From: Telluria mixta
GTDB taxonomy: Bacteria > Pseudomonadota > Gammaproteobacteria > Burkholderiales > Burkholderiaceae_D
Reading direction: 5' to 3'
Length of the DNA stretch: 64,000 nt
NCBI RefSeq assembly: GCF_029223865.1
Contig: NZ_CP119520.1
Span: 2,418,001-2,482,000 of the forward strand
Both the position numbers and the translations under genes were made by a program. Below the pieces are notes generated by a model. The model saw nothing but the letters and a program-made list of their open reading frames with translations, ran no database searches and was not told where the DNA came from. Position 1 is the stretch's first letter; the number at the start of each line of letters is the position of its first letter. Below, one piece after another: positions 1 to 64,000 of this stretch.

Positions 1-1
1 G

Positions 2-1411
2 GCCGCCATCCTGCGCGCCGGCTATACCATCGTCAACGTCAACCCGTTGTACACGGCGCGCGAGCTGCAGCACCAGCTGAACGATTCGGGCGCGGAAGCC
101 ATCGTCGTGCTGGAAAACTTCGCGCACACCGTCGCCGAAGTCGCGCCTAACACGAAGCTCAAGCACGTCATCGTCGCCAGCATGGGCGACCTGCTGGGCG
201 TGAAGGGCCTGCTCGTCAACTTCGTCGTCCGCACCGTCAAGAAGATGGTGCCGGCGTGGTCGCTGCCGTCCGCCGTGCCGTTCAAGCGCATGCTGGCCGA
301 AGGCGCGCGCCTGTCCCGTCAACCCGTCGAGTGCGGCCATGAAGACGTCGCCTTCCTGCAGTACACGGGCGGCACGACGGGCGTGTCGAAGGGCGCGGTG
401 CTGAAGCACAGGAACGTGATCGCCAACGTGCTGCAGAACGAAGCGTGGTTCGCGCCGACGCTGGCCAAGATCCCGGCCGGCGAGACGCCGATCTTCGTGT
501 GCGCGCTGCCGCTGTACCACATCTATGCGCTGACCGTGTGCGCCCTGATGGGCCTGCGCGCGGGCGGCACGAATGTCCTGATCCCGAACCCGCGCGACAT
601 CGGCGGCTTCATCAAGGAGCTCAAGAGCTACCGCGTGAACGTCTTCCCGGCCGTGAACACGCTGTACAACGGCCTGCTCAACCATCCGGATTTCGCGAGC
701 CTGGATTTCTCGGGCCTGAAGGTCTGCCCGGGCGGCGGCATGGCCGTGCAGAAGGTCGTGGCCGACAAATGGCTCGCGGTGACGGGCGCGCCGATCGTCG
801 AGGGCTACGGCCTGTCGGAGACGTCGCCGGTGGTCGCCGCCAACCGCTGCGACATCAAGGAATTCACGGGCACGATCGGCTATGCGCTGCCGTCGACGGA
901 GCTGCGCATCATCGACGAATCGGACAACGAAGTCCCGTTCGGCACGGCCGGCGAGATCGCGGTGCGCGGCCCGCAGGTGATGGCCGGCTACTGGCAGCGT
1001 CCGGACGAGACGGCGAAGGTCATGACGCGCGACGGCTTTTTCAAGACCGGCGACATCGGCGTGATGAACGCCACCGGCGCCGTGAAGATCGTCGACCGCA
1101 AGAAGGACATGATCCTCGTGTCGGGCTTCAACGTGTACCCGAACGAAGTGGAAGACGTCGTCGCCGCGCACCCGGGCGTGCTGGAAGTGGCGTGCGTGGG
1201 CGTGCCGGACCAGCATTCGGGCGAGGCCGTCAAGCTGTACGTCGTCAAGAAGGACAAGACGCTGACCAAGGACGACCTGCTGGCCTTCTGCAAGGAGCAG
1301 TTGACGGGCTACAAGCGTCCCAAGTACGTCGAGTTCCGCGACAGCCTGCCCAAGACCAATGTCGGCAAGATCCTGCGGCGCGAACTGCGGGATGAGAAGC
1401 AGACGGCGTAA
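2..1411 (+). CDS. fadD: Long-chain fatty acid-CoA ligase, 5' truncated by window edge
   Basis: The enzyme activates fatty acids to acyl-CoA through an acyl-adenylate, the entry step of beta-oxidation, at the inner membrane. The frame is open from base 2, and the first residues (AAILRAGYTIVNVNPLYT) match the internal start of the AMP-binding domain, so the N-terminus lies outside the window. Visible motifs are the P-loop YTGGTTGVSKGA, GYGLSETSP, and the C-terminal FACS region DGFFKTGD followed by IVDRKKDMI. The C-terminus GKILRRELR carries the catalytic lysine context. About 470 residues are present of the usual ~560. A dispersed palindromic repeat follows the stop. Confidence 0.93.
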   Translation, partial: AAILRAGYTIVNVNPLYTARELQHQLNDSGAEAIVVLENFAHTVAEVAPNTKLKHVIVASMGDLLGVKGLLVNFVVRTVKKMVPAWSLPSAVPFKRMLAEGARLSRQPVECGHEDVAFLQYTGGTTGVSKGAVLKHRNVIANVLQNEAWFAPTLAKIPAGETPIFVCALPLYHIYALTVCALMGLRAGGTNVLIPNPRDIGGFIKELKSYRVNVFPAVNTLYNGLLNHPDFASLDFSGLKVCPGGGMAVQKVVADKWLAVTGAPIVEGYGLSETSPVVAANRCDIKEFTGTIGYALPSTELRIIDESDNEVPFGTAGEIAVRGPQVMAGYWQRPDETAKVMTRDGFFKTGDIGVMNATGAVKIVDRKKDMILVSGFNVYPNEVEDVVAAHPGVLEVACVGVPDQHSGEAVKLYVVKKDKTLTKDDLLAFCKEQLTGYKRPKYVEFRDSLPKTNVGKILRRELRDEKQTA

Positions 1412-1418
1412 CACCACC

Positions 1419-1524
1419 GTCATTCCCGCGCACGCGGGAATCCATGCTGAGGCACCGGAGTCGCACTATCAATATTGCGATTCCTGATGCTCAGTATGGG
1501 TCCCCGCCTCCGCGGGGACGACGT
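1419..1524. repeat. Dispersed palindromic repeat (BIME-like), copy A
   Basis: Two GC-rich hairpins enclose a longer imperfect inverted repeat. The first is ATTCCCGCG/CGCGGGAAT at 1422-1441 and the second is GTCCCCGC/GCGGGGAC at 1500-1519. The segment between them (GGAGTCGCA against TGCGATTCC) can also pair. The layout resembles the repeats at 14893-14991 and 23386-23470. It lies between the convergent fadD and phoD-like genes and may also help end transcription, although no clear T-tract follows. Confidence 0.7.
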
Positions 1525-1529
1525 AGTGG

Positions 1530-3119
1530 CTAAATCGCCGTAATCTCTACCCCAGGCTTCCCATCTTCTACCTTGAACGCCGCCAGCTCCCGCTGGACGG
1601 TCTTCGGGTCCCGCACCTCGTCCAGCCCCATGAAGCGCGTCCGCGTCTCGCCCGGGGTGATCTCCATGAGCATGTACCCGCGCTTGTCGCTGCGGCCGAA
1701 CCGGATATGCGGGTTCATCGCCACGTATTGCGACGTGCGCTGCTGCGGGCGCGAATTGGACGTGACCGACGTGCCGACGAATTCCGTCGCCACGACCGGA
1801 TTCGCGGTCGACACGGGCCGGTTGAAATCGCGCCGCAGCTCCGTCGCATAGAACGTGTGCACGTCGCCGCCCAGCACGAGCGGGTTCGCGGCGCGGGACT
1901 CCACGAGCGTGTCGAGCAGGCGCCGGCGTGCGACCGGATAACCGTCCCAGCCATCCGTCCAGAAGCGGCCGCCGTCCGGTGCCGTCACCGGGATCTGCGA
2001 CGACTGCGCCATCATCGTCTGCTGCGCGAGGACGTTCCAGCGCGCCTTCGACGACGCCAGCCCGGCCTTGAGCCACGCTTCCTGTTCGCTGCCCAGCATC
2101 GAGCGGCGCGGATCGAGCAGGGTGGGGCACGCGCGCGGCGTCACGGAATTCGAGCCGCCGATGCCCGGATGCGAGCACGCTTCCCACGCGCGGTACTGGC
2201 GGTCGTCGAGCACGTGGAAGCGCGCGAGGCGTCCCCAGTCGTAGCGCTGGAACATGCGCACGCTCGCGAAGCTCTTCGGTGGCGGCAGGCGCAGCGGCAT
2301 GTGCTCGTAAAAGGCCTGGTAGGCGGCCGCGCGCCGCTGCACGAAGGTCGGCGACAGGCGCTCGTCGCGGTCCGCGGCGTAGTCGTTCGCGACTTCGTGG
2401 TCGTCCCACGTGACGATCCACGGTGCGATCAGGTGCGCGGCCTGCAGGTCCGGGTCCGTCTTGTATTGCGCGTAGCGGCGGCGGTAGTCCGCCAGGGTGA
2501 ACGACTCGTCCTGGCGCACGATCCGTACGCCCGGCGCCGGATGCTGCAGGCGGTACGCACCCCATTCGTAGATGTAGTCGCCGAGGAAGGCGACGAGGTC
2601 CGGGTTCGCTTGCGCGAGGTAACGGTGCGCCGCATAGCTGCCGAACTCCCAGTGCTGGCACGACGCGACGGCCAGTTTCAGGCTGTCCGGCATGCTGTCC
2701 GGCGCGGGCGCCGTGCGCGTGCGGCCGACGGGGCTGACGGCGTCGCCCAGCATGAAGCGGTACCAGTACCAGCGTGCCGGTTCCAGGCCGCGCACGTCGA
2801 CGCGCACGCTGTGCGCCAGTTCCGGCGTCGCGACGGCGGTGCCCCGCGCGGCGATCTTGCGGAACGCGCCATCGTGCGCCACTTCCCAGCGCAGGGTGAG
2901 CGCGAGCGGCGGCGTTTTCGTCGCATCGAGCGGATCGGGGGCGATGCGCGTCCACAGGATCACGGAATCGGGCAGGGGAGAGCCCGACGCGACGCCGAGG
3001 CTGAACGGGTACCCGGCCGCGTTCGACGGCTTTGCGAGCAGCAGCGACGACGATGCCGCAGTGGAAGCACCCACCAGCCGCGCGGCGTTCAGCAGGAACA
3101 GACGGCGCGGCCAGGTCAT
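1530..3119 (-). CDS. PhoD-like alkaline phosphatase / phosphodiesterase
   Basis: This 529-aa protein belongs to the PhoD metallophosphatase family, which releases phosphate from mono- or diesters outside the cytoplasm. An N-terminal RR-containing stretch (PRRLFLLNAARL) and a hydrophobic Ala/Ser segment suggest a Tat signal. Metal-site motifs follow in family order: GDYIYEWG (about 185), TWDDHEVANDYA (about 240), LDDRQYR (about 300) and LGGDVHTFY (about 415). The start lies 16 bp after the stop of the thioesterase gene on the same strand, so the two probably share a transcript. No Pho box was identified. Confidence 0.88.
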   Translation of the reverse strand: MTWPRRLFLLNAARLVGASTAASSSLLLAKPSNAAGYPFSLGVASGSPLPDSVILWTRIAPDPLDATKTPPLALTLRWEVAHDGAFRKIAARGTAVATPELAHSVRVDVRGLEPARWYWYRFMLGDAVSPVGRTRTAPAPDSMPDSLKLAVASCQHWEFGSYAAHRYLAQANPDLVAFLGDYIYEWGAYRLQHPAPGVRIVRQDESFTLADYRRRYAQYKTDPDLQAAHLIAPWIVTWDDHEVANDYAADRDERLSPTFVQRRAAAYQAFYEHMPLRLPPPKSFASVRMFQRYDWGRLARFHVLDDRQYRAWEACSHPGIGGSNSVTPRACPTLLDPRRSMLGSEQEAWLKAGLASSKARWNVLAQQTMMAQSSQIPVTAPDGGRFWTDGWDGYPVARRRLLDTLVESRAANPLVLGGDVHTFYATELRRDFNRPVSTANPVVATEFVGTSVTSNSRPQQRTSQYVAMNPHIRFGRSDKRGYMLMEITPGETRTRFMGLDEVRDPKTVQRELAAFKVEDGKPGVEITAI

Positions 3120-3135
3120 CTGATGGCGGCCGTGT

Positions 3136-3576
3136 TTACTCGGCGATCAGCGATTCCAGCGGCGGCAACTGGCGCGGCTTGCGGTCCGGGCCCGTGGCGA
3201 CATAGGTCAGCGTCGCTTCCGTCACCTTGACGACGTCCGTCTGCAGGCGGTTGCGCTCCGCATAGACCTCGACGTAGACGGTGATCGACGTATTGCCGAC
3301 CTTGACAATGTCGGCATAGAACGACAGCAGGTCGCCCACGAACACGGGATTCTTGAACACGAAGGAATTCACGGCGATGGTGGCAACGCGGCCGTTCGCG
3401 CGGCGCACGGCCGGCAGGGAGCCGGCCACATCGACCTGGGCCATGATCCAGCCGCCGAACACGTCCCCGTACACGTTGGCATCGGACGGGGCGGGCATCA
3501 TCCGCAGCACGGGCATCTTTCCTTCAGGCAGGCGGGTGATGGACGGGGTGGTGTTTACAGGCTGGGTCATCTTCAT
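3136..3576 (-). CDS. Acyl-CoA thioesterase, hotdog fold (YciA-like)
   Basis: The 146-aa hotdog-fold protein probably hydrolyses acyl-CoA thioesters. The segment from SDANVYGDVFGGWIMAQVD is the classic YciA/BACH pattern, with the catalytic Asp in NVYGDVFGG. The frame is open further upstream, but the ATG at 3576 is preferred: it begins just before the conserved domain and is preceded by a GAGA-type ribosome site. An ATG two codons on is possible. It diverges from the ABC exporter gene and sits upstream of the phosphatase gene on the same strand. Confidence 0.88.
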   Translation of the reverse strand: MKMTQPVNTTPSITRLPEGKMPVLRMMPAPSDANVYGDVFGGWIMAQVDVAGSLPAVRRANGRVATIAVNSFVFKNPVFVGDLLSFYADIVKVGNTSITVYVEVYAERNRLQTDVVKVTEATLTYVATGPDRKPRQLPPLESLIAE

Positions 3577-3631
3577 TTCTCGGTAAAGGCTACAATCCTC
3601 TCGATTGAACCATAAAACCTCGAGCCCTGCC

Positions 3632-5479
3632 ATGCGACGCTCCTCTCCGAATTCCCTGCCGCCCCCATCCGATCCGAACACCAAACGGAACGACTGGGCC
3701 ACCATCGGCACGCTGCTGCCCTACCTGTGGGTCTATAAATGGCGCGTGCTGGCCGCACTGATCTGCCTCGTCGGCGCCAAGATGGCCAACGTGGGCGTGC
3801 CGCTCGTGCTGAAAAAGCTCATCGACGCGCTGACGATCAGCCCCTCCGATCCGCACGCGCTGCTCGTGCTGCCGCTCGGCGCGCTGGTCGCGTACGGTGC
3901 GCTGCGCTTTTCGACGACGCTGTTCACCGAGCTGCGCGAATTCCTGTTCGCGCGCGTGACGCAGCGCGCCGTGCGCACGATCGCCCTGAAAGTGTTCCGG
4001 CACCTGCATGCGCTGTCGCTGCGCTTCCACCTGAACCGCCAGACGGGGGGCATGACGCGCGACATCGAGCGCGGCACGCGCGGCGTCAGCTCGCTCGTGT
4101 CGTACTCCCTGTTCTCGATCCTGCCGACGCTCGTCGAGATCACGCTGGTGCTGGGCTACCTCGGCACGCATTACGACGCCTGGTTCGCGGGCATCACGGC
4201 CATTGCGCTCGTCACCTACATCACGTTCACCGTCACCGTGACGGAATGGCGCACGCACTTCCGCCGCACGATGAACGACCTGGATTCGAAGGCGAACACG
4301 AAGGCGATCGATTCGCTGATCAACTACGAGACGGTGAAATACTTCGGCAACGAGGACTACGAGGCGAAGCGCTACGACGAAGGGCTGCAGAAGTACGAGC
4401 AGGCGGCCGTGCGCTCGCAGACGTCGCTGTCGTTCCTGAATACGGGCCAATCCCTGATCATCGCGGCGGCCGTCACGGCGATCCTGTGGCGTGCGACGCA
4501 GGGCGTGATCGACAAGACGATGACGCTGGGCGACCTCGTGCTCGTGAACTCCTTCATGATCCAGCTGTACATCCCGCTCAACTTCCTCGGCGTGATCTAC
4601 CGCGAGATCAAGCAGAGCCTCGCGGACATGGAGCGTCTGTTCGGTCTCCTCGAACAGAACCGCGAAGTGGCGGATTCGCCGGACGCGCGACCCCTTGTGA
4701 CGCATGGCGCGAAAGTGGAGTTCGCGCACGTGGAATTCAGCTATGAGCCGAAACGCCAGATCCTGTTCGACGTCGACTTCACGATCCCGCCAGGCACGAC
4801 GACCGCCGTCGTGGGCCACAGCGGCTCGGGCAAGTCGACCTTGTCGCGCCTGCTGTTCCGCTTCTACGACGTGCAGCAGGGCGCGATCCGCATCGACGGG
4901 CAAGATGTGAAGAACGTGACCCAGGATTCGTTGCGCCACGCGATCGGCATCGTCCCGCAGGACACGGTGCTGTTCAACGACACCATCGAATACAACATCG
5001 CCTACGGCCGTCCGGGCGCGAGCCGCGCGGACATCGTGGCCGCGGCGCGTGCGGCGTCGATCCACGACTTCATCGAAAGCCTGCCGGACGGCTATGCGAC
5101 AATGGTGGGTGAACGCGGCCTCAAACTGTCGGGCGGCGAGAAGCAGCGGGTGGCCATCGCGCGTACGCTGCTGAAGAATCCCGCGATCCTGATCTTCGAC
5201 GAGGCGACGTCTGCGCTCGATTCGAAGTCGGAGCAGGCGATCCAGGCGCAGCTGAAGGAAATCGCGAAGCAGAGAACCACGCTCGTCATCGCGCACCGCC
5301 TGTCGACCATCGCGGACGCCCACCAGATCCTCGTGCTCGACCACGGCCGCATCGTCGAGCGGGGCACGCACGCGGCCCTGATCGCGGCGGACGGCCTGTA
5401 CAGGCAGATGTGGGACCGCCAGCAGGCAAGGCAGGACGAGGACCTGGCGTCACCGCCGGTCGAAGTGGTACAAGATTAA
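3632..5479 (+). CDS. ATM1/ABCB-type ABC exporter, fused permease and ATPase
   Basis: This half-transporter has about six N-terminal membrane helices and a C-terminal ATPase. Walker A is GHSGSGKST, the Q-loop VPQD, the signature LSGGEKQRVAIAR, Walker B ILIFDEATSALDS, and the H-loop IAHRLSTI. The sequence resembles the ATM1/HMT1 (ABCB7-like) group, which exports glutathione-linked sulfur or metal species, rather than MsbA; the substrate cannot be told from sequence. The frame also opens at a TTG at 3605. The ATG at 3632 is chosen because a TACAAT -10-like hexamer at 3591-3596 would leave almost no leader for the TTG. The Kdo hydroxylase starts 12 bp after the stop. Confidence 0.88.
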   Translation: MRRSSPNSLPPPSDPNTKRNDWATIGTLLPYLWVYKWRVLAALICLVGAKMANVGVPLVLKKLIDALTISPSDPHALLVLPLGALVAYGALRFSTTLFTELREFLFARVTQRAVRTIALKVFRHLHALSLRFHLNRQTGGMTRDIERGTRGVSSLVSYSLFSILPTLVEITLVLGYLGTHYDAWFAGITAIALVTYITFTVTVTEWRTHFRRTMNDLDSKANTKAIDSLINYETVKYFGNEDYEAKRYDEGLQKYEQAAVRSQTSLSFLNTGQSLIIAAAVTAILWRATQGVIDKTMTLGDLVLVNSFMIQLYIPLNFLGVIYREIKQSLADMERLFGLLEQNREVADSPDARPLVTHGAKVEFAHVEFSYEPKRQILFDVDFTIPPGTTTAVVGHSGSGKSTLSRLLFRFYDVQQGAIRIDGQDVKNVTQDSLRHAIGIVPQDTVLFNDTIEYNIAYGRPGASRADIVAAARAASIHDFIESLPDGYATMVGERGLKLSGGEKQRVAIARTLLKNPAILIFDEATSALDSKSEQAIQAQLKEIAKQRTTLVIAHRLSTIADAHQILVLDHGRIVERGTHAALIAADGLYRQMWDRQQARQDEDLASPPVEVVQD

Positions 5480-5491
5480 GGATTGAACAGG

Positions 5492-6364
5492 ATGGAAAAA
5501 CAGATCGTCGAGATCGACATGGCCGACGTCGGCCACGGCAACCCGGCCTGGATCGCCGCGCTGGAAGCGGGCAAGGTGCTGTACTTCCCCAACTTCGCAC
5601 AGCATGGCTTCGCGCCGCAAAAGGAAGAGCTGGCGCTGTTCCGCGAAGACATCCGCGACCCGAAGACCCGCAACATCAGCCTGTCCACGAGCGGCGACCT
5701 GAAAGGCGTCGTCGGCGACGATGCGACGAAGGCGCTGATGGCCGGGATGATCGGGCGCTTCCGCGCCGAAGCCGAGAGCCTGCTGGGCAACCTGGTGCCG
5801 CGCTACGGCGAACACCTGCGCCGCGGCGCGACGAGCTTCCGACCTTCCGTCGTGCAGAACCGCGTGCAGTCGTGGCGCGCCGACGACCGCCGCATGCACG
5901 TGGACGCCTTCCCGTCGCGCCCGAACTACGGCGAGCGCCTGCTGCGCGTATTCACCAACGTGAACCTGGAAGGCGAACCGCGCGTGTGGCGCGTGGGCGA
6001 ACCGTTCGAGGACGTGGCGCGCCGCTTCCTGCCGAAAGTAAAACCGTATTCGGCATGGCAGGCGAAGGTGCTGAATGCGCTGCACGTGACGAAGTCGCTG
6101 CGCAGCGAATACGACCACATCATGCTGCAGCTGCACGACGCGATGAAGTCGGACCTCGACTACCAGAAGAATGCGCCGCAGGTCACGTTCAACTTCCCGC
6201 CCGGCTGCGCGTGGGTGTGCTTCTCGGACCAGACCTCGCACGCCGTGATGGCGGGGCAGTACATGATGGAGCACACGCTGCAGTTGTCGCCCATGCACCA
6301 GTACGACAAGGATGCGAGTCCGCTGGCGATTCTCACGCGGATGCAGGGGCATGCATTGGTGTGA
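5492..6364 (+). CDS. kdoO: Kdo 3-hydroxylase (Fe(II)/2-oxoglutarate dioxygenase)
   Basis: The 290-aa protein matches the Kdo_hydroxy family, which oxidises the outer Kdo sugar of lipopolysaccharide to Ko and so stabilises the inner core. The iron-binding H-x-D is visible in MHVDAFPSRPNYGERLLRV, and a distal histidine in FSDQTSHAVMAGQYMMEHT. The central SLRSEYDHIMLQLHD is also family-typical. The start ATG follows AAGGA with a 9-nt spacer; a TTG nine bases upstream is in frame but has no ribosome site. It is probably cotranscribed with the preceding ABC exporter. Confidence 0.88.
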   Translation: MEKQIVEIDMADVGHGNPAWIAALEAGKVLYFPNFAQHGFAPQKEELALFREDIRDPKTRNISLSTSGDLKGVVGDDATKALMAGMIGRFRAEAESLLGNLVPRYGEHLRRGATSFRPSVVQNRVQSWRADDRRMHVDAFPSRPNYGERLLRVFTNVNLEGEPRVWRVGEPFEDVARRFLPKVKPYSAWQAKVLNALHVTKSLRSEYDHIMLQLHDAMKSDLDYQKNAPQVTFNFPPGCAWVCFSDQTSHAVMAGQYMMEHTLQLSPMHQYDKDASPLAILTRMQGHALV

Positions 6365-6370
6365 CCGCGT

Positions 6371-7264
6371 TCAGATGAGCAGCAACTCCTTCCCCCGCAC
6401 CCTTAAAATATCCGCCACTCGCGCCGCCACCGGCGACAGGTAACCGTTCTTTCGATACGCGAGCCCGAGCCGCCGCTTCATCTGCGCCTCGGGCAGCACC
6501 ACCTCGCGCACGCGCGCGCGCCCGGACACGAGGTTGAAGCGGGTGACGAACCCCAGCAGCGGCGTCGTCTCCAGCATCGGCAGGATCCAGTTCAGCACGT
6601 TCGATTCGATCTGCACGTCCGGCCGCGGCAGGCCGTGCCGCTCGAAGGTCTGGTCGATCCATTGGCGCGACGCCACCGACCGCGCCGGCAGCATCCATTT
6701 GTAGTGCACGAGGTCCGCGAGCGTGCGCGGCGCGTCGAACACGGGGTGGTGCGGGCCCGCCATCACGACCACGGTGTCTTCCGCGATCTGCTCGCTGACG
6801 ATGTCCGGATCGCCGTCCAGCATCGGCCCGACGACGAGGTCGATTTCGCCGTCGCGCAGACTGGCCAGCAGGTTGTCGTTCATCGCGACGGCGAGGGTGA
6901 CCGTGATCGCGGGCGCCTCGGCCAGCAGCTGCGCGAACACGGCCGGCATCAGGTGCTCGGCCATCGTCGGCACGCAGCCGATGCGGACCTGGCCCTGCAG
7001 GCCGCCGGCGTGGTCGCGCATCTCGCGCGCCGTTTCTTCCACCATCAGCGCCATCTGGCGCGTGCGTTTCAGCAGCACGTGGCCGGCGGCCGTCAGGCGC
7101 ATGCCGCGGCCATCCTTTTCGAACAGCCGGGAGCCCAGCGATTCTTCGAGCCGGTCGATGCATTTCGTCAGCGCCGGCTGGGTGCGGTGCACGCGTTCGG
7201 CGGCGCGTGCCAGATTGCCTTCGGTGGCGATGACTTCGAAATACTTCAGGTCGCGGAAGTCCAT
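6371..7264 (-). CDS. LysR-family transcriptional regulator
   Basis: The 297-aa protein has an N-terminal winged helix (DLKYFEVIATEGNLARAAERV, then TQPALTKCIDRLEE) and a C-terminal inducer-binding domain starting near residue 90. The ATG at 7264 is preceded by AGGA at a good distance; the open frame upstream is AT-rich non-coding sequence. It is divergent from the RraA-dehydrogenase-MFS-porin genes, the usual arrangement for a LysR activator of the neighbouring catabolic genes. The inducer is unknown. Confidence 0.9.
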   Translation of the reverse strand: MDFRDLKYFEVIATEGNLARAAERVHRTQPALTKCIDRLEESLGSRLFEKDGRGMRLTAAGHVLLKRTRQMALMVEETAREMRDHAGGLQGQVRIGCVPTMAEHLMPAVFAQLLAEAPAITVTLAVAMNDNLLASLRDGEIDLVVGPMLDGDPDIVSEQIAEDTVVVMAGPHHPVFDAPRTLADLVHYKWMLPARSVASRQWIDQTFERHGLPRPDVQIESNVLNWILPMLETTPLLGFVTRFNLVSGRARVREVVLPEAQMKRRLGLAYRKNGYLSPVAARVADILRVRGKELLLI

Positions 7265-7275
7265 GACATATTCCT

Positions 7276-7353
7276 GAAAGTTTAGGATTTTCAAAATTAA
7301 GTGAATATACATTATGGATGGCCATTCCTATACTCGTTTCAACTAAAACTTTC
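7276..7353. promoter_or_regulatory. Divergent control region between lysR and rraA-like genes
   Basis: The AT-rich gap holds a widely spaced inverted repeat (GAAAGTTT at 7276-7283, AAACTTTC at 7346-7353) and a near-palindrome GGATGGCCATTCC at 7316-7328. A TATACT -10-like hexamer lies at 7329-7334. Both symmetric elements are candidate LysR contacts. Assignment is by inspection only. Confidence 0.45.
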
Positions 7354-7368
7354 CAACGAGGAGACCTC

Positions 7369-8064
7369 ATGAGCCAGTCCACTCCACCCGACGTGATCCG
7401 CGACATCCAGCGGGTCGATTCCGCCCTGGTCGCGCGCGCCGCCCGCTATCCCTCGTCCATCCTGGCCGATGTCGCCGGCCGCCGCGGCGCGCTGTCCAGC
7501 CGCATCGCGCCGCTGGCGCCAACCATGCGCCTGGCCGGACCGGCGCTGACGATCGAGGTCCGCCCCGGCGACAACCTGATGATCCACGCGGCGATGGCGC
7601 TCGCGAAACCCGGGGACGTGCTCGTCATCGACGGCAAGGGTGACGAATCCTGCGCGCTGATGGGCGAGATCATGGTCTCGCAATGCATGGCGATCGGTAT
7701 CGCCGGCGTCATCGTGTACGGCGCCGTGCGCGACACGGAAGCGATCCGCGACCTGGGCTTCCCGATGTACGCCATCGGCGCGAACCCCAACGGGCCGTCG
7801 AAACTGGTGCCGGGCCGGATCAACTGGCCGGTGTCGGTGGGCGGCGTGACCGTCAACCCGGGCGACCTGATCGTGGCCGATGGCGACGGTGTCGTCGCCG
7901 TCGAACCGGCCAAGGTGCCGACCGTGCTGCAGCTGGCGGAAAAGAAGCTGGCCGACGAGACGGCGCGCCTGGAAGGCATCCGCAGCGGTGCCCAGCTGCG
8001 CCCGACGTGGCTCGACGCGGCGCTGCGCAAGGCCGGCGTGCTGGCCGAAGGAGAGACGCTGTGA
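7369..8064 (+). CDS. RraA-family aldolase/decarboxylase-like protein
   Basis: The 231-aa protein belongs to the RraA/HMG-aldolase family (4-carboxy-4-hydroxy-2-oxoadipate aldolase or oxaloacetate decarboxylase-like), divalent-metal enzymes that cleave or decarboxylate 2-oxo acids. The family motif GVIVYGAVRDTEAIRDLGFP is present, with its conserved R-D pair. The start follows GAGGAG at 7359. The stop overlaps the GTG start of the dehydrogenase by four bases. Because the neighbour is a dehydrogenase and not ribonuclease-linked, a metabolic role is far more likely than RNase E inhibition. Confidence 0.82.
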   Translation: MSQSTPPDVIRDIQRVDSALVARAARYPSSILADVAGRRGALSSRIAPLAPTMRLAGPALTIEVRPGDNLMIHAAMALAKPGDVLVIDGKGDESCALMGEIMVSQCMAIGIAGVIVYGAVRDTEAIRDLGFPMYAIGANPNGPSKLVPGRINWPVSVGGVTVNPGDLIVADGDGVVAVEPAKVPTVLQLAEKKLADETARLEGIRSGAQLRPTWLDAALRKAGVLAEGETL

Positions 8065-9008
8065 GCGCCGTCCTCGCCCCGCAAGTCCGCAGGGACGTCA
8101 TCATCGTGACCGGCGCCGACCTGGCCGAACAGGCGGTCGAGCTGCTGGCCGGCTTCGACCTCGTCTATGCCGGCAAGACGCCCGACGAAGACCAACTGGT
8201 CGCGCTGTGCACCGAGCACCAGCCGGTCGCGATCATCGTGCGCTACGGCCGCATCACGGCGCGCGTGATCGACGCGAGCCCGCGCCTGCGCGTGATCTCC
8301 AAGCACGGCAGCGGCACCGACAACATCGACAAGACCGCGGCCGCCGCGCGCGGTATCGCGGTCAAGGCAGCCGTCGGCGCCAATGCGCCGGCCGTGGCCG
8401 AGCATGCGTGGGCCCTGATCCTCGCGTGCGCCAAGAACGTCTCAGCGCTGGACCAGCGCATGCACGATGGTCACTGGGACAAGGCGACGCATAAGAGCCT
8501 GGAACTGCGCGGGCGTACGCTGGGCCTCGTGGGCCTGGGCGCGATCGGCGCGCGCGTCGCCGCGGTCGGCCGCGCGATGGAGATGACCGTGATCGCGCAC
8601 GACCCGTTTGCGAAGGCCGCGCCGGAGGGCGTCGCGCTGCTGCCGCTGGCGGACGTCATCGCGCAAGCCGACGTGCTGTCGCTGCACTGCCCGCTCACGC
8701 AGGACAACGCCAACATGCTGAACGCGGCGACCCTCGCGACGATGCGCCCCGGCGCCATCGTCGTGAACACGGCGCGCGGCGGGCTGATCGACGAGGCGGC
8801 CCTCGCGGACGCGCTGAAGAGCGGCGCCCTGCGCGCGGCAGGCCTGGACAGTTTCCAGGTCGAGCCGTTCGCCGCCGGCCACCCGTTCACGGCGATCCCG
8901 AACGCGATCCTGTCGCCGCACATCGGCGGCGTGACGGGCGACGCCTACGTCGGCATGGGCACAGCCGCGGCGCGCAACGTGCTGACGGTTCTTGAACAGC
9001 CGGCCTGA
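8061..9008 (+). CDS. D-2-hydroxyacid dehydrogenase (NAD-binding)
   Basis: The 315-aa protein is a D-isomer-specific 2-hydroxyacid dehydrogenase of the SerA/GhrB type, interconverting a 2-hydroxy acid and its 2-oxo acid. The Rossmann motif is GLVGLGAIGARVA (about 150). Catalytic elements are NTARGGLIDE (substrate Arg), the Glu in DSFQVEP, and the His in LSPHIGG. No regulatory ACT domain is present. The GTG at 8061 overlaps the previous stop (GTGA) and follows AAGGAG, so translation is probably coupled. The substrate is probably the acid handled by the RraA-like enzyme. Confidence 0.87.
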   Translation: MSAVLAPQVRRDVIIVTGADLAEQAVELLAGFDLVYAGKTPDEDQLVALCTEHQPVAIIVRYGRITARVIDASPRLRVISKHGSGTDNIDKTAAAARGIAVKAAVGANAPAVAEHAWALILACAKNVSALDQRMHDGHWDKATHKSLELRGRTLGLVGLGAIGARVAAVGRAMEMTVIAHDPFAKAAPEGVALLPLADVIAQADVLSLHCPLTQDNANMLNAATLATMRPGAIVVNTARGGLIDEAALADALKSGALRAAGLDSFQVEPFAAGHPFTAIPNAILSPHIGGVTGDAYVGMGTAAARNVLTVLEQPA

Positions 9009-9072
9009 CACCGGAAAACAACGACAAGCGCGCACCAAGACGCGCATAACGATTACAGTATTGGAGACGACC

Positions 9073-10398
9073 ATGAATGGAACTGATCACAACGCGCGCC
9101 TGGAAGCGGACACCATCCGCAGGATCACCTGGCGCCTCATCCCTTTCCTGATGCTGTGTTACCTGCTGGCCTTCATCGACCGCGGGAACATCGGCATGGC
9201 CTCGCTGCAGATGAACCACGACCTCGGTCTCACGACCAAGATGTTCGGGTTCGCGGGCAGCCTGTTTTTCATCTCGTACTTCCTGTTCGAAGTGCCGAGT
9301 AACCTGGCGCTGCAGAAGTTCGGTGCGCGCAAGTGGATCGCGCGCATCATGATCACGTGGGGCCTCGTCTCGGCCGGCATGGCGCTGGTGCAGGGCGCGA
9401 CGTCGCTGTACATCATGCGCTTCCTGCTCGGCGCGGCCGAGGCGGGATTCTTCCCCGGCGTCGTGCTGTACCTCACGTACTGGTTCCCGGCCGCGTACCG
9501 CGCGCGCATCGTCGCCATCTTCATGGTCGCGGTGCCGATGGCCAGCTTCGTCGGTTCGCCGCTGTCGGCCCTGCTGCTGCAGGCTGACGGGCTGCTCGGC
9601 CTGCGCGGCTGGCACTGGCTGTTCATCCTCGAAGGCCTGCCGACCGTCGTGATGGGCGTCGCGTGCCTGTTCTTCCTGACCGACCGTCCGGACCAGGCGA
9701 CCTGGCTGAGCGTCGAGCAGCGTAACTGGCTGGTGGCGCGCCTGGAGAAGGAACGCGGCGAGAAGAAGGCCGCCGGCCCGCACCCGTCGTTGTGGAAGGT
9801 CCTGCGCAGCAAGGAAGTGCTGGGCATGGCCCTCGTATGCGCCACCGCGTCGTCGGCCGGCACCGTGCTGGGCGTGTGGCAACCGCAGCTGATCAAATCG
9901 TTCGGCCTGACCGTGATGGAGACGGGCCTCGTCAACGCCATTCCCTACGTGATCGCCGCCGTGCTGATGGTCTGGTGGGGCCGCCACTCGGACCGCAAGG
10001 GCGAGCGCCGCTGGCATACCGCGATCCCGCTGGCGCTGATCGCGGGCGGCATGCTGTGCACGCTGTTCGTGACGTCGCTCGCGCCGACCGTCGTGCTGCT
10101 GACCTGCGTGCTGATCGGCGCCTACTCGTTCAAGGGACCGTTCTGGGCACTGAGCTCGTCGTGGCTCGCCTCGGGTTCCGCGGCGGCCGGCCTGGCGGCC
10201 ATCAACGCGGCATCGAACCTCATCGGCGGCGGCCTCATGGTCAATGCCTACGGCTGGATCAAGGAAGCGACGGGCAGCCATGCGCTGGGCCTGCTGCCGA
10301 TCGCGGTCCTGGCCGTGGCCAGCATCATCACCCTGCTCGCACTCAGCAACGACGCCCGCCAGGCCGCGCGCAACGCGCAAGCCAAGGTCGCGGCCTGA
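9073..10398 (+). CDS. MFS transporter, anion:cation symporter (ACS) type
   Basis: The 441-aa protein has about 12 membrane segments. Its N-terminus (LLAFIDRGNIGMASLQM) is characteristic of the ACS family, which includes phthalate, tartrate and hexuronate permeases, so an organic anion is the likely substrate. The loop DRKGER between helices 8 and 9 is visible. The ATG at 9073 follows TGGAGA. It is third in the putative catabolic operon, 64 bp after the dehydrogenase. Confidence 0.87.
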   Translation: MNGTDHNARLEADTIRRITWRLIPFLMLCYLLAFIDRGNIGMASLQMNHDLGLTTKMFGFAGSLFFISYFLFEVPSNLALQKFGARKWIARIMITWGLVSAGMALVQGATSLYIMRFLLGAAEAGFFPGVVLYLTYWFPAAYRARIVAIFMVAVPMASFVGSPLSALLLQADGLLGLRGWHWLFILEGLPTVVMGVACLFFLTDRPDQATWLSVEQRNWLVARLEKERGEKKAAGPHPSLWKVLRSKEVLGMALVCATASSAGTVLGVWQPQLIKSFGLTVMETGLVNAIPYVIAAVLMVWWGRHSDRKGERRWHTAIPLALIAGGMLCTLFVTSLAPTVVLLTCVLIGAYSFKGPFWALSSSWLASGSAAAGLAAINAASNLIGGGLMVNAYGWIKEATGSHALGLLPIAVLAVASIITLLALSNDARQAARNAQAKVAA

Positions 10399-10484
10399 GC
10401 ATCGCATCACTGCGTTTTCACCGGCGGCCAGCCGTGGACCTCCCACGTCCCGGCCGCCGATCACACCTACTATAAAACGAGACA

Positions 10485-11543
10485 ATGAAGACACAAGCCA
10501 CCCTGATGCTGGCAGCGGCCGCGCTGTTGCCGGCCGCCGCCTGCGCGCAATCCTCCGCCGTGACGATCTACGGCTCCATCGATGGCGGCGTGCGTTATCA
10601 AACCAATGTCGACGCGGCGGGCAGCGGCCTGCTGTCGACGGCATCCGGCAACTACTATCCGAACCGGCTGGGCTTCCGCGGCAAGGAGGATCTCGGCAAC
10701 GGGCTGAACGCGCACTTCCAGCTCGAGAGCGGCTTCAATACCAAGACCGGTGCGCTGGACAACACGAACAACGTGCTGTTCAACCGTACCGCGGCGGTCG
10801 GCCTGGGCGGCGCCTGGGGCTCGATCGATCTGGGCCGGCAGTACACGGTCGCCTTCCGGACCGAGAAATTCCTCGATCCGTTCAATCACAACTACACCTC
10901 GATCGTCCCGCTGTCGTCGGGCGCGGGCACGAGCCTGCCGGCGGCGGCGAAGACCGCCGGTCTCACGGCGTCGTCGAACTCGGGCACGCGCTTCAACAAC
11001 GATATCCAGTACACGGGCACCTTCGGCGGCCTGACGCTGCGCGCCGAGTACGCGCCGGGCGAAGTCGCGGGCGACACGGGCAAGGGTACCGCCCGCGGCG
11101 CGGCCTTCAGCTACACGGGCAGCAGGCTGCTGGCGGCGGGCGCCTACATTCGCAAGAAAACCCCGACCGGCTTCACCAATAACGTGTTCGTGGCCGGCGG
11201 CGGCTTCAAACTGGGCAGCATGACGGTGAAAGGCGGCATGTCGCGCGAGCGCCAGGACACGGCCGCCGCGGGAACGTACCAGAACGAGACGCGCTTCGGC
11301 GGCGTCAGTTACCAGGTCAACCGCCCGGTGGAGGTCACCGCGGCCGTGTATCGCTCGGATTACGACAGCGCGGCCGGTGCCGGGCGGCGCCAGCTGTTCC
11401 TGCTGGGCGCGACGTACGCCTTCTCGAAGCGCACGAATTTGTATGCGGAGTTCGACGTGAACCGCTACGACGGCGCATTGATTCCGGCATCGCAGCAGAC
11501 ATCCCAGCGCGGGATGTCGCTGGGCGTCATGCACCTGTTCTGA
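10485..11543 (+). CDS. Outer-membrane general porin (Gram_neg_porin family)
   Basis: The 352-aa protein has a signal peptide ending in AAACAQ, the betaproteobacterial porin opening SSAVTIYGSIDGGVRY, and a C-terminal phenylalanine (GVMHLF) as needed for BAM recognition. It should form a trimeric 16-stranded barrel passing small solutes. It lies 86 bp downstream of the MFS gene, suggesting that the outer-membrane entry route is encoded with the inner-membrane permease. A TATAAAA stretch at about 10471 may give it its own promoter. Confidence 0.9.
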   Translation: MKTQATLMLAAAALLPAAACAQSSAVTIYGSIDGGVRYQTNVDAAGSGLLSTASGNYYPNRLGFRGKEDLGNGLNAHFQLESGFNTKTGALDNTNNVLFNRTAAVGLGGAWGSIDLGRQYTVAFRTEKFLDPFNHNYTSIVPLSSGAGTSLPAAAKTAGLTASSNSGTRFNNDIQYTGTFGGLTLRAEYAPGEVAGDTGKGTARGAAFSYTGSRLLAAGAYIRKKTPTGFTNNVFVAGGGFKLGSMTVKGGMSRERQDTAAAGTYQNETRFGGVSYQVNRPVEVTAAVYRSDYDSAAGAGRRQLFLLGATYAFSKRTNLYAEFDVNRYDGALIPASQQTSQRGMSLGVMHLF

Positions 11544-11552
11544 CGGGCGGCG

Positions 11553-12629
11553 TCAGTAGGTATAGAACATCCGCTGAATCTCCTTGGTGCTGTTCGTCTT
11601 CGTGAGCGCCAGCATCAGCAGGATGCGTGCCTTCTGCGGATTCAGGGTGTCGGCCACGACGAAGTCCAGCTGGTCGTCATTGGCTTCGCCGTTGCGCGCC
11701 ACGATGCCCTGGCCCACGCGGCTCGCGCGCACGATGATCACGCCTTTTTCGCGCGCGGCCGACAGGGCAGGGCGCACCTTGTTCGGCAGGCTGCCGTCAC
11801 CGACACCCGCGTGGATCAGGCCCTTGGCGCCGGCGGCGACCAGGGCGTTGACGGCGGTCGGGCCCACGTTCGCGTAGGTGTACGCGATGTCGACCTGCGG
11901 CAGCGCCGACAGGTTGCTCACGTCGAATTCCGTGTCGACGGTGTGCTTGCGGGTCGACGCGCGGTAGAAGTGCGCCTTGTTGCCCACGACGTAGCCCAGC
12001 AGGCCCAGTTCCGTCGCCTTGAACGTGTCGGTGGTCGTCGTGTTGGTCTTGCTGACGTCGCGCGCGGCGTTGATCTGGTCGTTCAGCACGACGAGCACGC
12101 CCTTGCCGACGGCGTCCGCGCTGCCGGCCGTCAGCACGGCGTTGTACAGGTTGATCGGGCCGTCGGCCGAGATCGCGGTCGACGGACGCATCGCGCCCAC
12201 CACCACCACCGGCTTCTTGCTCTTCACGACGAGGTCGAGGAAGTACGCGGTTTCCTCGATCGTGTCGGTACCGTGCGTGATGACGATGCCGTCCACGTCC
12301 GGCTTGGCCAGCAGCGTGTTGACGCGCTTGGCCAAGGTGAGCCAGTGCTCGTTGCTCATGTTTTCGCTGGCGATCTGGAAGACCTGTTCGCCCGTCACGT
12401 TGGCGACCTGCTTCAGTTCCGGCACGGCCTTGATCAGGTCATCGACGCCGACCTTGGCGGCCGTGTAGCCGACGGTCGTCGTGCTGGTGGCGCCCGTGCC
12501 GGCGATGGTGCCGCCGGTGGCGAGGATCATGATGTTGGGCAGGCGGGCCGCCGTTTGGGCCTGCGCGGCCGCGGCCAGCATCGTCATGAGGCACAGTGCG
12601 AACCACGTGCGTACAACTTTTAAGAACAT
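11553..12629 (-). CDS. ansB: Type II L-asparaginase, exported
   Basis: The 358-aa protein hydrolyses asparagine to aspartate and ammonia in the periplasm. A signal peptide ends in AAAAQAQ. The two catalytic Thr motifs are visible: [12 protein letters not shown] (about 36) and [15 protein letters not shown] (about 118), and [14 protein letters not shown] carries further active-site residues. AAGGAG lies six bases before the ATG. It converges with the porin gene, nine bases from its stop. The aspartate released could be taken up by the symporter encoded next door, although a terminator separates the two genes. Confidence 0.92.
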
Positions 12630-12661
12630 AAGATCTCCTTTTTTAACAATTTTTGGAAGGT

Positions 12662-12687
12662 AAAAAAAAGGCTCCTTGGGAGGAGCC
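12662..12687 (-). terminator. Intrinsic terminator of the dicarboxylate symporter gene
   Basis: A GGCTCCT/AGGAGCC stem with a TGGG loop is followed, on the minus strand, by eight T residues (A-tract at 12662-12669). It lies between the symporter gene and ansB, so the two are transcribed separately. Confidence 0.85.
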
Positions 12688-12704
12688 TGGGTTCTGGGTG
12701 CCGG

Positions 12705-13976
12705 TCAGCGCAACGGCGCTGTGGCGATGTCCTTGTCCGCGAGCGCGGGATCGGTCAGGTCCCCCTCCCATTTCGCGACGACCGCGGTGGCGATGCCGTT
12801 GCCGATCACGTTCGTGGCCGAGCGGCCCATGTCGAGGAAGTGGTCGATGCCGAGCAGCAGCAGCAGGCCGGCTTCGGGAATATGAAACTGGTTCAGCGTG
12901 GCGGCGATGACGACGAGCGACGCGCGCGGCACGCCGGCCATGCCCTTCGACGTCAGCATCAGCACGAGCATCATCGTCAGCTGCGTGGACAGCGCCAGTT
13001 CGATGCCGTAGGCCTGGGCGATGAAGACGGTGGCGAACGTGCAGTACATCATCGAGCCGTCCAGGTTGAACGAGTAACCGATCGGCAGCACGAACGCGGC
13101 CAGGCGGTTCTTGACGCCGAAGCGCTCCAGGCCTTCCAGCGTCTTCGGATACGCCGCTTCCGACGAGGCGCAGGTGAACGCGAGGATGGTCGGCTCGCGC
13201 AGCAGGCCGAGGAGTTTGAAGAGACGCGGGCCGACGAACAGCACGCCGATCCCGATCAGGATCGCCCACAACAGCGCGATGCCGAGGTAGAACTCGCCCA
13301 TGAACTTGCCGTAGGTCGCGAGCACGCCCACGCCGCTCGTGGCGACGACGCCGGCGACGGCCGCGAACACGGCGAACGGCGCGAAGTTCATCACATAGCC
13401 CGTCACTTTCAGCATGACGTGCGCGGCGCCGTCGATGGCGGCGATCATCGGCGCGGCGCGGTCGCCGATGGCGGCGGCGCCGGTGCCGAAGAAGATCGAG
13501 AAAATCACGATCTGCAGGATCTCGTTCTTGGCCATGCCGTCGAAGATCGACGTCGGCACGAGGTGGGTGATGAAGTCCTTCAGCGTGAGGCCGGACGCGG
13601 TGATGCCCGACGAGGCACCGGCTGCCGGCAGGGTGCCGGACAAGGCCATCGCGTCGCCCGGACGGAACAGGTTCACGAGGATCAGGCCCAGCGTGAGCGA
13701 GAGAATCGATGCGATGATGAACCAGCCCAGCGCCTTGACGCCGATGCGCCCGACTTCCGCGGCGTCGCCCATCTTGGCGATGCCCACCACCAGCGTGGAG
13801 AACACGAGCGGTGCGATGATCATCTTGATCAGGCGGAGGAACAGGGTCGTGATCAGCGACATCGTGTCGGCGAAGCTCTTGGGATCGGCGAGACTGGTGT
13901 GCGCGATGTAGCCGGTGGCGATGCCGAGGACCAGGCCCACGAGGATCCAGGTGGTGAGGCGGTTTCTTTTGTTCAT
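12705..13976 (-). CDS. Dicarboxylate/amino acid:cation symporter (DctA/GltP family)
   Basis: The 423-aa membrane protein of the DAACS family imports C4-dicarboxylates or acidic amino acids with H+ or Na+. Family features are the N-terminal helices, the loop [20 protein letters not shown], and the substrate/cation motif [11 protein letters not shown], a variant of the NMDGT motif. Placement beside asparaginase and an amino-acid ABC ATPase favours aspartate/glutamate, but succinate-type substrates cannot be excluded, so no symbol is given. Confidence 0.88.
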
Positions 13977-14159
13977 ACGTTTCCTCTAGGTGGCGGATGG
14001 CGGAGCAGGGGAGATCGTCCGTCCTGTTCCGCTGCCGTGGCACAATCTCGTGCAAGATCAGGGAGTTGCCGGGTGCCTGGTGCTGCGATATTGACAAGTC
14101 CCGGCAGTATCCTAGGCGTTGATGGTACTGTCAAGCAAACCCAAATCGGACGAAAACAA

Positions 14160-14885
<726 letters not shown>

Positions 14886-14892
14886 CTTGGAG

Positions 14893-14991
14893 ACCGTCGC
14901 CCCCGGACTAGCCGTCCGCCTTGGCGGGGGCCCAATTTTGCGTGCATGGCAGCGCGAACAAGCTTGGGTCCCTGCCTTCGCAGGGACGACG
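14893..14991. repeat. Dispersed palindromic repeat (BIME-like), copy B
   Basis: The element begins CGTCGCCCCCGG and has a hairpin around CCGCCTTGGCGG. It continues with GGGGGCCCAATTT and a spacer rich in GCGCG, then CTTGGGTCCCTGCC and CAGGGACGACG. The same order of motifs occurs at 23386-23470. It separates the convergent ABC ATPase and TauE/SafE genes. Confidence 0.75.
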
Positions 14992-14993
14992 GT

Positions 14994-15731
14994 TCAAAGG
15001 TTACGCAGTAACAGACCGACCCCACTCGCAATCAGCACCACCCACACCGCCTGCTTGATCCTCTCCGCCGGCAGCCACTGGTGCAGCCGGTTGCCGACAT
15101 ACAGCCCGCCGAGCGCGAACGGCAGCAGCACGACGGCCAGCAGCGGCAGCGACGGCTGGCTGTACAGGCCGGCGCCCGTGAACAGCACGAGGCGGGAGAT
15201 GGCGCTGAAGAACAGCACGCCGCTGAGGGTGGCGCGCAAGGCCAGCTTGTCGTCCAGGCGGCTCGTGAGGAAGATCGTGTAGAACGGCCCGCCCGTGCCG
15301 AACAGCGCCGTGAAGATGCCGCCGACGACGCCAAACGGCCCCGCCCACGCGGGCGCGAACGGCGGCGGCTTGCGGCGCGCGAGCAGGCTCCAGGCCGAAT
15401 AGCTCAGGATGAACAGCCCGAGCACGACCAGCAGCGTGCGTTCCGGCGCGCGCACGAGCGCGAGCACCCCGACGGCCATCCCGGCCGCCATGAACGGGAT
15501 CAGCCGCAGCGCTTCGCGCTTGTCGATGTAGCGGCGGTTCTTCAGGCCCAGCAGCACGTTCGAGACAAAGTCGAAGATGAGCATCAGCGGCACCGCCATG
15601 CGCAGCGGCATGAACAGCACGAGCAGCGGCATCGCCGTCACGGATGAGCCGAACCCGGTCAGGCCCAACACCGTGTAACCGAACACGATGATGAGCGCCA
15701 GCTGGGCGAGCGTGAGCAGATCGAACGTCAT
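14994..15731 (-). CDS. TauE/SafE (TSUP) family membrane permease
   Basis: The 245-aa protein has about eight hydrophobic segments and the family's N-terminal GLTGFGSSVTAMPLLVLF repeat motif. A second half-copy is seen around GGIFTALFGTGGPFYTIFL. TSUP proteins export or import small sulfur-containing or carboxylate anions (sulfite, sulfoacetate, taurine breakdown products); the substrate here cannot be inferred from context. It is divergent from pyrC with a gap of about 120 bp. Confidence 0.85.
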   Translation of the reverse strand: MTFDLLTLAQLALIIVFGYTVLGLTGFGSSVTAMPLLVLFMPLRMAVPLMLIFDFVSNVLLGLKNRRYIDKREALRLIPFMAAGMAVGVLALVRAPERTLLVVLGLFILSYSAWSLLARRKPPPFAPAWAGPFGVVGGIFTALFGTGGPFYTIFLTSRLDDKLALRATLSGVLFFSAISRLVLFTGAGLYSQPSLPLLAVVLLPFALGGLYVGNRLHQWLPAERIKQAVWVVLIASGVGLLLRNL

Positions 15732-15854
15732 GCCACGATTTTAGCCCTAACGGGTATTTTCGTTCTGTATTGCAATGTATCGTGCGCACCCACAATGCTG
15801 CCCGGCGCGAAGGCATGCAGGTAAAATGTCGGGGTTCGCAATCCGAGAGCCGCC

Positions 15855-16904
15855 ATGTCCACCTTCGAAATCCCCGACACCCTCACCATCACCCGCCCCG
15901 ACGACTGGCACTTGCACCTGCGCGACGGCGCGGCCATGGCCAGCGTGCTGCCGCACAGCGCGCGCCAGTTCGCCCGCGCCATCGTCATGCCGAACCTGAA
16001 GCCGCCCGTCACGACGGCCGCGCTGGCCGCCGAATACCGCGCGCGCATCCTGGCCGCGCTGCCGCAAGGCATGAGCTTCGAGCCGCTGATGACGTTGTAT
16101 CTGACTGACAACACGGAACCGGACGAGATCCGCCGCGCGCGCGACACCGGCTTCATCCACGGCGTGAAACTGTACCCGGCCGGCGCCACGACGAATTCCG
16201 CCGCCGGCGTGACCGACCTGCGCAAATGCTATAAAACGCTGGAAGTGATGCAGGAACTGGACATGCCGCTGCTGACGCACGGCGAAGTCACGGACCAGCA
16301 CATCGACCTGTTCGACCGCGAAGCCGTGTTCATCGAGCGCGTGATGCGTCCGCTGCGCCGCGACTTCCCGGAGCTGCCGATCGTGTTCGAGCACATCACG
16401 ACGAAGGACGCTGCCGAGTACGTGGCCGAGGCCGAAGGCCCGATCGCCGCGACGATCACCGCGCACCACCTGCTGTACAACCGCAACGAGATCTTCAAGG
16501 GCGGCATCCGCCCGCACTACTACTGCCTGCCGGTGCTGAAGCGCGAAGAACACCGCCTGGCGCTGGTGACGGCCGCCACGAGCGGCGACGAGCGCTTCTT
16601 CCTCGGCACCGACTCCGCGCCGCACGCCGTCCACACGAAGGAAGCCAGCTGCGGCTGCGCCGGGTGCTACACCGCGCTGCATGCGATGGAGCTGTACGCC
16701 GCCGCCTTCGAACAGGCCGGCGCATTGGATAAACTGGAAGGGTTCGCGAGCCTGAACGGCCCGGCCTTCTACGGCCTGCCGGTGAACGAGGGCACGATCA
16801 CGTTGAAGCGCGAAGCGTGGACCCTGCCGGCAACCGTGCCGATGGGCGAGCAGGAGCTCGTCCCGCTGAACGCGGGCGAACAGATCGGCTGGAAGATGCT
16901 GTAA
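15855..16904 (+). CDS. pyrC: Dihydroorotase
   Basis: The 349-aa enzyme cyclises carbamoyl-aspartate to dihydroorotate, the third step of de novo pyrimidine synthesis. It is of the short class II type (E. coli PyrC is 348 aa). Metal ligands appear in order: [10 protein letters not shown], the carbamylated Lys in [29 protein letters not shown], and the catalytic Asp in GTDSAPH. The DUF3025 gene follows after four bases. Confidence 0.95.
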
Positions 16905-16908
16905 CGGG

Positions 16909-17713
16909 ATGTTCCCCGAGATCGACTGGACGCGGCCGTGGTACGACACGGTGCGTCCCGCCTTCGACAGCCCGCCTGCCGGTCCGTTCATCGATGCGTT
17001 CAACGCCAATGCGGCGCGGCTCGGGCTGGCCAACGACAAAGGCCAGCCGATCCGCTTCGTGCCCCAGGCAGACCTGCCGGAGGGTATGGCATACGAGGCG
17101 TTCATTGGCGCCACGGGCTGCGTGCCCACGCGCGAGAACCTGCACGATTTCTTCAACGGCCTCGTGTGGCAGACCTTCCCGCGCATCAAGCGGGAGCTGA
17201 ACGCCCTGCAGGCCGCGCAAATCGCGCAGGCGGGCGTCGGCAAATCGCGCGGACCGGCGCGCGATGCCGCCACCATCTTTGACGAGAACGCGGCGCTGCT
17301 CGTCGTCCGCGACGATGCCGCGGGCCACACGCTCGTCGACGACCTGCGCGCGCACCAGTGGCGTTCGGCTTTGTTCGACAAGCGCGCGATGTTCGGACGC
17401 GATGCCGAGCTGTGGCTGTTCGGGCACGCGCTGATGGAAAAGCTCGTCGCGCCGCGCAAGGCGATCACGGCCCATGTGCGCGTCGTGTTCGCCAGCGACG
17501 ATTTTTTTGCGCTCGACCATGAAGGACGCCGCGACTGGATCGACGCCGCGGTGTCCAAGGCGATAGCGGCCGAAGGCTTGTCCACGGCCGGCTTCACCCC
17601 GCTGCCCGTGCTGGGCGTGCCGGGCTGGTGGCCGGACCAGGACGAAGCCTTCTATCTCGACCACACCGTGTTCCGGCCCAAAAGGCCGGTCAGCACCACT
17701 GAAGGAGGACACC

Positions 17714-17724
<11 letters not shown>
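16909..17724 (+). CDS. DUF3025 family protein
   Basis: The 271-aa protein matches the proteobacterial DUF3025 family of unknown function. Recognisable parts are the N-terminal FPEIDWTRPWYD, the block TRENLHDFFNGLVWQTFPRIK, and a C-terminal PLPVLGVPGWWPDQD. No signal peptide or catalytic motif is obvious, so it is likely cytoplasmic. Its start is four bases after pyrC and its 3' end overlaps the next gene by 11 bases, so it is probably made from the pyrC transcript. Confidence 0.82.
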
Positions 17725-18700
<976 letters not shown>

Positions 18701-18717
18701 ACAACCAAGGAGAATTC

Positions 18718-19092
18718 ATGAAACGCGACCCCCGTTCGACCAGCCGCATGCGGCGCCTGAATCCCCGCCAGCGCAAGAAGCTGCGCGTCGGCGAATTCAA
18801 GGAACACTGCTTCGACGTCGAACTCGTCTTCCACAGCCCGATGCGCGGCGAGCCGTATCACGACTTCATCAACGACTTCTTCGGTGCGCTGGAAGAGCGC
18901 GGCCTGCTGGGCGGCGGCTTCGGCGGCCGCGAGCCGTTCAGCGAGACGGAAGGCGTCGTTGCCCGCATCGAGCGGGGCTCGCCGTCGGAAGAGGACCGCG
19001 AAGCCGTGATCGCGTGGCTGCGTGGGCGGCCGGAAGTGGTCGATGCGCGCGCGAAGGATTTCAAGGATGCGTGGCACGGCTACGGGTTCTAA
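18718..19092 (+). CDS. YggL-like 50S ribosome-binding protein (DUF469)
   Basis: The 124-aa protein belongs to the YggL family, small proteins reported to associate with the large ribosomal subunit. The typical features are the Arg/Lys-rich start (RMRRLNPRQRKKLRVGEFKE), then FDVELVF and the C-terminal KDAWHGY. AAGGAG sits seven bases before the ATG. It is last in the run that begins with pyrC, 17 bp after the oxidoreductase. Confidence 0.82.
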   Translation: MKRDPRSTSRMRRLNPRQRKKLRVGEFKEHCFDVELVFHSPMRGEPYHDFINDFFGALEERGLLGGGFGGREPFSETEGVVARIERGSPSEEDREAVIAWLRGRPEVVDARAKDFKDAWHGYGF

Positions 19093-19104
19093 TAAGGCTG
19101 AGTT

Positions 19105-19181
19105 GTAAGGATGTGTCAGCGCGGTAACGGATTGTAAAGCCCGTCAACAGACGGGCCGGCCGCGCCGTTTTAGGGACAAGT
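19105..19181 (+). promoter_or_regulatory. Phased GTAAN promoter, copy 1
   Basis: Five half-sites (GTAAG, GTCAG, GTAAC, GTAAA, GTCAA) start at 19105, 19115, 19124, 19134 and 19143, a 10-9-10-9 spacing. A -10-like GACAAGT starts 32 bases after the last half-site. Tandem GTAAN-N5-GTAAA resembles CpxR/OmpR-class response-regulator sites. The same arrangement precedes the two paralogous genes at 20723 and 23114. Confidence 0.7.
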
Positions 19182-19233
19182 GCAGCGCAAAACGACCTGC
19201 ACCGAACCCCAAAAACTCTGAGGACCCTTCATC

Positions 19234-19623
19234 ATGAAAAAGACCATTGCTACCCTGATCGCCGGCCTGTTCGCAACCGCTGCCTTCGCCCAGGCGCCTA
19301 CGCCTGCCGCCACCACGCCGGCCGCGGCCAAGGTCGAAGCCAAGCAGGAGAAGCAGGCCGCCAAGGCTGAAGTGAAGGAAACGAAAGCCGCCACGAAAGC
19401 CGACGTCAAGGAAGCCAAGAAAGAAGCCAAGGCCGACGTGAAGGAAGCCAAGGCCGACGCCAAAGCTGAAGTGAAAGAAGCCAAGGTCGACGCCAAGGAA
19501 GTCAAGAAAGAAGCCAAGGCCGACGTGAAGGAAGCGAAAGCCGACGCCAAGCACGTCAAGGCCGAGCACAAGGCTGAACTGAAGGCTGAGCACAAGGCAA
19601 CGACCGTCGCCGCCGCCAAATAA
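19234..19623 (+). CDS. Secreted Lys/Ala-rich 11-residue-repeat protein, paralogue 1
   Basis: The 129-aa protein has a signal peptide (MKKTIATLIAGLFATAAFAQ). Its mature part is almost only Lys, Ala, Glu, Asp and Val. Residues from about 53 to 110 are built of near-exact 11-residue units such as KADVKEAKADA, predicted to form one long amphipathic, highly charged helix. This resembles LEA group 3 or apolipoprotein repeats more than any enzyme. No function is known to me. The leader GGACCCTTCATC before the ATG is identical in the other two paralogues. The opposite strand also has an open frame here, which is a by-product of the repeats. Confidence 0.82.
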   Translation: MKKTIATLIAGLFATAAFAQAPTPAATTPAAAKVEAKQEKQAAKAEVKETKAATKADVKEAKKEAKADVKEAKADAKAEVKEAKVDAKEVKKEAKADVKEAKADAKHVKAEHKAELKAEHKATTVAAAK

Positions 19624-19631
19624 GCGGTTCG

Positions 19632-20555
19632 TTACGCAGTTACAAAGCCCGCGCGATGCGGGCTTTTTTGTTTCCGCTTCTCGCGAAAAAAGTCCCATGC
19701 GGCTTCCGCGACTTCCAGGTCCGCGTTCTGCAGGCCGGTCAGCCAGTTGATGAAGCGGGGATAGCGTTTCAGGCGGCTGGGTTCCGCATGGCCGGCACCC
19801 GTGATCCGGTACAGGCCGACCTGCAATCCATCCGGTTCCTGGCCCCACATGAGACGGGTGACGCTCGTCCTGGCGCGCGGGTCGCTCACCGGCAGCCGCA
19901 CGACGTCCGGCGTGTCCGGCAAGCCCGCCAGTTCGCGCCAGGCGTGCGCGGAATCCTCGATCCCGCGCACCGGTTCGGCGAAGCCGAGCGCATACCAGGG
20001 CTTGCCGCCGTGATAGTGGATCAGCGGGTCGGCCGTGCAGCCGAAGATCAGCACCGGCAGCGGCGTCGTGGGCGCCTGCGTGCGGCCGGGCGGCGGCATC
20101 CCCGCCAGCACGACCGAGAATGCGGCCAGGCGATGCGGGAGCCGCGTCGCCGCGGCATACGCCATCCAGCCGCCGCGCGACACGCCGATCAGGTAGACGC
20201 GCGCCGGGTCGACGCCGTGGTGGGCGATCGCGTGGTCGATCAGCGCGTCGATGCAGGCGACGTCATCCTTCCTGGCCACGCGTGCTTCCGACGCGAAACA
20301 ATCGCTCCAGCCGCCCTTGCCGGCGTCCGGCGCGATCACGACGAGCTGCTCGCGCGCCGCGATGTCCAGCCAGACGGACAGCGGGGACGGCGGATACGCC
20401 AGCCCCAGCACCTGCTCCGCCAACGCGCCGGCGCCGTGCAGCACGATGACCAGCGCCCGGCCGCCGGGTGCCGCGCCGGGCGGTGCCGCGACGAGGTAGC
20501 GGCGCGGTCCTTCGGGACGGGCGAGCGAGGCGGGCAAGGGAACGAGGCTGGGCAT
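19632..20555 (-). CDS. PHB depolymerase-like alpha/beta hydrolase (esterase)
   Basis: The 307-aa protein shows the LpqC/PHB-depolymerase pattern: oxyanion region VIVLHGAGA, nucleophile elbow GVSRGGW (Ser in GxSxG), an Asp in GCTADPLIHYHGG, and a late His in ITGAGHAEP. No clear signal peptide is seen with the ATG at 20555, which is preceded by AAGGACG; the frame extends upstream but without a ribosome site. The final residues (KQKSPHRAGFVTA) are encoded by the neighbour's terminator hairpin, so the C-terminus may be recently extended. Confidence 0.78.
   Translation of the reverse strand: MPSLVPLPASLARPEGPRRYLVAAPPGAAPGGRALVIVLHGAGALAEQVLGLAYPPSPLSVWLDIAAREQLVVIAPDAGKGGWSDCFASEARVARKDDVACIDALIDHAIAHHGVDPARVYLIGVSRGGWMAYAAATRLPHRLAAFSVVLAGMPPPGRTQAPTTPLPVLIFGCTADPLIHYHGGKPWYALGFAEPVRGIEDSAHAWRELAGLPDTPDVVRLPVSDPRARTSVTRLMWGQEPDGLQVGLYRITGAGHAEPSRLKRYPRFINWLTGLQNADLEVAEAAWDFFREKRKQKSPHRAGFVTA
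19644..19670 (+). terminator. Terminator of paralogue 1
   Basis: The AAAGCCCGC/GCGGGCTTT stem with a GCGAT loop is followed by T residues. The core AGCCCGCGCGATGCGGGCT is repeated exactly after paralogue 2. The hairpin lies inside the last codons of the convergent esterase gene. Confidence 0.85.
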
Positions 20556-20597
20556 ATACGTCCTTTTACTTGGCGATGGGAAATCGTTGCATCGGTT

Positions 20598-20674
20598 GTA
20601 AGTATCTGTCAACCACGTAACCGTTTGTAAAGTTCGTCAACACACGGACGGCAGGGTTCGTTGATGGCATAAGT
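20598..20674 (+). promoter_or_regulatory. Phased GTAAN promoter, copy 2
   Basis: Half-sites GTAAG, GTCAA, GTAAC, GTAAA and GTCAA start at 20598, 20608, 20617, 20627 and 20636, with the same 10-9-10-9 spacing as copy 1. CATAAGT starts 32 bases after the last one. It lies between the divergent esterase gene and paralogue 2, so it could affect both. Confidence 0.7.
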
Positions 20675-20722
20675 CACACACAACGATGTGCAATTTGACC
20701 GACAACCAAAGGACCCTTCATC

Positions 20723-21229
20723 ATGAAAAAAACCATTGCTACCCTGATCGCCGGCCTGTTCGCTACTGCAGCTTTCGCCCAGGCGCCTGCTTCCAAGCAA
20801 GCGGTGCTGGTCGACAACGCCAACGTGAAGGCAACGAAGACCGAGACGAAGGCAGCCCCGGCCGAAGCCAAGGCAGCGCAAGCCGACGTGAAGGAAGCAA
20901 AAGCCGATGCGAAGACGGCCAAGACGCACGCCAAGGATGCGAAGGCGAGCGCCAAGCATGCGAAAGCCAAGACCAAGCATGCCGTGAAAGAAGACACGGC
21001 CGCCACGACGGCACCGGCACCGGCTGATGCAGCCGCTCCCGCCACCCCGGCTACCCCGGCCGCTCCGGCCTCGTCGGCTGCCATGGGCAGCTCGGGTACC
21101 TCGGGCACGTCGGACGCGTCGGCGACCCCGGCGACCCCGGCTGCTCCTGCCACGCCGGCTACCCCGGCTACCCCGGCTACCCCGGCACCGGAAGCTGCAC
21201 CCGCTCCTGCCGCGCCGGTCACCCAGTAA
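20723..21229 (+). CDS. Secreted Lys/Ala-rich protein with Pro-Ala-Thr tail, paralogue 2
   Basis: The 168-aa protein shares with paralogue 1 the 20-residue signal peptide and a Lys/Ala/Asp helical region (about 35-90, with KEAKADAKTAKTHAKDAKA). It then carries a low-complexity tail of Ala-Thr-Pro repeats (about 95-165), encoded by tandem copies of a nine-base unit near 21165-21190. The tail should be extended and could cross or bind the cell wall. No known domain was recognised. Promoter, leader and terminator are all duplicated from the same ancestor as paralogue 1. Confidence 0.8.
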   Translation: MKKTIATLIAGLFATAAFAQAPASKQAVLVDNANVKATKTETKAAPAEAKAAQADVKEAKADAKTAKTHAKDAKASAKHAKAKTKHAVKEDTAATTAPAPADAAAPATPATPAAPASSAAMGSSGTSGTSDASATPATPAAPATPATPATPATPAPEAAPAPAAPVTQ

Positions 21230-21248
21230 GCCGGAAGCCCTCCTCACG

Positions 21249-21273
21249 AAGCCCGCGCGATGCGGGCTTTTTC
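21249..21273 (+). terminator. Terminator of paralogue 2
   Basis: The AAGCCCGC/GCGGGCTT stem is followed by TTTTT. The core is the same 19-base hairpin as after paralogue 1, and it abuts the stop of the convergent AraC-family gene. Confidence 0.85.
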
Positions 21274-22252
21274 ATGCCCCGGTCTCATCCGCATGCATCG
21301 CGTGGAACAGACCGGGACTGACACCGAAGCGCCGCGCGAACGCTTTCGACAGCTGCCCCGGCGTCGCATATCCCGCCTGCGTGGCCACCGTCTTCAGCGC
21401 CATCGACGTCTGCAGCAGCGTGCGCGCGTGGTCGAGGCGCAGCGTCTCGACGAAGCGCGCCGGCGTCTCGCCCAGCGCATCCGTGAAGCGGCGATGGAAG
21501 GTGCGCGGCGACATGCCTGCGCGCTCCGCCAGGCTGGCCACGTCGAGCTCTCCATCAAGATGCGTGCGGATCCAGTCGACAAGGCCCGCGAACGGGCTGT
21601 CCGCTTTTTCCTGCGCCGCCAGCACGGTACTGAACTGCGACTGGTAGCCGGGCCGCCGCGCATACAGCACGAGCCGGCGCGCGATGGCGTTGGCGACGGC
21701 GTCGCCCAGGTCGCGCGCGACGAGCGCCAGGCACATGTCGATGCCGGTGGTGACGCCGGCCGACGTCCACACGTGGCCGTCTTCTACGTACAGCGCGTTC
21801 GCGTCGACGTCGACGTCGGGATGCCTGCGCCCGAGGGCGTCCGTCGCTTCCCAATGCGTGGCGACGCGCCTGCCGTCCAGCAGGCCGCACGCGGCCAGCG
21901 CGAACGCGCCCGTGCACACGGAGCCGTAGCGGCGCGCGCGGGCGCAGGCACGCCGCAGCCACGCCTGCGCGGCCGCGTCCTGTGCGAGCGCCTGCAGGCT
22001 GCGGCGGCTGGAGCCGGCGACCAGCACCGTGTCCATGGCACCCGGCTTCACGCTGGCCAGCGGCTTCGTGACGACCGCGAGGCCGCAATTGCTCGTCACG
22101 TGGCCGCCTTGCGGCGACAGGATGTGCACGCGATAAAAGGCATGGCAGGCGGCGTCGTTGGCGGCGCCGAACACGGCGGCGGGACCGGTGACGTCGAGCA
22201 CCTGGACGTCGTCGAACGTGATCAGCGCAACCTGGCGCGATGTGGAAGGCAT
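21272..22252 (-). CDS. GlxA-family AraC transcriptional regulator (InhR-like)
   Basis: The protein (326 aa from the ATG at 22252) has an N-terminal DJ-1/PfpI-like domain with the nucleophile-elbow sequence YGSVCTGAFALAACGLLDG. A C-terminal AraC DNA-binding domain has two helix-turn-helix motifs (DVASLAERAGMSPRTFHRRF and LKTVATQAGYATPGQLSKAF). A GTG five codons upstream is an alternative start; neither has a strong ribosome site. It is divergent from the isocyanide hydratase-like gene, the arrangement of inhR-inhA in Pseudomonas, so it is probably that gene's activator. Confidence 0.85.
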   Translation of the reverse strand: MPSTSRQVALITFDDVQVLDVTGPAAVFGAANDAACHAFYRVHILSPQGGHVTSNCGLAVVTKPLASVKPGAMDTVLVAGSSRRSLQALAQDAAAQAWLRRACARARRYGSVCTGAFALAACGLLDGRRVATHWEATDALGRRHPDVDVDANALYVEDGHVWTSAGVTTGIDMCLALVARDLGDAVANAIARRLVLYARRPGYQSQFSTVLAAQEKADSPFAGLVDWIRTHLDGELDVASLAERAGMSPRTFHRRFTDALGETPARFVETLRLDHARTLLQTSMALKTVATQAGYATPGQLSKAFARRFGVSPGLFHAMHADETGA

Positions 22253-22339
22253 GGCAGGAATCGACACAAGTTTGACATTGCTGCCAATGCTAGCCGCTTT
22301 CTAGAATGGGGTCATCCTTCATCCACAACGGAGCCCGAC

Positions 22340-23008
22340 ATGAATATTGGATTTTTGCTGTTCCCGCGCGTGACCCAGCTCGACCTGACCGGTCCCGCCC
22401 AGATCCTGAGCCGCGTCCCCGGCGCCCAGGTCCACCTCGTGTGGAAGACGCGCGATCCGGTGCCGACCGACGTCGGCTTCACGATCAACCCGACCACGAC
22501 GTTCGACGATTGTCCGCCGCTGGACGTGCTGTGCGTGCCGGGCGGCTTCGGCATCGAGGACCTGTTCGGCGATGCCGATACGCTGGCCTTCCTGCGCCGT
22601 CAGGGAGAGCATGCACGCTACGTCACGTCCGTGTGCAACGGCTCGCTCGTGCTGGGCGCAGCCGGACTGCTCGACGGCTACCGGTCTGCCTGTCACTGGA
22701 TCTGGTTGCCGTTCCTGACGCGTTTCGGCGCCGTGCCTGTCGCGGAACGCATCGTGCGCGACCGCAACCGGATCTCGGGCGGCGGCGTGACGGCGGGGAT
22801 CGACTTTGGCCTTGCGCTGGCGGCCGAGCTGGCCGGCGAAGACGTCGCGCGCACGATCCAGCTGGCGCTCGAATACGATCCGCGGCCGCCGTTCGATGCA
22901 GGCTCGCCGCAGGGCGCCGGGGCGGAGCTCGTGGCGCGCTACCGCGAGATGGTGGCGCCGCGGCTGGCGCGGATCGAGGCGGTGCTGGCGCAAACGGCTG
23001 AGCTGTAA
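22340..23008 (+). CDS. inhA: DJ-1/PfpI protein, isocyanide hydratase-like
   Basis: The 222-aa protein closely follows Pseudomonas isocyanide hydratase, which converts isonitriles to N-formamides. Shared landmarks are IGFLLFPRVTQLDLTGP (active-site Asp), DDCPPLDVLCVPGG, the nucleophile Cys in YVTSVCNGSLVLGAAGLL, and RISGGGVTAGIDFGL. In the Pseudomonas enzyme as I recall it, the residue after the Cys is Thr; here it is Asn, which may alter activity. ACGGAG precedes the ATG. The stop codon lies inside the promoter of paralogue 3. Confidence 0.8.
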   Translation: MNIGFLLFPRVTQLDLTGPAQILSRVPGAQVHLVWKTRDPVPTDVGFTINPTTTFDDCPPLDVLCVPGGFGIEDLFGDADTLAFLRRQGEHARYVTSVCNGSLVLGAAGLLDGYRSACHWIWLPFLTRFGAVPVAERIVRDRNRISGGGVTAGIDFGLALAAELAGEDVARTIQLALEYDPRPPFDAGSPQGAGAELVARYREMVAPRLARIEAVLAQTAEL

Positions 23009-23062
23009 GTGTTTGTAAATCGCGTCAACAGCGGGGCAGGGTGGGCCGTTTCCAGCACAAGT
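23005..23062 (+). promoter_or_regulatory. Phased GTAAN promoter, copy 3
   Basis: Three half-sites (GTAAG 23005, GTAAA 23015, GTCAA 23024) are spaced 10 and 9, and CACAAGT starts 32 bases after the last. The two outer half-sites found in copies 1 and 2 are missing, because the coding sequence of the inhA-like gene occupies that stretch. Confidence 0.65.
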
Positions 23063-23113
23063 GAGACGCAAACGTGCATCACTGCCTACCCAACACCACG
23101 AGGACCCTTCATC

Positions 23114-23374
23114 ATGAAACGTACCATCGCCACCCTGATCGCCGGCCTGTTCGCCACCGCTGCCTTTGCCCAGACCCCGGCTCCGGCCCCGACGACGACG
23201 CCGGATTCGGCCACGCCGCCGGCCGTCGCCAAGGCCGAAGCGACGCACGAGAAGCAGGAAGCGAAGAAGACCACGAAGCACGTGAAGAAGGCCAAGCACG
23301 CGAAGAAGGCCGAGACCAAGGAAGCCGCGAAGGATGCGGCGGCCGATACGACTGCGCCGGCTGCGACCAAGTAA
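23114..23374 (+). CDS. Secreted Lys/Ala-rich protein, paralogue 3
   Basis: This is the shortest paralogue (86 aa), with signal peptide MKRTIATLIAGLFATAAFAQ, a Pro/Thr linker, and a Lys-rich segment (HEKQEAKKTTKHVKKAKHAK) ending in an Ala-rich tail. The upstream leader GGACCCTTCATC is identical to that of the other two. The 11-residue periodicity of paralogue 1 is largely lost. No known domain was recognised. The frame extends upstream to 23009, but that part covers the promoter and is unlikely to be translated. Confidence 0.78.
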   Translation: MKRTIATLIAGLFATAAFAQTPAPAPTTTPDSATPPAVAKAEATHEKQEAKKTTKHVKKAKHAKKAETKEAAKDAAADTTAPAATK

Positions 23375-23385
23375 GCAAGATGTAC

Positions 23386-23470
23386 CGTCGCCCCCGCGCA
23401 GGCGGGGGCCCAATTTGTGAGCGTGCCACTGCGCGTAAAACTTGGATCCCCGCCTTCGCGGGGATGACGT
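23386..23470. repeat. Dispersed palindromic repeat (BIME-like), copy C
   Basis: The element starts CGTCGCCCCCGCGCAGG, continues GCGGGGGCCCAATTTG and a GCGCG spacer, then CTTGGATCCCCGCC and GCGGGGATGACG. Order and orientation match copy B at 14893-14991. The end runs into a 22-base tandem repeat. Confidence 0.75.
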
Positions 23471-23523
23471 TTTAGGGCCGCGGGGATGACGTTTTAGGGC
23501 TGCGGGGATGACGTTTTGGGGCA
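23458..23523. repeat. Three tandem copies of a 22-bp unit
   Basis: The unit GCGGGGATGACGTTTTAGGG plus two bases repeats at 23458, 23480 and 23502, with few changes. A partial fourth begins at 23524. It is the terminal arm of repeat copy C amplified in place, ending just before the recG stop codon. Confidence 0.88.
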
Positions 23524-23528
23524 GCGGG

Positions 23529-25613
23529 TCAGACTTTAAGAAACTCTTCCCGCCCGCCCAGCCACCGCTGCAGGTGCGCATCGACGATGGCCTCGGCTTC
23601 GGGCCGGTCGGACTCGAGCAGCCACGCCGCCACGTCGCGCGCCTGCTCGACGATCCACTGGTCCGTCTCCAGGTTTGCGAAGCGCAGCATCGCCTGGCCC
23701 GACTGGCGCGCGCCGAGGAACTCGCCGGGGCCGCGGATTTCCAGGTCGCGCCGTGCGATCTCGAAGCCGTCGGTCGTCTCGCGCATCGTCATCAGGCGCT
23801 GTTTCGCCACAGGCCCCAGCGGGCTCTGATACAGCAGCAGGCACACGCTGGCGGCGGAACCCCGGCCCACGCGGCCCCGCAACTGGTGCAGCTGCGACAG
23901 GCCGAAGCGCTCGGCGTGCTCGATCACCATCAGCGACGCGTTGGGTACGTCCACGCCCACCTCGATCACCGTCGTCGCCACGAGCACGTGCACCTCGCCG
24001 GCGGTAAACGCATCCATGATCACCTGCTTCTCGGCCGGCTTCATGCGGCCGTGCACGAGGCCGACGACGAGGTCGGGCAGGGCTTCCGCCAGCGTCTCGT
24101 AGGTCTCGGTGGCCGTCTGCAGCTGCAGCGCTTCCGATTCCTCGATCAGCGGGCAGACCCAGTACACCTGCCGGCCTTCCTGCGCGGCCGCGTGCACGCG
24201 CTCGATCACTTCGTCGCGCCGGTTCTGATCGATGGCGCGCGTGACAATGGGCGTGCGGCCCGGCGGCAGTTCGTCGATGACGGAGACTTCCAGGTCGGCG
24301 TAATACGTCATCGCCAGCGTGCGCGGGATCGGCGTCGCGGACATCATCAACTGGTGCGGGACGAGGCCATCGGACCCCTTGTTGCGCAGGGTGAGGCGCT
24401 GGCCGACGCCGAAGCGGTGCTGTTCGTCGACGAGCACGAGACCCAGCTTCGCGAACTGCACGGTGTCCTGGATCAGCGCGTGCGTGCCGATCACGAGGTG
24501 CGCTTCGCCCGATTCCGCCATCTCGCTGGCCGCCGTCTTTTCCTTCTTTTTCAGGCTGCCCGTCAGCCACGCGACCTTCACGCCCAGCGGTTCCATCCAC
24601 GCGGCGATCTTGCGGAAGTGTTGCTCGGCCAGGATCTCCGTCGGCGCCATCAGCGCGGCCTGGTAGCCGCTGTCGATGGCCTGTGCCGCCGCCAGCGCCG
24701 CGACGACGGTCTTGCCGCTGCCGACGTCGCCCTGCAGCAGGCGCTGCATCGGGTAATCCTCGCGCAGGTCGCGGCGGATCTCTTCGACCACGCGCTGCTG
24801 CGCATTGGTCAGCTTGAACGGCAAGGCCTGCAGGAACGACGAGGACAGCTCGCCCACCGCACCCAGCACCGGCGCCCCCTTTTCACGGCGGGCCTGCTGC
24901 GCGCGTTTCAACGACAACTGCTGCGCCAGCAGTTCGTCGAACTTCACGCGCGTCCAGGCAGGATGGCTGCGTTCCGTCAGCGCGTGTTCGTCGACGTCCG
25001 GCGGCGGATAGTGCAGCAGGCGCACGGCGGGCTGGAACTCGGCCAGGTTCAGTTTCTCGCGCACGGCGCGCGGCACGGTGTCGGTCCAGTCCACGCGCTT
25101 CATCGCGTCGGCGATCGCGCGCCGCAATATCGTCTGCGACAGCCCTTCGCCGGCCGGGTACACGGGCGTGAGGGAGTTCGGGAGCGGCGCGCCCTCGTTG
25201 ACGATTTTATACACCGGGTGGACCATCTCGGCGCCGAAGAAGCCGTGCCGGACCTCGCTGCGGGCGCGTACGCGCGTGCCCTCGGCCAGCTGTTTCACCT
25301 GGCTGCCGTAGAAATTCATGAAGCGCAGCTGGATGTCGGACGTCTCGTCGGCGATGGTCACCAGCAGCTGGCGCCGCGGTTTATACGCGATTTCGTTCTT
25401 CGTGACGACGCCTTCGACCTGCGACACGTGGCCGCCGCGCAGGCAGGCTTCGCGGATGGGCACGATCTGCGTCTCGTCCTCGTAGCGCATCGGCAGGTGC
25501 AGGACGAGGTCCATGTCCGTGCGCAGGCCGAGCTTGGCGAGCTTGCTCTCGATGCTTTTTGCTGCGGGTTTGTCTGCGGCTTTGGCCGCCGGTTTGGCAT
25601 TCGTGGCTGGCAT
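23529..25613 (-). CDS. recG: ATP-dependent DNA helicase RecG
   Basis: The 694-aa helicase remodels stalled forks and Holliday junctions. An N-terminal wedge/OB region is followed by superfamily 2 motifs: Walker A QGDVGSGKTVVAALA (about 300), DEQH box LVDEQHRFGVGQR, MMSATPIPRTLAM, and the C-terminal ATTVIEVGVDVPNA and QLRGRVGRG motifs. The extreme N-terminus is Ala/Lys-rich (PATNAKPAAKAADKPAAK), an unusual leader before the conserved part. It is divergent from queA. Confidence 0.95.
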   Translation of the reverse strand: MPATNAKPAAKAADKPAAKSIESKLAKLGLRTDMDLVLHLPMRYEDETQIVPIREACLRGGHVSQVEGVVTKNEIAYKPRRQLLVTIADETSDIQLRFMNFYGSQVKQLAEGTRVRARSEVRHGFFGAEMVHPVYKIVNEGAPLPNSLTPVYPAGEGLSQTILRRAIADAMKRVDWTDTVPRAVREKLNLAEFQPAVRLLHYPPPDVDEHALTERSHPAWTRVKFDELLAQQLSLKRAQQARREKGAPVLGAVGELSSSFLQALPFKLTNAQQRVVEEIRRDLREDYPMQRLLQGDVGSGKTVVAALAAAQAIDSGYQAALMAPTEILAEQHFRKIAAWMEPLGVKVAWLTGSLKKKEKTAASEMAESGEAHLVIGTHALIQDTVQFAKLGLVLVDEQHRFGVGQRLTLRNKGSDGLVPHQLMMSATPIPRTLAMTYYADLEVSVIDELPPGRTPIVTRAIDQNRRDEVIERVHAAAQEGRQVYWVCPLIEESEALQLQTATETYETLAEALPDLVVGLVHGRMKPAEKQVIMDAFTAGEVHVLVATTVIEVGVDVPNASLMVIEHAERFGLSQLHQLRGRVGRGSAASVCLLLYQSPLGPVAKQRLMTMRETTDGFEIARRDLEIRGPGEFLGARQSGQAMLRFANLETDQWIVEQARDVAAWLLESDRPEAEAIVDAHLQRWLGGREEFLKV

Positions 25614-25762
25614 GGCGGTTCGTTGGCGCGTGTTGTCGGCTTATCAGGATTTGGGCATAACGGTTATGGCCTGCGCCCGCCGGCCGGAATCCGGGTGTAA
25701 AATAATGGGTTCGCCGCACGCTGTAGCCCATATTGTAAGGCGCCACGCCGAGTTTTTCCCAG

Positions 25763-27953
<2,191 letters not shown>

Positions 27954-27962
27954 TCCCACGTT

Positions 27963-27985
27963 GGGTGGGCACGGGGTGCCCACCC
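27963..27985. repeat. Perfect 10-bp-stem hairpin between tgt and yajC
   Basis: GGGTGGGCAC and GTGCCCACCC pair perfectly around a GGG loop. TACAATTAATTTT follows, so weak termination on the + strand is possible. The sequence resembles a palindromic repeat common in betaproteobacterial intergenic DNA. If it acts as a terminator, it separates the queuosine genes from the Sec genes. Confidence 0.65.
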
Positions 27986-28113
27986 TACAATTAATTTTCC
28001 GATAACGTCTTGCATTCGGGCACGCCGTTCCCACATGGCGGGAAACTGGCTGTTGCAAGTTTGCCGGTGCTAGAATACAGCGCTTGTTTTTTCATCTCAT
28101 AATCGGAGTCCTT

Positions 28114-28446
28114 GTGTTCATTTCCAACGCTTACGCGCAAACCGCCGGTGCAGCCGATCCGGGTCTGATGGGTAACCTCACCACGTTCGCCCCGCTGATC
28201 CTGATGTTCGTGGTCATGTACTTCCTCATGATCCGTCCGCAGCAGAAGCGCCAGAAAGAACTGAAAACCATGATGGACGCGCTGGCCAAGGGCGACGAAG
28301 TCATCACCGCCGGCGGCCTGCTGGGCCGTGTCTCGAAGGTGACCGACACGTACGTGACCGTCGAAGTGGCGGCCGGTACCGAAGTGGTCGTGCAGAAGAA
28401 CGCCGTGACCGCGCTGCTGCCGAAGGGCACGCTGAAGTCCCTGTAA
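28114..28446 (+). CDS. yajC: Preprotein translocase subunit YajC
   Basis: The 110-aa protein has one transmembrane helix (LILMFVVMYFLMIRP) followed by the conserved QQKRQKELKTMMDAL and the cytoplasmic domain. It binds SecDF and YidC at the translocon. The frame opens upstream at a TTG, but the GTG at 28114 is chosen because GGAG lies five bases before it and the product then begins with the usual FISNAYAQ. Confidence 0.93.
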   Translation: MFISNAYAQTAGAADPGLMGNLTTFAPLILMFVVMYFLMIRPQQKRQKELKTMMDALAKGDEVITAGGLLGRVSKVTDTYVTVEVAAGTEVVVQKNAVTALLPKGTLKSL

Positions 28447-28503
28447 TCCGGCCGCGCGGCCAGAGCGCCGCGCTTCCCGCCCGATCCTGAACGCTGGAAC
28501 ATC

Positions 28504-30390
28504 ATGAATCGTTACCCCCTCTGGAAGTACATACTGATCCTCGTGACAGTGCTTGTTGGCCTGCTGTACACGGCGCCCAACTATTTCGTCGACTCGCCGG
28601 CCCTGCAGGTGACGACCTCCAAGGCGACCGTCAAGGTCAACAGCGACACGGCCGCCCGGGTTGCCGAAGCGCTCAAGCGCGAAGGTATTCCTGCCGACGC
28701 CGTGGGTCTGGAAGGATCGGGCGACAGCGCTTCCGTGCGTGCGCGCTTCGCGACCCCCGATATCCAGTTCAAGGCCAAGACCGCGCTGGAGCGCGACCTG
28801 AACCGTGACCCGGCCGACCCCGACTACATCGTCACCGTCAACCTGGTCAAGAACACGCCGGCCTGGATGCAGGCCATCAATGCCAAGCCGCTGAACCTGG
28901 GTCTCGACCTGCGCGGCGGCGTGCACTTCCTGCTGCAGGTGGATGCGAAGGCCGTGCAGGAGACCCGCGTCAAGGGCGTCCTGTCCAGCGTCCGCAGCGA
29001 GCTGCGCGACAAGAGCATCCGCCACGCCGGCATCGACCGCGTCGGCAACAACATCGAGATCAAGTTCCGCGACGAGGCCACCCGTACGCAGGCCCGCAAC
29101 GCGCTGGCCCAGAACGCCGACCTGGCGTTTGCCGACGCCGCCGACGGTTCCGACCTGAAGCTGATCGTGACCCTGAAGCCGGCCGCGCTGCAGCGCGTGG
29201 TGGAAGAGGGCGTCAAGCAGAACATCAGCGCGCTGAGCAAGCGTATCAACGAACTGGGCGTGAGCGAGCCCGTGATCCAGCAACAGGGCCGCGACCGCAT
29301 CGTCGTCCAGCTGCCGGGCGTGCAGGACGTCGCCCACGCGAAGGACATCATCGGCCGCACCGCGACGCTGGAATTCCGCGTGACCGACGATACCGTCACC
29401 CCGGGCACCGAGCTGTCCGCCGCGATCCCGCTGAATTCGGAACTGTTCACCGAAGGCGCCGGCGCGCCGGTCGTCGTGTCGAAGGACGTCCTCGTGAGCG
29501 GCGATTCCGTCATCAACGCCGTCGCCGGCTTCGACCAGAACCAGCGTCCGGCCGTGAACATCGAGCTGAACGCCGAAGGCGGCCGCAAGATGCGCGCCAT
29601 GACGCGCGAGCGCGTCGGCAAGCGCATGGCCACGCTGCTGAAGGAGAAGGGCAAGTACAACGTGCTGCAGGTCGCGACGATCCAGAGCGAATTCGGTGCG
29701 AACTTCCAGACCACCGGCATGGCCAGCCCGCAGGCCGCCGCCGAGCTGGCGCTGCTGCTGCGCTCCGGCGCGCTGTCGGCCCCGATGGAATTCGTCGAGG
29801 AACGCGTCGTCGGCCCGCAGCTCGGCGCCGAGAACATCGCCAAAGGCCTGCATTCCACGCTGTGGGGCTTCGTGGCGATCGCGATCTTCATGATCATCTA
29901 CTACCAGCTGTTCGGCTTCTTCAGTGTCGTGGCGCTGGCGTGCAACCTGCTGTTCCTGCTGGCCCTGCTGTCGATGCTGGGCGCGACCCTGACCCTGCCG
30001 GGTATCGCGGCAATCGCGCTGGCGCTGGGTATGGCGATCGACGCTAACGTGCTGATCAATGAACGCATCCGTGAAGAACTGCGGGCGGGTAACACACCGC
30101 AGGCGGCGATCTCGGCCGGTTTCAGCCATGCGTGGGCGACCATTCTCGACTCGAACGTGACGACCCTGATCGTCGGCCTGGCGCTGCTGGTGTTCGGTTC
30201 GGGCGCCGTGCGCGGCTTCGCCGTCGTGCACTGCCTGGGCATCCTGACGTCGATGTTCTCGGCCGTGTTCCTGTCGCGCGGCGTCGTGAACCTGTGGTAC
30301 GGCCGCAAGAAGAAGCTCGGCAAGATCGCCATCGGCACCGTGTGGAATGCGGATGCCGCCGCGGCCAAGGCGGCCGTCAAGAAAGGATAA
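28504..30390 (+). CDS. secD: Protein translocase subunit SecD
   Basis: The 628-aa membrane protein uses the proton gradient to help pull proteins across the inner membrane. Family signatures are the first helix and YTAPNYF, the LGLDLRGGVHFLLQVD motif (D1 region), the large periplasmic domain, and the C-terminal helices with GMAIDANVLINERIREEL, which carries the proton-relay Asp. secF starts 12 bases later. Confidence 0.96.
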   Translation: MNRYPLWKYILILVTVLVGLLYTAPNYFVDSPALQVTTSKATVKVNSDTAARVAEALKREGIPADAVGLEGSGDSASVRARFATPDIQFKAKTALERDLNRDPADPDYIVTVNLVKNTPAWMQAINAKPLNLGLDLRGGVHFLLQVDAKAVQETRVKGVLSSVRSELRDKSIRHAGIDRVGNNIEIKFRDEATRTQARNALAQNADLAFADAADGSDLKLIVTLKPAALQRVVEEGVKQNISALSKRINELGVSEPVIQQQGRDRIVVQLPGVQDVAHAKDIIGRTATLEFRVTDDTVTPGTELSAAIPLNSELFTEGAGAPVVVSKDVLVSGDSVINAVAGFDQNQRPAVNIELNAEGGRKMRAMTRERVGKRMATLLKEKGKYNVLQVATIQSEFGANFQTTGMASPQAAAELALLLRSGALSAPMEFVEERVVGPQLGAENIAKGLHSTLWGFVAIAIFMIIYYQLFGFFSVVALACNLLFLLALLSMLGATLTLPGIAAIALALGMAIDANVLINERIREELRAGNTPQAAISAGFSHAWATILDSNVTTLIVGLALLVFGSGAVRGFAVVHCLGILTSMFSAVFLSRGVVNLWYGRKKKLGKIAIGTVWNADAAAAKAAVKKG

Positions 30391-30402
30391 CCGGGGTAGA
30401 AC

Positions 30403-31425
30403 ATGGAATTTTTCAAGATTAAACGGGACATCCCGTTCATGCGCCACGCGTTGATCTTCAACGTGATCTCGGCGCTGACCTTCGTCGCCGCGGTGTTCTT
30501 CCTGGTGACCAAGCACCTGCACTTCTCGGTCGAGTTCACGGGCGGTACCGTGATGGAACTGCGCTATCCGCACGCGGCCGACCAGGAAAAGATCCGCCAC
30601 ACGCTGGAAAAACTGGGTTACGAGCAGCCGGAAGTGACGAGCTTCGGCACCGCGCAGGACATCATGCTGCGCCTGCCGATCCGCAAGGAGGTCGCCGGTT
30701 CGGGCACGTCGGCTACCGTGTTCAACGCGCTGTGCGCGGCCGAATCCGGCACGCCGAAGCAGGTGCAAATCACCACCGACAAGGGCGAGAACGTCGCCCG
30801 CACCAGCTGCGTCAACGCGGCGGGCGCGGAGGTGCTGAGCCAGCAGCGCGTCGAATTCGTCGGCCCGCAGGTCGGCGACGAGCTGGCGCAGAACGGCCTG
30901 AACGCCCTGATCATGGTGGTCGTCGGCGTGATGATCTACCTGGCCGTGCGCTTCGAATGGAAGTTCGCCGTCGCCGCGATCGTCGCCAACCTGCACGACG
31001 TCGTCATCATCCTGGGCTTCTTCGCTTTCTTCCAGTGGGAATTCTCGCTGACGGTGCTGGCCGCGGTGCTGGCCGTGCTGGGTTACTCCGTGAACGAATC
31101 GGTCGTGATCTTCGACCGGATCCGCGAGACCTTCCGCAAGGAGCGCAAGCTGTCCGTGACCCAGGTCATCGACCACGCGATCACGAGCACGATCTCGCGT
31201 ACGATCATCACCCACGGCTGTACCGAGATGATGGTCCTGTCGATGCTGTTCTTCGGCGGCCAGACGCTGCACTACTTCGCGATCGCGCTGACCATCGGTA
31301 TCCTGTTCGGTATCTACTCGTCCGTGTTCGTCGCGGCCGCCATCGCCATGTGGCTGGGCGTCAAGCGCGAAGACCTGATCAAGCCGATCAAGGCCAAGGA
31401 CGAAACGGACGGCGCCGTCGTGTAA
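30403..31425 (+). CDS. secF: Protein translocase subunit SecF
   Basis: The 340-aa partner of SecD has six membrane segments. Landmarks are SVEFTGGTVMEL in the first periplasmic part and GYSVNESVVIFDRIRETFRK, the SecF equivalent of the SecD relay motif. It is the last gene of the queA-tgt-yajC-secDF run and is followed by a strong terminator. Confidence 0.96.
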   Translation: MEFFKIKRDIPFMRHALIFNVISALTFVAAVFFLVTKHLHFSVEFTGGTVMELRYPHAADQEKIRHTLEKLGYEQPEVTSFGTAQDIMLRLPIRKEVAGSGTSATVFNALCAAESGTPKQVQITTDKGENVARTSCVNAAGAEVLSQQRVEFVGPQVGDELAQNGLNALIMVVVGVMIYLAVRFEWKFAVAAIVANLHDVVIILGFFAFFQWEFSLTVLAAVLAVLGYSVNESVVIFDRIRETFRKERKLSVTQVIDHAITSTISRTIITHGCTEMMVLSMLFFGGQTLHYFAIALTIGILFGIYSSVFVAAAIAMWLGVKREDLIKPIKAKDETDGAVV

Positions 31426-31456
31426 GTACGCGTATCGTCCTGGACTGCGTAAAAGC

Positions 31457-31497
31457 AAAAGCCGCCCGGCCTGGCCGTGGCGGCTTTTGTTTTTTTT
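31457..31497 (+). terminator. Terminator after secF
   Basis: AAAAGCCGCC and GGCGGCTTTT pair around a GC-rich loop, and a run of T residues follows. The first structured small RNA begins immediately downstream. Confidence 0.88.
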
Positions 31498-31500
31498 GCA

Positions 31501-31618
31501 TTGTGTGAAGCAGCGCACAGAGCGCCGACACAAGGCGGCCTTAAGATGGACTCGTCTCTTTCAGGACATCCCTAGTTTTGGACTTCACCCGCTCCCGCAA
31601 GGAGCGGGTTTTTTTTTA
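31501..31618 (+). ncRNA. Candidate small RNA, copy A
   Basis: A 5' hairpin (TTGTGT/ACACAA outer helix, GCGC-ACAGA-GCGC inside) is followed by a 44-base block at 31542-31585. A terminator (ACCCGCTCC/GGAGCGGGT plus T9) ends it. The 44-base block recurs without a change at 32814-32857, inside an RNA of the same layout whose hairpins differ in sequence but still pair. It may belong to the Rfam family named Betaproteobacteria toxic small RNA; I could not check. No good promoter is seen, so it could be processed from secF read-through. Its T-tract overlaps the stop of the convergent MerR-family gene. Confidence 0.72.
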
Positions 31619-32584
31619 TCCGGCCGGCGGCGGCAGCGGGATCCCTTCCGCGCGCGCCAGGCGCTCCAGCGCCGCCTCGAGGATCATGCGGGCCTGGCCC
31701 GCGGACTGGTGCAGATCCAGGTGGACTTGCGCGTCCGCGCTGTTGCGCGACGCGCACTGGGCGCTGTAGCGCTCGAAACTCCCGACCATCAGCAGCAGTT
31801 CCGCCATGTGGCGCGGGCATTCGCAGGCCAGCGCGCTGCTCGCGCCCGTGATGCCGGCCAGCGTCTCTTCGTCGAAGCGCGGGCCCGTGGGCAGGGCGTC
31901 GGCGGCGCGGGCCGGCAAATGCTGTCCTTCCAGCGCCTGCCGGCACAACGGCACCAGTTCACCCATTTCGGATGGCACGCGCGCCACGAGCCAGCCTTGC
32001 GCCCGCAGCGCGCGGATGGTCGCGCTCGGGCTGAAGCGGTACAGCACGACGACGGCCGCCGCATGCAGGGCGCTGCTTGCCGCTGCGATCATCGGGATCG
32101 CGTGCTCGTCGAGTTCGGACAATTCCACCAGCAGCACCTCGGTGCGCAGGTCCGGCCCCAGGCACTCGGCCGGTTCAAAGCGCGAGCAACTGGCCCGTAC
32201 GTTCAGCAGCAGGGTGTCGTGCGGGCTCGCGGCGATCCGGCGTGCGAGGCCCAGGCCGATGACGACGATGTCGATGGGCCGCACCGGCATGCCGTCGCGC
32301 GCGCCGCCGCCGCCCAGCGTGCGCAATTCGTCCGTGGACAAATGGGCCAGCTGGCCGATGGGATGGCCACGGTCGACCAACTGCTTCAACAGGCCGAGGC
32401 GTTGCACCTGATCCGCCGTGTACAGCCGCTGGCCGCTGGCCGAGCGGCGCGTACCCGAGATGTCGTAGCGTCTTTCCCACACACGCAGGGTTTCCACCGA
32501 CAGGCCGGCCAGCCGGGCCGCTACGCCGCTGCGGTAGGTCAAGTCACTGGCATTGTCCTGGGGTTGCTCGTCGATTGCGTCCAT
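31616..32584 (-). CDS. MerR-family transcriptional regulator with a diverged C-terminal sensor domain
   Basis: The 322-aa protein begins with a MerR helix-turn-helix (YRSGVAARLAGLSVETLRVWERRYDISGTRR split over about 17-48, then RLYTADQVQRLGLLKQL). The rest looks like the helical plus Rossmann-like sensor part of CarH/LitR-type regulators (DIVVIGLGLARRI, then TEVLLVELSELDE). The cobalamin-binding DxHxxG motif is not present, so vitamin B12 sensing is doubtful. It is bracketed by two copies of a small RNA transcribed from the other strand. Confidence 0.75.
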   Translation of the reverse strand: MDAIDEQPQDNASDLTYRSGVAARLAGLSVETLRVWERRYDISGTRRSASGQRLYTADQVQRLGLLKQLVDRGHPIGQLAHLSTDELRTLGGGGARDGMPVRPIDIVVIGLGLARRIAASPHDTLLLNVRASCSRFEPAECLGPDLRTEVLLVELSELDEHAIPMIAAASSALHAAAVVVLYRFSPSATIRALRAQGWLVARVPSEMGELVPLCRQALEGQHLPARAADALPTGPRFDEETLAGITGASSALACECPRHMAELLLMVGSFERYSAQCASRNSADAQVHLDLHQSAGQARMILEAALERLARAEGIPLPPPAG

Positions 32585-32585
32585 A

Positions 32586-32627
32586 TGAACCGAAATTGAA
32601 CAGGAAAGCTTGGATTATATCGGTTCA
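32586..32627. promoter_or_regulatory. Inverted repeat upstream of the MerR-family gene
   Basis: TGAACCG (32586-32592) and CGGTTCA (32621-32627) are perfect complements. A further TTGAAC lies between them at 32596-32601. MerR-family proteins bind such dyads, so this may be an autoregulatory operator just before the regulator's start codon. Confidence 0.5.
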
Positions 32628-32656
32628 AGTCATGGACGCTGATGATATTTGCATCT

Positions 32657-32741
32657 ACATTGGCAGTGTGTAGCAACCAAGCTGGTGGGCCGTCCTTGGC
32701 GGGACGGCCCTTGGCGCCACCTGCGGGTGGCGTTTTTTTTG
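32657..32741 (+). ncRNA. Possible small RNA ending in a double hairpin
   Basis: Two adjacent hairpins (GGGCCGTCC/GGGACGGCCC at 32688-32711, CGCCACC/GGTGGCG at 32716-32733) are followed by eight T residues. No coding sequence on the + strand leads into this terminator, so it probably ends a short transcript started in the AT-rich stretch near 32643-32660. The 5' end given is a guess. Confidence 0.45.
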
Positions 32742-32780
32742 CGGCCACGCACGAATTAGTCAAAATATTTAACAAATGTG

Positions 32781-32887
32781 AGTTCACGCACAGAGTGCTC
32801 GCGCTGTGGGAACTAAGATGGACTCGTCTCTTTCAGGACATCCCTAGTTTTGGACTTTGCCCGCTCCTCGGAGTGGGCATTTTTTTT
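32781..32887 (+). ncRNA. Candidate small RNA, copy B
   Basis: The layout matches copy A: a 5' hairpin (AGTTC at 32781 with GAACT at 32810, inner GCAC-AGA-GTGC), the identical 44-base block, then the terminator GCCCGCTCC/GGAGTGGGC with eight T residues. Both helices differ from copy A but still pair, including a G-U in the terminator stem. A TATTTA hexamer at about 32766 could be its -10. The block contains ATG...TAG for nine residues (MDSSLSGHP), so a tiny coding role cannot be excluded. Confidence 0.75.
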
Positions 32888-32901
32888 ATCCGGATGCCAC
32901 G

Positions 32902-32937
32902 AAAAAAAACGTCGTCCGTGCTTGCGCAGGGACGACG
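32902..32937 (-). terminator. Terminator of the outer-membrane barrel gene
   Basis: A 12-bp stem with one mismatch (CGTCGTCCGTGC against GCAGGGACGACG) and a TTGC loop is followed on the minus strand by eight T residues. The stem sequence resembles the arm of the dispersed palindromic repeats. Confidence 0.8.
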
Positions 32938-32977
32938 TCGGTGCAGCAGACCCGTTGCCGGGTCCGGGGAGGGGGAA

Positions 32978-33493
32978 TTAGAAACCGTATTTCAGGCCGA
33001 CGGTGTAGACGTCAGCCTTGGCGCCGAAGGCCTTGTCCTTGCCGTAACGCTCGTACTCGGCGTTCAGGGCCAAGTTCTGGTTCAGCTTGTATTCGACGCC
33101 GACACCGCCGTACAGGCCCGTGTCATAGTTGTTGACCTGGCCGCCCAGGCCGCTGTACTTGCGTTCGTTGTACGACAGGCCTGCCTTGCCGTAGCCGGTG
33201 AAGCGCTCGCCCAGGGGCAGGCTGTACTTGCCGGCGACATAGGTGCCGGAACCTTTCACGTTACCGCCGGGGATGTCCTGCTTGTCGAAGTTCGTGTAGC
33301 CGGCTTCGACGCCCCAGTTCTGGTCGAATTCATAGCCGCCGTAGATCTTGGCGTTCGTGTGGTAATCGTCGGTCGACTTGTTGTCCGCGGTGGCGGCACC
33401 GATGCCGACATAGGCGTGCGGCGTGGTGGTCTGGGCTTGAGCGGCGCCGGCGACGGCGGACGTGGCGATCAGTGCGAGCAGCAGTTTCTTCAT
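32978..33493 (-). CDS. Small outer-membrane beta-barrel protein (OmpA-like/OMP_b-brl)
   Basis: The 171-aa protein has a signal peptide ending AAQAQ, then alternating short aromatic strands (YVGIGAAT, KIYGGYEFDQNWGVEAGY, GLYGGVGVEYKL) and a C-terminal GLKYGF. It should fold as an eight-stranded barrel. It resembles OmpA-like or opacity-type barrel proteins without the peptidoglycan-binding domain. It has its own terminator and a gap of about 190 bp upstream with AT-rich stretches. Confidence 0.85.
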   Translation of the reverse strand: MKKLLLALIATSAVAGAAQAQTTTPHAYVGIGAATADNKSTDDYHTNAKIYGGYEFDQNWGVEAGYTNFDKQDIPGGNVKGSGTYVAGKYSLPLGERFTGYGKAGLSYNERKYSGLGGQVNNYDTGLYGGVGVEYKLNQNLALNAEYERYGKDKAFGAKADVYTVGLKYGF

Positions 33494-33614
33494 GGTTCAC
33501 TCCTTGGTGTTCTCGGGCTCGCGATTCGTCGTGAATCGCAATATGGTCAAGATAGCACCGTGTTTCCCTAAGAGAAGTTCTTAAACGGTAAGGAATGTAA
33601 CAAGATGAAAGTAA

Positions 33615-33668
33615 GTGACTCGAAAGTCACAAATGGTCGAAACGACGCCGGCCGCATGCAGCGGCCGG
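33615..33668. repeat. Two hairpins in the gap between the barrel gene and the HDOD gene
   Basis: GTGACT-CGAA-AGTCAC (33615-33630) and CCGGCCGC-ATGCA-GCGGCCGG (33648-33668) are perfect stems. The second may end transcription of the HDOD gene on the minus strand, though only a short T-rich stretch follows. Confidence 0.5.
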
Positions 33669-33689
33669 TGTCGATGTGAGGAACGGGAA

Positions 33690-34526
33690 TCAGGCCAGGG
33701 CGGCCGTGAGGCTGTTCACTTCATCCTCCGATTCCTGGAGGATGGTTTTCAGGGTGCCTGCGCCGACGGCGAAGTCGATGGTGGCGCCTACCTGGATGCC
33801 GGGCACGCCGGGATCGCGCTCCAGCAGCGGCGACGCGACGGGAGAGAGATCGTTGGCCAGCAGCAGCGTGTCGCCCAGGGTTTCGGGCGGCAGGGCGCGC
33901 ATGCCGTTCCACAGCGCTTCGATAGCGCCCATCACGGGGGCGGGCACGCCCAGCTTGAGCAGGACGCCGCGGCCGATGGCGGTCTCGCCGTGCTCGATCC
34001 ATTCGTCGGCGCCGCCGTCCAGCAGGCCCGGGAACTCGGCCGCGCGCGACAGCAGATAAAAGCCGCCGACCTCGTGCACGATGCCGGCGAACATGGCCGT
34101 TTCCGGATCGACGAACGACACGCGCCGCGCGATCACCTGCGACAGCGCGGCCACGTGGGTCGAGTGCAGCCATAACCGATCGGCCTTGGCGCGCAACCCG
34201 GGGTCGTGGATTTCGCCCGCGAGCTGGCGCACGATGACGGCGGCAGCGAGCGCGCCCAGCGTCCGGAAGCCCACGCGCTGCACGGCCGCCTTGACGTTGG
34301 TGACGTCGTTGCCGAAGCGGTTATAGGCGGCCGAGTTGGCGATGGCGACGGTGCGCGCGGCCAGCAGCGGCTCCGTCTGCACGAGGCGCGCCGCTTCGTC
34401 GATGTGGCATTCCGGATCGGTCAGCGCGCGCTGCAGCTTGAGCGTCGCGTCGACGTGGGTGGGGAAGTGGAGGTCGCCGCGCCCGGCTTGCGCGGCAATG
34501 CTCTTGAGGGCGTCGATTCTGTCCAT
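33690..34526 (-). CDS. HDOD domain protein
   Basis: The 278-aa protein is essentially one HDOD domain (HD-related output domain), recognised from DEAARLVQTEPLLAARTVAIANSAAYNR, VKAAVQRVGFRTLGALA and GIVHEVGGFYLLSR. The full catalytic HD residues are not evident, as is usual for HDOD proteins, which act in signalling and are often scaffolds. No receiver or GGDEF part is fused to it. The start ATG lacks a clear ribosome site. Confidence 0.83.
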   Translation of the reverse strand: MDRIDALKSIAAQAGRGDLHFPTHVDATLKLQRALTDPECHIDEAARLVQTEPLLAARTVAIANSAAYNRFGNDVTNVKAAVQRVGFRTLGALAAAVIVRQLAGEIHDPGLRAKADRLWLHSTHVAALSQVIARRVSFVDPETAMFAGIVHEVGGFYLLSRAAEFPGLLDGGADEWIEHGETAIGRGVLLKLGVPAPVMGAIEALWNGMRALPPETLGDTLLLANDLSPVASPLLERDPGVPGIQVGATIDFAVGAGTLKTILQESEDEVNSLTAALA

Positions 34527-34555
34527 GGGAAAAAATTATACCCCCAGGAACTTCG

Positions 34556-34837
34556 TCAAGGCTCGCTGAAAATGGCGTCGCAGCCCTCTTTCGGTTCCTC
34601 GGTATCCTGCAGCTCGTCGATGAGACCGAGGTCGAACAATTCCTCGACCGCGTTCATGAAGCTGTTCAGGGTGGCGGCGCCGATCAGGCGGTAGATCTCG
34701 CCGGCATCGTTGCGCACGCCGATCACCATCGGTTCCTCGCGCACTTCGGCGGGCGTTGCCACGTCCAGCAGCAGGTTGCCGATGATGTGCTTGTCGAAAT
34801 GGGGAGGCTTCTTGCCTTCGAGTAGTGCTGTATTCAT
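34556..34837 (-). CDS. Small protein of unknown function downstream of marR
   Basis: The 93-aa protein was not recognised. It is acidic, has no signal peptide or membrane segment, and includes the stretch GEIYRLIGAATLNSFMNAVEE. The ATG at 34837 follows AAGGATG and begins one base after the MarR stop, so the two are translationally coupled. The longer frame upstream simply overlaps marR. Confidence 0.7.
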   Translation of the reverse strand: MNTALLEGKKPPHFDKHIIGNLLLDVATPAEVREEPMVIGVRNDAGEIYRLIGAATLNSFMNAVEELFDLGLIDELQDTEEPKEGCDAIFSEP

Positions 34838-34838
34838 A

Positions 34839-35309
34839 TCATCCTTCGTCGGCGGGAACATGCCCGCCCGGTGTGACCAGGCCCGGCGTATCGAGCCGGG
34901 TGCGCAGCCGGCGCAGCGCGTGGTCCAGTTGTTCGAAATCGCCGTCGCCATAATCGGCGAACAGCTGCTTGCCGTGTGCGACCACGGCCGGAAACACGTT
35001 GCGGAACAGGGTATCCCCTTCCGCCGTCAGGCGCACGAGGAACGAGCGCTTGTCGTCGCAATTGCGCGCGCGTTCCACGAGTCCTTTCTGCTCGAGGCGG
35101 TCGATGACGCCGGTCAGCGTCCCCTTCGTGATCAGGGTCCGCTCGCCCAGTTCCTTGTAAGTCATGCCGGGCGTGTTGCCGAGGGTGGCGATGATGTCGA
35201 ATTGCGGATGCGTCAGCCCATGCCGGCGCACCGGTTCGGCGACGAAGCGCTCGAACCCTTGCAGGCATTCGGCCAGCAGGCGCACACTCTTCAGATATCG
35301 TTCACCCAT
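34839..35309 (-). CDS. MarR-family transcriptional regulator
   Basis: The 156-aa protein has the MarR winged helix: LTHPQFDIIATLGNTPGMTY, KELGERTLITKGTLTGVIDRL (recognition helix) and the beta-wing DDKRSFLVRLTAEG. It is divergent from an EamA-family exporter gene with a gap of about 100 bp, a usual arrangement for a drug- or metabolite-responsive repressor and its transporter. Confidence 0.88.
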   Translation of the reverse strand: MGERYLKSVRLLAECLQGFERFVAEPVRRHGLTHPQFDIIATLGNTPGMTYKELGERTLITKGTLTGVIDRLEQKGLVERARNCDDKRSFLVRLTAEGDTLFRNVFPAVVAHGKQLFADYGDGDFEQLDHALRRLRTRLDTPGLVTPGGHVPADEG

Positions 35310-35407
35310 GAAACGATTATAGCCGCCGGCGCGGACAGGCCCCAGTCTTCGTCGTTGCGGCCGCGTCCGTTACCATAGCAATCTTGCCAGACTACATTCA
35401 ACGTTTC

Positions 35408-36322
35408 ATGACCCAGCATCTGCGCGGCATCCTCGCCCTCGTCGTCGTCGTCCTCGTGTGGGGGACGACATTTCCCGCGATGAAGGAACTGACGGCATAT
35501 TTTTCTCCCGTCTGGATCATTCTGACCCGTTTCGCCATCGCGACGGTGCTCTTGTCGCCGTTCCTGTGGCGCGCACGCCGCTCGGACCTGACGCTGGGCG
35601 GCATACTCGGCTTGCTGCTGTTCTTCTGCTACCTGTTCCAGGTCGAAGGTCTCGCGCTGACGACGTCGAACCGCAACGCGTTCATCTGCGGCCTGAACGT
35701 GCTCGTCGTGCCGCTGCTGGGCTTGCTCGGCGGACGCCTGCCGGAACGCCACATCGTCATCGCGCTGCTGCTCGCGATCGCGGGACTCGTCTCGCTGTGC
35801 TGGGATGGCGGCGGCGGCTGGGGCCGCGGCGACACGCTCGCGCTGCTGGCCGCGCTCACCTTTGGCGCCTACATCAAGGTCATGGAGATGTATACGCGCC
35901 GCGCCGTCCGCCTGATGACCGTGACGGCCGCGCAGATCGGCACCGTCGCCGTGTGTGCCGCGTTGTGGCTGTTCGCGCGCGAGGTGCCGCGGGGCGCGCT
36001 CGGCGTCGAGGACGCGGCGAATTACTGGACCTATATCGGCCATGGACTGTTTCACTACTCGCCGAATTTTGCCTACCTGGGCGTGCTGTGCACGGCCGCC
36101 ATCATCTCGATGCAGGCTTGGGGGCAGGCGCGCACCAGCGCCAACGAGGCGGCCGTCATCTATGCGTTCGAGCCCGGCGGCGCCGCGTTCTTCGCGTATT
36201 TCTGGCTGGGCGAGGCGATGGGCGGCCGGGGGTGGCTCGGCGCGGCTTTGTTGATCTCCGGTATGATAGTCAGTCAATGGAATGCCGAAAGCCGGCCGGC
36301 CGCCGCGCTCGCCCCCGAGTGA
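35408..36322 (+). CDS. EamA/DMT-family transporter
   Basis: The 304-aa protein has about ten membrane helices in two EamA repeats, starting with ILALVVVVLVWGTTFPAMK, the family's usual first helix. It probably exports amino acids or other metabolites. A TTG eight codons upstream is in frame; the ATG at 35408 places the first helix at the N-terminus as expected, though neither start has a clear ribosome site. The argR-like gene starts 18 bases after the stop. Confidence 0.83.
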   Translation: MTQHLRGILALVVVVLVWGTTFPAMKELTAYFSPVWIILTRFAIATVLLSPFLWRARRSDLTLGGILGLLLFFCYLFQVEGLALTTSNRNAFICGLNVLVVPLLGLLGGRLPERHIVIALLLAIAGLVSLCWDGGGGWGRGDTLALLAALTFGAYIKVMEMYTRRAVRLMTVTAAQIGTVAVCAALWLFAREVPRGALGVEDAANYWTYIGHGLFHYSPNFAYLGVLCTAAIISMQAWGQARTSANEAAVIYAFEPGGAAFFAYFWLGEAMGGRGWLGAALLISGMIVSQWNAESRPAAALAPE

Positions 36323-36340
36323 TGACCCCTGTTTGTCCCG

Positions 36341-37279
36341 ATGCAGCAAGCTGAATTATCCCGCCTCGCGCTGGAGGCGCCGCTGCGCGTGCTGCTCGTG
36401 CATGCGGGCGAGCCGGATTCGCTGACGTGGTCCGGCCTCGTGCAGCCGCTGCGCCTGGCGGCCAAGGTGCTGGGGCCGGAACGCCTGCACGTGGACGTGC
36501 GCACCCCCGACAAATTCGCGGCCGACCAGCGCCACTGGCACCTCGTGCTCCTCGTCGCCGACGAGGCCGAGGCCGGGTTGCGTCCCGCCAACCTGCGCAT
36601 GGTCATCTCCCGCTGCCGCGCGGCGCCGTGCTGGGGCGGCGTCGGCGCGGGCGTGCTGTGGCTCGCGGAGGCGGGCGCGCTGAACGGTGCGCGCGCGGCG
36701 TTGCCGTGGTCGCTGTATCCCGACGTCGACATGCGTGCCGACCAGGCCTTGCTGAGCCCACACCTGTACGAGATCGACGGCGCGCGCCTGACGAGCTGTG
36801 GCGGCGCGGCCAGCATCGACTTCGCGCTGACCCTCGTCGACCTGCTGTTCGGCGCGACGGTGCAGGCGCAAGTGAAGGAAATCCTGTGCGTGGACCGCGT
36901 ACGCGGCCCGGACGAGCGCCAGCGCGTCGCCCTGCAAGCCCGCTTCGGCGTGCTGCAGCCCAAGCTGACGGAAGCCGTGACCCTGATGGAAGCGAACATC
37001 GAGGAACCGCTGTCGACCGACGACATCGCCCAGCTGGCGGGCGTGTCGCGCCGGCAGCTGGAGCGCCTGTTCAAGCAATACCTGGGCAGCCTGCCGTCGC
37101 GCTACTACCTCGAACTGCGCCTGCAACGGGCGCGCCAGTTGCTGCGCGACACCAACTACTCCATCGTGCAGGTGGGGCTGATGTGCGGCTTCTCGTCCGG
37201 CTCCCACTTTTCCACCGCCTTCGGCGCGCTGTTCGGCAACACGCCCCGCGAAGAGCGCCAGCGCAAGCTGAGCCAGTAA
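36341..37279 (+). CDS. argR: AraC-family arginine-responsive regulator, ArgR type
   Basis: The 312-aa protein pairs a GlxA/DJ-1-like N-terminal domain with an AraC DNA-binding domain. The C-terminal part (LTEAVTLMEANIEEPLSTDD, then GVSRRQLERLFKQYLG, SRYYLELRL and CGFSSGSHFS) is very close to ArgR of Pseudomonas aeruginosa, which activates the arginine succinyltransferase genes and the NAD-glutamate dehydrogenase. Exactly those genes follow here. It is unrelated to the E. coli ArgR repressor. Confidence 0.85.
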   Translation: MQQAELSRLALEAPLRVLLVHAGEPDSLTWSGLVQPLRLAAKVLGPERLHVDVRTPDKFAADQRHWHLVLLVADEAEAGLRPANLRMVISRCRAAPCWGGVGAGVLWLAEAGALNGARAALPWSLYPDVDMRADQALLSPHLYEIDGARLTSCGGAASIDFALTLVDLLFGATVQAQVKEILCVDRVRGPDERQRVALQARFGVLQPKLTEAVTLMEANIEEPLSTDDIAQLAGVSRRQLERLFKQYLGSLPSRYYLELRLQRARQLLRDTNYSIVQVGLMCGFSSGSHFSTAFGALFGNTPREERQRKLSQ

Positions 37280-37281
37280 AC

Positions 37282-37337
37282 ACCGGGGTCAGAGCCCGAT
37301 TTTGGGCAATTTCCAAAATTCGGGCTCTGACCCCGGT
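37282..37337. repeat. Long palindrome after argR
   Basis: Arms of 24 and 25 bases (ACCGGGGTCAGAGCCCGATT... and its complement, one base longer) flank a loop GCAATTT. The GGGGTCAGAGCCCGATTTT core is of a type I associate with dispersed repeats in Oxalobacteraceae. It may also stop read-through from argR into the ast genes. Confidence 0.75.
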
Positions 37338-37405
37338 TTATGTTGCTCGTCCAAAAATGAAAATGCCTGTCGCAGTTTGGAAAGAACGGCAAGGATTGGC
37401 TTCTC

Positions 37406-37411
37406 TATAAT
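37406..37411 (+). promoter_or_regulatory. Probable -10 element of the ast operon
   Basis: A consensus TATAAT lies 61 bases before the astC start. No good -35 hexamer is found 16-18 bases upstream (AGAACG at 17), which is what an activator-dependent (ArgR) promoter would show. No sigma-54 GG-N10-GC element was seen. Confidence 0.55.
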
Positions 37412-37471
37412 GAGTCGCTCGGCGCGGCTGCTGGAGTCCGCGCAACCTTTTATTTGGATGAGGAAAACGTC

Positions 37472-38713
37472 ATGAATGCTAAGCTCGACTCGGGTGTCGC
37501 CACGCGGCCTGTCACACGCCAGACTTTCGACGAGGTGCTCGTCCCGACCTACGCACCCGCCGCGATGGTGCCCGTGCGTGCTTCGGGCCTGGACGTCTGG
37601 GACCAGGACGGCAAGCATTACCTCGACTTCACCTCCGGCATCGCCGTCTCGAGCCTGGGTCATTGCAACCCGGTCGTCGTCGAGGCGCTGACCCGCCAGG
37701 CCAACACGCTCTGGCACGTCGGCAACGGCTATACCAACGAGCCGGTCCTGCGCCTGGCGTCGGCCCTGATCGAGGCCACGTTCGCCGAGCGCTGCTTCTT
37801 CGCCAACTCGGGCGCGGAAGCCAACGAAGCCGCACTGAAGCTGGCGCGCAAGTACGCCCACGGCAAGTTCGGCCCGCACAAGTCGCGCATCGTGTCGTGC
37901 TATTCCTCGTTCCACGGCCGCACGCTGTTCACCGTGTCGGTCGGCGGCCAGTCGAAGTACACCGAAGGCTTCGAGCCGCTGCCGCCGGAAATCAACCACA
38001 TCAACTACAACGACATCGAGTCCGCACGCGCCGCCATCGGCGATGACGTGGCCGCCGTGATCGTCGAGCCGATCCAGGGCGAAGGTGGCGTGATCCCGGG
38101 CGACATCGAATTCCTCAAAACGCTGCGCGAGCTGTGCGACAAGACCGGCGCGCTGCTCGTGTTCGACGAAGTGCAGTCGGGCGTGGGCCGTACGGGCACC
38201 TTCTACGACTACATGAACGTCGGCGTGACCCCGGACGTGCTGACCACGGCCAAGGCCCTGGGCAACGGCTACCCGATCGGCGCGATGCTGACCACGACCG
38301 AGATCGGCCAATACCTGGCCGTCGGCAGCCACGGCACCACGTACGGCGGCAACCCGCTGGCGACGTCGGTGGCCCTGGCCGTGATCGAGCAGATCAACCA
38401 GCCGGCTTTCCTGGCGCGCGTGCGCGAGGCGAGCGGCAAGATCGTCGCGAACCTGGAAAAGCTGGCCGCCGACTACCCGCAGCTGTTCACCAAGCCGCGC
38501 GGCAAGGGCCTGCTGCTCGGCCTGCCGATGGCCGACGGCTACAAGGGCAAGTCGAAGGACTACACCAAGGTCGCGGAAAAGCTCGGCCTGATGCTGCTGA
38601 TCGCCGGCCCGGACGTCGTCCGCCTGGCCCCGGCGCTGGTCGTGTCCGACGAGCAGATCGCGGAAGCCGACCGCATCATGCGCCAGGCCGCCGACGCGTT
38701 CCTCGCCGGCTAA
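37472..38713 (+). CDS. astC: Succinylornithine/acetylornithine transaminase
   Basis: The 413-aa PLP enzyme transfers the amino group of N2-succinylornithine to 2-oxoglutarate, the third step of the arginine succinyltransferase pathway. The class III aminotransferase motifs are FANSGAEANEAALKLARKY, LLVFDEVQSGVGRTG and the PLP lysine in TTAKALGNGYPIGAM. The ATG follows GAGGAAAA; a TTG six codons earlier is less likely. The sequence alone does not exclude biosynthetic ArgD, but position decides for astC. Confidence 0.92.
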   Translation: MNAKLDSGVATRPVTRQTFDEVLVPTYAPAAMVPVRASGLDVWDQDGKHYLDFTSGIAVSSLGHCNPVVVEALTRQANTLWHVGNGYTNEPVLRLASALIEATFAERCFFANSGAEANEAALKLARKYAHGKFGPHKSRIVSCYSSFHGRTLFTVSVGGQSKYTEGFEPLPPEINHINYNDIESARAAIGDDVAAVIVEPIQGEGGVIPGDIEFLKTLRELCDKTGALLVFDEVQSGVGRTGTFYDYMNVGVTPDVLTTAKALGNGYPIGAMLTTTEIGQYLAVGSHGTTYGGNPLATSVALAVIEQINQPAFLARVREASGKIVANLEKLAADYPQLFTKPRGKGLLLGLPMADGYKGKSKDYTKVAEKLGLMLLIAGPDVVRLAPALVVSDEQIAEADRIMRQAADAFLAG

Positions 38714-38791
38714 GCCGTATTACCCGGCCGGAAGGGGGGCCACCCCAGCCCGGCCGGCTCCGTTCGTTCGATGCCTTAGTCGGGAGAATCC

Positions 38792-39832
38792 ATGTACGTA
38801 GTTCGTCCGGTAGAACCAGCGGATGTCGGCGCCCTCGAGACGCTGCTTGCCGCGTCCACGCCGGGAGTGCACACCCTGCCGCGCACGCGCGAGAAAATCG
38901 CCGCGTTCGTGGAGCGATCGGTGGCGTCGTTCGCCGCCCACGTCGACATCCCCAGCGAAGAGTCCTACCTGTTCGTGCTCGAAGACGTCGACAGCCGCGA
39001 GCTGGTCGGCACCGCCGCGATCCACGCGTCGGCCGGTTCGAACGGCACCTATTTCGCGTTCCGCAACGATGTGATCCAGCAGGTCTCGCGCGACCTGAAC
39101 ATCAGTCACAGCGTGCACGCGCTGACCCTGTGCTCGGAGCTGACCGCGTATTCGCAGCTGTCCGGCTTTTATATTCGCGACCGCGACACGGCCCGGCGCG
39201 AAGCGGCGCTGCTGTCGCGCGCGCGCCTGCTGTATGCCGTGCTGGCGCCGCACCGCTTCGGCGACCGTTTCTTCGTGCCGCTGGCCGGCGTTACCGACGA
39301 AGGCGGCCAGTCGCCGTTCTGGGACGCACTGGGCCGCAAGTTCTTCAAGATGGATTTCCTCGATGCGGAGCGCACGATCGGCGGCGCCCGTAACCGCACG
39401 CTGATCGTCGAGCTGATGCCGCACTACCCGGTGTACGTGCCGCTGCTGCCCGGTCCCGCGCAGGCCGTGATGGGCCAGATCCACCCGAGCGGCGAACTCG
39501 CGTTCGACCTGCTGACGGAAGAGGGCTTCGAGGCCGACGAATACATCGACATCTTCGACGGCGGCCCGATCCTGCAGGCGCACAAGCACGCGCTGCGGTC
39601 GTTCTCCGGCTCGATGGTGAAGAAGGTCGCGAACGCCGAACTGCAGCCGCCCACGCGCGGTGGCAAGGCCGCGATGGTGAATTACGCGGTGGCCAGCAGC
39701 GAGCGCAAATTCCGCGCGATCGTGCTGCCGTGCGACCCGGCCGAGAGTTCCGAGTCCATCTGCCTGCCGCCCGCGGCACGCGACGCGCTCGGTGCCGCGA
39801 CCGGCGACAGCGTCATCTGCGTACGCATCTGA
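38792..39832 (+). CDS. astA: Arginine N-succinyltransferase, first subunit (AruF-like)
   Basis: The 346-aa protein transfers succinate from succinyl-CoA to arginine, opening the pathway. It starts YVVRPVEPADVGALETL and carries the family blocks GSNGTYFAFRND, SELTAYSQLSGFYI and GGQSPFWDALGRKFFKMDF. The second subunit gene follows directly. As in Pseudomonas (aruF, aruG), the enzyme should be a heteromer. A GC-rich hairpin (CCGGCCGG arms near 38724 and 38750) lies between astC and this gene. Confidence 0.92.
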   Translation: MYVVRPVEPADVGALETLLAASTPGVHTLPRTREKIAAFVERSVASFAAHVDIPSEESYLFVLEDVDSRELVGTAAIHASAGSNGTYFAFRNDVIQQVSRDLNISHSVHALTLCSELTAYSQLSGFYIRDRDTARREAALLSRARLLYAVLAPHRFGDRFFVPLAGVTDEGGQSPFWDALGRKFFKMDFLDAERTIGGARNRTLIVELMPHYPVYVPLLPGPAQAVMGQIHPSGELAFDLLTEEGFEADEYIDIFDGGPILQAHKHALRSFSGSMVKKVANAELQPPTRGGKAAMVNYAVASSERKFRAIVLPCDPAESSESICLPPAARDALGAATGDSVICVRI

Positions 39833-39852
39833 TGCACAACCATGAGGAACCC

Positions 39853-40884
39853 ATGCTCGTAATCCGCGCAATCACCCTGAACGACATCGATCCGCTGATC
39901 GAGATGGCGCGCCAGGTCGGCAGCGGCATGACCACGCTGAAGCCGGACCGCGCCATGCTGGGCGAGCGCGTCGAGACCGCGGTGGCATCGTTCGCGCAGA
40001 CGATCCCGCCCGAAGAACGCGACTACATGTTCGTGATGGAAGACACGTCCAACGGCCGCCTGGCCGGCGTGTGCGCCATCAAGGCCGCTGTCGGCCTCAC
40101 GGAGCCGTTTTATAACTACCGCATCGGCACGCTGGTGCACTCCAGCCGCGAACTGGGCGTGTTCACGCGCATGGACACGCTGTACCTGTCGAACGACCTG
40201 ACCGGGTCGACGGAACTGTGCTCGCTGTTCCTGATGCCGGAATACCGCACGGGCTACAACGGCAAGTGGCTGTCGAAGAGCCGCTTCCTGTTCATGGCCC
40301 AGTTCCAGCACCTGTTCACGGAAAAGATCATCGCCGAGATGCGCGGCTACCAGGCGGAGGACGGCACGTCGCCGTTCTACGAAGGCCTCGGCCGCCACTT
40401 CTTCAAGATGGATTTCAACCACGTCGACGGCCTCACGGCGCTCGGCAAGAAGTCCTTCATCGCCGAACTGATGCCGCGCCAGCCGCTGTACGTGGCGTAC
40501 CTGCCGGAAGACGCGCAGGCCGTGATCGGCCAGGTGCACCGCTCCACGCTCCCCGCGAGGAAGCTGCTGGAACAGGAAGGCATGCACTACGAGGGCTACG
40601 TCGACATCTTCGACGCGGGCCCCGTGCTGCAGGGCCGCGTGGCCGAGCTGCGCGCCGTGCGCGACAGCGTGCTGGCCACGGCCGAGGAAGGCCAACCGGA
40701 AGGCGAGTGCGAAGTCACGCTCGTCTCCAACACGAAGCTCGACGATTTTCGCATGGTCCTTACCCAGGCCTGCGACGGCGGCCGCAAGGTCGCGCTATCC
40801 GTGCGCGAACTCCAGTTGCTGCATTGCCAGCCGGGCGACCCTATTCGCTCGCTGGCCCTCAACGTAAGGAAAAACAATGGCTAA
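39853..40884 (+). CDS. astA: Arginine N-succinyltransferase, second subunit (AruG-like)
   Basis: This 343-aa paralogue of the preceding gene has LVIRAITLNDIDPLIEMA, TELCSLFLMPEYRTGYNGKW and GTSPFYEGLGRHFFKMDFNH. The second of these matches single-chain AstA of enterobacteria better than the first subunit does, so this chain may carry more of the active site. GAGGAAC precedes the ATG. The stop overlaps astD by eight bases. Confidence 0.92.
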   Translation: MLVIRAITLNDIDPLIEMARQVGSGMTTLKPDRAMLGERVETAVASFAQTIPPEERDYMFVMEDTSNGRLAGVCAIKAAVGLTEPFYNYRIGTLVHSSRELGVFTRMDTLYLSNDLTGSTELCSLFLMPEYRTGYNGKWLSKSRFLFMAQFQHLFTEKIIAEMRGYQAEDGTSPFYEGLGRHFFKMDFNHVDGLTALGKKSFIAELMPRQPLYVAYLPEDAQAVIGQVHRSTLPARKLLEQEGMHYEGYVDIFDAGPVLQGRVAELRAVRDSVLATAEEGQPEGECEVTLVSNTKLDDFRMVLTQACDGGRKVALSVRELQLLHCQPGDPIRSLALNVRKNNG

Positions 40885-42361
40885 AGAATTGAGCTCTAAC
40901 TGCGCTAACTACATCGGCGGCGAATGGCTGGCCGGTTCCGGTCCGCAGCTCGACACGATCGACCCGTCCACCGGCCGCCAGACCTGGACCAGCAACGAAT
41001 CCACGGCAGAGGATGTGGACCGCGCCGTGAAAGCCGCGCGCGCCGCGTTCGAAGACTGGGCGCTCACGCCGCTCGAACAACGCATCGCCATCTGCCAGCG
41101 CTTCCGCGACCTGCTCAAGGAGCACAACGAGGAACTGGCCGCGATCATCGCCGAGGAAGTGGGCAAGCCGTTGTGGGAAGCCCGCACGGAAGTGACGACG
41201 ATGGCCAACAAGGTCGACATCTCCGTGCAGTCGCATGCCGCGCGCACGGGCGAGACGGCCGCCAAGGTCGCCGACGGCAATGCCGTGCTGCGCCACCGTC
41301 CGCACGGCGTGTTCGGCGTGTTCGGCCCCTATAATTTCCCCGGCCACCTGCCGAACGGTCACATCGTGCCGGCGCTGATCGCGGGGAATACGCTCGTGTT
41401 CAAGCCGAGCGAATACGCGCCCCGCACCGCCGTGCGTACCGTGCAGCTGTGGGAACAGGCCGGCCTGCCACGCGGCGTGCTGAACCTCGTGAACGGCGGC
41501 CGCGCGACCGGCGTGGCACTGTCGCAGCATCCGGACGTGGACGGCATCCTGTTCACCGGCAGCAGCCAGACGGGCGTCGCGCTGCATAAACAGTTCGGCG
41601 GCCAGCCGGGCAAGATGCTGGCGCTGGAAATGGGCGGCAACAACCCGCTCGTCGTGTGGGACGTTCAAAACATCGACGCGGCCGTGCACCACGCCGTCAT
41701 GTCCGCGTTTATCTCGGCCGGCCAGCGTTGCACGTGCGCGCGCCGCCTGATCGTGCAGGACACGCCGCAAGGACAGGCGTTCATCGACCGTCTCGTGGAA
41801 GTCGCCGCCAAGCTGGCCGTCGGCCCGTCGAATGCGGAGCCGCAGCCGTTCATGGGGCCCGTCGTCTCGGCCGCCGTCGCGAAGCGCCTCGTGCAGGCGC
41901 AGGAAATGATGGAAGCGCAGGGCGGCAAGGTGCTGCTGCGCATGCGCCAGCTCGACCCGAACGCGGGCTTCGTCACCGCCGGCATCGTCGACGTCACCGA
42001 CGCGAAGGGCATCCCGGACGAAGAGTGGTTCGGACCGCTGCTGCAGATCGTGCGCGTGGCCGATTTCGACCGCGCCATCGACGCCGCCAACGCCACGGAG
42101 TACGGCCTCGCCGCCGCGCTGCTGTCGCCGTCGGAAGACCTGTGGAAGCGCTTCGCGATCAAGGCGCGCGCGGGTGTCGTCAACTGGAACCGTCCGACGA
42201 CGGGCGCCGCCAGCTCCGCGCCGTTCGGCGGCGTGGGCAAGTCCGGCAACCATCGTCCGAGCGCTTATTACGCGGCCGACTACTGCGCGTACCCGGTCGC
42301 TTCCATCGAAACCTCCGAACTGGACATGCCGGCCAAGCTGTCGCCCGGTCTCACCTTCTGA
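40877..42361 (+). CDS. astD: Succinylglutamate semialdehyde dehydrogenase
   Basis: The 494-aa NAD-dependent aldehyde dehydrogenase oxidises N-succinylglutamate semialdehyde to N-succinylglutamate. Typical elements are [19 protein letters not shown], the cofactor motif FTGSSQTG, the general-base Glu in [10 protein letters not shown] and the nucleophile Cys in [12 protein letters not shown]. Its start lies inside the end of the preceding gene and its stop is five bases before astB. Confidence 0.95.
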
Positions 42362-42366
42362 ACGAT

Positions 42367-43710
42367 ATGCGCAACGCACGCGAATTCAATTTCGACGGCC
42401 TCGTGGGCCCGTCGCACAACTACGCCGGCCTCTCGTTCGGCAACGTCGCCTCGTTCAACAACGTGCGCAGCGCGTCGAACCCGCGCCAGGCCGCGCTGCA
42501 GGGCCTCGCGAAGATGCGCGCCCTGGCCGCGCGCGGCTTTGCGCAAGGCCTGCTGCCGCCGCAGGCGCGTCCGAACTTCCGCCTGCTGCGCCGCCTCGGC
42601 TTTTCCGGCACGGATGCGGACGTGCTGGCGCAGGCCTACCGCGAATCGCCCGTGATCCTGGCCTGCGCCTACTCGGCATCGCCGATGTGGACGGCGAACG
42701 CCGCCACCGTCAGCCCGTCGGCCGACACGGCGGATGGCCGCGTGCACTTCACGGCCGCGAACCTGAACAATAAATTGCACCGCGCCGAAGAGCACGTGCA
42801 GGCGACGCGCACCCTGCGCGCCCTGTTCGCGAATCCGGATCGCTTCGTCGTGCACGATCCGCTGCCGTCGACGCCCGCATTCGGCGACGAAGGCGCCGCC
42901 AACCACACGCGCTTCGCCAGTGCCCACGGTGCGTCCGGCGTCGAGTTTTTTGTCTACGGACGCGTCGAGTTCGACCCGTCCGCACCGGCACCTGTGAAAT
43001 ACCCGGCCCGCCAGACGCTGGAAGCGTCGCAGGCCGTCGCCCGCCTGCACGGCCTGGACGCGGCACGCACGGTGTTCGCGTCGCAGAATCCGGCCGTGAT
43101 CGACCAGGGCGTGTTTCATAACGACGTGATCGCGGTCGGCAACGGCAACGTACTGTTCTACCACGAGCAGGCGTTCGCCGACGAAGCATCCACGCTGGAT
43201 CTGCTTCGCCGTGCGCTCGGCGTCACGGGCACCGATTTGCGCGCCGTGCGCGTCGACACGGGCGTCGTTCCCGTCGCCGACGCCGTCGCCAGTTACCTGT
43301 TCAACAGCCAGCTGCTGTCCAAGCCGGACGGCGGCATGGCGCTCGTCGTCCCGCACGAATGCCGCGAGACGGCGACCGTGGCGCGCTACCTGGAGCAGCT
43401 GGTGGCTTCCGGTGGCCCGATCGACGAGTTGATCGAATTCGACCTGCGCCAGAGCATGCGCAACGGCGGCGGCCCCGCGTGCCTGCGCCTGCGCGTGGTG
43501 CTCACGGACGAGGAAGCGGCCGCGATGCACCAGGGCGTGCTGATGACGGAAGACCTGTATGCACGCCTCGTGCCGTGGGTCGAGCGTCATTACCGCGACC
43601 GCGTGGAGCCGAAGGACCTGGCCGACCCGCAGCTGGCCATCGAGTGCGCGGCCGCGCTGGAAGACCTGGAACGCATCCTGGGCTTGCCCGGTCTTTACGA
43701 CCTTTCATGA
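42367..43710 (+). CDS. astB: N-succinylarginine dihydrolase
   Basis: The 447-aa enzyme removes two ammonia and CO2 from N-succinylarginine, giving N-succinylornithine. Family hallmarks are [19 protein letters not shown], the FVYGR block, [10 protein letters not shown] (His/Asn of the active site) and [12 protein letters not shown] with the catalytic Cys. The order astC-A-A-D-B leaves 136 bases before the glutamate dehydrogenase gene. Confidence 0.95.
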
Positions 43711-43846
43711 TTTAATAGCGAATCGTTTCCGGAGACAGGAAGCATAAGAGATCTGGACGGGACAACCCTGTCCGTACCAGCCGGGAACATGTGGCCACAA
43801 GCCGCGCCGAACCCGGCGCAACAACCAGCTTTTGGAGAAGCTAAAA

Positions 43847-46800
43847 ATGAACAAAGACATGCCTCACGATCTGCGCACACAAACCCTCGCGCTGGTCAAT
43901 GAGAACAAGCCGGCCGACGCCTCGGAACAAGTGGGCGCGCTGATCGGCGCCTGGATCGGCGCCCTGGACGAGGACGACCTCGCCGGCATCGATCCCCGCA
44001 ACCTCGCCGCCATCCTGTGGGATGCCTTCGCCCAGGTGGCGCAGCGCACGACGGACGGCTGCCAGATCGCGCAGATGCGTTATACGGACGGGCGCTGCGG
44101 CATGTCGACCGCCCTGCTGATCCTGAACGAGGACATGCCCTACCTCGTCGACTCGTTCGTGATGGCGCTGCGCCGCCAGCGCGTCGTCGCGTCGGGCGTG
44201 CTGAATACGGTGCTGCCCGTGCGCCGCGACGATGCCGGCCGCGTGGTCGCCGTCGGCGAGACCGGCGCGCCGCTGGAATCCTACGTCCTGTGCCTGCTGG
44301 CGGAAGACCTGCCGCAGGACGAACTCTCCGAACTCGTCGCGCGCATCCAGATGGTCGCGCGCGACGCCGCCATCGTGCACCGCGACGCCGTCGCCATGGC
44401 CGACCGCATGACTGCCGTCGCCGCCGCGGCCAGCGCGCAAGGCACCCCGGGCGGTCAGGAAGTCGCCGCCTTCCTCGACTGGGCCAAGAACGAAGGCTTC
44501 GAACCGTTCGGCTACGCCTATTACTTCGTGAAGCCGGGCGTGCGCGAGCTGGAACGCGACATCCCGAGCCGCATCGGCGTGCTGCAGGACACCACGCATC
44601 CCGTCTACGGCACCTGCCTGCAGAACATCCCGGGCGACTTCGAGATCCTGTCCAAGCGCGACGAGACGCTGTCGATCGTGAAGGCCGACGTGGCCGGCAC
44701 CCTGCACCGCGACCAGCCGCTGGACTTCATCGGCGTGCGCGACACCGACACGCAGGGCAATACCATCGGCGAGCACTGCTTCGTCGGCCTGTTCACCCGC
44801 GCCGCCACGTCGACGCCGCTGGCGCGCCTGCCGTTCGCGCGCGGCCGCGTGGCGAAAGTGCTGTCCATCGCCGGCGTGCGCCAGGAAGGCTTCCGCGCCG
44901 AGAAATTCCTCGAGATCCTGGAATCGCTGCCGCGTACGGAAGCGCTGGAAGCGGAGCCGGACTGGCTCGCCCAGGTGTGCAGCTCCGTCGTCTCGCTGTA
45001 CAAGCAGCCGCGCGCGAAAGTCTTCGCCCGCCGCGACGTGTACCAGCGCCACCTGAACGTCCTCGTCTACCTGCCGCGCGAGCGCTACAGCGCCGCCGTC
45101 GTCGCCGCGCTGGCGCAGGCGCTGAAGGACAGCTCGGGCGCCGTCGACGTGCGCACGCAGACCCTCGTCGCCGACGGTCCGCTGGCCCGCGTCTACCTGA
45201 TCGCCCAGGCCGCGCGCTATCCGCTCGACCTGGAAACCGACATCCAGAAACCGCTGCTGTCCGTGCTGGACGGCTGGCATGACCGCTACACGGCGCTGAC
45301 CGACACGGTGGAAGACGTCCCGACCCGCAACGCGCTGCGCAAGATCCTGCCCACGCTGCCCGTGAACTACGTGGCCGCGACGGCACCGGAAATCGCTTTC
45401 CGCGACGTGAACGCGATCATCGCGAACGGCGAGCAAGGCCACGTGTCCGTCCGCATCGAGACGGATGAAGCGGGCGTCACGTCGCTGCGCCTGTATTCCA
45501 CGAATACGATGCCGTCGCTGTCGCGCATCCTGCCGGCGCTGCAGAACGCCGGCGTCGCCATCGACCGTGAGCAGAGCTTCTGGATCGACACGGCCGACGG
45601 CACCCGCCGCTACATCACGAGTCTGATCGTCGACGCGGATTCCGCCGCCAAGCTGGCGAAACCCGGCGTCGCCGACGTGGCGGACGAGCTGTTCGCCGCA
45701 CTGTTCAACGACGAAGCGGAAGACGGCCGCCTGAACGGCCTCACGATCGAAGGCGGCCTGTCGATGCGCGAAGTGCAGCTCGTGCGCGCCTACATCAGCT
45801 ACTGGCGCCAGGCCGGCAGCAAGTTCTCGACCCGCTACATGGCCGAGACGCTGCGCCCGCGCGCGAGCCTCGTCAAGGAACTGGTGGAAGGTTTCGCGCT
45901 GCGCTTCGACCCGAAACGCAGCGCCGAAGAACGTGCCGAGGGCGACGCCAAGCTGGCCGCGCTGAAGGCCGGTCTCGCCAAGGTCAACCACGCCGACACC
46001 GAGGAAATCATGGCCGCACTGGTCGACCTCGTGATGGCGACGGTGCGCACCAACTATTATCAAAACGACGGCGAGAAGATCATCTTCAAGCTCGACACGA
46101 GCCACCTGGCGCTCGTGCCGGAACCGCGTCCGTTCCGCGAGATCTACGTGTTCTCGCGCCGCTTCGAAGGCGTGCACCTGCGCGGCGGCCCGGTCGCCCG
46201 CGGCGGCCTGCGCTGGTCGGACCGCATGGAAGACTACCGCACCGAAGTGCTGGGCCTTGTGAAGGCGCAGATGGTCAAGAACGCCGTCATCGTGCCGGCC
46301 GGTTCGAAGGGCGGTTTCGTCTGCAAGCAGATGCCGAAGGATGCGGCGCGTGACGTCGTGGCGGCCGAAGGCGAAGCCGTCTACCGCCTGTTCATCGCGA
46401 GCCTGCTGGAAGTGACGGACAACCGCGTGCGCGGCGAGATCGTGCCCCCTAACGACACCGTGCGCTACGACCAGGACGACCCGTACCTCGTGGTCGCCGC
46501 CGACAAGGGCACCGCGACGTTCTCCGACATCGCCAACAGCATCGCCGTCTCGCGCGGCTTCTGGCTGGGCGACGCGTTCGCATCGGGCGGTTCGAACGGC
46601 TACGATCACAAGAAGATGGGCATCACGGCGAAGGGCGCGTTCGAAGCCGTCAAGCGTCACTTCTACGAGATGGGCCATGACATGAGCACGACCCCGGTGA
46701 CGATGGTCGGCGTGGGCGACATGTCGGGCGACGTGTTCGGCAACGGCGTGCTGCTGTCGCGCCAGCTGAAAGTGCTGGCCGCGTTCGACCACCGCCACAT

Positions 46801-48604
46801 CTTCCTCGACCCGAATCCGGACGTCGTCGTGTCGTTCAACGAGCGCAAGCGCATGTTCGCGTTGCCTCGTAGTTCCTGGGAGGACTACGACAAGGACCTG
46901 ATCTCGGAAGGTGGCGGCGTGTTCCCGCGTACGGCCCGCCATATCGAGCTGTCGCCGCAGGTGCGCGACGCGCTGGCCATCGAAGAGACGTCGCTGACGC
47001 CTGAAGAACTGATGCACCGCATCCTGCTGGCGCCGGTCGACCTGTTCTACAACGGCGGCATCGGCACCTACATCAAGGCCTCCACGGAGACCCACGCGCA
47101 GGTGAAAGACCGCGCCAACGACAACATCCGCGTCAACGGCAACGAGCTGCGCGTAAAAGTCGTGGCGGAAGGCGGCAACCTGGGCGCCACGCAGGCCGGC
47201 CGTATCGAATTCGCGCTGGCCGGCGGCCGCATCTTCACGGATGCGATCGACAACTCGGCCGGCGTGGACTGCTCCGACCACGAAGTCAACGTCAAGATCT
47301 GGCTCGACACCGAAGTCAACGCGGGCCAGCTGGACGAGGGCGAACGCAACCGCCTGCTGACCGAGATGACGGGCGATATCGAGAAGCTGGTCCTGCGCGA
47401 CAACACGCTGCAGACGCACCTGCTGGTGCGCGAGGCACAGGCGCAAACGAACAGCGCGGTCGTCGACGGCTACGCTGCCCTGATCGCGAGCCTGGAGGTG
47501 GAAGGCGCCGTGTCGCGCGAGCTGGAACAGCTGCCGGGCGAGACGGAACTGCAGCGCCGCAAGGCGCTCGGCCTGGGCCTCACGACGCCGGAACTGGCCG
47601 TCGTCGTCGCCAACGTCAAGAACCGCTTCAAGCGCGTCCTCGCCGCGCTGCCACTGACGGAACAGCCGTGGGCCGAGACCATCCTGCGCCCGTATTTCCC
47701 GGCGCAGCTGGTCGCCACGCGCGATCCGCTGGCACACCCGCTGGCCAACGCGATCCTCGCGACCGTGCTGGCCAACGAATCGGTCAACCGCTGCGGTCCG
47801 CTGATGCTGCGCGACCTGGCGCTGGAACACCGCATCGACGACGCCGAAGTCGTCAAAGCGTGGGGCCAGGCCTGGGCCGCGCTGCACCTGGCGCCCGTGT
47901 TCGAGGCACTGGACCATGACGCGCTGGTCGTGCCGCGCGACGTGTCGCAGACCGTCGACGTCCGCACCCGCGTGATGCTGCGCACCGTGATCGAAGGCGT
48001 GCTGTCGCTGCCGGCGGAACAAGCCGGTGCCGGCGGCATGGAAGAGCTGTCGAACCTGTTCGCCCAGCCGGAACAACTGCGCCAGCTGATGCCGGCGAAA
48101 TCGGAAGCGGACAGCCACGCCGGCCTGTCGTCGTCGTTCGTGCAGGCGTGGAAGGCCGTCGATACGGTCGAATCGCTGGCCGCGTTCCTGTTCGCGGCCG
48201 TCTCCGTCCAGCGTCCGCAAGGCATGTCGCTGGCCGAGTTCCTGCGGGTCGGCATGCTCCTGCGCGAGCAGGCGGGCATCGACACCCTGGAGCGCGGCCT
48301 CAAGCTGCCGGCCACCAGCAAGTCGCAGGAACAGCTGCGCAACTACGCGCTGCAGGCCCTGCGCCGCACGCAGCAACGCCTGTTGACGGAAGTGCTGGCG
48401 GCAAGCCGCTCCACATCCGACATGCAGTCGGCCGTGCGCGAGCTGACCGCGGCGATGGGGCTGTCGGCCGGCTACGTCCAGCCGACGGACCTGGAGCAGG
48501 CGATGCTGGCCGTGTGGTCGCTGTCGGAAGGCTCGAGCCCGGACCGCATCGCATCGGGCACCGCGGCGTCCACCGTCGCCACCACCGTCGCGAACGTGGC
48601 GTAA
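43847..48604 (+). CDS. gdhB: NAD-specific glutamate dehydrogenase, large (L180-like) type
   Basis: The 1585-aa enzyme oxidatively deaminates glutamate to 2-oxoglutarate. The long N-terminal regulatory region (about 1-700, with ACT-like parts) precedes the catalytic core: GGPVARGGLRWSDRMEDYRTE, then VPAGSKGGFVCK with the catalytic Lys, and VGVGDMSGDVFGNGVLLS in the NAD domain. The ATG at 43847 follows GGAGAAG. In P. aeruginosa the homologue is ArgR-controlled but, as I recall, not beside the aru genes; here it lies inside the ast block. Confidence 0.95.
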   Translation: MNKDMPHDLRTQTLALVNENKPADASEQVGALIGAWIGALDEDDLAGIDPRNLAAILWDAFAQVAQRTTDGCQIAQMRYTDGRCGMSTALLILNEDMPYLVDSFVMALRRQRVVASGVLNTVLPVRRDDAGRVVAVGETGAPLESYVLCLLAEDLPQDELSELVARIQMVARDAAIVHRDAVAMADRMTAVAAAASAQGTPGGQEVAAFLDWAKNEGFEPFGYAYYFVKPGVRELERDIPSRIGVLQDTTHPVYGTCLQNIPGDFEILSKRDETLSIVKADVAGTLHRDQPLDFIGVRDTDTQGNTIGEHCFVGLFTRAATSTPLARLPFARGRVAKVLSIAGVRQEGFRAEKFLEILESLPRTEALEAEPDWLAQVCSSVVSLYKQPRAKVFARRDVYQRHLNVLVYLPRERYSAAVVAALAQALKDSSGAVDVRTQTLVADGPLARVYLIAQAARYPLDLETDIQKPLLSVLDGWHDRYTALTDTVEDVPTRNALRKILPTLPVNYVAATAPEIAFRDVNAIIANGEQGHVSVRIETDEAGVTSLRLYSTNTMPSLSRILPALQNAGVAIDREQSFWIDTADGTRRYITSLIVDADSAAKLAKPGVADVADELFAALFNDEAEDGRLNGLTIEGGLSMREVQLVRAYISYWRQAGSKFSTRYMAETLRPRASLVKELVEGFALRFDPKRSAEERAEGDAKLAALKAGLAKVNHADTEEIMAALVDLVMATVRTNYYQNDGEKIIFKLDTSHLALVPEPRPFREIYVFSRRFEGVHLRGGPVARGGLRWSDRMEDYRTEVLGLVKAQMVKNAVIVPAGSKGGFVCKQMPKDAARDVVAAEGEAVYRLFIASLLEVTDNRVRGEIVPPNDTVRYDQDDPYLVVAADKGTATFSDIANSIAVSRGFWLGDAFASGGSNGYDHKKMGITAKGAFEAVKRHFYEMGHDMSTTPVTMVGVGDMSGDVFGNGVLLSRQLKVLAAFDHRHIFLDPNPDVVVSFNERKRMFALPRSSWEDYDKDLISEGGGVFPRTARHIELSPQVRDALAIEETSLTPEELMHRILLAPVDLFYNGGIGTYIKASTETHAQVKDRANDNIRVNGNELRVKVVAEGGNLGATQAGRIEFALAGGRIFTDAIDNSAGVDCSDHEVNVKIWLDTEVNAGQLDEGERNRLLTEMTGDIEKLVLRDNTLQTHLLVREAQAQTNSAVVDGYAALIASLEVEGAVSRELEQLPGETELQRRKALGLGLTTPELAVVVANVKNRFKRVLAALPLTEQPWAETILRPYFPAQLVATRDPLAHPLANAILATVLANESVNRCGPLMLRDLALEHRIDDAEVVKAWGQAWAALHLAPVFEALDHDALVVPRDVSQTVDVRTRVMLRTVIEGVLSLPAEQAGAGGMEELSNLFAQPEQLRQLMPAKSEADSHAGLSSSFVQAWKAVDTVESLAAFLFAAVSVQRPQGMSLAEFLRVGMLLREQAGIDTLERGLKLPATSKSQEQLRNYALQALRRTQQRLLTEVLAASRSTSDMQSAVRELTAAMGLSAGYVQPTDLEQAMLAVWSLSEGSSPDRIASGTAASTVATTVANVA

Positions 48605-48607
48605 GCG

Positions 48608-49594
48608 ATGGCGGCCACCTTACCGAAGGAAATCCGGGCGCTGGCCGAAGGCGACTTCGGCGAGGTAGCCGCCCGCTTCGCGCAAGCCGGCTTCACGGTC
48701 GGCCAGCCTGCGAAGGGTGTGCTGACCGTGAAGACGGCGACACCAATGCCGGAGCGTCCCGCCGTGCTGCTGTCGGTGGGCGTGCACGGCGACGAGACGG
48801 GGCCGATCGAGATGGTGGCCTACGCCATCGAGGCCCTGTCGCGCACGCCGGGCGAGCTCGCGGTGGACCTGATGCTCTGCGTCGGGAACATCGACGCCAT
48901 CGCGGCCGGCAAGCGCTTCATCGACGCGGACCTGAACCGCATGTTCCGCGACCAGCGCGGAGATCTCGCCGGCACCTTCGAAGCAGGCCGCGCGGACACG
49001 CTGATCGCAGCCACGGCTGCATTCTTCGAAAGCAGCGGTCCACGCCGCTGGCACCTCGACCTGCACACGGCGATCCGCGGCTCGCGTTATCCGCGCTTCG
49101 CCATCGTGCCGGAACTGATCGCGGAGACTCCCCGCCGCGAGCTGATCGAATGGCTGGGCCTCGGCGGCATCGAAGCCGTCATCATGAACCCGGCGTCGGC
49201 CGGCACGTACAGTTGGTGGACGGCCGAGCGGCACGGGGCCGCGGGCACGACCGTCGAACTGGGGCGCATCGGCACGCTGGGGCAGAACGATCTGTCGCAG
49301 TTCGCGGCCATGGCCTCGGCCCTGGACGGTCTGCTGCGCGGGCAGGCGCAGGCGGGCGGCAACCAGCCCATCGTGTTCGACACGGCCCAGTCGATCACCA
49401 AGCTGTCCGATGCGTTCACCATGAGCTTCGGACGCGATACCGAAAACTTCACGCCGTTGAAAAAGGGCGAGGTGATCGCGCGCGACGGTGATACCGTTTA
49501 TACCGTTCAGCACGACGAGGAGTGCGTCGTGTTTCCGAATCCCGATGTGCGCGTGGGGTTGCGGGCAGGGATCATGGTGGTGCGCGCCGGCTGA
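48608..49594 (+). CDS. astE: Succinylglutamate desuccinylase
   Basis: The 328-aa zinc enzyme releases succinate and glutamate from N-succinylglutamate, the final step. Zinc ligands are visible in SVGVHGDETGPIE (H and E) and HLDLHTAIRGS (H); the catalytic Glu is in TTVELGRIGTLG. It starts three bases after gdhB, so the glutamate it makes is released next to the enzyme that consumes it, and the two are surely cotranscribed. Confidence 0.94.
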   Translation: MAATLPKEIRALAEGDFGEVAARFAQAGFTVGQPAKGVLTVKTATPMPERPAVLLSVGVHGDETGPIEMVAYAIEALSRTPGELAVDLMLCVGNIDAIAAGKRFIDADLNRMFRDQRGDLAGTFEAGRADTLIAATAAFFESSGPRRWHLDLHTAIRGSRYPRFAIVPELIAETPRRELIEWLGLGGIEAVIMNPASAGTYSWWTAERHGAAGTTVELGRIGTLGQNDLSQFAAMASALDGLLRGQAQAGGNQPIVFDTAQSITKLSDAFTMSFGRDTENFTPLKKGEVIARDGDTVYTVQHDEECVVFPNPDVRVGLRAGIMVVRAG

Positions 49595-49655
49595 AAGCGC
49601 GTTTTTCTCATGCGCGCTAGACTATCCCTTTGACCGCAAAGGGGAGTGTGTACCC

Positions 49656-50771
49656 ATGAGCAAGCTGTTTTCTCCGATCCGGCTCGGCCCGCTCGAGCTG
49701 GCCAACCGGATCGCCATCGCGCCGATGTGCCAATACTCCGCCGACCGTGGCTACGCCACCGACTGGCACATGATCCACCTCGGCCACCTCGCGCTGTCCG
49801 GTGCCGGCCTGCTCATCATCGAAGCGACCGCCGTGACGGAGGAGGGGCGCATCACCTATGCCGACCTGGGCCTCTGGTCCGACGAGCACGCGGCCGCGCT
49901 GGAGCCCGTTGTCAATGCGATGCGCAAGCATGCACCCATCAAGATCGCCATCCAGCTCGCGCACGCGGGCCGCAAGGCGTCGAGCGAAGTGCCGTGGCAT
50001 GGCGGCGCGAATCTTCCGGTGGACCATACGGACGGCTGGCAGACCGTGGCGCCGTCTGCGCTCCCGCATGCGGAGGGCGAGACCGTGCCGCTGGCGCTCG
50101 ATGCGGCCGGCCTGCAGCGCGTGAAGGACGGTTTTGTCGCTGCCGCGCGCCGCGCCGATGCGCTGGGGCTGGACGCCATCGAACTGCACGGCGCCCACGG
50201 CTATCTGCTGCACCAGTTCCTGTCGCCGCTGTCGAATCGACGCGACGATCAATACGGCGGCTCGCTGCAGAACCGCATGCGCTTCCCGCTCGAGGTGTTC
50301 CAGGCCGTGCGCGAGGCCGTGTCGCCCGAGATGGTGGTCGGCATGCGCATCTCGGCCAGTGACTGGGTCGATGGCGGCTGGGACCTGGAACAGAGCCTCG
50401 TGCTGGCGCAGGAACTGGAGCGGCTCGGCTGCCAGTTCATCCACGTGTCGAGCGGCGGCGTGTCGCCGCACCAGAAGATCCCCGTCGGTCCGGGCTACCA
50501 GATCGAGTTCGCCGCGCGCATCAAAGCGAACACTCCCATGCCGACCATCGGCGTGGGCCTGATCACGGAAGCGAAGCAGGCCGAGACCATCGTGCAGACG
50601 GGCCAGGCCGACCTGGTGGCGCTGGCGCGCGCGATGCTGTACGACCCGCGCTGGCCGTGGCATGCGGCGGCGGAACTGGGTGCGACGGTCAGCGCGCCGC
50701 CGCAGTACTGGCGCTCGCAGCCGCACGAACACAAGCATCTGTTCGGCGATACGCGCCTGGGCCAGCGCTGA
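49656..50771 (+). CDS. NADH:flavin oxidoreductase, YqjM-type Old Yellow Enzyme
   Basis: The 371-aa FMN barrel reduces activated C=C bonds or nitro compounds using NAD(P)H. The Cys of the YqjM subgroup is in APMCQYSAD, the active-site His pair around ELHGAHGYLLHQF, and LSPLSNRRDDQYGGS is family-typical. AAGGGGAG lies ahead of the ATG. It is 61 bases after astE but shows no functional link to arginine use. Confidence 0.9.
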   Translation: MSKLFSPIRLGPLELANRIAIAPMCQYSADRGYATDWHMIHLGHLALSGAGLLIIEATAVTEEGRITYADLGLWSDEHAAALEPVVNAMRKHAPIKIAIQLAHAGRKASSEVPWHGGANLPVDHTDGWQTVAPSALPHAEGETVPLALDAAGLQRVKDGFVAAARRADALGLDAIELHGAHGYLLHQFLSPLSNRRDDQYGGSLQNRMRFPLEVFQAVREAVSPEMVVGMRISASDWVDGGWDLEQSLVLAQELERLGCQFIHVSSGGVSPHQKIPVGPGYQIEFAARIKANTPMPTIGVGLITEAKQAETIVQTGQADLVALARAMLYDPRWPWHAAAELGATVSAPPQYWRSQPHEHKHLFGDTRLGQR

Positions 50772-50889
50772 CGGTCGTCGCGGAATTCCTCCGTTCGTTC
50801 CGCGTTTTACGCCGTCCGTCGCACGCAGGCGGACGGCACCGGATGCCCTTGCTACAGTGGCATGGTCAATAACAACAAGGCCATCCACC

Positions 50890-51756
50890 ATGCGTACTTC
50901 ACTCGCCATCGCCATCACCTGCGCCATCCTCGGCGGCTGCGCCATCATCGTCGCGCCGGGCGGCGAGGGCGACTACCAGGTCCGCACGCCATTCTCCAGC
51001 GATTCCATCGAAGGCAACGGCCTGCCGGCGCGCGACGAGCGCACGATCGCCACCGTGCCGGCGCTGGAGGTGAACGGCACGATCACGGTCGACGTGCGCG
51101 TGGGCCCGGCCACCTCGCTGGTCGTGGAGGCGGACAGCAACCTGCTGCCGTTCATCCGTACGGAGCTGCGCGGCGACCGCCTCGTCATCGAGAAGGAGCG
51201 TTCGTTCCGCACCAATAACCCTGTGCGCGTGACCTATACCGTGCCGCGGCTCGCCAGCGTGCGTCACGACGGGTCCGGTCACCTGTCCGTGCAGGACCTG
51301 AACGGCGGACCGCTGGTGGTGGAAGGGCGGGGATCGGGATCGGTGCTGCTGACGGGCCGCGTATCCAGCCTGGATGTCACGCAGAACGGCTCGGGCAGCA
51401 TCGACGCGACGACCTTGCAGAGCGGCGGCGGCAACCTGTCCCTGAACGGGTCCGGACGCGTGGTCGCGGGCCGCATGCAGGGAGAACGCGTGACGGCGAA
51501 CCTGAACGGCTCGGGCCAGCTGCGCGTGACGGGCGCGGTGAGCAGCCTGGCGGCACGCTCGAACGGTTCCGGCCACCTTGACCTGGCGGATCTCGTCAGC
51601 GAGCAGGCGGACCTGTCGTCGACGGGATCGGGCGGCATGACCGCGCACGTGCGCCAGTCGCTCGTCGCGCAGAACGGCGGCTCCGGCGGCATCCGCGTCT
51701 ATGGCAACCCGTCGCAGCGGACCGTGAGCGGAAAGCTCATCCAGGTCGTGAATTAA
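50890..51756 (+). CDS. DUF2807 (GIN domain) lipoprotein
   Basis: The 288-aa protein has a signal ending in the lipobox-like ILGGC, so it is probably lipid-anchored. The rest is a putative auto-transporter adhesin head GIN (DUF2807) beta-helix, with repeated motifs of NGSGSI, NGSGRV, NGSGQL and SNGSGHL type about 20 residues apart. Function is unknown. The first ~25 mature residues are low in recognisable structure. It converges with hmp across a shared terminator. Confidence 0.85.
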   Translation: MRTSLAIAITCAILGGCAIIVAPGGEGDYQVRTPFSSDSIEGNGLPARDERTIATVPALEVNGTITVDVRVGPATSLVVEADSNLLPFIRTELRGDRLVIEKERSFRTNNPVRVTYTVPRLASVRHDGSGHLSVQDLNGGPLVVEGRGSGSVLLTGRVSSLDVTQNGSGSIDATTLQSGGGNLSLNGSGRVVAGRMQGERVTANLNGSGQLRVTGAVSSLAARSNGSGHLDLADLVSEQADLSSTGSGGMTAHVRQSLVAQNGGSGGIRVYGNPSQRTVSGKLIQVVN

Positions 51757-51757
51757 A

Positions 51758-51783
51758 AAAGCCGGCGCGAAGGCCGGCTTTCT
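51758..51783. terminator. Bidirectional terminator between the DUF2807 gene and hmp
   Basis: AAAGCCGGC and GCCGGCTTT pair around a six-base loop. A-residues on the left and T-residues on the right suit both convergent genes. Confidence 0.85.
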
Positions 51784-51785
51784 CG

Positions 51786-52979
51786 TTACAGCAGATGGTC
51801 GAGCAGCTCCGGCCCGAACACCTCGCGGTGCAGGCGGCCGGCCGGCACGCCCGCGTTCAGGAGGCCCAGCCACTGGGCCTGCATGAACTTGTGCGGACCG
51901 CACAGGTACACTTCGGCTTCTTCGCGCGGCCATGTCGGCAGCTTGGCCACGTCCATGCGGCCTTCGATGACGCCTGCAGCACCTCGTGCATCTTCGTGGA
52001 AGGTCACGACCGACAGGTTGGGCATCGCGGCCTGCAGCGCGTCGACTTCCACGCGCAGCGCGTGATGGCCGGCGTCGCGTGCGGCGTGCGCGAAGATCAC
52101 GCGGCGCTGCGGATTCACCTGCGCCACGCGCTTCAGCGCGGACACCATCGGCGTGACACCCACGCCGGCCGACAGCAGCACGAGCGGCGCGTTGCCCTCC
52201 GTCTCCGGCAGGAATTCGCCGAACGGGTGCGACACCTGCAGCGTGCTGCCGACCTTCACGTTAGCGTGCAGCCAGTTCGACACTTCACCGGCTGGCGTGT
52301 CGGCCACGCCGTCCTCGCGCTTCACCGAGATGCGCAGGTTTTCGCCATTCGGCGCATCCGACAGGCTGTACTGGCGCAGCTGGTGACGGCCGCCCGGCAG
52401 GTCGACGGCGACGCTCACGTACTGGCCCGGCTTGAACGCGGGGACCGGCTTGCCGTCAGCAGGGACGAAACGGATCGACAGCACGTTGACGGATTCCGTC
52501 TTGACTTCTACGACGCGCATCGGACGGGTCTCGCCCGGCTGGATGCCGGCCGTGCTGTACAAATTCGCTTCCGCTTCGATCAGGAGCTTGGCGAGCGAGT
52601 TGTACGCTTCCTTCCAGGCGTCCAGCAGCGGTGCCGTGGCGGCGTCGCCCAGCGTCGTGGCGATGGATTCCAGCAGGTGCTTGCCGACGATCGGGTAGTG
52701 CTCGGCGCGGATGCCGACCGACACGTGCTTGTGCACGATGCGCTCGACGACGGGACCCAGCGCGCCCGGATTGCCGATGTTGGCCGCGTACGCGAACACT
52801 GCCGATGCCAGCGATTGCTGCTGCGCCCCACTGGCCTGGTTCCCCATGTTGAAGATGCGGGTCAGTTCAGGATGCGCGCCCAGCATGTTCGTGTAGAACA
52901 GCTTGGTGATCGTCAGGCCGTGCTGGCGCAGGACGGGGACGCTGGCATCGATGTAGGGGCGGGAAGCTTCCGAAATCAT
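51786..52979 (-). CDS. hmp: Flavohemoglobin, nitric oxide dioxygenase
   Basis: The 397-aa protein converts nitric oxide to nitrate. The globin part holds the distal Tyr (KLFYTNM, Y29) and proximal His (H85 in HKHVSVGI). The FAD part has RQYSLSDAP, and the NAD part LLSAGVGVTPM and VYLCGPHKFM. Length is normal. An NsrR-like palindrome sits 17 bases before the start, and nsrR is the next gene upstream, so it is probably repressed by NsrR and induced by NO. Confidence 0.95.
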   Translation of the reverse strand: MISEASRPYIDASVPVLRQHGLTITKLFYTNMLGAHPELTRIFNMGNQASGAQQQSLASAVFAYAANIGNPGALGPVVERIVHKHVSVGIRAEHYPIVGKHLLESIATTLGDAATAPLLDAWKEAYNSLAKLLIEAEANLYSTAGIQPGETRPMRVVEVKTESVNVLSIRFVPADGKPVPAFKPGQYVSVAVDLPGGRHQLRQYSLSDAPNGENLRISVKREDGVADTPAGEVSNWLHANVKVGSTLQVSHPFGEFLPETEGNAPLVLLSAGVGVTPMVSALKRVAQVNPQRRVIFAHAARDAGHHALRVEVDALQAAMPNLSVVTFHEDARGAAGVIEGRMDVAKLPTWPREEAEVYLCGPHKFMQAQWLGLLNAGVPAGRLHREVFGPELLDHLL

Positions 52980-52995
52980 GGTGGTTCCTTTAATT

Positions 52996-53012
52996 ATGCA
53001 TTTAAAATGCAG
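52996..53012. promoter_or_regulatory. NsrR-like operator before hmp
   Basis: ATGCATTTAAAATGCAG contains a TGCATTT/AAATGCA dyad, matching the known NsrR half-site pattern. It lies just upstream of the hmp start. Confidence 0.75.
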
Positions 53013-53023
53013 ATTTAAGATTC

Positions 53024-53048
53024 AAAAAAAGGCCCGCACGGCGGGCTT
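53024..53048 (-). terminator. Terminator of nsrR
   Basis: The GCCCGC-ACG-GCGGGC stem is followed on the minus strand by seven T residues. It separates nsrR from hmp, so hmp needs its own promoter. Confidence 0.85.
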
Positions 53049-53064
53049 GCCATCAATACTAAAG

Positions 53065-53562
53065 TTACTCCTCACTCACCGGCTCGGGCAGGGCCATGGC
53101 GGTTTTCGCAGCCGCGCCATCCCAGAACATGCGGTGCATGCGCACGACCTGTTCGCCCGTGCTGCCGGCCGTGGCGTGGGCCAGCGTGTAGCGGTCCATC
53201 GCCTCGTAGAAGGCCCGCATGCCGGCGCGCAGCATGCCGCGCAGCTGGCAATCCATCTTCAGCGCGCAATCCGTGCCCTCGCAGTCGACCAGCTCGTCCT
53301 CTTCGCCTTCCAGCTTGCGCAGCACCTGGCCGATCGTCAGCGTGGCGGGGTCGGCGGCGAGGCGCAGCCCGCCGTTGCGTCCACGCGTCGCCTGCACCCA
53401 GCCCAGCTTGGCCAGTTGCCCGACCACTTTGACCAAGTGGTTCAGCGGGATGTCGAACTGCTTGCCGATCTCGGCCACGGTCACCGGATGCGGACGTTCT
53501 CCCGCCCGTTCCAGATAGATCAGGACACGCAGGCCAATATCGGAGAATCGGGTGAGTCGCAT
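53065..53562 (-). CDS. nsrR: Nitric oxide-sensing Rrf2-family repressor NsrR
   Basis: The 165-aa protein starts MRLTRFSDIGLRVLIYL, as NsrR proteins do. It has a winged helix (VAEIGKQFDIPLNHLVKVV) and three cluster-binding cysteines C94, C99 and C105 in DCEGTDCALKMDCQL, the NsrR spacing. Nitrosylation of the iron-sulfur cluster should release DNA. A second palindrome of the same type lies upstream at 53622, consistent with autoregulation. Confidence 0.92.
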   Translation of the reverse strand: MRLTRFSDIGLRVLIYLERAGERPHPVTVAEIGKQFDIPLNHLVKVVGQLAKLGWVQATRGRNGGLRLAADPATLTIGQVLRKLEGEEDELVDCEGTDCALKMDCQLRGMLRAGMRAFYEAMDRYTLAHATAGSTGEQVVRMHRMFWDGAAAKTAMALPEPVSEE

Positions 53563-53584
53563 CGGATAAGCTCAGTGGTTACGA

Positions 53585-53616
53585 GCGTATTCTACCTTCT
53601 TGGGCGTATTCTACCT
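53585..53616. repeat. Direct repeat upstream of nsrR
   Basis: GCGTATTCTACCT occurs at 53585-53597 and 53604-53616. Read on the minus strand each copy is AGGTAGAATACGC and contains TAGAAT, a possible -10 for nsrR, so the repeat may be a doubled promoter or a binding site. Confidence 0.6.
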
Positions 53617-53621
53617 AAATC

Positions 53622-53636
53622 TGCATTAAAAATGCA
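53622..53636. promoter_or_regulatory. NsrR-like palindrome between nsrR and the permease gene
   Basis: TGCATTAAAAATGCA has six-base arms identical to those of the hmp site. It lies 60 bases from the nsrR start and about 110 from the permease start, so it could control either or both. Confidence 0.65.
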
Positions 53637-53745
53637 TGTTTAAAGAAAGTATTTTTTTACCGCAGTGAAAGCTGCCACGGAACTGGCCCTATAATCGCGG
53701 ACTTTGGATACACAACAGCGCTACCCGCGCGAAGAGGACGACGCC

Positions 53746-55233
53746 TTGAACCAGACCCTGGGCCAAAAGCTCATTCGCACCAAGACATCCGAGCCCAAGC
53801 TCGAAGACGGCCACGCCCACGCCCTGGGCCGCTCGCTGGGCCTGTTTCCCCTGACGATGATCGGCGTCGGCGCCACCATCGGCACCGGTATTTTCTTCAC
53901 GATGGTGGAAGCCGTGCCGAAGGCCGGTCCGGCCGTCGTGCTGTCGTTCCTGATGGCCGCCATTACCGCGGGTCTCACGGCGCTGTGCTATGCCGAACTG
54001 GCCAACCGCGTGCCGGCCGCCGGCTCCTCGTATTCCTTCGCCTACGCCACCGTGGGCGAGTTCGCGGCGTTCATCGTTGCGGCCTGCCTGCTGCTGGAGT
54101 ATGGCCTCGCCGCCAGCGCAACCGCCATCGGCTGGTCGGACTACCTGAATAACTTCCTGCAGAACGCGCTCGGCTGGCAGATTCCGGATGCGCTGCGCTC
54201 GCCGCTGGTCGTCGCGGGCAAGAACGGCGGCGTCGAATTCCACACGGGGCACATCAACCTGCCGCCGATCCTGCTCGTCGTGCTGTGCTGCGTGCTGCTG
54301 ATCCGCGGCACCAGGGAGTCGGCGACGACGAACGCCATCATGGTGCTGATCAAGCTGGCGATCCTCGTGTTCTTTTCCGCGATCGCGCTGTCCGGCTTCG
54401 ACATCAACAACTTCCACCCGTTCGTCTGGCCGGCGGACGGCAAGGGCGTTGGCGGCCTGGCCGGCGTGACGGCGGCCGCGGGCACGGTGTTCTTCTCATT
54501 CATCGGCCTGGACACCATCGCCACGGCCGGCGAAGAGGTCAAGGACCCGACGCGCGACGTCCCGATCGGCATCCTCGCCGCCCTCGGCATCGTCACGGTG
54601 TTCTACATGCTGGTCGCGATCGCGGCCCTCGGCGCCCAGCCGGCGTCGATGTTCGCGGGCCAGGAAGCGGGCCTCGCCGTGATCCTGCAGAACGTGACCG
54701 GCAAGGCATGGCCGGCGCTCGTGCTGTCGGCCGGCGCCGTGATCTCCGTGTTTTCCGTGACGCTGGTGACGATCTACGGCCAGACGCGCATCCTGTACGC
54801 CATCGCCAAGGACGGCCTGGTGCCGAAGGCCTTCCGCACCGTGAATCCGCGCACGCAGTCGCCGGTGACGAACACGCTGATCGTCAGCATCGCCGTGGGC
54901 GCCGTGGCGGGCCTCGTCGACTCGACCTTCCTGTGGGACATGGTGAGCATGGGCACGCTGGTCGCGTTCATGGTCGTGTCGATCGCCGTGCCGGTCATCC
55001 GCCGCAAGCAGGGCGAGACGGGCCGCAAGGGCTTTCGCGTGCCGTTCGGGCCTTGCCTCGTGCCGGGGCTGTCGATTCTCGCCTGCCTGTATCTCGTCGG
55101 CGGCCTGTCGAGCACGACTTATACCGTGTTCGCCATCTGGATGGCGGTCGCCATTCTCACGTATTTCGGTTACGGGATTCGCAACAGCCGGTTGAACAAG
55201 GCCGATGCGGCACAGGCAGAGCTGACGCACTGA
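53746..55233 (+). CDS. APC-family amino acid permease
   Basis: The 495-aa protein has about 12 membrane helices. The N-terminus LGLFPLTMIGVGATIGTGIFF is the APC signature, and ETGRKGFRVPFG precedes the last two helices, as in cationic amino acid transporter-like members. Both plausible starts are TTG; the one at 53746 is chosen for GAGGA ahead of it and because homologues begin near NQTLGQKLIRTK, while the TTG at 53704 has no ribosome site. Confidence 0.86.
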   Translation: MNQTLGQKLIRTKTSEPKLEDGHAHALGRSLGLFPLTMIGVGATIGTGIFFTMVEAVPKAGPAVVLSFLMAAITAGLTALCYAELANRVPAAGSSYSFAYATVGEFAAFIVAACLLLEYGLAASATAIGWSDYLNNFLQNALGWQIPDALRSPLVVAGKNGGVEFHTGHINLPPILLVVLCCVLLIRGTRESATTNAIMVLIKLAILVFFSAIALSGFDINNFHPFVWPADGKGVGGLAGVTAAAGTVFFSFIGLDTIATAGEEVKDPTRDVPIGILAALGIVTVFYMLVAIAALGAQPASMFAGQEAGLAVILQNVTGKAWPALVLSAGAVISVFSVTLVTIYGQTRILYAIAKDGLVPKAFRTVNPRTQSPVTNTLIVSIAVGAVAGLVDSTFLWDMVSMGTLVAFMVVSIAVPVIRRKQGETGRKGFRVPFGPCLVPGLSILACLYLVGGLSSTTYTVFAIWMAVAILTYFGYGIRNSRLNKADAAQAELTH

Positions 55234-55270
55234 CCTGACCGCGAACGCCTACGTTTTTATGCCGTTGGTC

Positions 55271-56359
55271 TTATTTCGCCAGCGGCCTCACATACGTCAG
55301 CAGGCTGACGAGCGTCTTGCCCGGCTCCTCCCACGGCACCATGTGCGCCGAACGCTCGAACCACACAGCCTGTTTCGACGGCGCCTTCACCTGCTTGAGC
55401 CACGCCTCGGTCGGCGCCGTCGGCGTCGTGTAATCGTGCCGGCCCAGGAACATCACGACCGGGATCGGGAACGCCTTCACGTTCGAAAAATCCACCTGCA
55501 CGAACTCCGGCAAAATGCGGCCCAGCGTGAGCAGGTTGCCCTGGTCGATGTCCTTCACCTGTTTCGCATCGTATTCCGGCGACAGGCGCGGGCCGTCGAA
55601 GTAATAGGCCGACTCGCTGCGGTAGGCGCTCAGGCCCCCGTAGTACTGCGGCCACTTGCGCGCGACGATGATGCGTTCGCGTGTGATCGGCTGGTTGCCG
55701 GGGTAGGGCGCGATCGACTGCAGGTCGCGCAGCGCTTCCTCGTTCTTGTGCTGTTTCGCCTGTTCCAGCGCGTAGTCGAAGCTGATGCGTTCGTTCTCGC
55801 GCACGCTGATCACCTGGCCCATGCCGACGTAGGCATAGAATAAATCCGGACGCTTCAGCGCCGCCTTCATGCTCACGATGGTGCCCCAGCTGTGGCCCAT
55901 CAGGATCAGCTTCTTCTTGCCGTAGCGCTGGCGCAGGTGCTCGGCCACTTCGATGGCGTCGTCGACGTAGCGGTCGATGCGGATCGTGTCCGCAACCTGC
56001 GCGGTATCCGTCTCGCCATAGGTCTTGCCGGCGCCGCGCTGGTCCCAGTTCGCGATGGTGAAGTATTCCTCGAGCGGGCGCTCGAACTGCCACAGGGTCG
56101 GCGTGACGGGCGCCGCGGGGCCGCCGTGCACGAACAGGATCATCGGGTTGTCGCGCTCCTGGCCGCGCACGGTGAGCCACTGGTCGATGCCGCCGATGCG
56201 CGTCTTGTACGATTCCTGCACGCCGTGCGGCGCGACGATTTTATCGAGGTCCGCCACGATGGCGCGGGCTTGCGTCCATGCCTGTGCCTTCGCATCGTCC
56301 TGGGCGCGCACGTCCGCGCATGCGATGGCAAGCAGTGCCCAGATCCAGATCCGCTTCAT
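55271..56359 (-). CDS. Alpha/beta hydrolase, proline iminopeptidase-like, exported
   Basis: The 362-aa protein has a signal peptide ending in DVRAQ and an alpha/beta hydrolase fold: FVHGGPAAP (oxyanion region), NWDQRGAGKTYGE, the nucleophile in MGHSWGTIVS, an Asp in FLGRHDYTTP and a His in RSAHMVPWEEP. HGGP and DQRG are typical of the prolyl aminopeptidase group. Substrate is unproven; a small peptide or amide is likely. Confidence 0.85.
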   Translation of the reverse strand: MKRIWIWALLAIACADVRAQDDAKAQAWTQARAIVADLDKIVAPHGVQESYKTRIGGIDQWLTVRGQERDNPMILFVHGGPAAPVTPTLWQFERPLEEYFTIANWDQRGAGKTYGETDTAQVADTIRIDRYVDDAIEVAEHLRQRYGKKKLILMGHSWGTIVSMKAALKRPDLFYAYVGMGQVISVRENERISFDYALEQAKQHKNEEALRDLQSIAPYPGNQPITRERIIVARKWPQYYGGLSAYRSESAYYFDGPRLSPEYDAKQVKDIDQGNLLTLGRILPEFVQVDFSNVKAFPIPVVMFLGRHDYTTPTAPTEAWLKQVKAPSKQAVWFERSAHMVPWEEPGKTLVSLLTYVRPLAK

Positions 56360-56521
56360 TTCCGTTCTCCTTATGCGTGATGTGCAGGCAGTGTAAAGGG
56401 AGGGGCCCGGGCCGGCAGGCGCGATGGCATGGACTGCGCATTGCGCGGTATGAGATGCAGATGGCGCGGATGGAATACTTGATACACTTGTCCGACTACC
56501 AACATAACGAAGATACCCGCC

Positions 56522-57748
56522 ATGAACACACAGCCCCAGCGAACCCGCAACGACATCCTCCCTCCGCAGGTGGAATACCTCAGCGCCATCCTGCCGGACG
56601 ATCCGTTATTGATGATGGGCGCCGGCCCGGTACCGATCCCCAGCGCGGTCGCCCGCGCGAATTCGCTGGTCATCAACCACCTGGGCGAGACGATGGCGAA
56701 GATCATCACCCAGGTCAAGGACATGGCGAGATATGTCTTCCAGACCCGCTCCAACTGGGTGCTGGGCGTGGCCGGTCCCGGATCGGCGGCGATGGAAATG
56801 GCGATCTGCAATCTGGTGTGGCCCGGTACCCGCGTCCTTTCGATCTGCAATGGCTTCTTCAGCGGCCGCATGGCGGAAATGAGCCGCCGCGCGGGGGCGG
56901 ACGTCGTCACGATGAACGAGATCTTCCCCCACTCGATGTCGCTGGACCGGCTGGAAGCGCTGCTGGACGAACACCAGCCGCACTGCCTCACGCTCGTCCA
57001 GGGCGAAACGTCCAACACCACGTTCACCAACAACGTGCAGGCCATTGCGCGGCTGGCGAAATCGCGAGGCTGCCTCGTCATCGTCGATGCCGTCTGCACG
57101 CTCAGCACGACGCCGTTCGAGATGGACAACTGGCAGGTGGATGCCGTGATCACCGGCGGCCAGAAAGGGCTGTCGTCGATTCCCGGCGTATCGCTGCTCG
57201 CGTTCTCCGACGCCGCATGGAGCCGGATCCGCGAACGGCCGACGCCGAATACGCACTGGTGCCTGGACGCCCTGCTGGCCGAGAATTTCTGGCACAAGGC
57301 GTCGTACCACTACACGGCGCCCGTCTCGGGCGTGCTGGCGCTGCACGAAGCCTTGCGCCTCGTGTGCGAGGAAACGCTGCCGGTCAGGTTTGCCCGCCAC
57401 CTGCGCTGTTCGACCGCGCTGCAGGACAGCATCGAGGCGATGGGCCTGTCCCTGTTCGCGCCCGTGGAATCGCGGCTCAACTCCGTCGTCGGCATCAACC
57501 TGCCGGAGGGACTCACCAACCAGGCCGTCTGCTCCACGATCTCCAGCCGTTATCAAGTCGAGATCTCGGGCTCCTTCGGGCTGCCGATCGTCAGGATCGG
57601 GCAGATGGGCGAACAGTGCCGCGCGCACCACCTGTTCCGCACCGTGCACGCGCTGGGCAGCACGATGCGCGACCTGGGCGCGACCGTCGATCTGCCGGCC
57701 GGCATGGCGGAACTCGAGAACTCGCTGCAGCGCTCCAAGGCCGACTGA
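56522..57748 (+). CDS. Class V PLP aminotransferase (alanine-glyoxylate / pyridoxamine-pyruvate type)
   Basis: The 408-aa enzyme resembles alanine-glyoxylate and pyridoxamine-pyruvate aminotransferases. Landmarks are MMGAGPVPIP, VAGPGSAAMEMAI (cofactor phosphate), VIVDAVCTLSTTPFEMD (Asp to the pyridine ring) and the PLP Lys in ITGGQKGLSSIPG. The usual Ser-Ser or Ser-Ala after the Asp is replaced by Ala-Val-Cys. Its stop directly touches the stop of the convergent S46 peptidase gene. Confidence 0.8.
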   Translation: MNTQPQRTRNDILPPQVEYLSAILPDDPLLMMGAGPVPIPSAVARANSLVINHLGETMAKIITQVKDMARYVFQTRSNWVLGVAGPGSAAMEMAICNLVWPGTRVLSICNGFFSGRMAEMSRRAGADVVTMNEIFPHSMSLDRLEALLDEHQPHCLTLVQGETSNTTFTNNVQAIARLAKSRGCLVIVDAVCTLSTTPFEMDNWQVDAVITGGQKGLSSIPGVSLLAFSDAAWSRIRERPTPNTHWCLDALLAENFWHKASYHYTAPVSGVLALHEALRLVCEETLPVRFARHLRCSTALQDSIEAMGLSLFAPVESRLNSVVGINLPEGLTNQAVCSTISSRYQVEISGSFGLPIVRIGQMGEQCRAHHLFRTVHALGSTMRDLGATVDLPAGMAELENSLQRSKAD

Positions 57749-59908
57749 TCACAACACGCCCATCTCCTTGAGAAGGCTGTCCGCATGGTCGACCTTCTCC
57801 ATGTTCCACAGGATGTAGCGGATGTCGACCAGGATGTCGCGCGTGGCCGGCGGGTTGAAATCCCAGTCGGAGATGATGGAGTCGAGCGTGACGTCGAACG
57901 CGAGGCCCACCAGTTCGCCGCGCGCGTTCAATGCGGCGGAACCCGAGTTGCCGCCCGTGATGTCCAGCGTGGCGAGGAAGTCGACGGGGACGGTGTTCAG
58001 CTTCGGATCGGCCCAGCGGCCGAAGTCCTTCGCGCGGATGGCGGCCAGCTGGCGCGCCGGCGCATTGAATTCGCCTTCGCCGGTGTGCTTGGCGACGACG
58101 CCTTTCACCGTCGTGAACGCGGTCCATGAGCCGGTGCCGTCGGCGCCGTAGTCGCGGCCCTTGACGTTGCCGTACGTGACGCGCAGCGTGCTGTTCGCAT
58201 CCGGGTACACGGCTTTTCCCTTGCTGTTCAGGTACGCGATCTTCGCTTTCATATAGCTGGCGTAGGTCTTCTGGATGCTTCCCGCCAGTTCGTCCTCTTC
58301 CGCCTCGTGCTTCATGTCGGCGTCGTACATCGCGACGGCGGCCTTGATGAAGCTGTCGTTGCTGGCCCTGAAGTCCTGCGGGGTCTTCGTCAGCCAAGCC
58401 ATGCGCTGGTCCTTGTCCTGCAGGTGCGAGCCCGCGTAGATGCGGTCCAGCGCCGTTTTCAATTCGGTTTCGGACATGCCCGGCCGGATGCCCAGCGCGC
58501 TGTCGAATGCAGCGTCGTGCTGGTCGACGGGCTGCGCGTTGTACTGCTTCAGGAAGTTCAGCACGAGGGCCTTGTCGACCTTCTCGTCGTACGTGCGGTC
58601 CTGGCCGCCGATGACGGACGTCAGGCGCGGCAGGTCGCGCTCCTGGTAGCCGGACTTGCGCTCGACGTCCGGCTTCGTGCGCTCGTTGGCCAGGCGGTAC
58701 AGGGTGCGCGCCGAGTTCAGGAAGCGCGGCATCGAATAGCCGAGGAAGAACTCGCGCCGGGAGTCGGCGTCGCGCCGGGCGATCAGCTTTTCGGCCGCTT
58801 CGATGTCGGCGCCGAATGCCGCCTTGCGCTGCGGGTCCGCATCGACCCAGGCCTTCAGCGCATTGTGCTCGGCCGTCTTGCGCGCCAGGATGTCGCTGCC
58901 TTCGTAGTTGGCGATCATGCCCTTGCGGTTCTTGTAGTAGTTGTTGACGCTCGCGATCTGGCCCGCGTACTTCAGGCGCGCGGCCGGATCGTTCTTCGTC
59001 TCGCGTTCGATGACGGCCAGCGTCTCGCCCGAGGCCTTCACGAACGCGGGGTAATTCCAGTCGAACGTGAACGCCACTTCCGACGGCAGGCGGTGCCGGT
59101 TCGTGCGGCCCGGGTAGCCGAGGGCCATGACGAAATCGCCTTCCTTCACGCCATCCTTCGCGATCCTGAGCCACAGCTTCGGACGGTAGGGGACGTTGTC
59201 CTTCGCGTAGTCGGCAGCCTTGCCATCCTTGCTGACGTACGCGCGATAAAAGCCGTAGTCGCCCGTGTGGCGCGGCCACATCCAGTTGTCGGTGTCGCCG
59301 CCGAACTTGCCGATGCCGACCGGGGGCGCGTGCACGAGGCGCACGTCGCGGATCTCGAGCTGCTTGATGCGGTAGAACTCGAGGCCGCCATAAAAACTCG
59401 CGACGGTGCAGCGGTAGCCGGCGTCCTTCTCGCATTCCGCGACGAGTGTTTTCTGGTTCTTCTCCATCGCATCCAGGCGCGCCTTGCCCGTCAGCGTCGC
59501 GACGTCCGGCGTGATCACGCGCGTGCTGACGTCCGCGACTTCCTCCGTCACGAACACGCGGCTCCCCGGCGCGGCGGGCAATTCGTCGGCCATCGTCTTC
59601 GCCAGGAAGCCGTCGGCGAGCAGGTCGCGCTGCGGCGTGGCGTTCACGGCCACGCTGTTGTACACGCAGTGGTGGTTCGTGATCACGAGGCCTTGCGGCG
59701 ACACGAACGACGCCGAGCAGCCGCCCAGGCTCACGATGGCGCCCATCGGGAATTCGGTCAGCCGGGTGAGGGTGCTCGGGTCGAGCTTGAGGCCGGCGGT
59801 CTTGAGTTGCTTGGCGATGTGCGGCAGCTGCTGCGGCATCCACATGCCTTCGTCGGCCCGGGCGGAAAACGAGATGAGAATCGCGAGCGAAATCAGGGCC
59901 TGTTTCAT
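57749..59908 (-). CDS. S46-family dipeptidyl peptidase (DPP7/DPP11-like)
   Basis: The 719-aa exported serine peptidase removes dipeptides from oligopeptides in the periplasm. The signal peptide ends in SARA. The triad is visible: His in VITNHHCVYN, Asp in GGDTDNWMWPRHTGDYGFYR, Ser in GNSGSAALNARGEL. The residue that separates DPP7 (Gly) from DPP11 (Arg) after GLAFD is Val here, so P1 preference is open. The C-terminal SVDIRY-like element (VDIRYILWNMEKV) is conserved. Confidence 0.9.
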   Translation of the reverse strand: MKQALISLAILISFSARADEGMWMPQQLPHIAKQLKTAGLKLDPSTLTRLTEFPMGAIVSLGGCSASFVSPQGLVITNHHCVYNSVAVNATPQRDLLADGFLAKTMADELPAAPGSRVFVTEEVADVSTRVITPDVATLTGKARLDAMEKNQKTLVAECEKDAGYRCTVASFYGGLEFYRIKQLEIRDVRLVHAPPVGIGKFGGDTDNWMWPRHTGDYGFYRAYVSKDGKAADYAKDNVPYRPKLWLRIAKDGVKEGDFVMALGYPGRTNRHRLPSEVAFTFDWNYPAFVKASGETLAVIERETKNDPAARLKYAGQIASVNNYYKNRKGMIANYEGSDILARKTAEHNALKAWVDADPQRKAAFGADIEAAEKLIARRDADSRREFFLGYSMPRFLNSARTLYRLANERTKPDVERKSGYQERDLPRLTSVIGGQDRTYDEKVDKALVLNFLKQYNAQPVDQHDAAFDSALGIRPGMSETELKTALDRIYAGSHLQDKDQRMAWLTKTPQDFRASNDSFIKAAVAMYDADMKHEAEEDELAGSIQKTYASYMKAKIAYLNSKGKAVYPDANSTLRVTYGNVKGRDYGADGTGSWTAFTTVKGVVAKHTGEGEFNAPARQLAAIRAKDFGRWADPKLNTVPVDFLATLDITGGNSGSAALNARGELVGLAFDVTLDSIISDWDFNPPATRDILVDIRYILWNMEKVDHADSLLKEMGVL

Positions 59909-59918
59909 TGCTTGTCCT

Positions 59919-61196
59919 TTACAGCTGCGCCCCGATCAGGTCGGCCAGCTTGCCGCCGATTTTTTCCATGAACGGGCGGTTCTGCCACGCCTGCAACGTG
60001 ATGGGGCGCGCGTGTTTCCAGTCGTCTTCGAAGACAGCCTCTTGCTGCTTGGCAAAGTCGGGATCGAGCACGTTCAGGTTGGCCTCGTCGTTGAGGATGA
60101 ACGAGCGGTTGTCGAAATTGGTGGAGCCCACGGAGACGAGCAGCGAATCCACGATCAGCGCTTTCACGTGGTACATCGTCGGCTGGAACTCGGCCATCTT
60201 GACGCCGGCTGCCAGCAATTCACCCCAGCGCTCGCGCGAGGCGGCGCGCACGACGTCGGAATCGATGATGGGGCCCGGCGTGATGATGCGCACGTCCACG
60301 CCCCGTTTCGCGGCCGCGACCAGCGCCTTCACGGCCAGCTCGTCCGGCACGAAATACGAGTTCGACAAGTGAATCGTGCGGCGTGCGGCCGTGATGGCCA
60401 GCAGATACATCAGGTGCATGCTCTCGCTGCCGCCGGTGGGCGAGCTGGAGAACATCTGCGCGGGCATGTCGCCCTGCGCGACGAGTGCGGGGAAGTAGGC
60501 GGGGCCGTCGAGGATGGCGCCTGTCGCCTTGGTCCAGTTGTCGTTGAACACGGCCTGCATCTGGCCGACGACCGGACCTTCCACGCGGAAATGCGAATCG
60601 CGCCAGTGCTCGGGATCCTGGGCGTTGCCGCGCCATTTGTCGGCGATGCCGACGCCGCCCGTGAAGCCGACCTTGCCGTCGACGATCAGGAGTTTGCGGT
60701 GCGTGCGGTTGTTCAGGCGCGCCAGCTTCCACCAGACGGGCTTGTGGTAGCGGTGCAGTTCGACGCCGGCCTTGCGCATCTCGTCGAGCGACGCGTCGTC
60801 GATCTTCATGCTGCCGATCCAGTCGAGCAGCACGTGCACCTTGACGCCGGCGCGCGCCCGTTCCGACAGCGCGTCCGTGAATTCGCGGCCGATCGTGCCT
60901 TCCCAATAGATATAGGTTTCGAAGCTGATGGACTTCTGCGCCGAGCGGATCGCGTCTAGCATGGCGGGAAAAATCCTGTCGCCGTTGAGCAGCACCTCGG
61001 CCTTGTTGCCCTCGATGATGGGCGGGCCCAGCAGCACGCCCAATGAGCGGCGGAATTGCGGATCGTCCGTGTCGTACAGGCGCGTGAGTTGCGTGTCGAT
61101 CTTCTTTTCGCCGGGCGCAAAGTTCAGCACGAGCAAGCCCGCCACGAGGGTGGCGATGCAAGTAATGAGGACGACGATGGGGCGTTTGATACGCAT
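59919..61196 (-). CDS. Phospholipase D-family protein, cardiolipin synthase-like
   Basis: The 425-aa protein has one N-terminal membrane helix and two HKD motifs: HRKLLIVDGKVGFTGG (about 215) and HVKALIVDSLLVSVGSTNFD (about 355). These are the catalytic sites of bacterial cardiolipin synthases of the ClsB/ClsC kind. The ATG at 61196 puts the helix (VVLITCIATLVAGLLVL) at the start. It lies ten bases downstream of the S46 peptidase start, on the same strand and upstream in transcription, so the two may be cotranscribed. Confidence 0.85.
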   Translation of the reverse strand: MRIKRPIVVLITCIATLVAGLLVLNFAPGEKKIDTQLTRLYDTDDPQFRRSLGVLLGPPIIEGNKAEVLLNGDRIFPAMLDAIRSAQKSISFETYIYWEGTIGREFTDALSERARAGVKVHVLLDWIGSMKIDDASLDEMRKAGVELHRYHKPVWWKLARLNNRTHRKLLIVDGKVGFTGGVGIADKWRGNAQDPEHWRDSHFRVEGPVVGQMQAVFNDNWTKATGAILDGPAYFPALVAQGDMPAQMFSSSPTGGSESMHLMYLLAITAARRTIHLSNSYFVPDELAVKALVAAAKRGVDVRIITPGPIIDSDVVRAASRERWGELLAAGVKMAEFQPTMYHVKALIVDSLLVSVGSTNFDNRSFILNDEANLNVLDPDFAKQQEAVFEDDWKHARPITLQAWQNRPFMEKIGGKLADLIGAQL

Positions 61197-61215
61197 GAGT
61201 TCGGCTTTACGACGT

Positions 61216-61247
61216 AAAAAAACCAACGCCGATCGACGTTGGTTTTC
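61216..61247 (-). terminator. Terminator of the GlsB-like gene
   Basis: AAAACCAACG and CGTTGGTTTT form a perfect ten-base stem with T-residues following on the minus strand. It separates the GlsB-like gene from the phospholipase D-family gene. Confidence 0.85.
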
Positions 61248-61267
61248 AGAGTGGGCCTTGCACCTGC

Positions 61268-61537
61268 TTAGCGGACGCGGCCGCGACGCAGCAGATTCAC
61301 GATTGCGAGCAGAATCACGGCACCCAGGAACGAGACCAGCAGCGACGACACACTGAAGTCATCGGAATTGATCGTACCACTACCGAACAGCGGGGACAGC
61401 AGCCAGCCGCCCAGGAAGGCTCCCACGATACCGACCACGACATTGAGAATCATGCCTTGCTCAGCATCCGTCTTCATGACCATGCTGGCGAGCCAGCCGA
61501 GCACACCACCAACAACGATCCAGATAATGAATAACAT
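61268..61537 (-). CDS. GlsB/YeaQ/YmgE family stress-response membrane protein
   Basis: The 89-aa protein has three hydrophobic segments: IIWIVVGGVLGWLASMV, NVVVGIVGAFLGGWLL and LLVSFLGAVILLAIVNLL. Gly-rich helices of this order mark the transglycosylase-associated (GlsB/YeaQ) family, seen with envelope or general stress. It is divergent from the glycine-zipper stress protein gene across a 275-bp gap. Confidence 0.88.
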   Translation of the reverse strand: MLFIIWIVVGGVLGWLASMVMKTDAEQGMILNVVVGIVGAFLGGWLLSPLFGSGTINSDDFSVSSLLVSFLGAVILLAIVNLLRRGRVR

Positions 61538-61630
61538 GTTGAGTCCTCCTCAAGTTGGAAAAAACATACTCCAGGCCAATTGAATGCCGAGGCCATGTGC
61601 AAAGTCTATTGATGCACACGGTACCGGGTC

Positions 61631-61715
61631 GGTGCGTTGCCGAACGTTAGACGCGCAAACTGCGCCGACGTTCTCTTGTGGTGCGGAATGTCCCGAACTG
61701 GGTGCGTCACCGAAC
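61631..61715. repeat. Imperfect direct repeat in the stress-gene promoter region
   Basis: GGTGCGTTGCCGAAC (61631-61645) and GGTGCGTCACCGAAC (61701-61715) are 70 bases apart in the 275-bp gap between the two divergent stress-type genes. They could be binding sites for a shared regulator; no known motif was recognised. The rest of the gap shows nothing else clear. Confidence 0.45.
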
Positions 61716-61812
61716 AGAAGCGCACTGTTGGGCAGGCATATCGTTCAATCACTGTGCATCAATTAAAACGCAACACCCCGGACCGCTTCGATTACTGAAA
61801 GGAACGTACATC

Positions 61813-63318
61813 ATGGCTATTTTCGACAACAGCACGACTGAGCAGAACAAGCAGAACCGTATGGTGACCGGGCTGTTTCCCGACCGCGCCAGCGCGGAGC
61901 GCGCCTACAGCGCCATCTCGACCCGCGGCTATACGAAGGACGACGTCAACCTGATGATGTCGGACACCACCCGCAAGACCCATTTCTCCGATACCGAAAC
62001 TGAGCTGGGCAGCAAGGCCGCGGAAGGCGCCGCTGCCGGTGCCGGTATCGGCGGCACCATCGGCGCCGTGCTGGCCGGCGTCGCCGCCATCGGCACCTCG
62101 CTCGTGATCCCGGGCGCCGGCCTCGTCGTCGCCGGTCCGCTGGCGGCGGCGCTGGCCGGTGCAGGCGCGGGCGGCATCACCGGCGGCCTGATCGGCGCGC
62201 TGATCGGTGCCGGCATCCCGGAAGAACGCGTCAAGCACTACGAGGAAGGCATCCAGAAAGGCGGCATCGTGATGGGCGTGACGCCGCGTTCGGACGAGGA
62301 CGTTGCCTACCTGAACCAGACTTTCACCGATAACGGCGGCTCGCACGTGATCGGCACCGGCATCGGCGCCGCAGCGGGCGCCGCCACCGGCGCCGCACTG
62401 GGTGCAGCCGGCGGTCCGATCGGCATGGCGGCCGGTGCCGCGATCGGCGGTATCGCCGGTGGCATGGCCGGCAAGGGCGTCGGCGAAGTCGTCAACCCGA
62501 AACCGGGCGACGACCTGGGCGAACACTACCTGGCCAAGGGCACGGGTGCCGGTACGGGCGCTGCGCTCGGCGCGGCTGCCGGTTCCGTGGCAGGCCCGGT
62601 CGGTGCGCTGGCCGGTGCGGCGATCGGCGGCCTGGCCGGCGGCGCAGCGGGCCGCGGTGCGGGCGAAGTGGTCAATCCGCATTCGGAAGACCGCCTGCAT
62701 GAACACAACCTGGCCCAGGGCACCGGTGCCGGCGCGGGCGCACTGACCGGTGCGGCCGTGGGTAGCGCAGCCGGTCCGATCGGCACCGTCGCGGGCGCAG
62801 CCATCGGCGGTATCGCCGGCGGCATGGCCGGCAAGGGCGCGGGCGAAGTCGTGAACCCGAAACCGGGCGACGACCTGCATGAGCACAACCTGGCCGGCGG
62901 CGTCGGCGCGGGCGGCGGCGCGGCTGCTGGTGCGGCGATCGGCGCCGTGGGCGGTCCGGTCGGCATGGCGGCAGGTGCCGCGATCGGCGGCATCGCCGGC
63001 GGCATGGTCGGCAAGGGTGCAGGCCACCTCGTCAACCCGACCGCGGAAGATGCTTACTGGCGCACGAATTACCAGACCCAGCCGTACTACAGCACGGGCT
63101 ACACGTACGACGATTATTCGCCGGCCTATGCACTGGGCTACAACAATGCCGGCCGCTTCCCGAGCTATGACCTGGCCGAGCCGCACATGGCCGACGAGTG
63201 GGATCGCGTGAAGGGTCATTCGCGCCTGTCGTGGGAGCAAGCCAAGTCGGCCAGCCGCGCCGCGTGGGATCGCGTGGAACGCGCCATCCCGGGTGATTCG
63301 GATCGCGACGGCCGCTGA
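61813..63318 (+). CDS. General stress protein with four 60-residue glycine-zipper repeats
   Basis: The 501-aa protein starts with a general-stress-protein (YflT/17M-like) domain (VTGLFPDRASAERAYSAI, about 17-100), which includes an early Gly-rich hydrophobic stretch. Residues 183-422 are four tandem 60-residue units, each made of GxxxG-rich glycine zipper (AGAAIGGIAGGMAGKGAGEV) and a polar linker (NPKPGDDLHEHNLA). The C-terminus is different: a Tyr-rich segment, then HSRLSWEQAKSASRAAWDRV. The zipper units should insert in or pack against membranes. No signal peptide is seen. Confidence 0.82.
   Translation: MAIFDNSTTEQNKQNRMVTGLFPDRASAERAYSAISTRGYTKDDVNLMMSDTTRKTHFSDTETELGSKAAEGAAAGAGIGGTIGAVLAGVAAIGTSLVIPGAGLVVAGPLAAALAGAGAGGITGGLIGALIGAGIPEERVKHYEEGIQKGGIVMGVTPRSDEDVAYLNQTFTDNGGSHVIGTGIGAAAGAATGAALGAAGGPIGMAAGAAIGGIAGGMAGKGVGEVVNPKPGDDLGEHYLAKGTGAGTGAALGAAAGSVAGPVGALAGAAIGGLAGGAAGRGAGEVVNPHSEDRLHEHNLAQGTGAGAGALTGAAVGSAAGPIGTVAGAAIGGIAGGMAGKGAGEVVNPKPGDDLHEHNLAGGVGAGGGAAAGAAIGAVGGPVGMAAGAAIGGIAGGMVGKGAGHLVNPTAEDAYWRTNYQTQPYYSTGYTYDDYSPAYALGYNNAGRFPSYDLAEPHMADEWDRVKGHSRLSWEQAKSASRAAWDRVERAIPGDSDRDGR
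62359..63078 (+). repeat. Four 180-bp in-frame tandem repeats
   Basis: Units start at 62359, 62539, 62719 and 62899, all exactly 180 bases. The first and third share the linker NPKPGDD at protein level, and the fourth has the most diverged linker. Confidence 0.85.
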
Positions 63319-63335
63319 TCCATTGCCTCAATGAA

Positions 63336-63362
63336 AAAAGCCCCGCAGCGCGGGGCTTTTTC
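63336..63362. terminator. Bidirectional terminator between the stress gene and yceI
   Basis: AGCCCCGC and GCGGGGCT pair around AGC, with an A-tract before and a T-tract after, serving both convergent genes. Confidence 0.88.
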
Positions 63363-63377
63363 TTTTGGATCGACCGA

Positions 63378-63947
63378 TTACTGCTTGACGGCTTCGACCT
63401 GGATCGCCAGCTTGACTTCCGGCTTGAAGCCCATCTTGACGCCGTAGTCCACGCCGAAATCGGCACGGTTGAACGTGGCCGACGCGTCGGCGCCGCACAC
63501 TTCGCGCTTCAGCATCGGGTGCTGGATGCACTTGAACGAGTTGATGTGCAGGGTGACCGGCTTGGTCACGCCGTGCAGCGTCAGTTCGCCGTCGACGGTC
63601 GACGGTGCGTCGCCCTTGAACACGATCTTGCCCTTGTAGGTGGCGTTCGGGTACTTGGCCACGTCGAACATGTCCGGACCCTTCGCATGCTCGTTCATCT
63701 TGGCGTGGCCGAAGTCCAGGCTGTTCGCATCGATGGTGATGTCGACGGTGCCCGTCTTGTTCGCGCGGTCGACGACGATGCTGCCTTCCGTCTTGTCGAA
63801 CTTGCCGCGCCAGTTCGACAGGCCGCCGAAGTGGTCGGCCTCGAAGCTCGGGTAGGTGTGGTTCGAGTCGATCTTGTAGGTATCGGCGGCGAAGGCGGCG
63901 CTGGAAGCGAAGGCGACGGCGAGCAGGGCGAGGTGCTTGAGTTTCAT
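63378..63947 (-). CDS. yceI: YceI-family periplasmic lipid-binding protein
   Basis: The 189-aa protein has a signal peptide ending in SAAFA, then the lipocalin-like YceI domain: [54 protein letters not shown] and a C-terminal strand. Members bind isoprenoid chains. The ATG at 63947, with AGGA nine bases ahead, is preferred over one three codons earlier. A Cys pair (KCIQHP and REVCGAD) may form a disulfide. The last ~50 bases of the window upstream of it show nothing else. Confidence 0.92.
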
Positions 63948-64000
63948 GTAAGGCAATCCTTTAACGATGGGTAGGTGTTGACTGTTACTGTCCCGCGGCG

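Follow-up and report, generated by a model that had tools for sequence, protein, structure and literature searches.

We found that each of three secreted-protein genes in the window (the whole 64,000-nucleotide stretch of Telluria mixta contig NZ_CP119520.1 analyzed here) is probably controlled by a composite envelope-stress promoter, in which an OmpR array adjoins an ECF-type core. This reading draws on the computed array, the rigid core, their co-occurrence, a half-site grammar common to ompR and outer-membrane protein (OMP) promoters, and an average 11-residue periodicity in the proteins. The host is a Massilia-type bacterium with a 7.44-Mb genome. All three genes lie on the + strand: each encodes a secreted Lys/Ala-rich protein, of 129 aa and with 11-residue periodicity in gene 1 (19234..19623), of 168 aa and with a Pro/Ala/Thr-rich tail in gene 2 (20723..21229), and of 86 aa and with no clear periodicity in gene 3 (23114..23374). 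The ATGs given in the initial annotation (19234, 20723 and 23114) do begin Lys/Ala-rich reading frames, and the proteins have signal-peptide-like starts. Because the genes are paralogues, their mutual agreement by itself does not count as independent evidence.

The arrays hold up and are specific. Promoter 1 (19105..19138, + strand) carries GTAAG at 19105, GTCAG at 19115, GTAAC at 19124 and GTAAA at 19134, and promoter 2 (20598..20631, +) carries GTAAG at 20598, GTCAA at 20608, GTAAC at 20617 and GTAAA at 20627; both have 10-9-10 spacing and are putative OmpR arrays. Promoter 3 (23005..23019, +) has two half-sites, GTAAG at 23005 and GTAAA at 23015, and the first GTAAG (23005) includes the TAA that stops the DJ-1/PfpI gene upstream. 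When the last unit, GTCAAC (19143, 20636 and 23024), is included, the spacing becomes 10-9-10-9, 10-9-10-9 and 10-9, and re-reading by coordinate bears out the five, five and three copies reported before. The pattern GTAAN6GTMAN5GTMA matched the genome five times, always within the three promoters (control, 0). With up to three mismatches, GTAAN6GTAAAN4GTCAACA gave 17 genome matches (control, 27): only the three promoters matched without mismatch, and the remaining 14 all had three. The strict array matches these three promoters alone in the whole genome, and relatives in at least 10 genera keep the array before members of the gene family. The label "dispersed regulon" does not suit the three genes, which form a local paralogue cluster (in relative G041 the arrays are 621 bases apart); that unrelated genes stand between them in T. 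mixta is correct. Two more paralogues with a GTCAAC-N17-CGTT core occur elsewhere in the genome, and the other probable OmpR targets, ompR itself and an outer-membrane protein gene, are dispersed.

The core promoters follow directly on the + strand: GTCAAC (19143-19148), N17 and CGTT (19166-19169) in promoter 1 (19143..19169), and the same GTCAAC-N17-CGTT in promoter 2 (20636..20662, CGTT at 20659) and promoter 3 (23024..23050, CGTT at 23047). Promoters of ECF sigma factors are generally described as having a -35 with AAC, a -10 with CGT and a fixed spacer. In 103 family upstream regions, collected by protein similarity, exact GTCAAC-N17-CGTT occurs 75 times and combines an AAC-type -35, a CGT-type -10 and a fixed spacer. 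Judged by these elements, the better reading of GTCAAC is a -35 that belongs, with CGTT as the -10, to an ECF-type core. A GTAA-type dimer is present in 71 of the 75 core-bearing regions (the other 4 have no recognizable one) vs 3 of the 28 coreless regions. Among 100 unique core-bearing promoters three letters are invariant: C5, unconstrained in the search pattern, and G0 and C23, at each of which the pattern allowed two letters. The remaining core letters were imposed by the search itself. The 17-bp spacer is variable, only 7-11 of 17 positions agreeing among the window promoters. In the same 100, the distance from dimer to GTCAAC is 9 bases in 65, 10 in 24, 8 in 3 and 19-20 in 4, with no dimer in 4. 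GTCAAC is itself compatible with the half-site consensus, and where the spacing is 19-20 a middle unit of the array could have decayed.

Genome-wide, GTCAAC-N17-CGTT is near background (17 matches vs 8 in the control). Among 30 region-4 matches, 15 sigma-type genes (L237-L251) were inspected, and none had the core in the stretch scanned; this counts against the ECF reading because ECF genes are often autoregulated. The core was also absent from 30/30 ompR promoters and from the 5/5 OMP promoters checked; therefore OmpR would act with different sigma factors. A precedent is the Acinetobacter ECF sigma factor SigAb, described as Acinetobacter-specific, for which point mutagenesis defined a GTCAAC -35 and a CGTT -10 separated by 17 bp (PMC12153292). 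The same paper treats AT-rich DNA upstream of the SigAb -35 as a possible UP element, and the GTAA array might do no more than this.

The initial annotation had placed the -10 at CAYAAGT. Its position, 32 bases past the start of the last unit, is accurate (GACAAGT at 19175, CATAAGT at 20668, CACAAGT at 23056), but the element would occupy the expected start point, the ECF-type -10 being CGTT. GACAAGT (19175..19181, +), which begins 9 bases past the start of CGTT, is accordingly read as a putative transcription-start region; starts are predicted near 19178, 20671 and 23059, and CAG/CAAG at the start region is partly conserved. Neither the CGTT 17 bases past each GTCAAC nor possible 5'-UTR stem-loops had been recorded before. 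The latter lie on the + strand at 19180..19202 (-8.2 kcal/mol for 40 nt, a family trend), at 20673..20699 (weak, -4.3 kcal/mol, z only -0.44) and at 23060..23083 (-8.6 kcal/mol). A terminator-like stem-loop with a 10-bp stem and T-rich tail follows gene 1 (19644..19676, +); the scan of the region found 7 such sites vs 4.4 expected.

The best candidate activator is OmpR, encoded beside a RisS-type kinase, rather than CpxR or RstA. The envelope-stress-type response regulator proposed earlier stands as far as its class is concerned (OmpR/PhoB, direct repeats in helical phase beside RNA polymerase), while CpxR and RstA are less fitting than OmpR. The genome's OmpR (L082/L297; 64% identity to E. 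coli OmpR over 239 residues) passes the NCBIfam OmpR equivalog cut-off (421.1 bits vs 331), and its gene is followed by that of a sensor histidine kinase with HisKA, HATPase_c, HAMP and a RisS periplasmic domain (PF16524). An osmotic signal for this kinase is assumed, because its sensor domain is RisS-type. The ompR promoter itself carries GTAA-9-GTAAC-10-GTAA in 61/61 same-genus genomes (controls, 0 in those 61), in the same 9/10 register as the window arrays. It recurs in 16 of another 20 upstream regions, most of which (18) come from other family genera. Of the 12 other triple-array loci read, 10 precede a gene for an outer-membrane beta-barrel protein (PF13505, E 5e-29), with 115-125 bases between the array and its MKKL start. 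The array also matches the known OmpR repeat grammar: the E. coli repeat GTTACATTTTGTTACAT (PMC5438342) reads ATGTAACAAAATGTAAC on the other strand, the same grammar as in the array half-sites and ompR's own promoter, and the predicted Acidithiobacillus caldus OmpR boxes include GTAACAAGTTGTAACAGGTG (PMC9861516). The second GTAA is preceded by T in 88/88 dimers, and dimer flanks are closer to OmpR-type than to CpxR-type sites in 92/92. Nine other-genus genomes with verified arrays all contain OmpR, a co-occurrence of weak weight because OmpR was found in 88/90 family genomes.

Could the promoters instead be sigma-70 promoters with an OmpR-class regulator, as first proposed, GTCAAC being an extra half-site in place of the -35 and CAYAAGT the -10? 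OmpR-class activators often substitute for the -35, GTCAAC stands in register and fits the half-site consensus, and triple-array OMP promoters have a sigma-70-like TATCTT downstream in all five printed. We nevertheless consider this unlikely: CAYAAGT matches TATAAT poorly and is CTCAGT or CCCAGT in many relatives, and GTCAAC keeps its distance of 17 from CGTT in 75/103 regions while its distance from the array varies (8, 9, 10 or 19-20). Moreover, a sigma-70 scan gave no site at the proposed elements, its single match in the region, 20695-20724, lying over the gene 2 start codon.

It is somewhat more doubtful still that a different OmpR-family regulator (CpxR-like L084, RstA-like L079 or another) drives the array. 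Receiver-domain proteins are numerous in the genome (RstA has 89 matches), and only three were followed in relatives; GTAAA-N5-GTAAAG stands upstream of CpxR-like genes at 19/20 loci; and the analogous E. coli gene asr, with its box at L053:5260, is reported to be an RstA target (PMC4117788). An RstA-like regulator fits the array poorly: at a cut-off that we set ourselves (E 1e-75) none was found in 9/9 other-genus array genomes, and RstA-like promoters carry a different repeat. A CpxR-like regulator likewise fits poorly, being found in only 2/9 of these genomes and not found in 7/9 (our cut-off, E 1e-70), with a box that differs at the second half-site, where T precedes GTAA in 0/19 CpxR-like boxes. 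That the promoter likeness was simply inherited with the duplicated genes, without regulatory meaning, is very improbable. The paralogues do share near-identical signal peptides and upstream ends, but the elements are fixed across the family while spacers and coding parts diverge, and the dimer is missing in 25/28 coreless relatives with a similar signal peptide.

The lysine spacing of the family is LEA-like, on average 11-residue. The mean lysine autocorrelation of 52 proteins peaks at lags 4, 7, 11, 18 and 22 and is flat in shuffles (lag 11: 0.23 vs 0.00). At lag 11 the values are 0.61 for protein 1, 0.30 for protein 2, whose peaks at 7, 14 and 21 indicate a 7- rather than an 11-residue period, and 0.02 for protein 3, in which autocorrelation found no residue period. 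AlphaFold2 predicts a helix at residues 29-128 of protein 1 with low to medium confidence. The proteins reached no family cut-off: for the Asr family (NF033636), protein 3 scored 7 bits vs a cut-off of 50 and proteins 1 and 2 were unlisted, and no Pfam LEA family came above cut-off: nine members yielded a single hit, LEA_1 in one protein (E 0.15), and the further members tested yielded none.

From these features we infer OmpR binding and activation, the sigma factor used, the transcription start, the inducing signal and the function of the proteins. Each gene would have its own copy of the composite promoter. An ECF-type sigma factor would recognize GTCAAC-N17-CGTT, and transcription would start ~12 bases past the C of CGTT. 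On the GTAA half-sites directly upstream, which are in phase with the -35 element along the helix, phosphorylated OmpR (with the RisS-type kinase) would bind head-to-tail and aid the polymerase in starting. A short protective stem-loop may head the transcript. The product, exported via its conserved signal peptide, would act as a flexible, helix-prone periplasmic LEA/Asr-like protein that shields the envelope or other proteins during osmotic stress, acid stress or drying. A bolder version is tentative and, to us, somewhat less likely to hold than to fail: across the Massilia family, an envelope two-component sensor and an alternative sigma factor, L238, would act jointly and in fixed helical phase on this unnamed secreted family of LEA-like, helix-prone proteins, and protection of the envelope would require both signals at once. 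By eye, the L238 operon comprises the sigma gene, an overlapping gene whose small product seems to have a single membrane helix, and a gene for a protein with an N-terminal hydrophobic stretch, an order resembling sigAb-aabA-aabB. If the composite promoter is true, an uncharacterized secreted protein family gains a regulator, the type of its sigma factor and an envelope-stress role that can be tested; nature would supply a compact example of an ECF core served by a two-component activator, and the GTCAAC/CGTT promoter type would extend beyond Acinetobacter.

It is instructive to compare the window family with known systems. The hallmark of group 3 LEA proteins is an 11-mer (PMC12871917). On average the family resembles them in 11-residue Ala/Lys/Glu periodicity and in predicted helical propensity; unlike them, it is secreted, has no Pfam LEA match above cut-off and includes aperiodic members. 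The E. coli asr product is an acid-shock periplasmic chaperone. The asr/RstA system is similar in its Lys/Ala-rich, exported, disordered protein, OmpR-family regulator and tandem box (PMC4117788, PMC10746267). However, the asr box is oriented opposite to the window arrays, its 220 upstream bases lack GTCAAC-N17-CGTT, and the window family does not require an RstA orthologue and has no protein at the Asr cut-off. SigAb promoters share the -35, -10 and 17-bp spacer; their target genes are different, and the excerpt mentions no OmpR array such as the window promoters have (PMC12153292). The OmpR boxes of E. coli (GTTACATTTTGTTACAT, PMC5438342) and A. caldus (predicted GTAACAAGTTGTAACAGGTG, PMC9861516) are likewise 10-bp direct repeats of GTnA half-sites. 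In contrast, the window arrays alternate 10 and 9 bases between two to four half-sites and abut an ECF-type core. Bordetella has an OmpR-type regulator, RisA, beside the kinase RisS with its periplasmic domain, much as OmpR stands beside a PF16524 kinase in the window genome. E. coli degP has an ECF sigma-E promoter that is also activated by CpxR; with another regulator, sigma factor and product, it resembles the proposed promoters in placing a two-component regulator on an ECF-type core.

The initial annotation had described tandem GTAAN/GTCAN half-sites ahead of three paralogous genes for secreted, Lys/Ala-rich proteins (genes 1-3, start codons at 19234, 20723 and 23114), and re-reading by coordinate bore out both their positions and their spacing (10-9-10-9, 10-9-10-9 and 10-9). 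The whole-genome scan that it had proposed (7,444,617 bases, one contig) returned five matches to the strict array pattern, all within promoters 1-3 (control, 0). We rejected the idea that the full array marks a regulon across the genome because its matches comprise only promoters 1-3 and that of a fourth paralogue (L077), where one additional base separates the array from the adjoining core promoter. The label "dispersed regulon" fails closer to home: genes 1-3 are paralogues in one locus, i.e. a local cluster. The genes between them are unrelated, as had been noted; they encode an esterase resembling PHB depolymerases, a minus-strand AraC-type regulator that includes a DJ-1/PfpI domain and, divergent from it on the plus strand, a stand-alone DJ-1/PfpI protein (the pair spans 21272-23008). 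The first half-site of promoter 3 contains the stop codon of this last gene. The promoters were duplicated along with the genes and then kept. In a relative (G041), the spacing between three such arrays is 621 bases. Past gene 3, at 23440-23535, there are short GCGGGGATGACGTTTTagGGC repeats, similar strings occur near the RstA-like regulator gene L079, and these resemble dispersed REP-like repeats.

Next to each array lies GTCAAC-N17-CGTT, which we read as an ECF-type -35/-10 pair because of the precedent of the Acinetobacter SigAb promoter, where point mutagenesis defined a -35 GTCAAC and a -10 CGTT with a 17-bp spacer (PMC12153292). A further paper gives one Streptomyces sigma-E promoter that starts GTCAAC and an AAC rule for the -35 (PMC6767563). 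The initial annotation had instead assigned the -10 to a CAYAAGT/GACAAGT element, 32 bases after the start of the last half-site. This element starts 9 bases past the start of CGTT, and its CAG/CAAG, 11-13 bases past the C of CGTT, would be expected to coincide with the start of transcription; as a -10 it was wrongly placed. A sigma-70 scan of the region found a single site, which overlaps the gene 2 start codon, and none at the proposed promoter elements. It is possible that GTCAAC is merely a half-site and not a -35. The ECF-type reading can be set beside the composition of 100 unique core-bearing promoters (61 clusters below 70% identity), kept from 125 rows that included motif-selected ones, the remainder being duplicates or core-less. 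The C after GTCAA, left open in the search pattern, is invariant in all 100, as are two positions that were open two ways, the other core letters being fixed by the pattern itself; the dimer positions are strongly, not absolutely, conserved, and the spacer hardly at all. The second GTAA lies 9 bases from GTCAAC in 65 promoters, 10 in 24, 8 in 3 and 19-20 in 4, and no dimer was seen in 4. A rigid core is thus combined with an array that is somewhat movable. At one locus (L213), where four tandem GTAAGCGATT-type units precede the core, the array appears to have expanded recently. The literature listed on Massilia, Oxalobacteraceae and betaproteobacterial OmpR and ECF factors, with few subscription papers in coverage, showed nothing on this promoter system.

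Across 149 genomes, GTAAN6GTMAN5GTCAA is present in 64: 50/62 of the same genus, 11/28 in the rest of the family and 3/59 in the order. The reversed-pattern control gave 4/62, 7/28 and 15/59, respectively, so that the order-level matches are no more than chance. A scan of named genomes yielded six loci, in Massilia only. The array lies ∼93-132 bases 5' of a Lys/Ala-rich signal-peptide gene in 26 of the 30 loci read from this search, with signal peptides resembling MNKLLATLIAGLFATSVFAQ; the other four (L025, L027, L040 and L047) have no such gene downstream. At L027 (genome G062), the match precedes another gene, by eye one for a FecR-like secreted protein; the Lys/Ala-rich family was not found in G062 at E 1e-6.

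For a sample selected less by motif, we searched by protein and found matches in 86/149 genomes, with a query alignment of nine array-bearing proteins that biases the sample towards the finding. Upstream regions were taken from 30 loci and from 75 places picked among the matches listed, and 103 of these 105 were used (L124 and L142 were left out as unresolved). Among the matches listed, the exact core occurs ≤160 bases from the start codon in 75/103 regions, and a GTWA-N5-TGTWA dimer accompanies it in 71 of these 75. The dimer is missing from 25 of the 28 core-less regions among the matches listed, and two others carry a lone dimer; L139, core-less by the exact pattern, has a strict array with CGTT one base nearer. 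Many of the 25 fall in a group whose signal peptide is similar but whose open frames are longer, and this group acts as an internal control. Relatives with ∼160-215 codons, a similar signal peptide and neither array nor core (L166, L168, L171, L172, L180, L196, L215-L219 and others) are, to judge from their upstream DNA, regulated differently.

In the source genome the core motif has 17 matches, versus 8 in the control. They include promoters 1-3, the core- and array-bearing site of the fourth paralogue (L077/L115/L235, G000:C1:6471943) and three further promoter-positioned sites; the other ten lie mostly within coding DNA, as judged by eye. Of the three, L220 (G000:C1:51352) precedes a 69-residue fifth paralogue and shows no clear array, L221 (G000:C1:161551) a secreted helix-hairpin-helix protein whose tail is Lys/Ala-rich, and L222 (G000:C1:210483) a DUF2282 protein; the same sigma factor may also act on the latter two. 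Over the first 40 bases past the predicted start, folding is more stable than in shuffled sequence (mean z -1.22, 99 promoters), compared with -0.17 for promoter DNA; over 59 clusters the means are -1.08 and -0.30 (Mann-Whitney p 1.8e-4), with z below -2 in 16/59 versus 5/59. The effect is modest, and poor at promoter 2 (z -0.44). Because MAFFT misaligned the variable stems in the covariation analysis, the folding z-scores alone were used for the 5' stem-loop.

The initial annotation had predicted a CpxR/OmpR/RstA-type regulator and left the choice among them open. We traced three such regulators of the source genome at E cut-offs of our own choosing. RstA, attractive from asr, is represented by L079, which shares 44% identity with E. 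coli RstA and scores 222 bits, below the RstA cut-off of 330. At E 1e-75 it occurs in 60/62 same-genus genomes and 3/28 others, and in none of the nine other-genus genomes with verified arrays (G063, G064, G066, G075, G078, G079, G081, G087 and G088). The 28 readable upstream regions of its best 30 matches by score, hence its closest relatives (two were unreadable), carry TTTGTC...TGTA...TGTC-like repeats in place of the array. We dropped RstA for this absence and this different repeat. The CpxR-like L084 (225 bits, below the CpxR cut-off of 341) occurs at E 1e-70 in 55/62 same-genus genomes and 5/28 others, but in only two of the nine (G066 and G079). GTAAA-N5-GTAAAG boxes are present at 19/20 CpxR-like loci, but their dimer flanks differ, and CpxR too was dropped. 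OmpR (L082/L297) scores above the OmpR cut-off and was found in 88/90 family genomes and in all nine. Among the names proposed, OmpR fits best; the initial interpretation stands in kind, with its -10 placement, its open choice of regulator and its "dispersed" label revised.

More telling than this co-occurrence is the promoter of ompR itself. GTAA(A/G)-9-GTAAC-10-GTAA is present at 30/30 ompR loci (the best 30 by score, hence the closest relatives), in 61/61 same-genus genomes by our count from the listing, and in 16/20 further ompR upstream regions (18 from other genera of the family, one same-genus, one of the order). Scanned over the same genus and the order, the triple array occurs in 61/61 (control, 0/61) and 2/40 genomes (control, 1/40), respectively. 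Of the 30 triple-array loci listed, 12 others were read, and in 10 an outer-membrane beta-barrel gene lies downstream on the opposite strand (L386 and L392 have no clear target). At L061/L385 (G000:C1:1968050), the beta-barrel gene has a reversed triple array and a TATCTT -10-like element, an arrangement repeated at the other nine (-10-like element checked in five). Another triple array, GTAATGGTTGTAACAAGTTGTAA, with no clear target gene, lies at L065 (G000:C1:2626799) and also occurs in G009 and G053. The grammar of the array recurs in the E. coli OmpR repeat (PMC5438342) and in OmpR boxes predicted for A. caldus (PMC9861516). Ahead of Lys/Ala-rich genes, a T precedes the second GTAA in 88/88 dimers and the flanks resemble the OmpR type in 92/92; the outer-membrane-protein sites in this comparison are closely related, and their pattern demanded the T. 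A periplasmic domain of the RisS kind (PF16524, 122 bits versus 27.5) in the kinase adjoining ompR places the pair in the RisA/RisS branch of OmpR systems.

Of most interest is a putative two-component-plus-ECF promoter serving a family of secreted proteins as yet without a name. In their mature form, the window proteins have a pI of 9.4-9.6, with 29-36% Ala and 11-26% Lys. Proteins 1-3 gave no Pfam or NCBIfam family above cut-off, and 16 relatives (overlapping sets of 9 and 8) no Pfam family. Mean lysine autocorrelation over 52 of 54 proteins (those with at least 12 lysines, many near-identical) peaks at 4, 7, 11, 18 and 22 residues, the signature expected of an 11-residue repeat; shuffled sequences show no peaks. 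Protein 1 shows it clearly (0.61 at 11, 0.50 at 22); the period is 7 residues in protein 2, and protein 3 has none. An AlphaFold2 model of protein 1 (12-row alignment) has a helix at 29-128; since block pLDDT is about 50-87 and pTM 0.31, we read it for helical propensity only. By analogy, we take these proteins to function like LEA proteins or E. coli Asr, an intrinsically disordered chaperone induced ∼1000-fold at pH 4.4 (PMC10746267), although by the tests run they are members of neither family.

An autoregulated ECF sigma gene was not found among the genes inspected: GTCAAC-N17-CGTT is absent from the stretch scanned upstream of 15 sigma-type genes (L237-L251), including L238. This last gene (C1:4034625-4034771 and around; NCBIfam NF006550, 284 versus 173 bits) is followed in its operon by an overlapping gene for a 139-residue protein that seems to have a single membrane helix, and then by one for a 255-residue protein with an N-terminal hydrophobic stretch, both features judged by eye. 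L238 is a lead as the candidate sigma factor, and its gene order resembles that described for Acinetobacter sigAb-aabA-aabB (PMC12153292).
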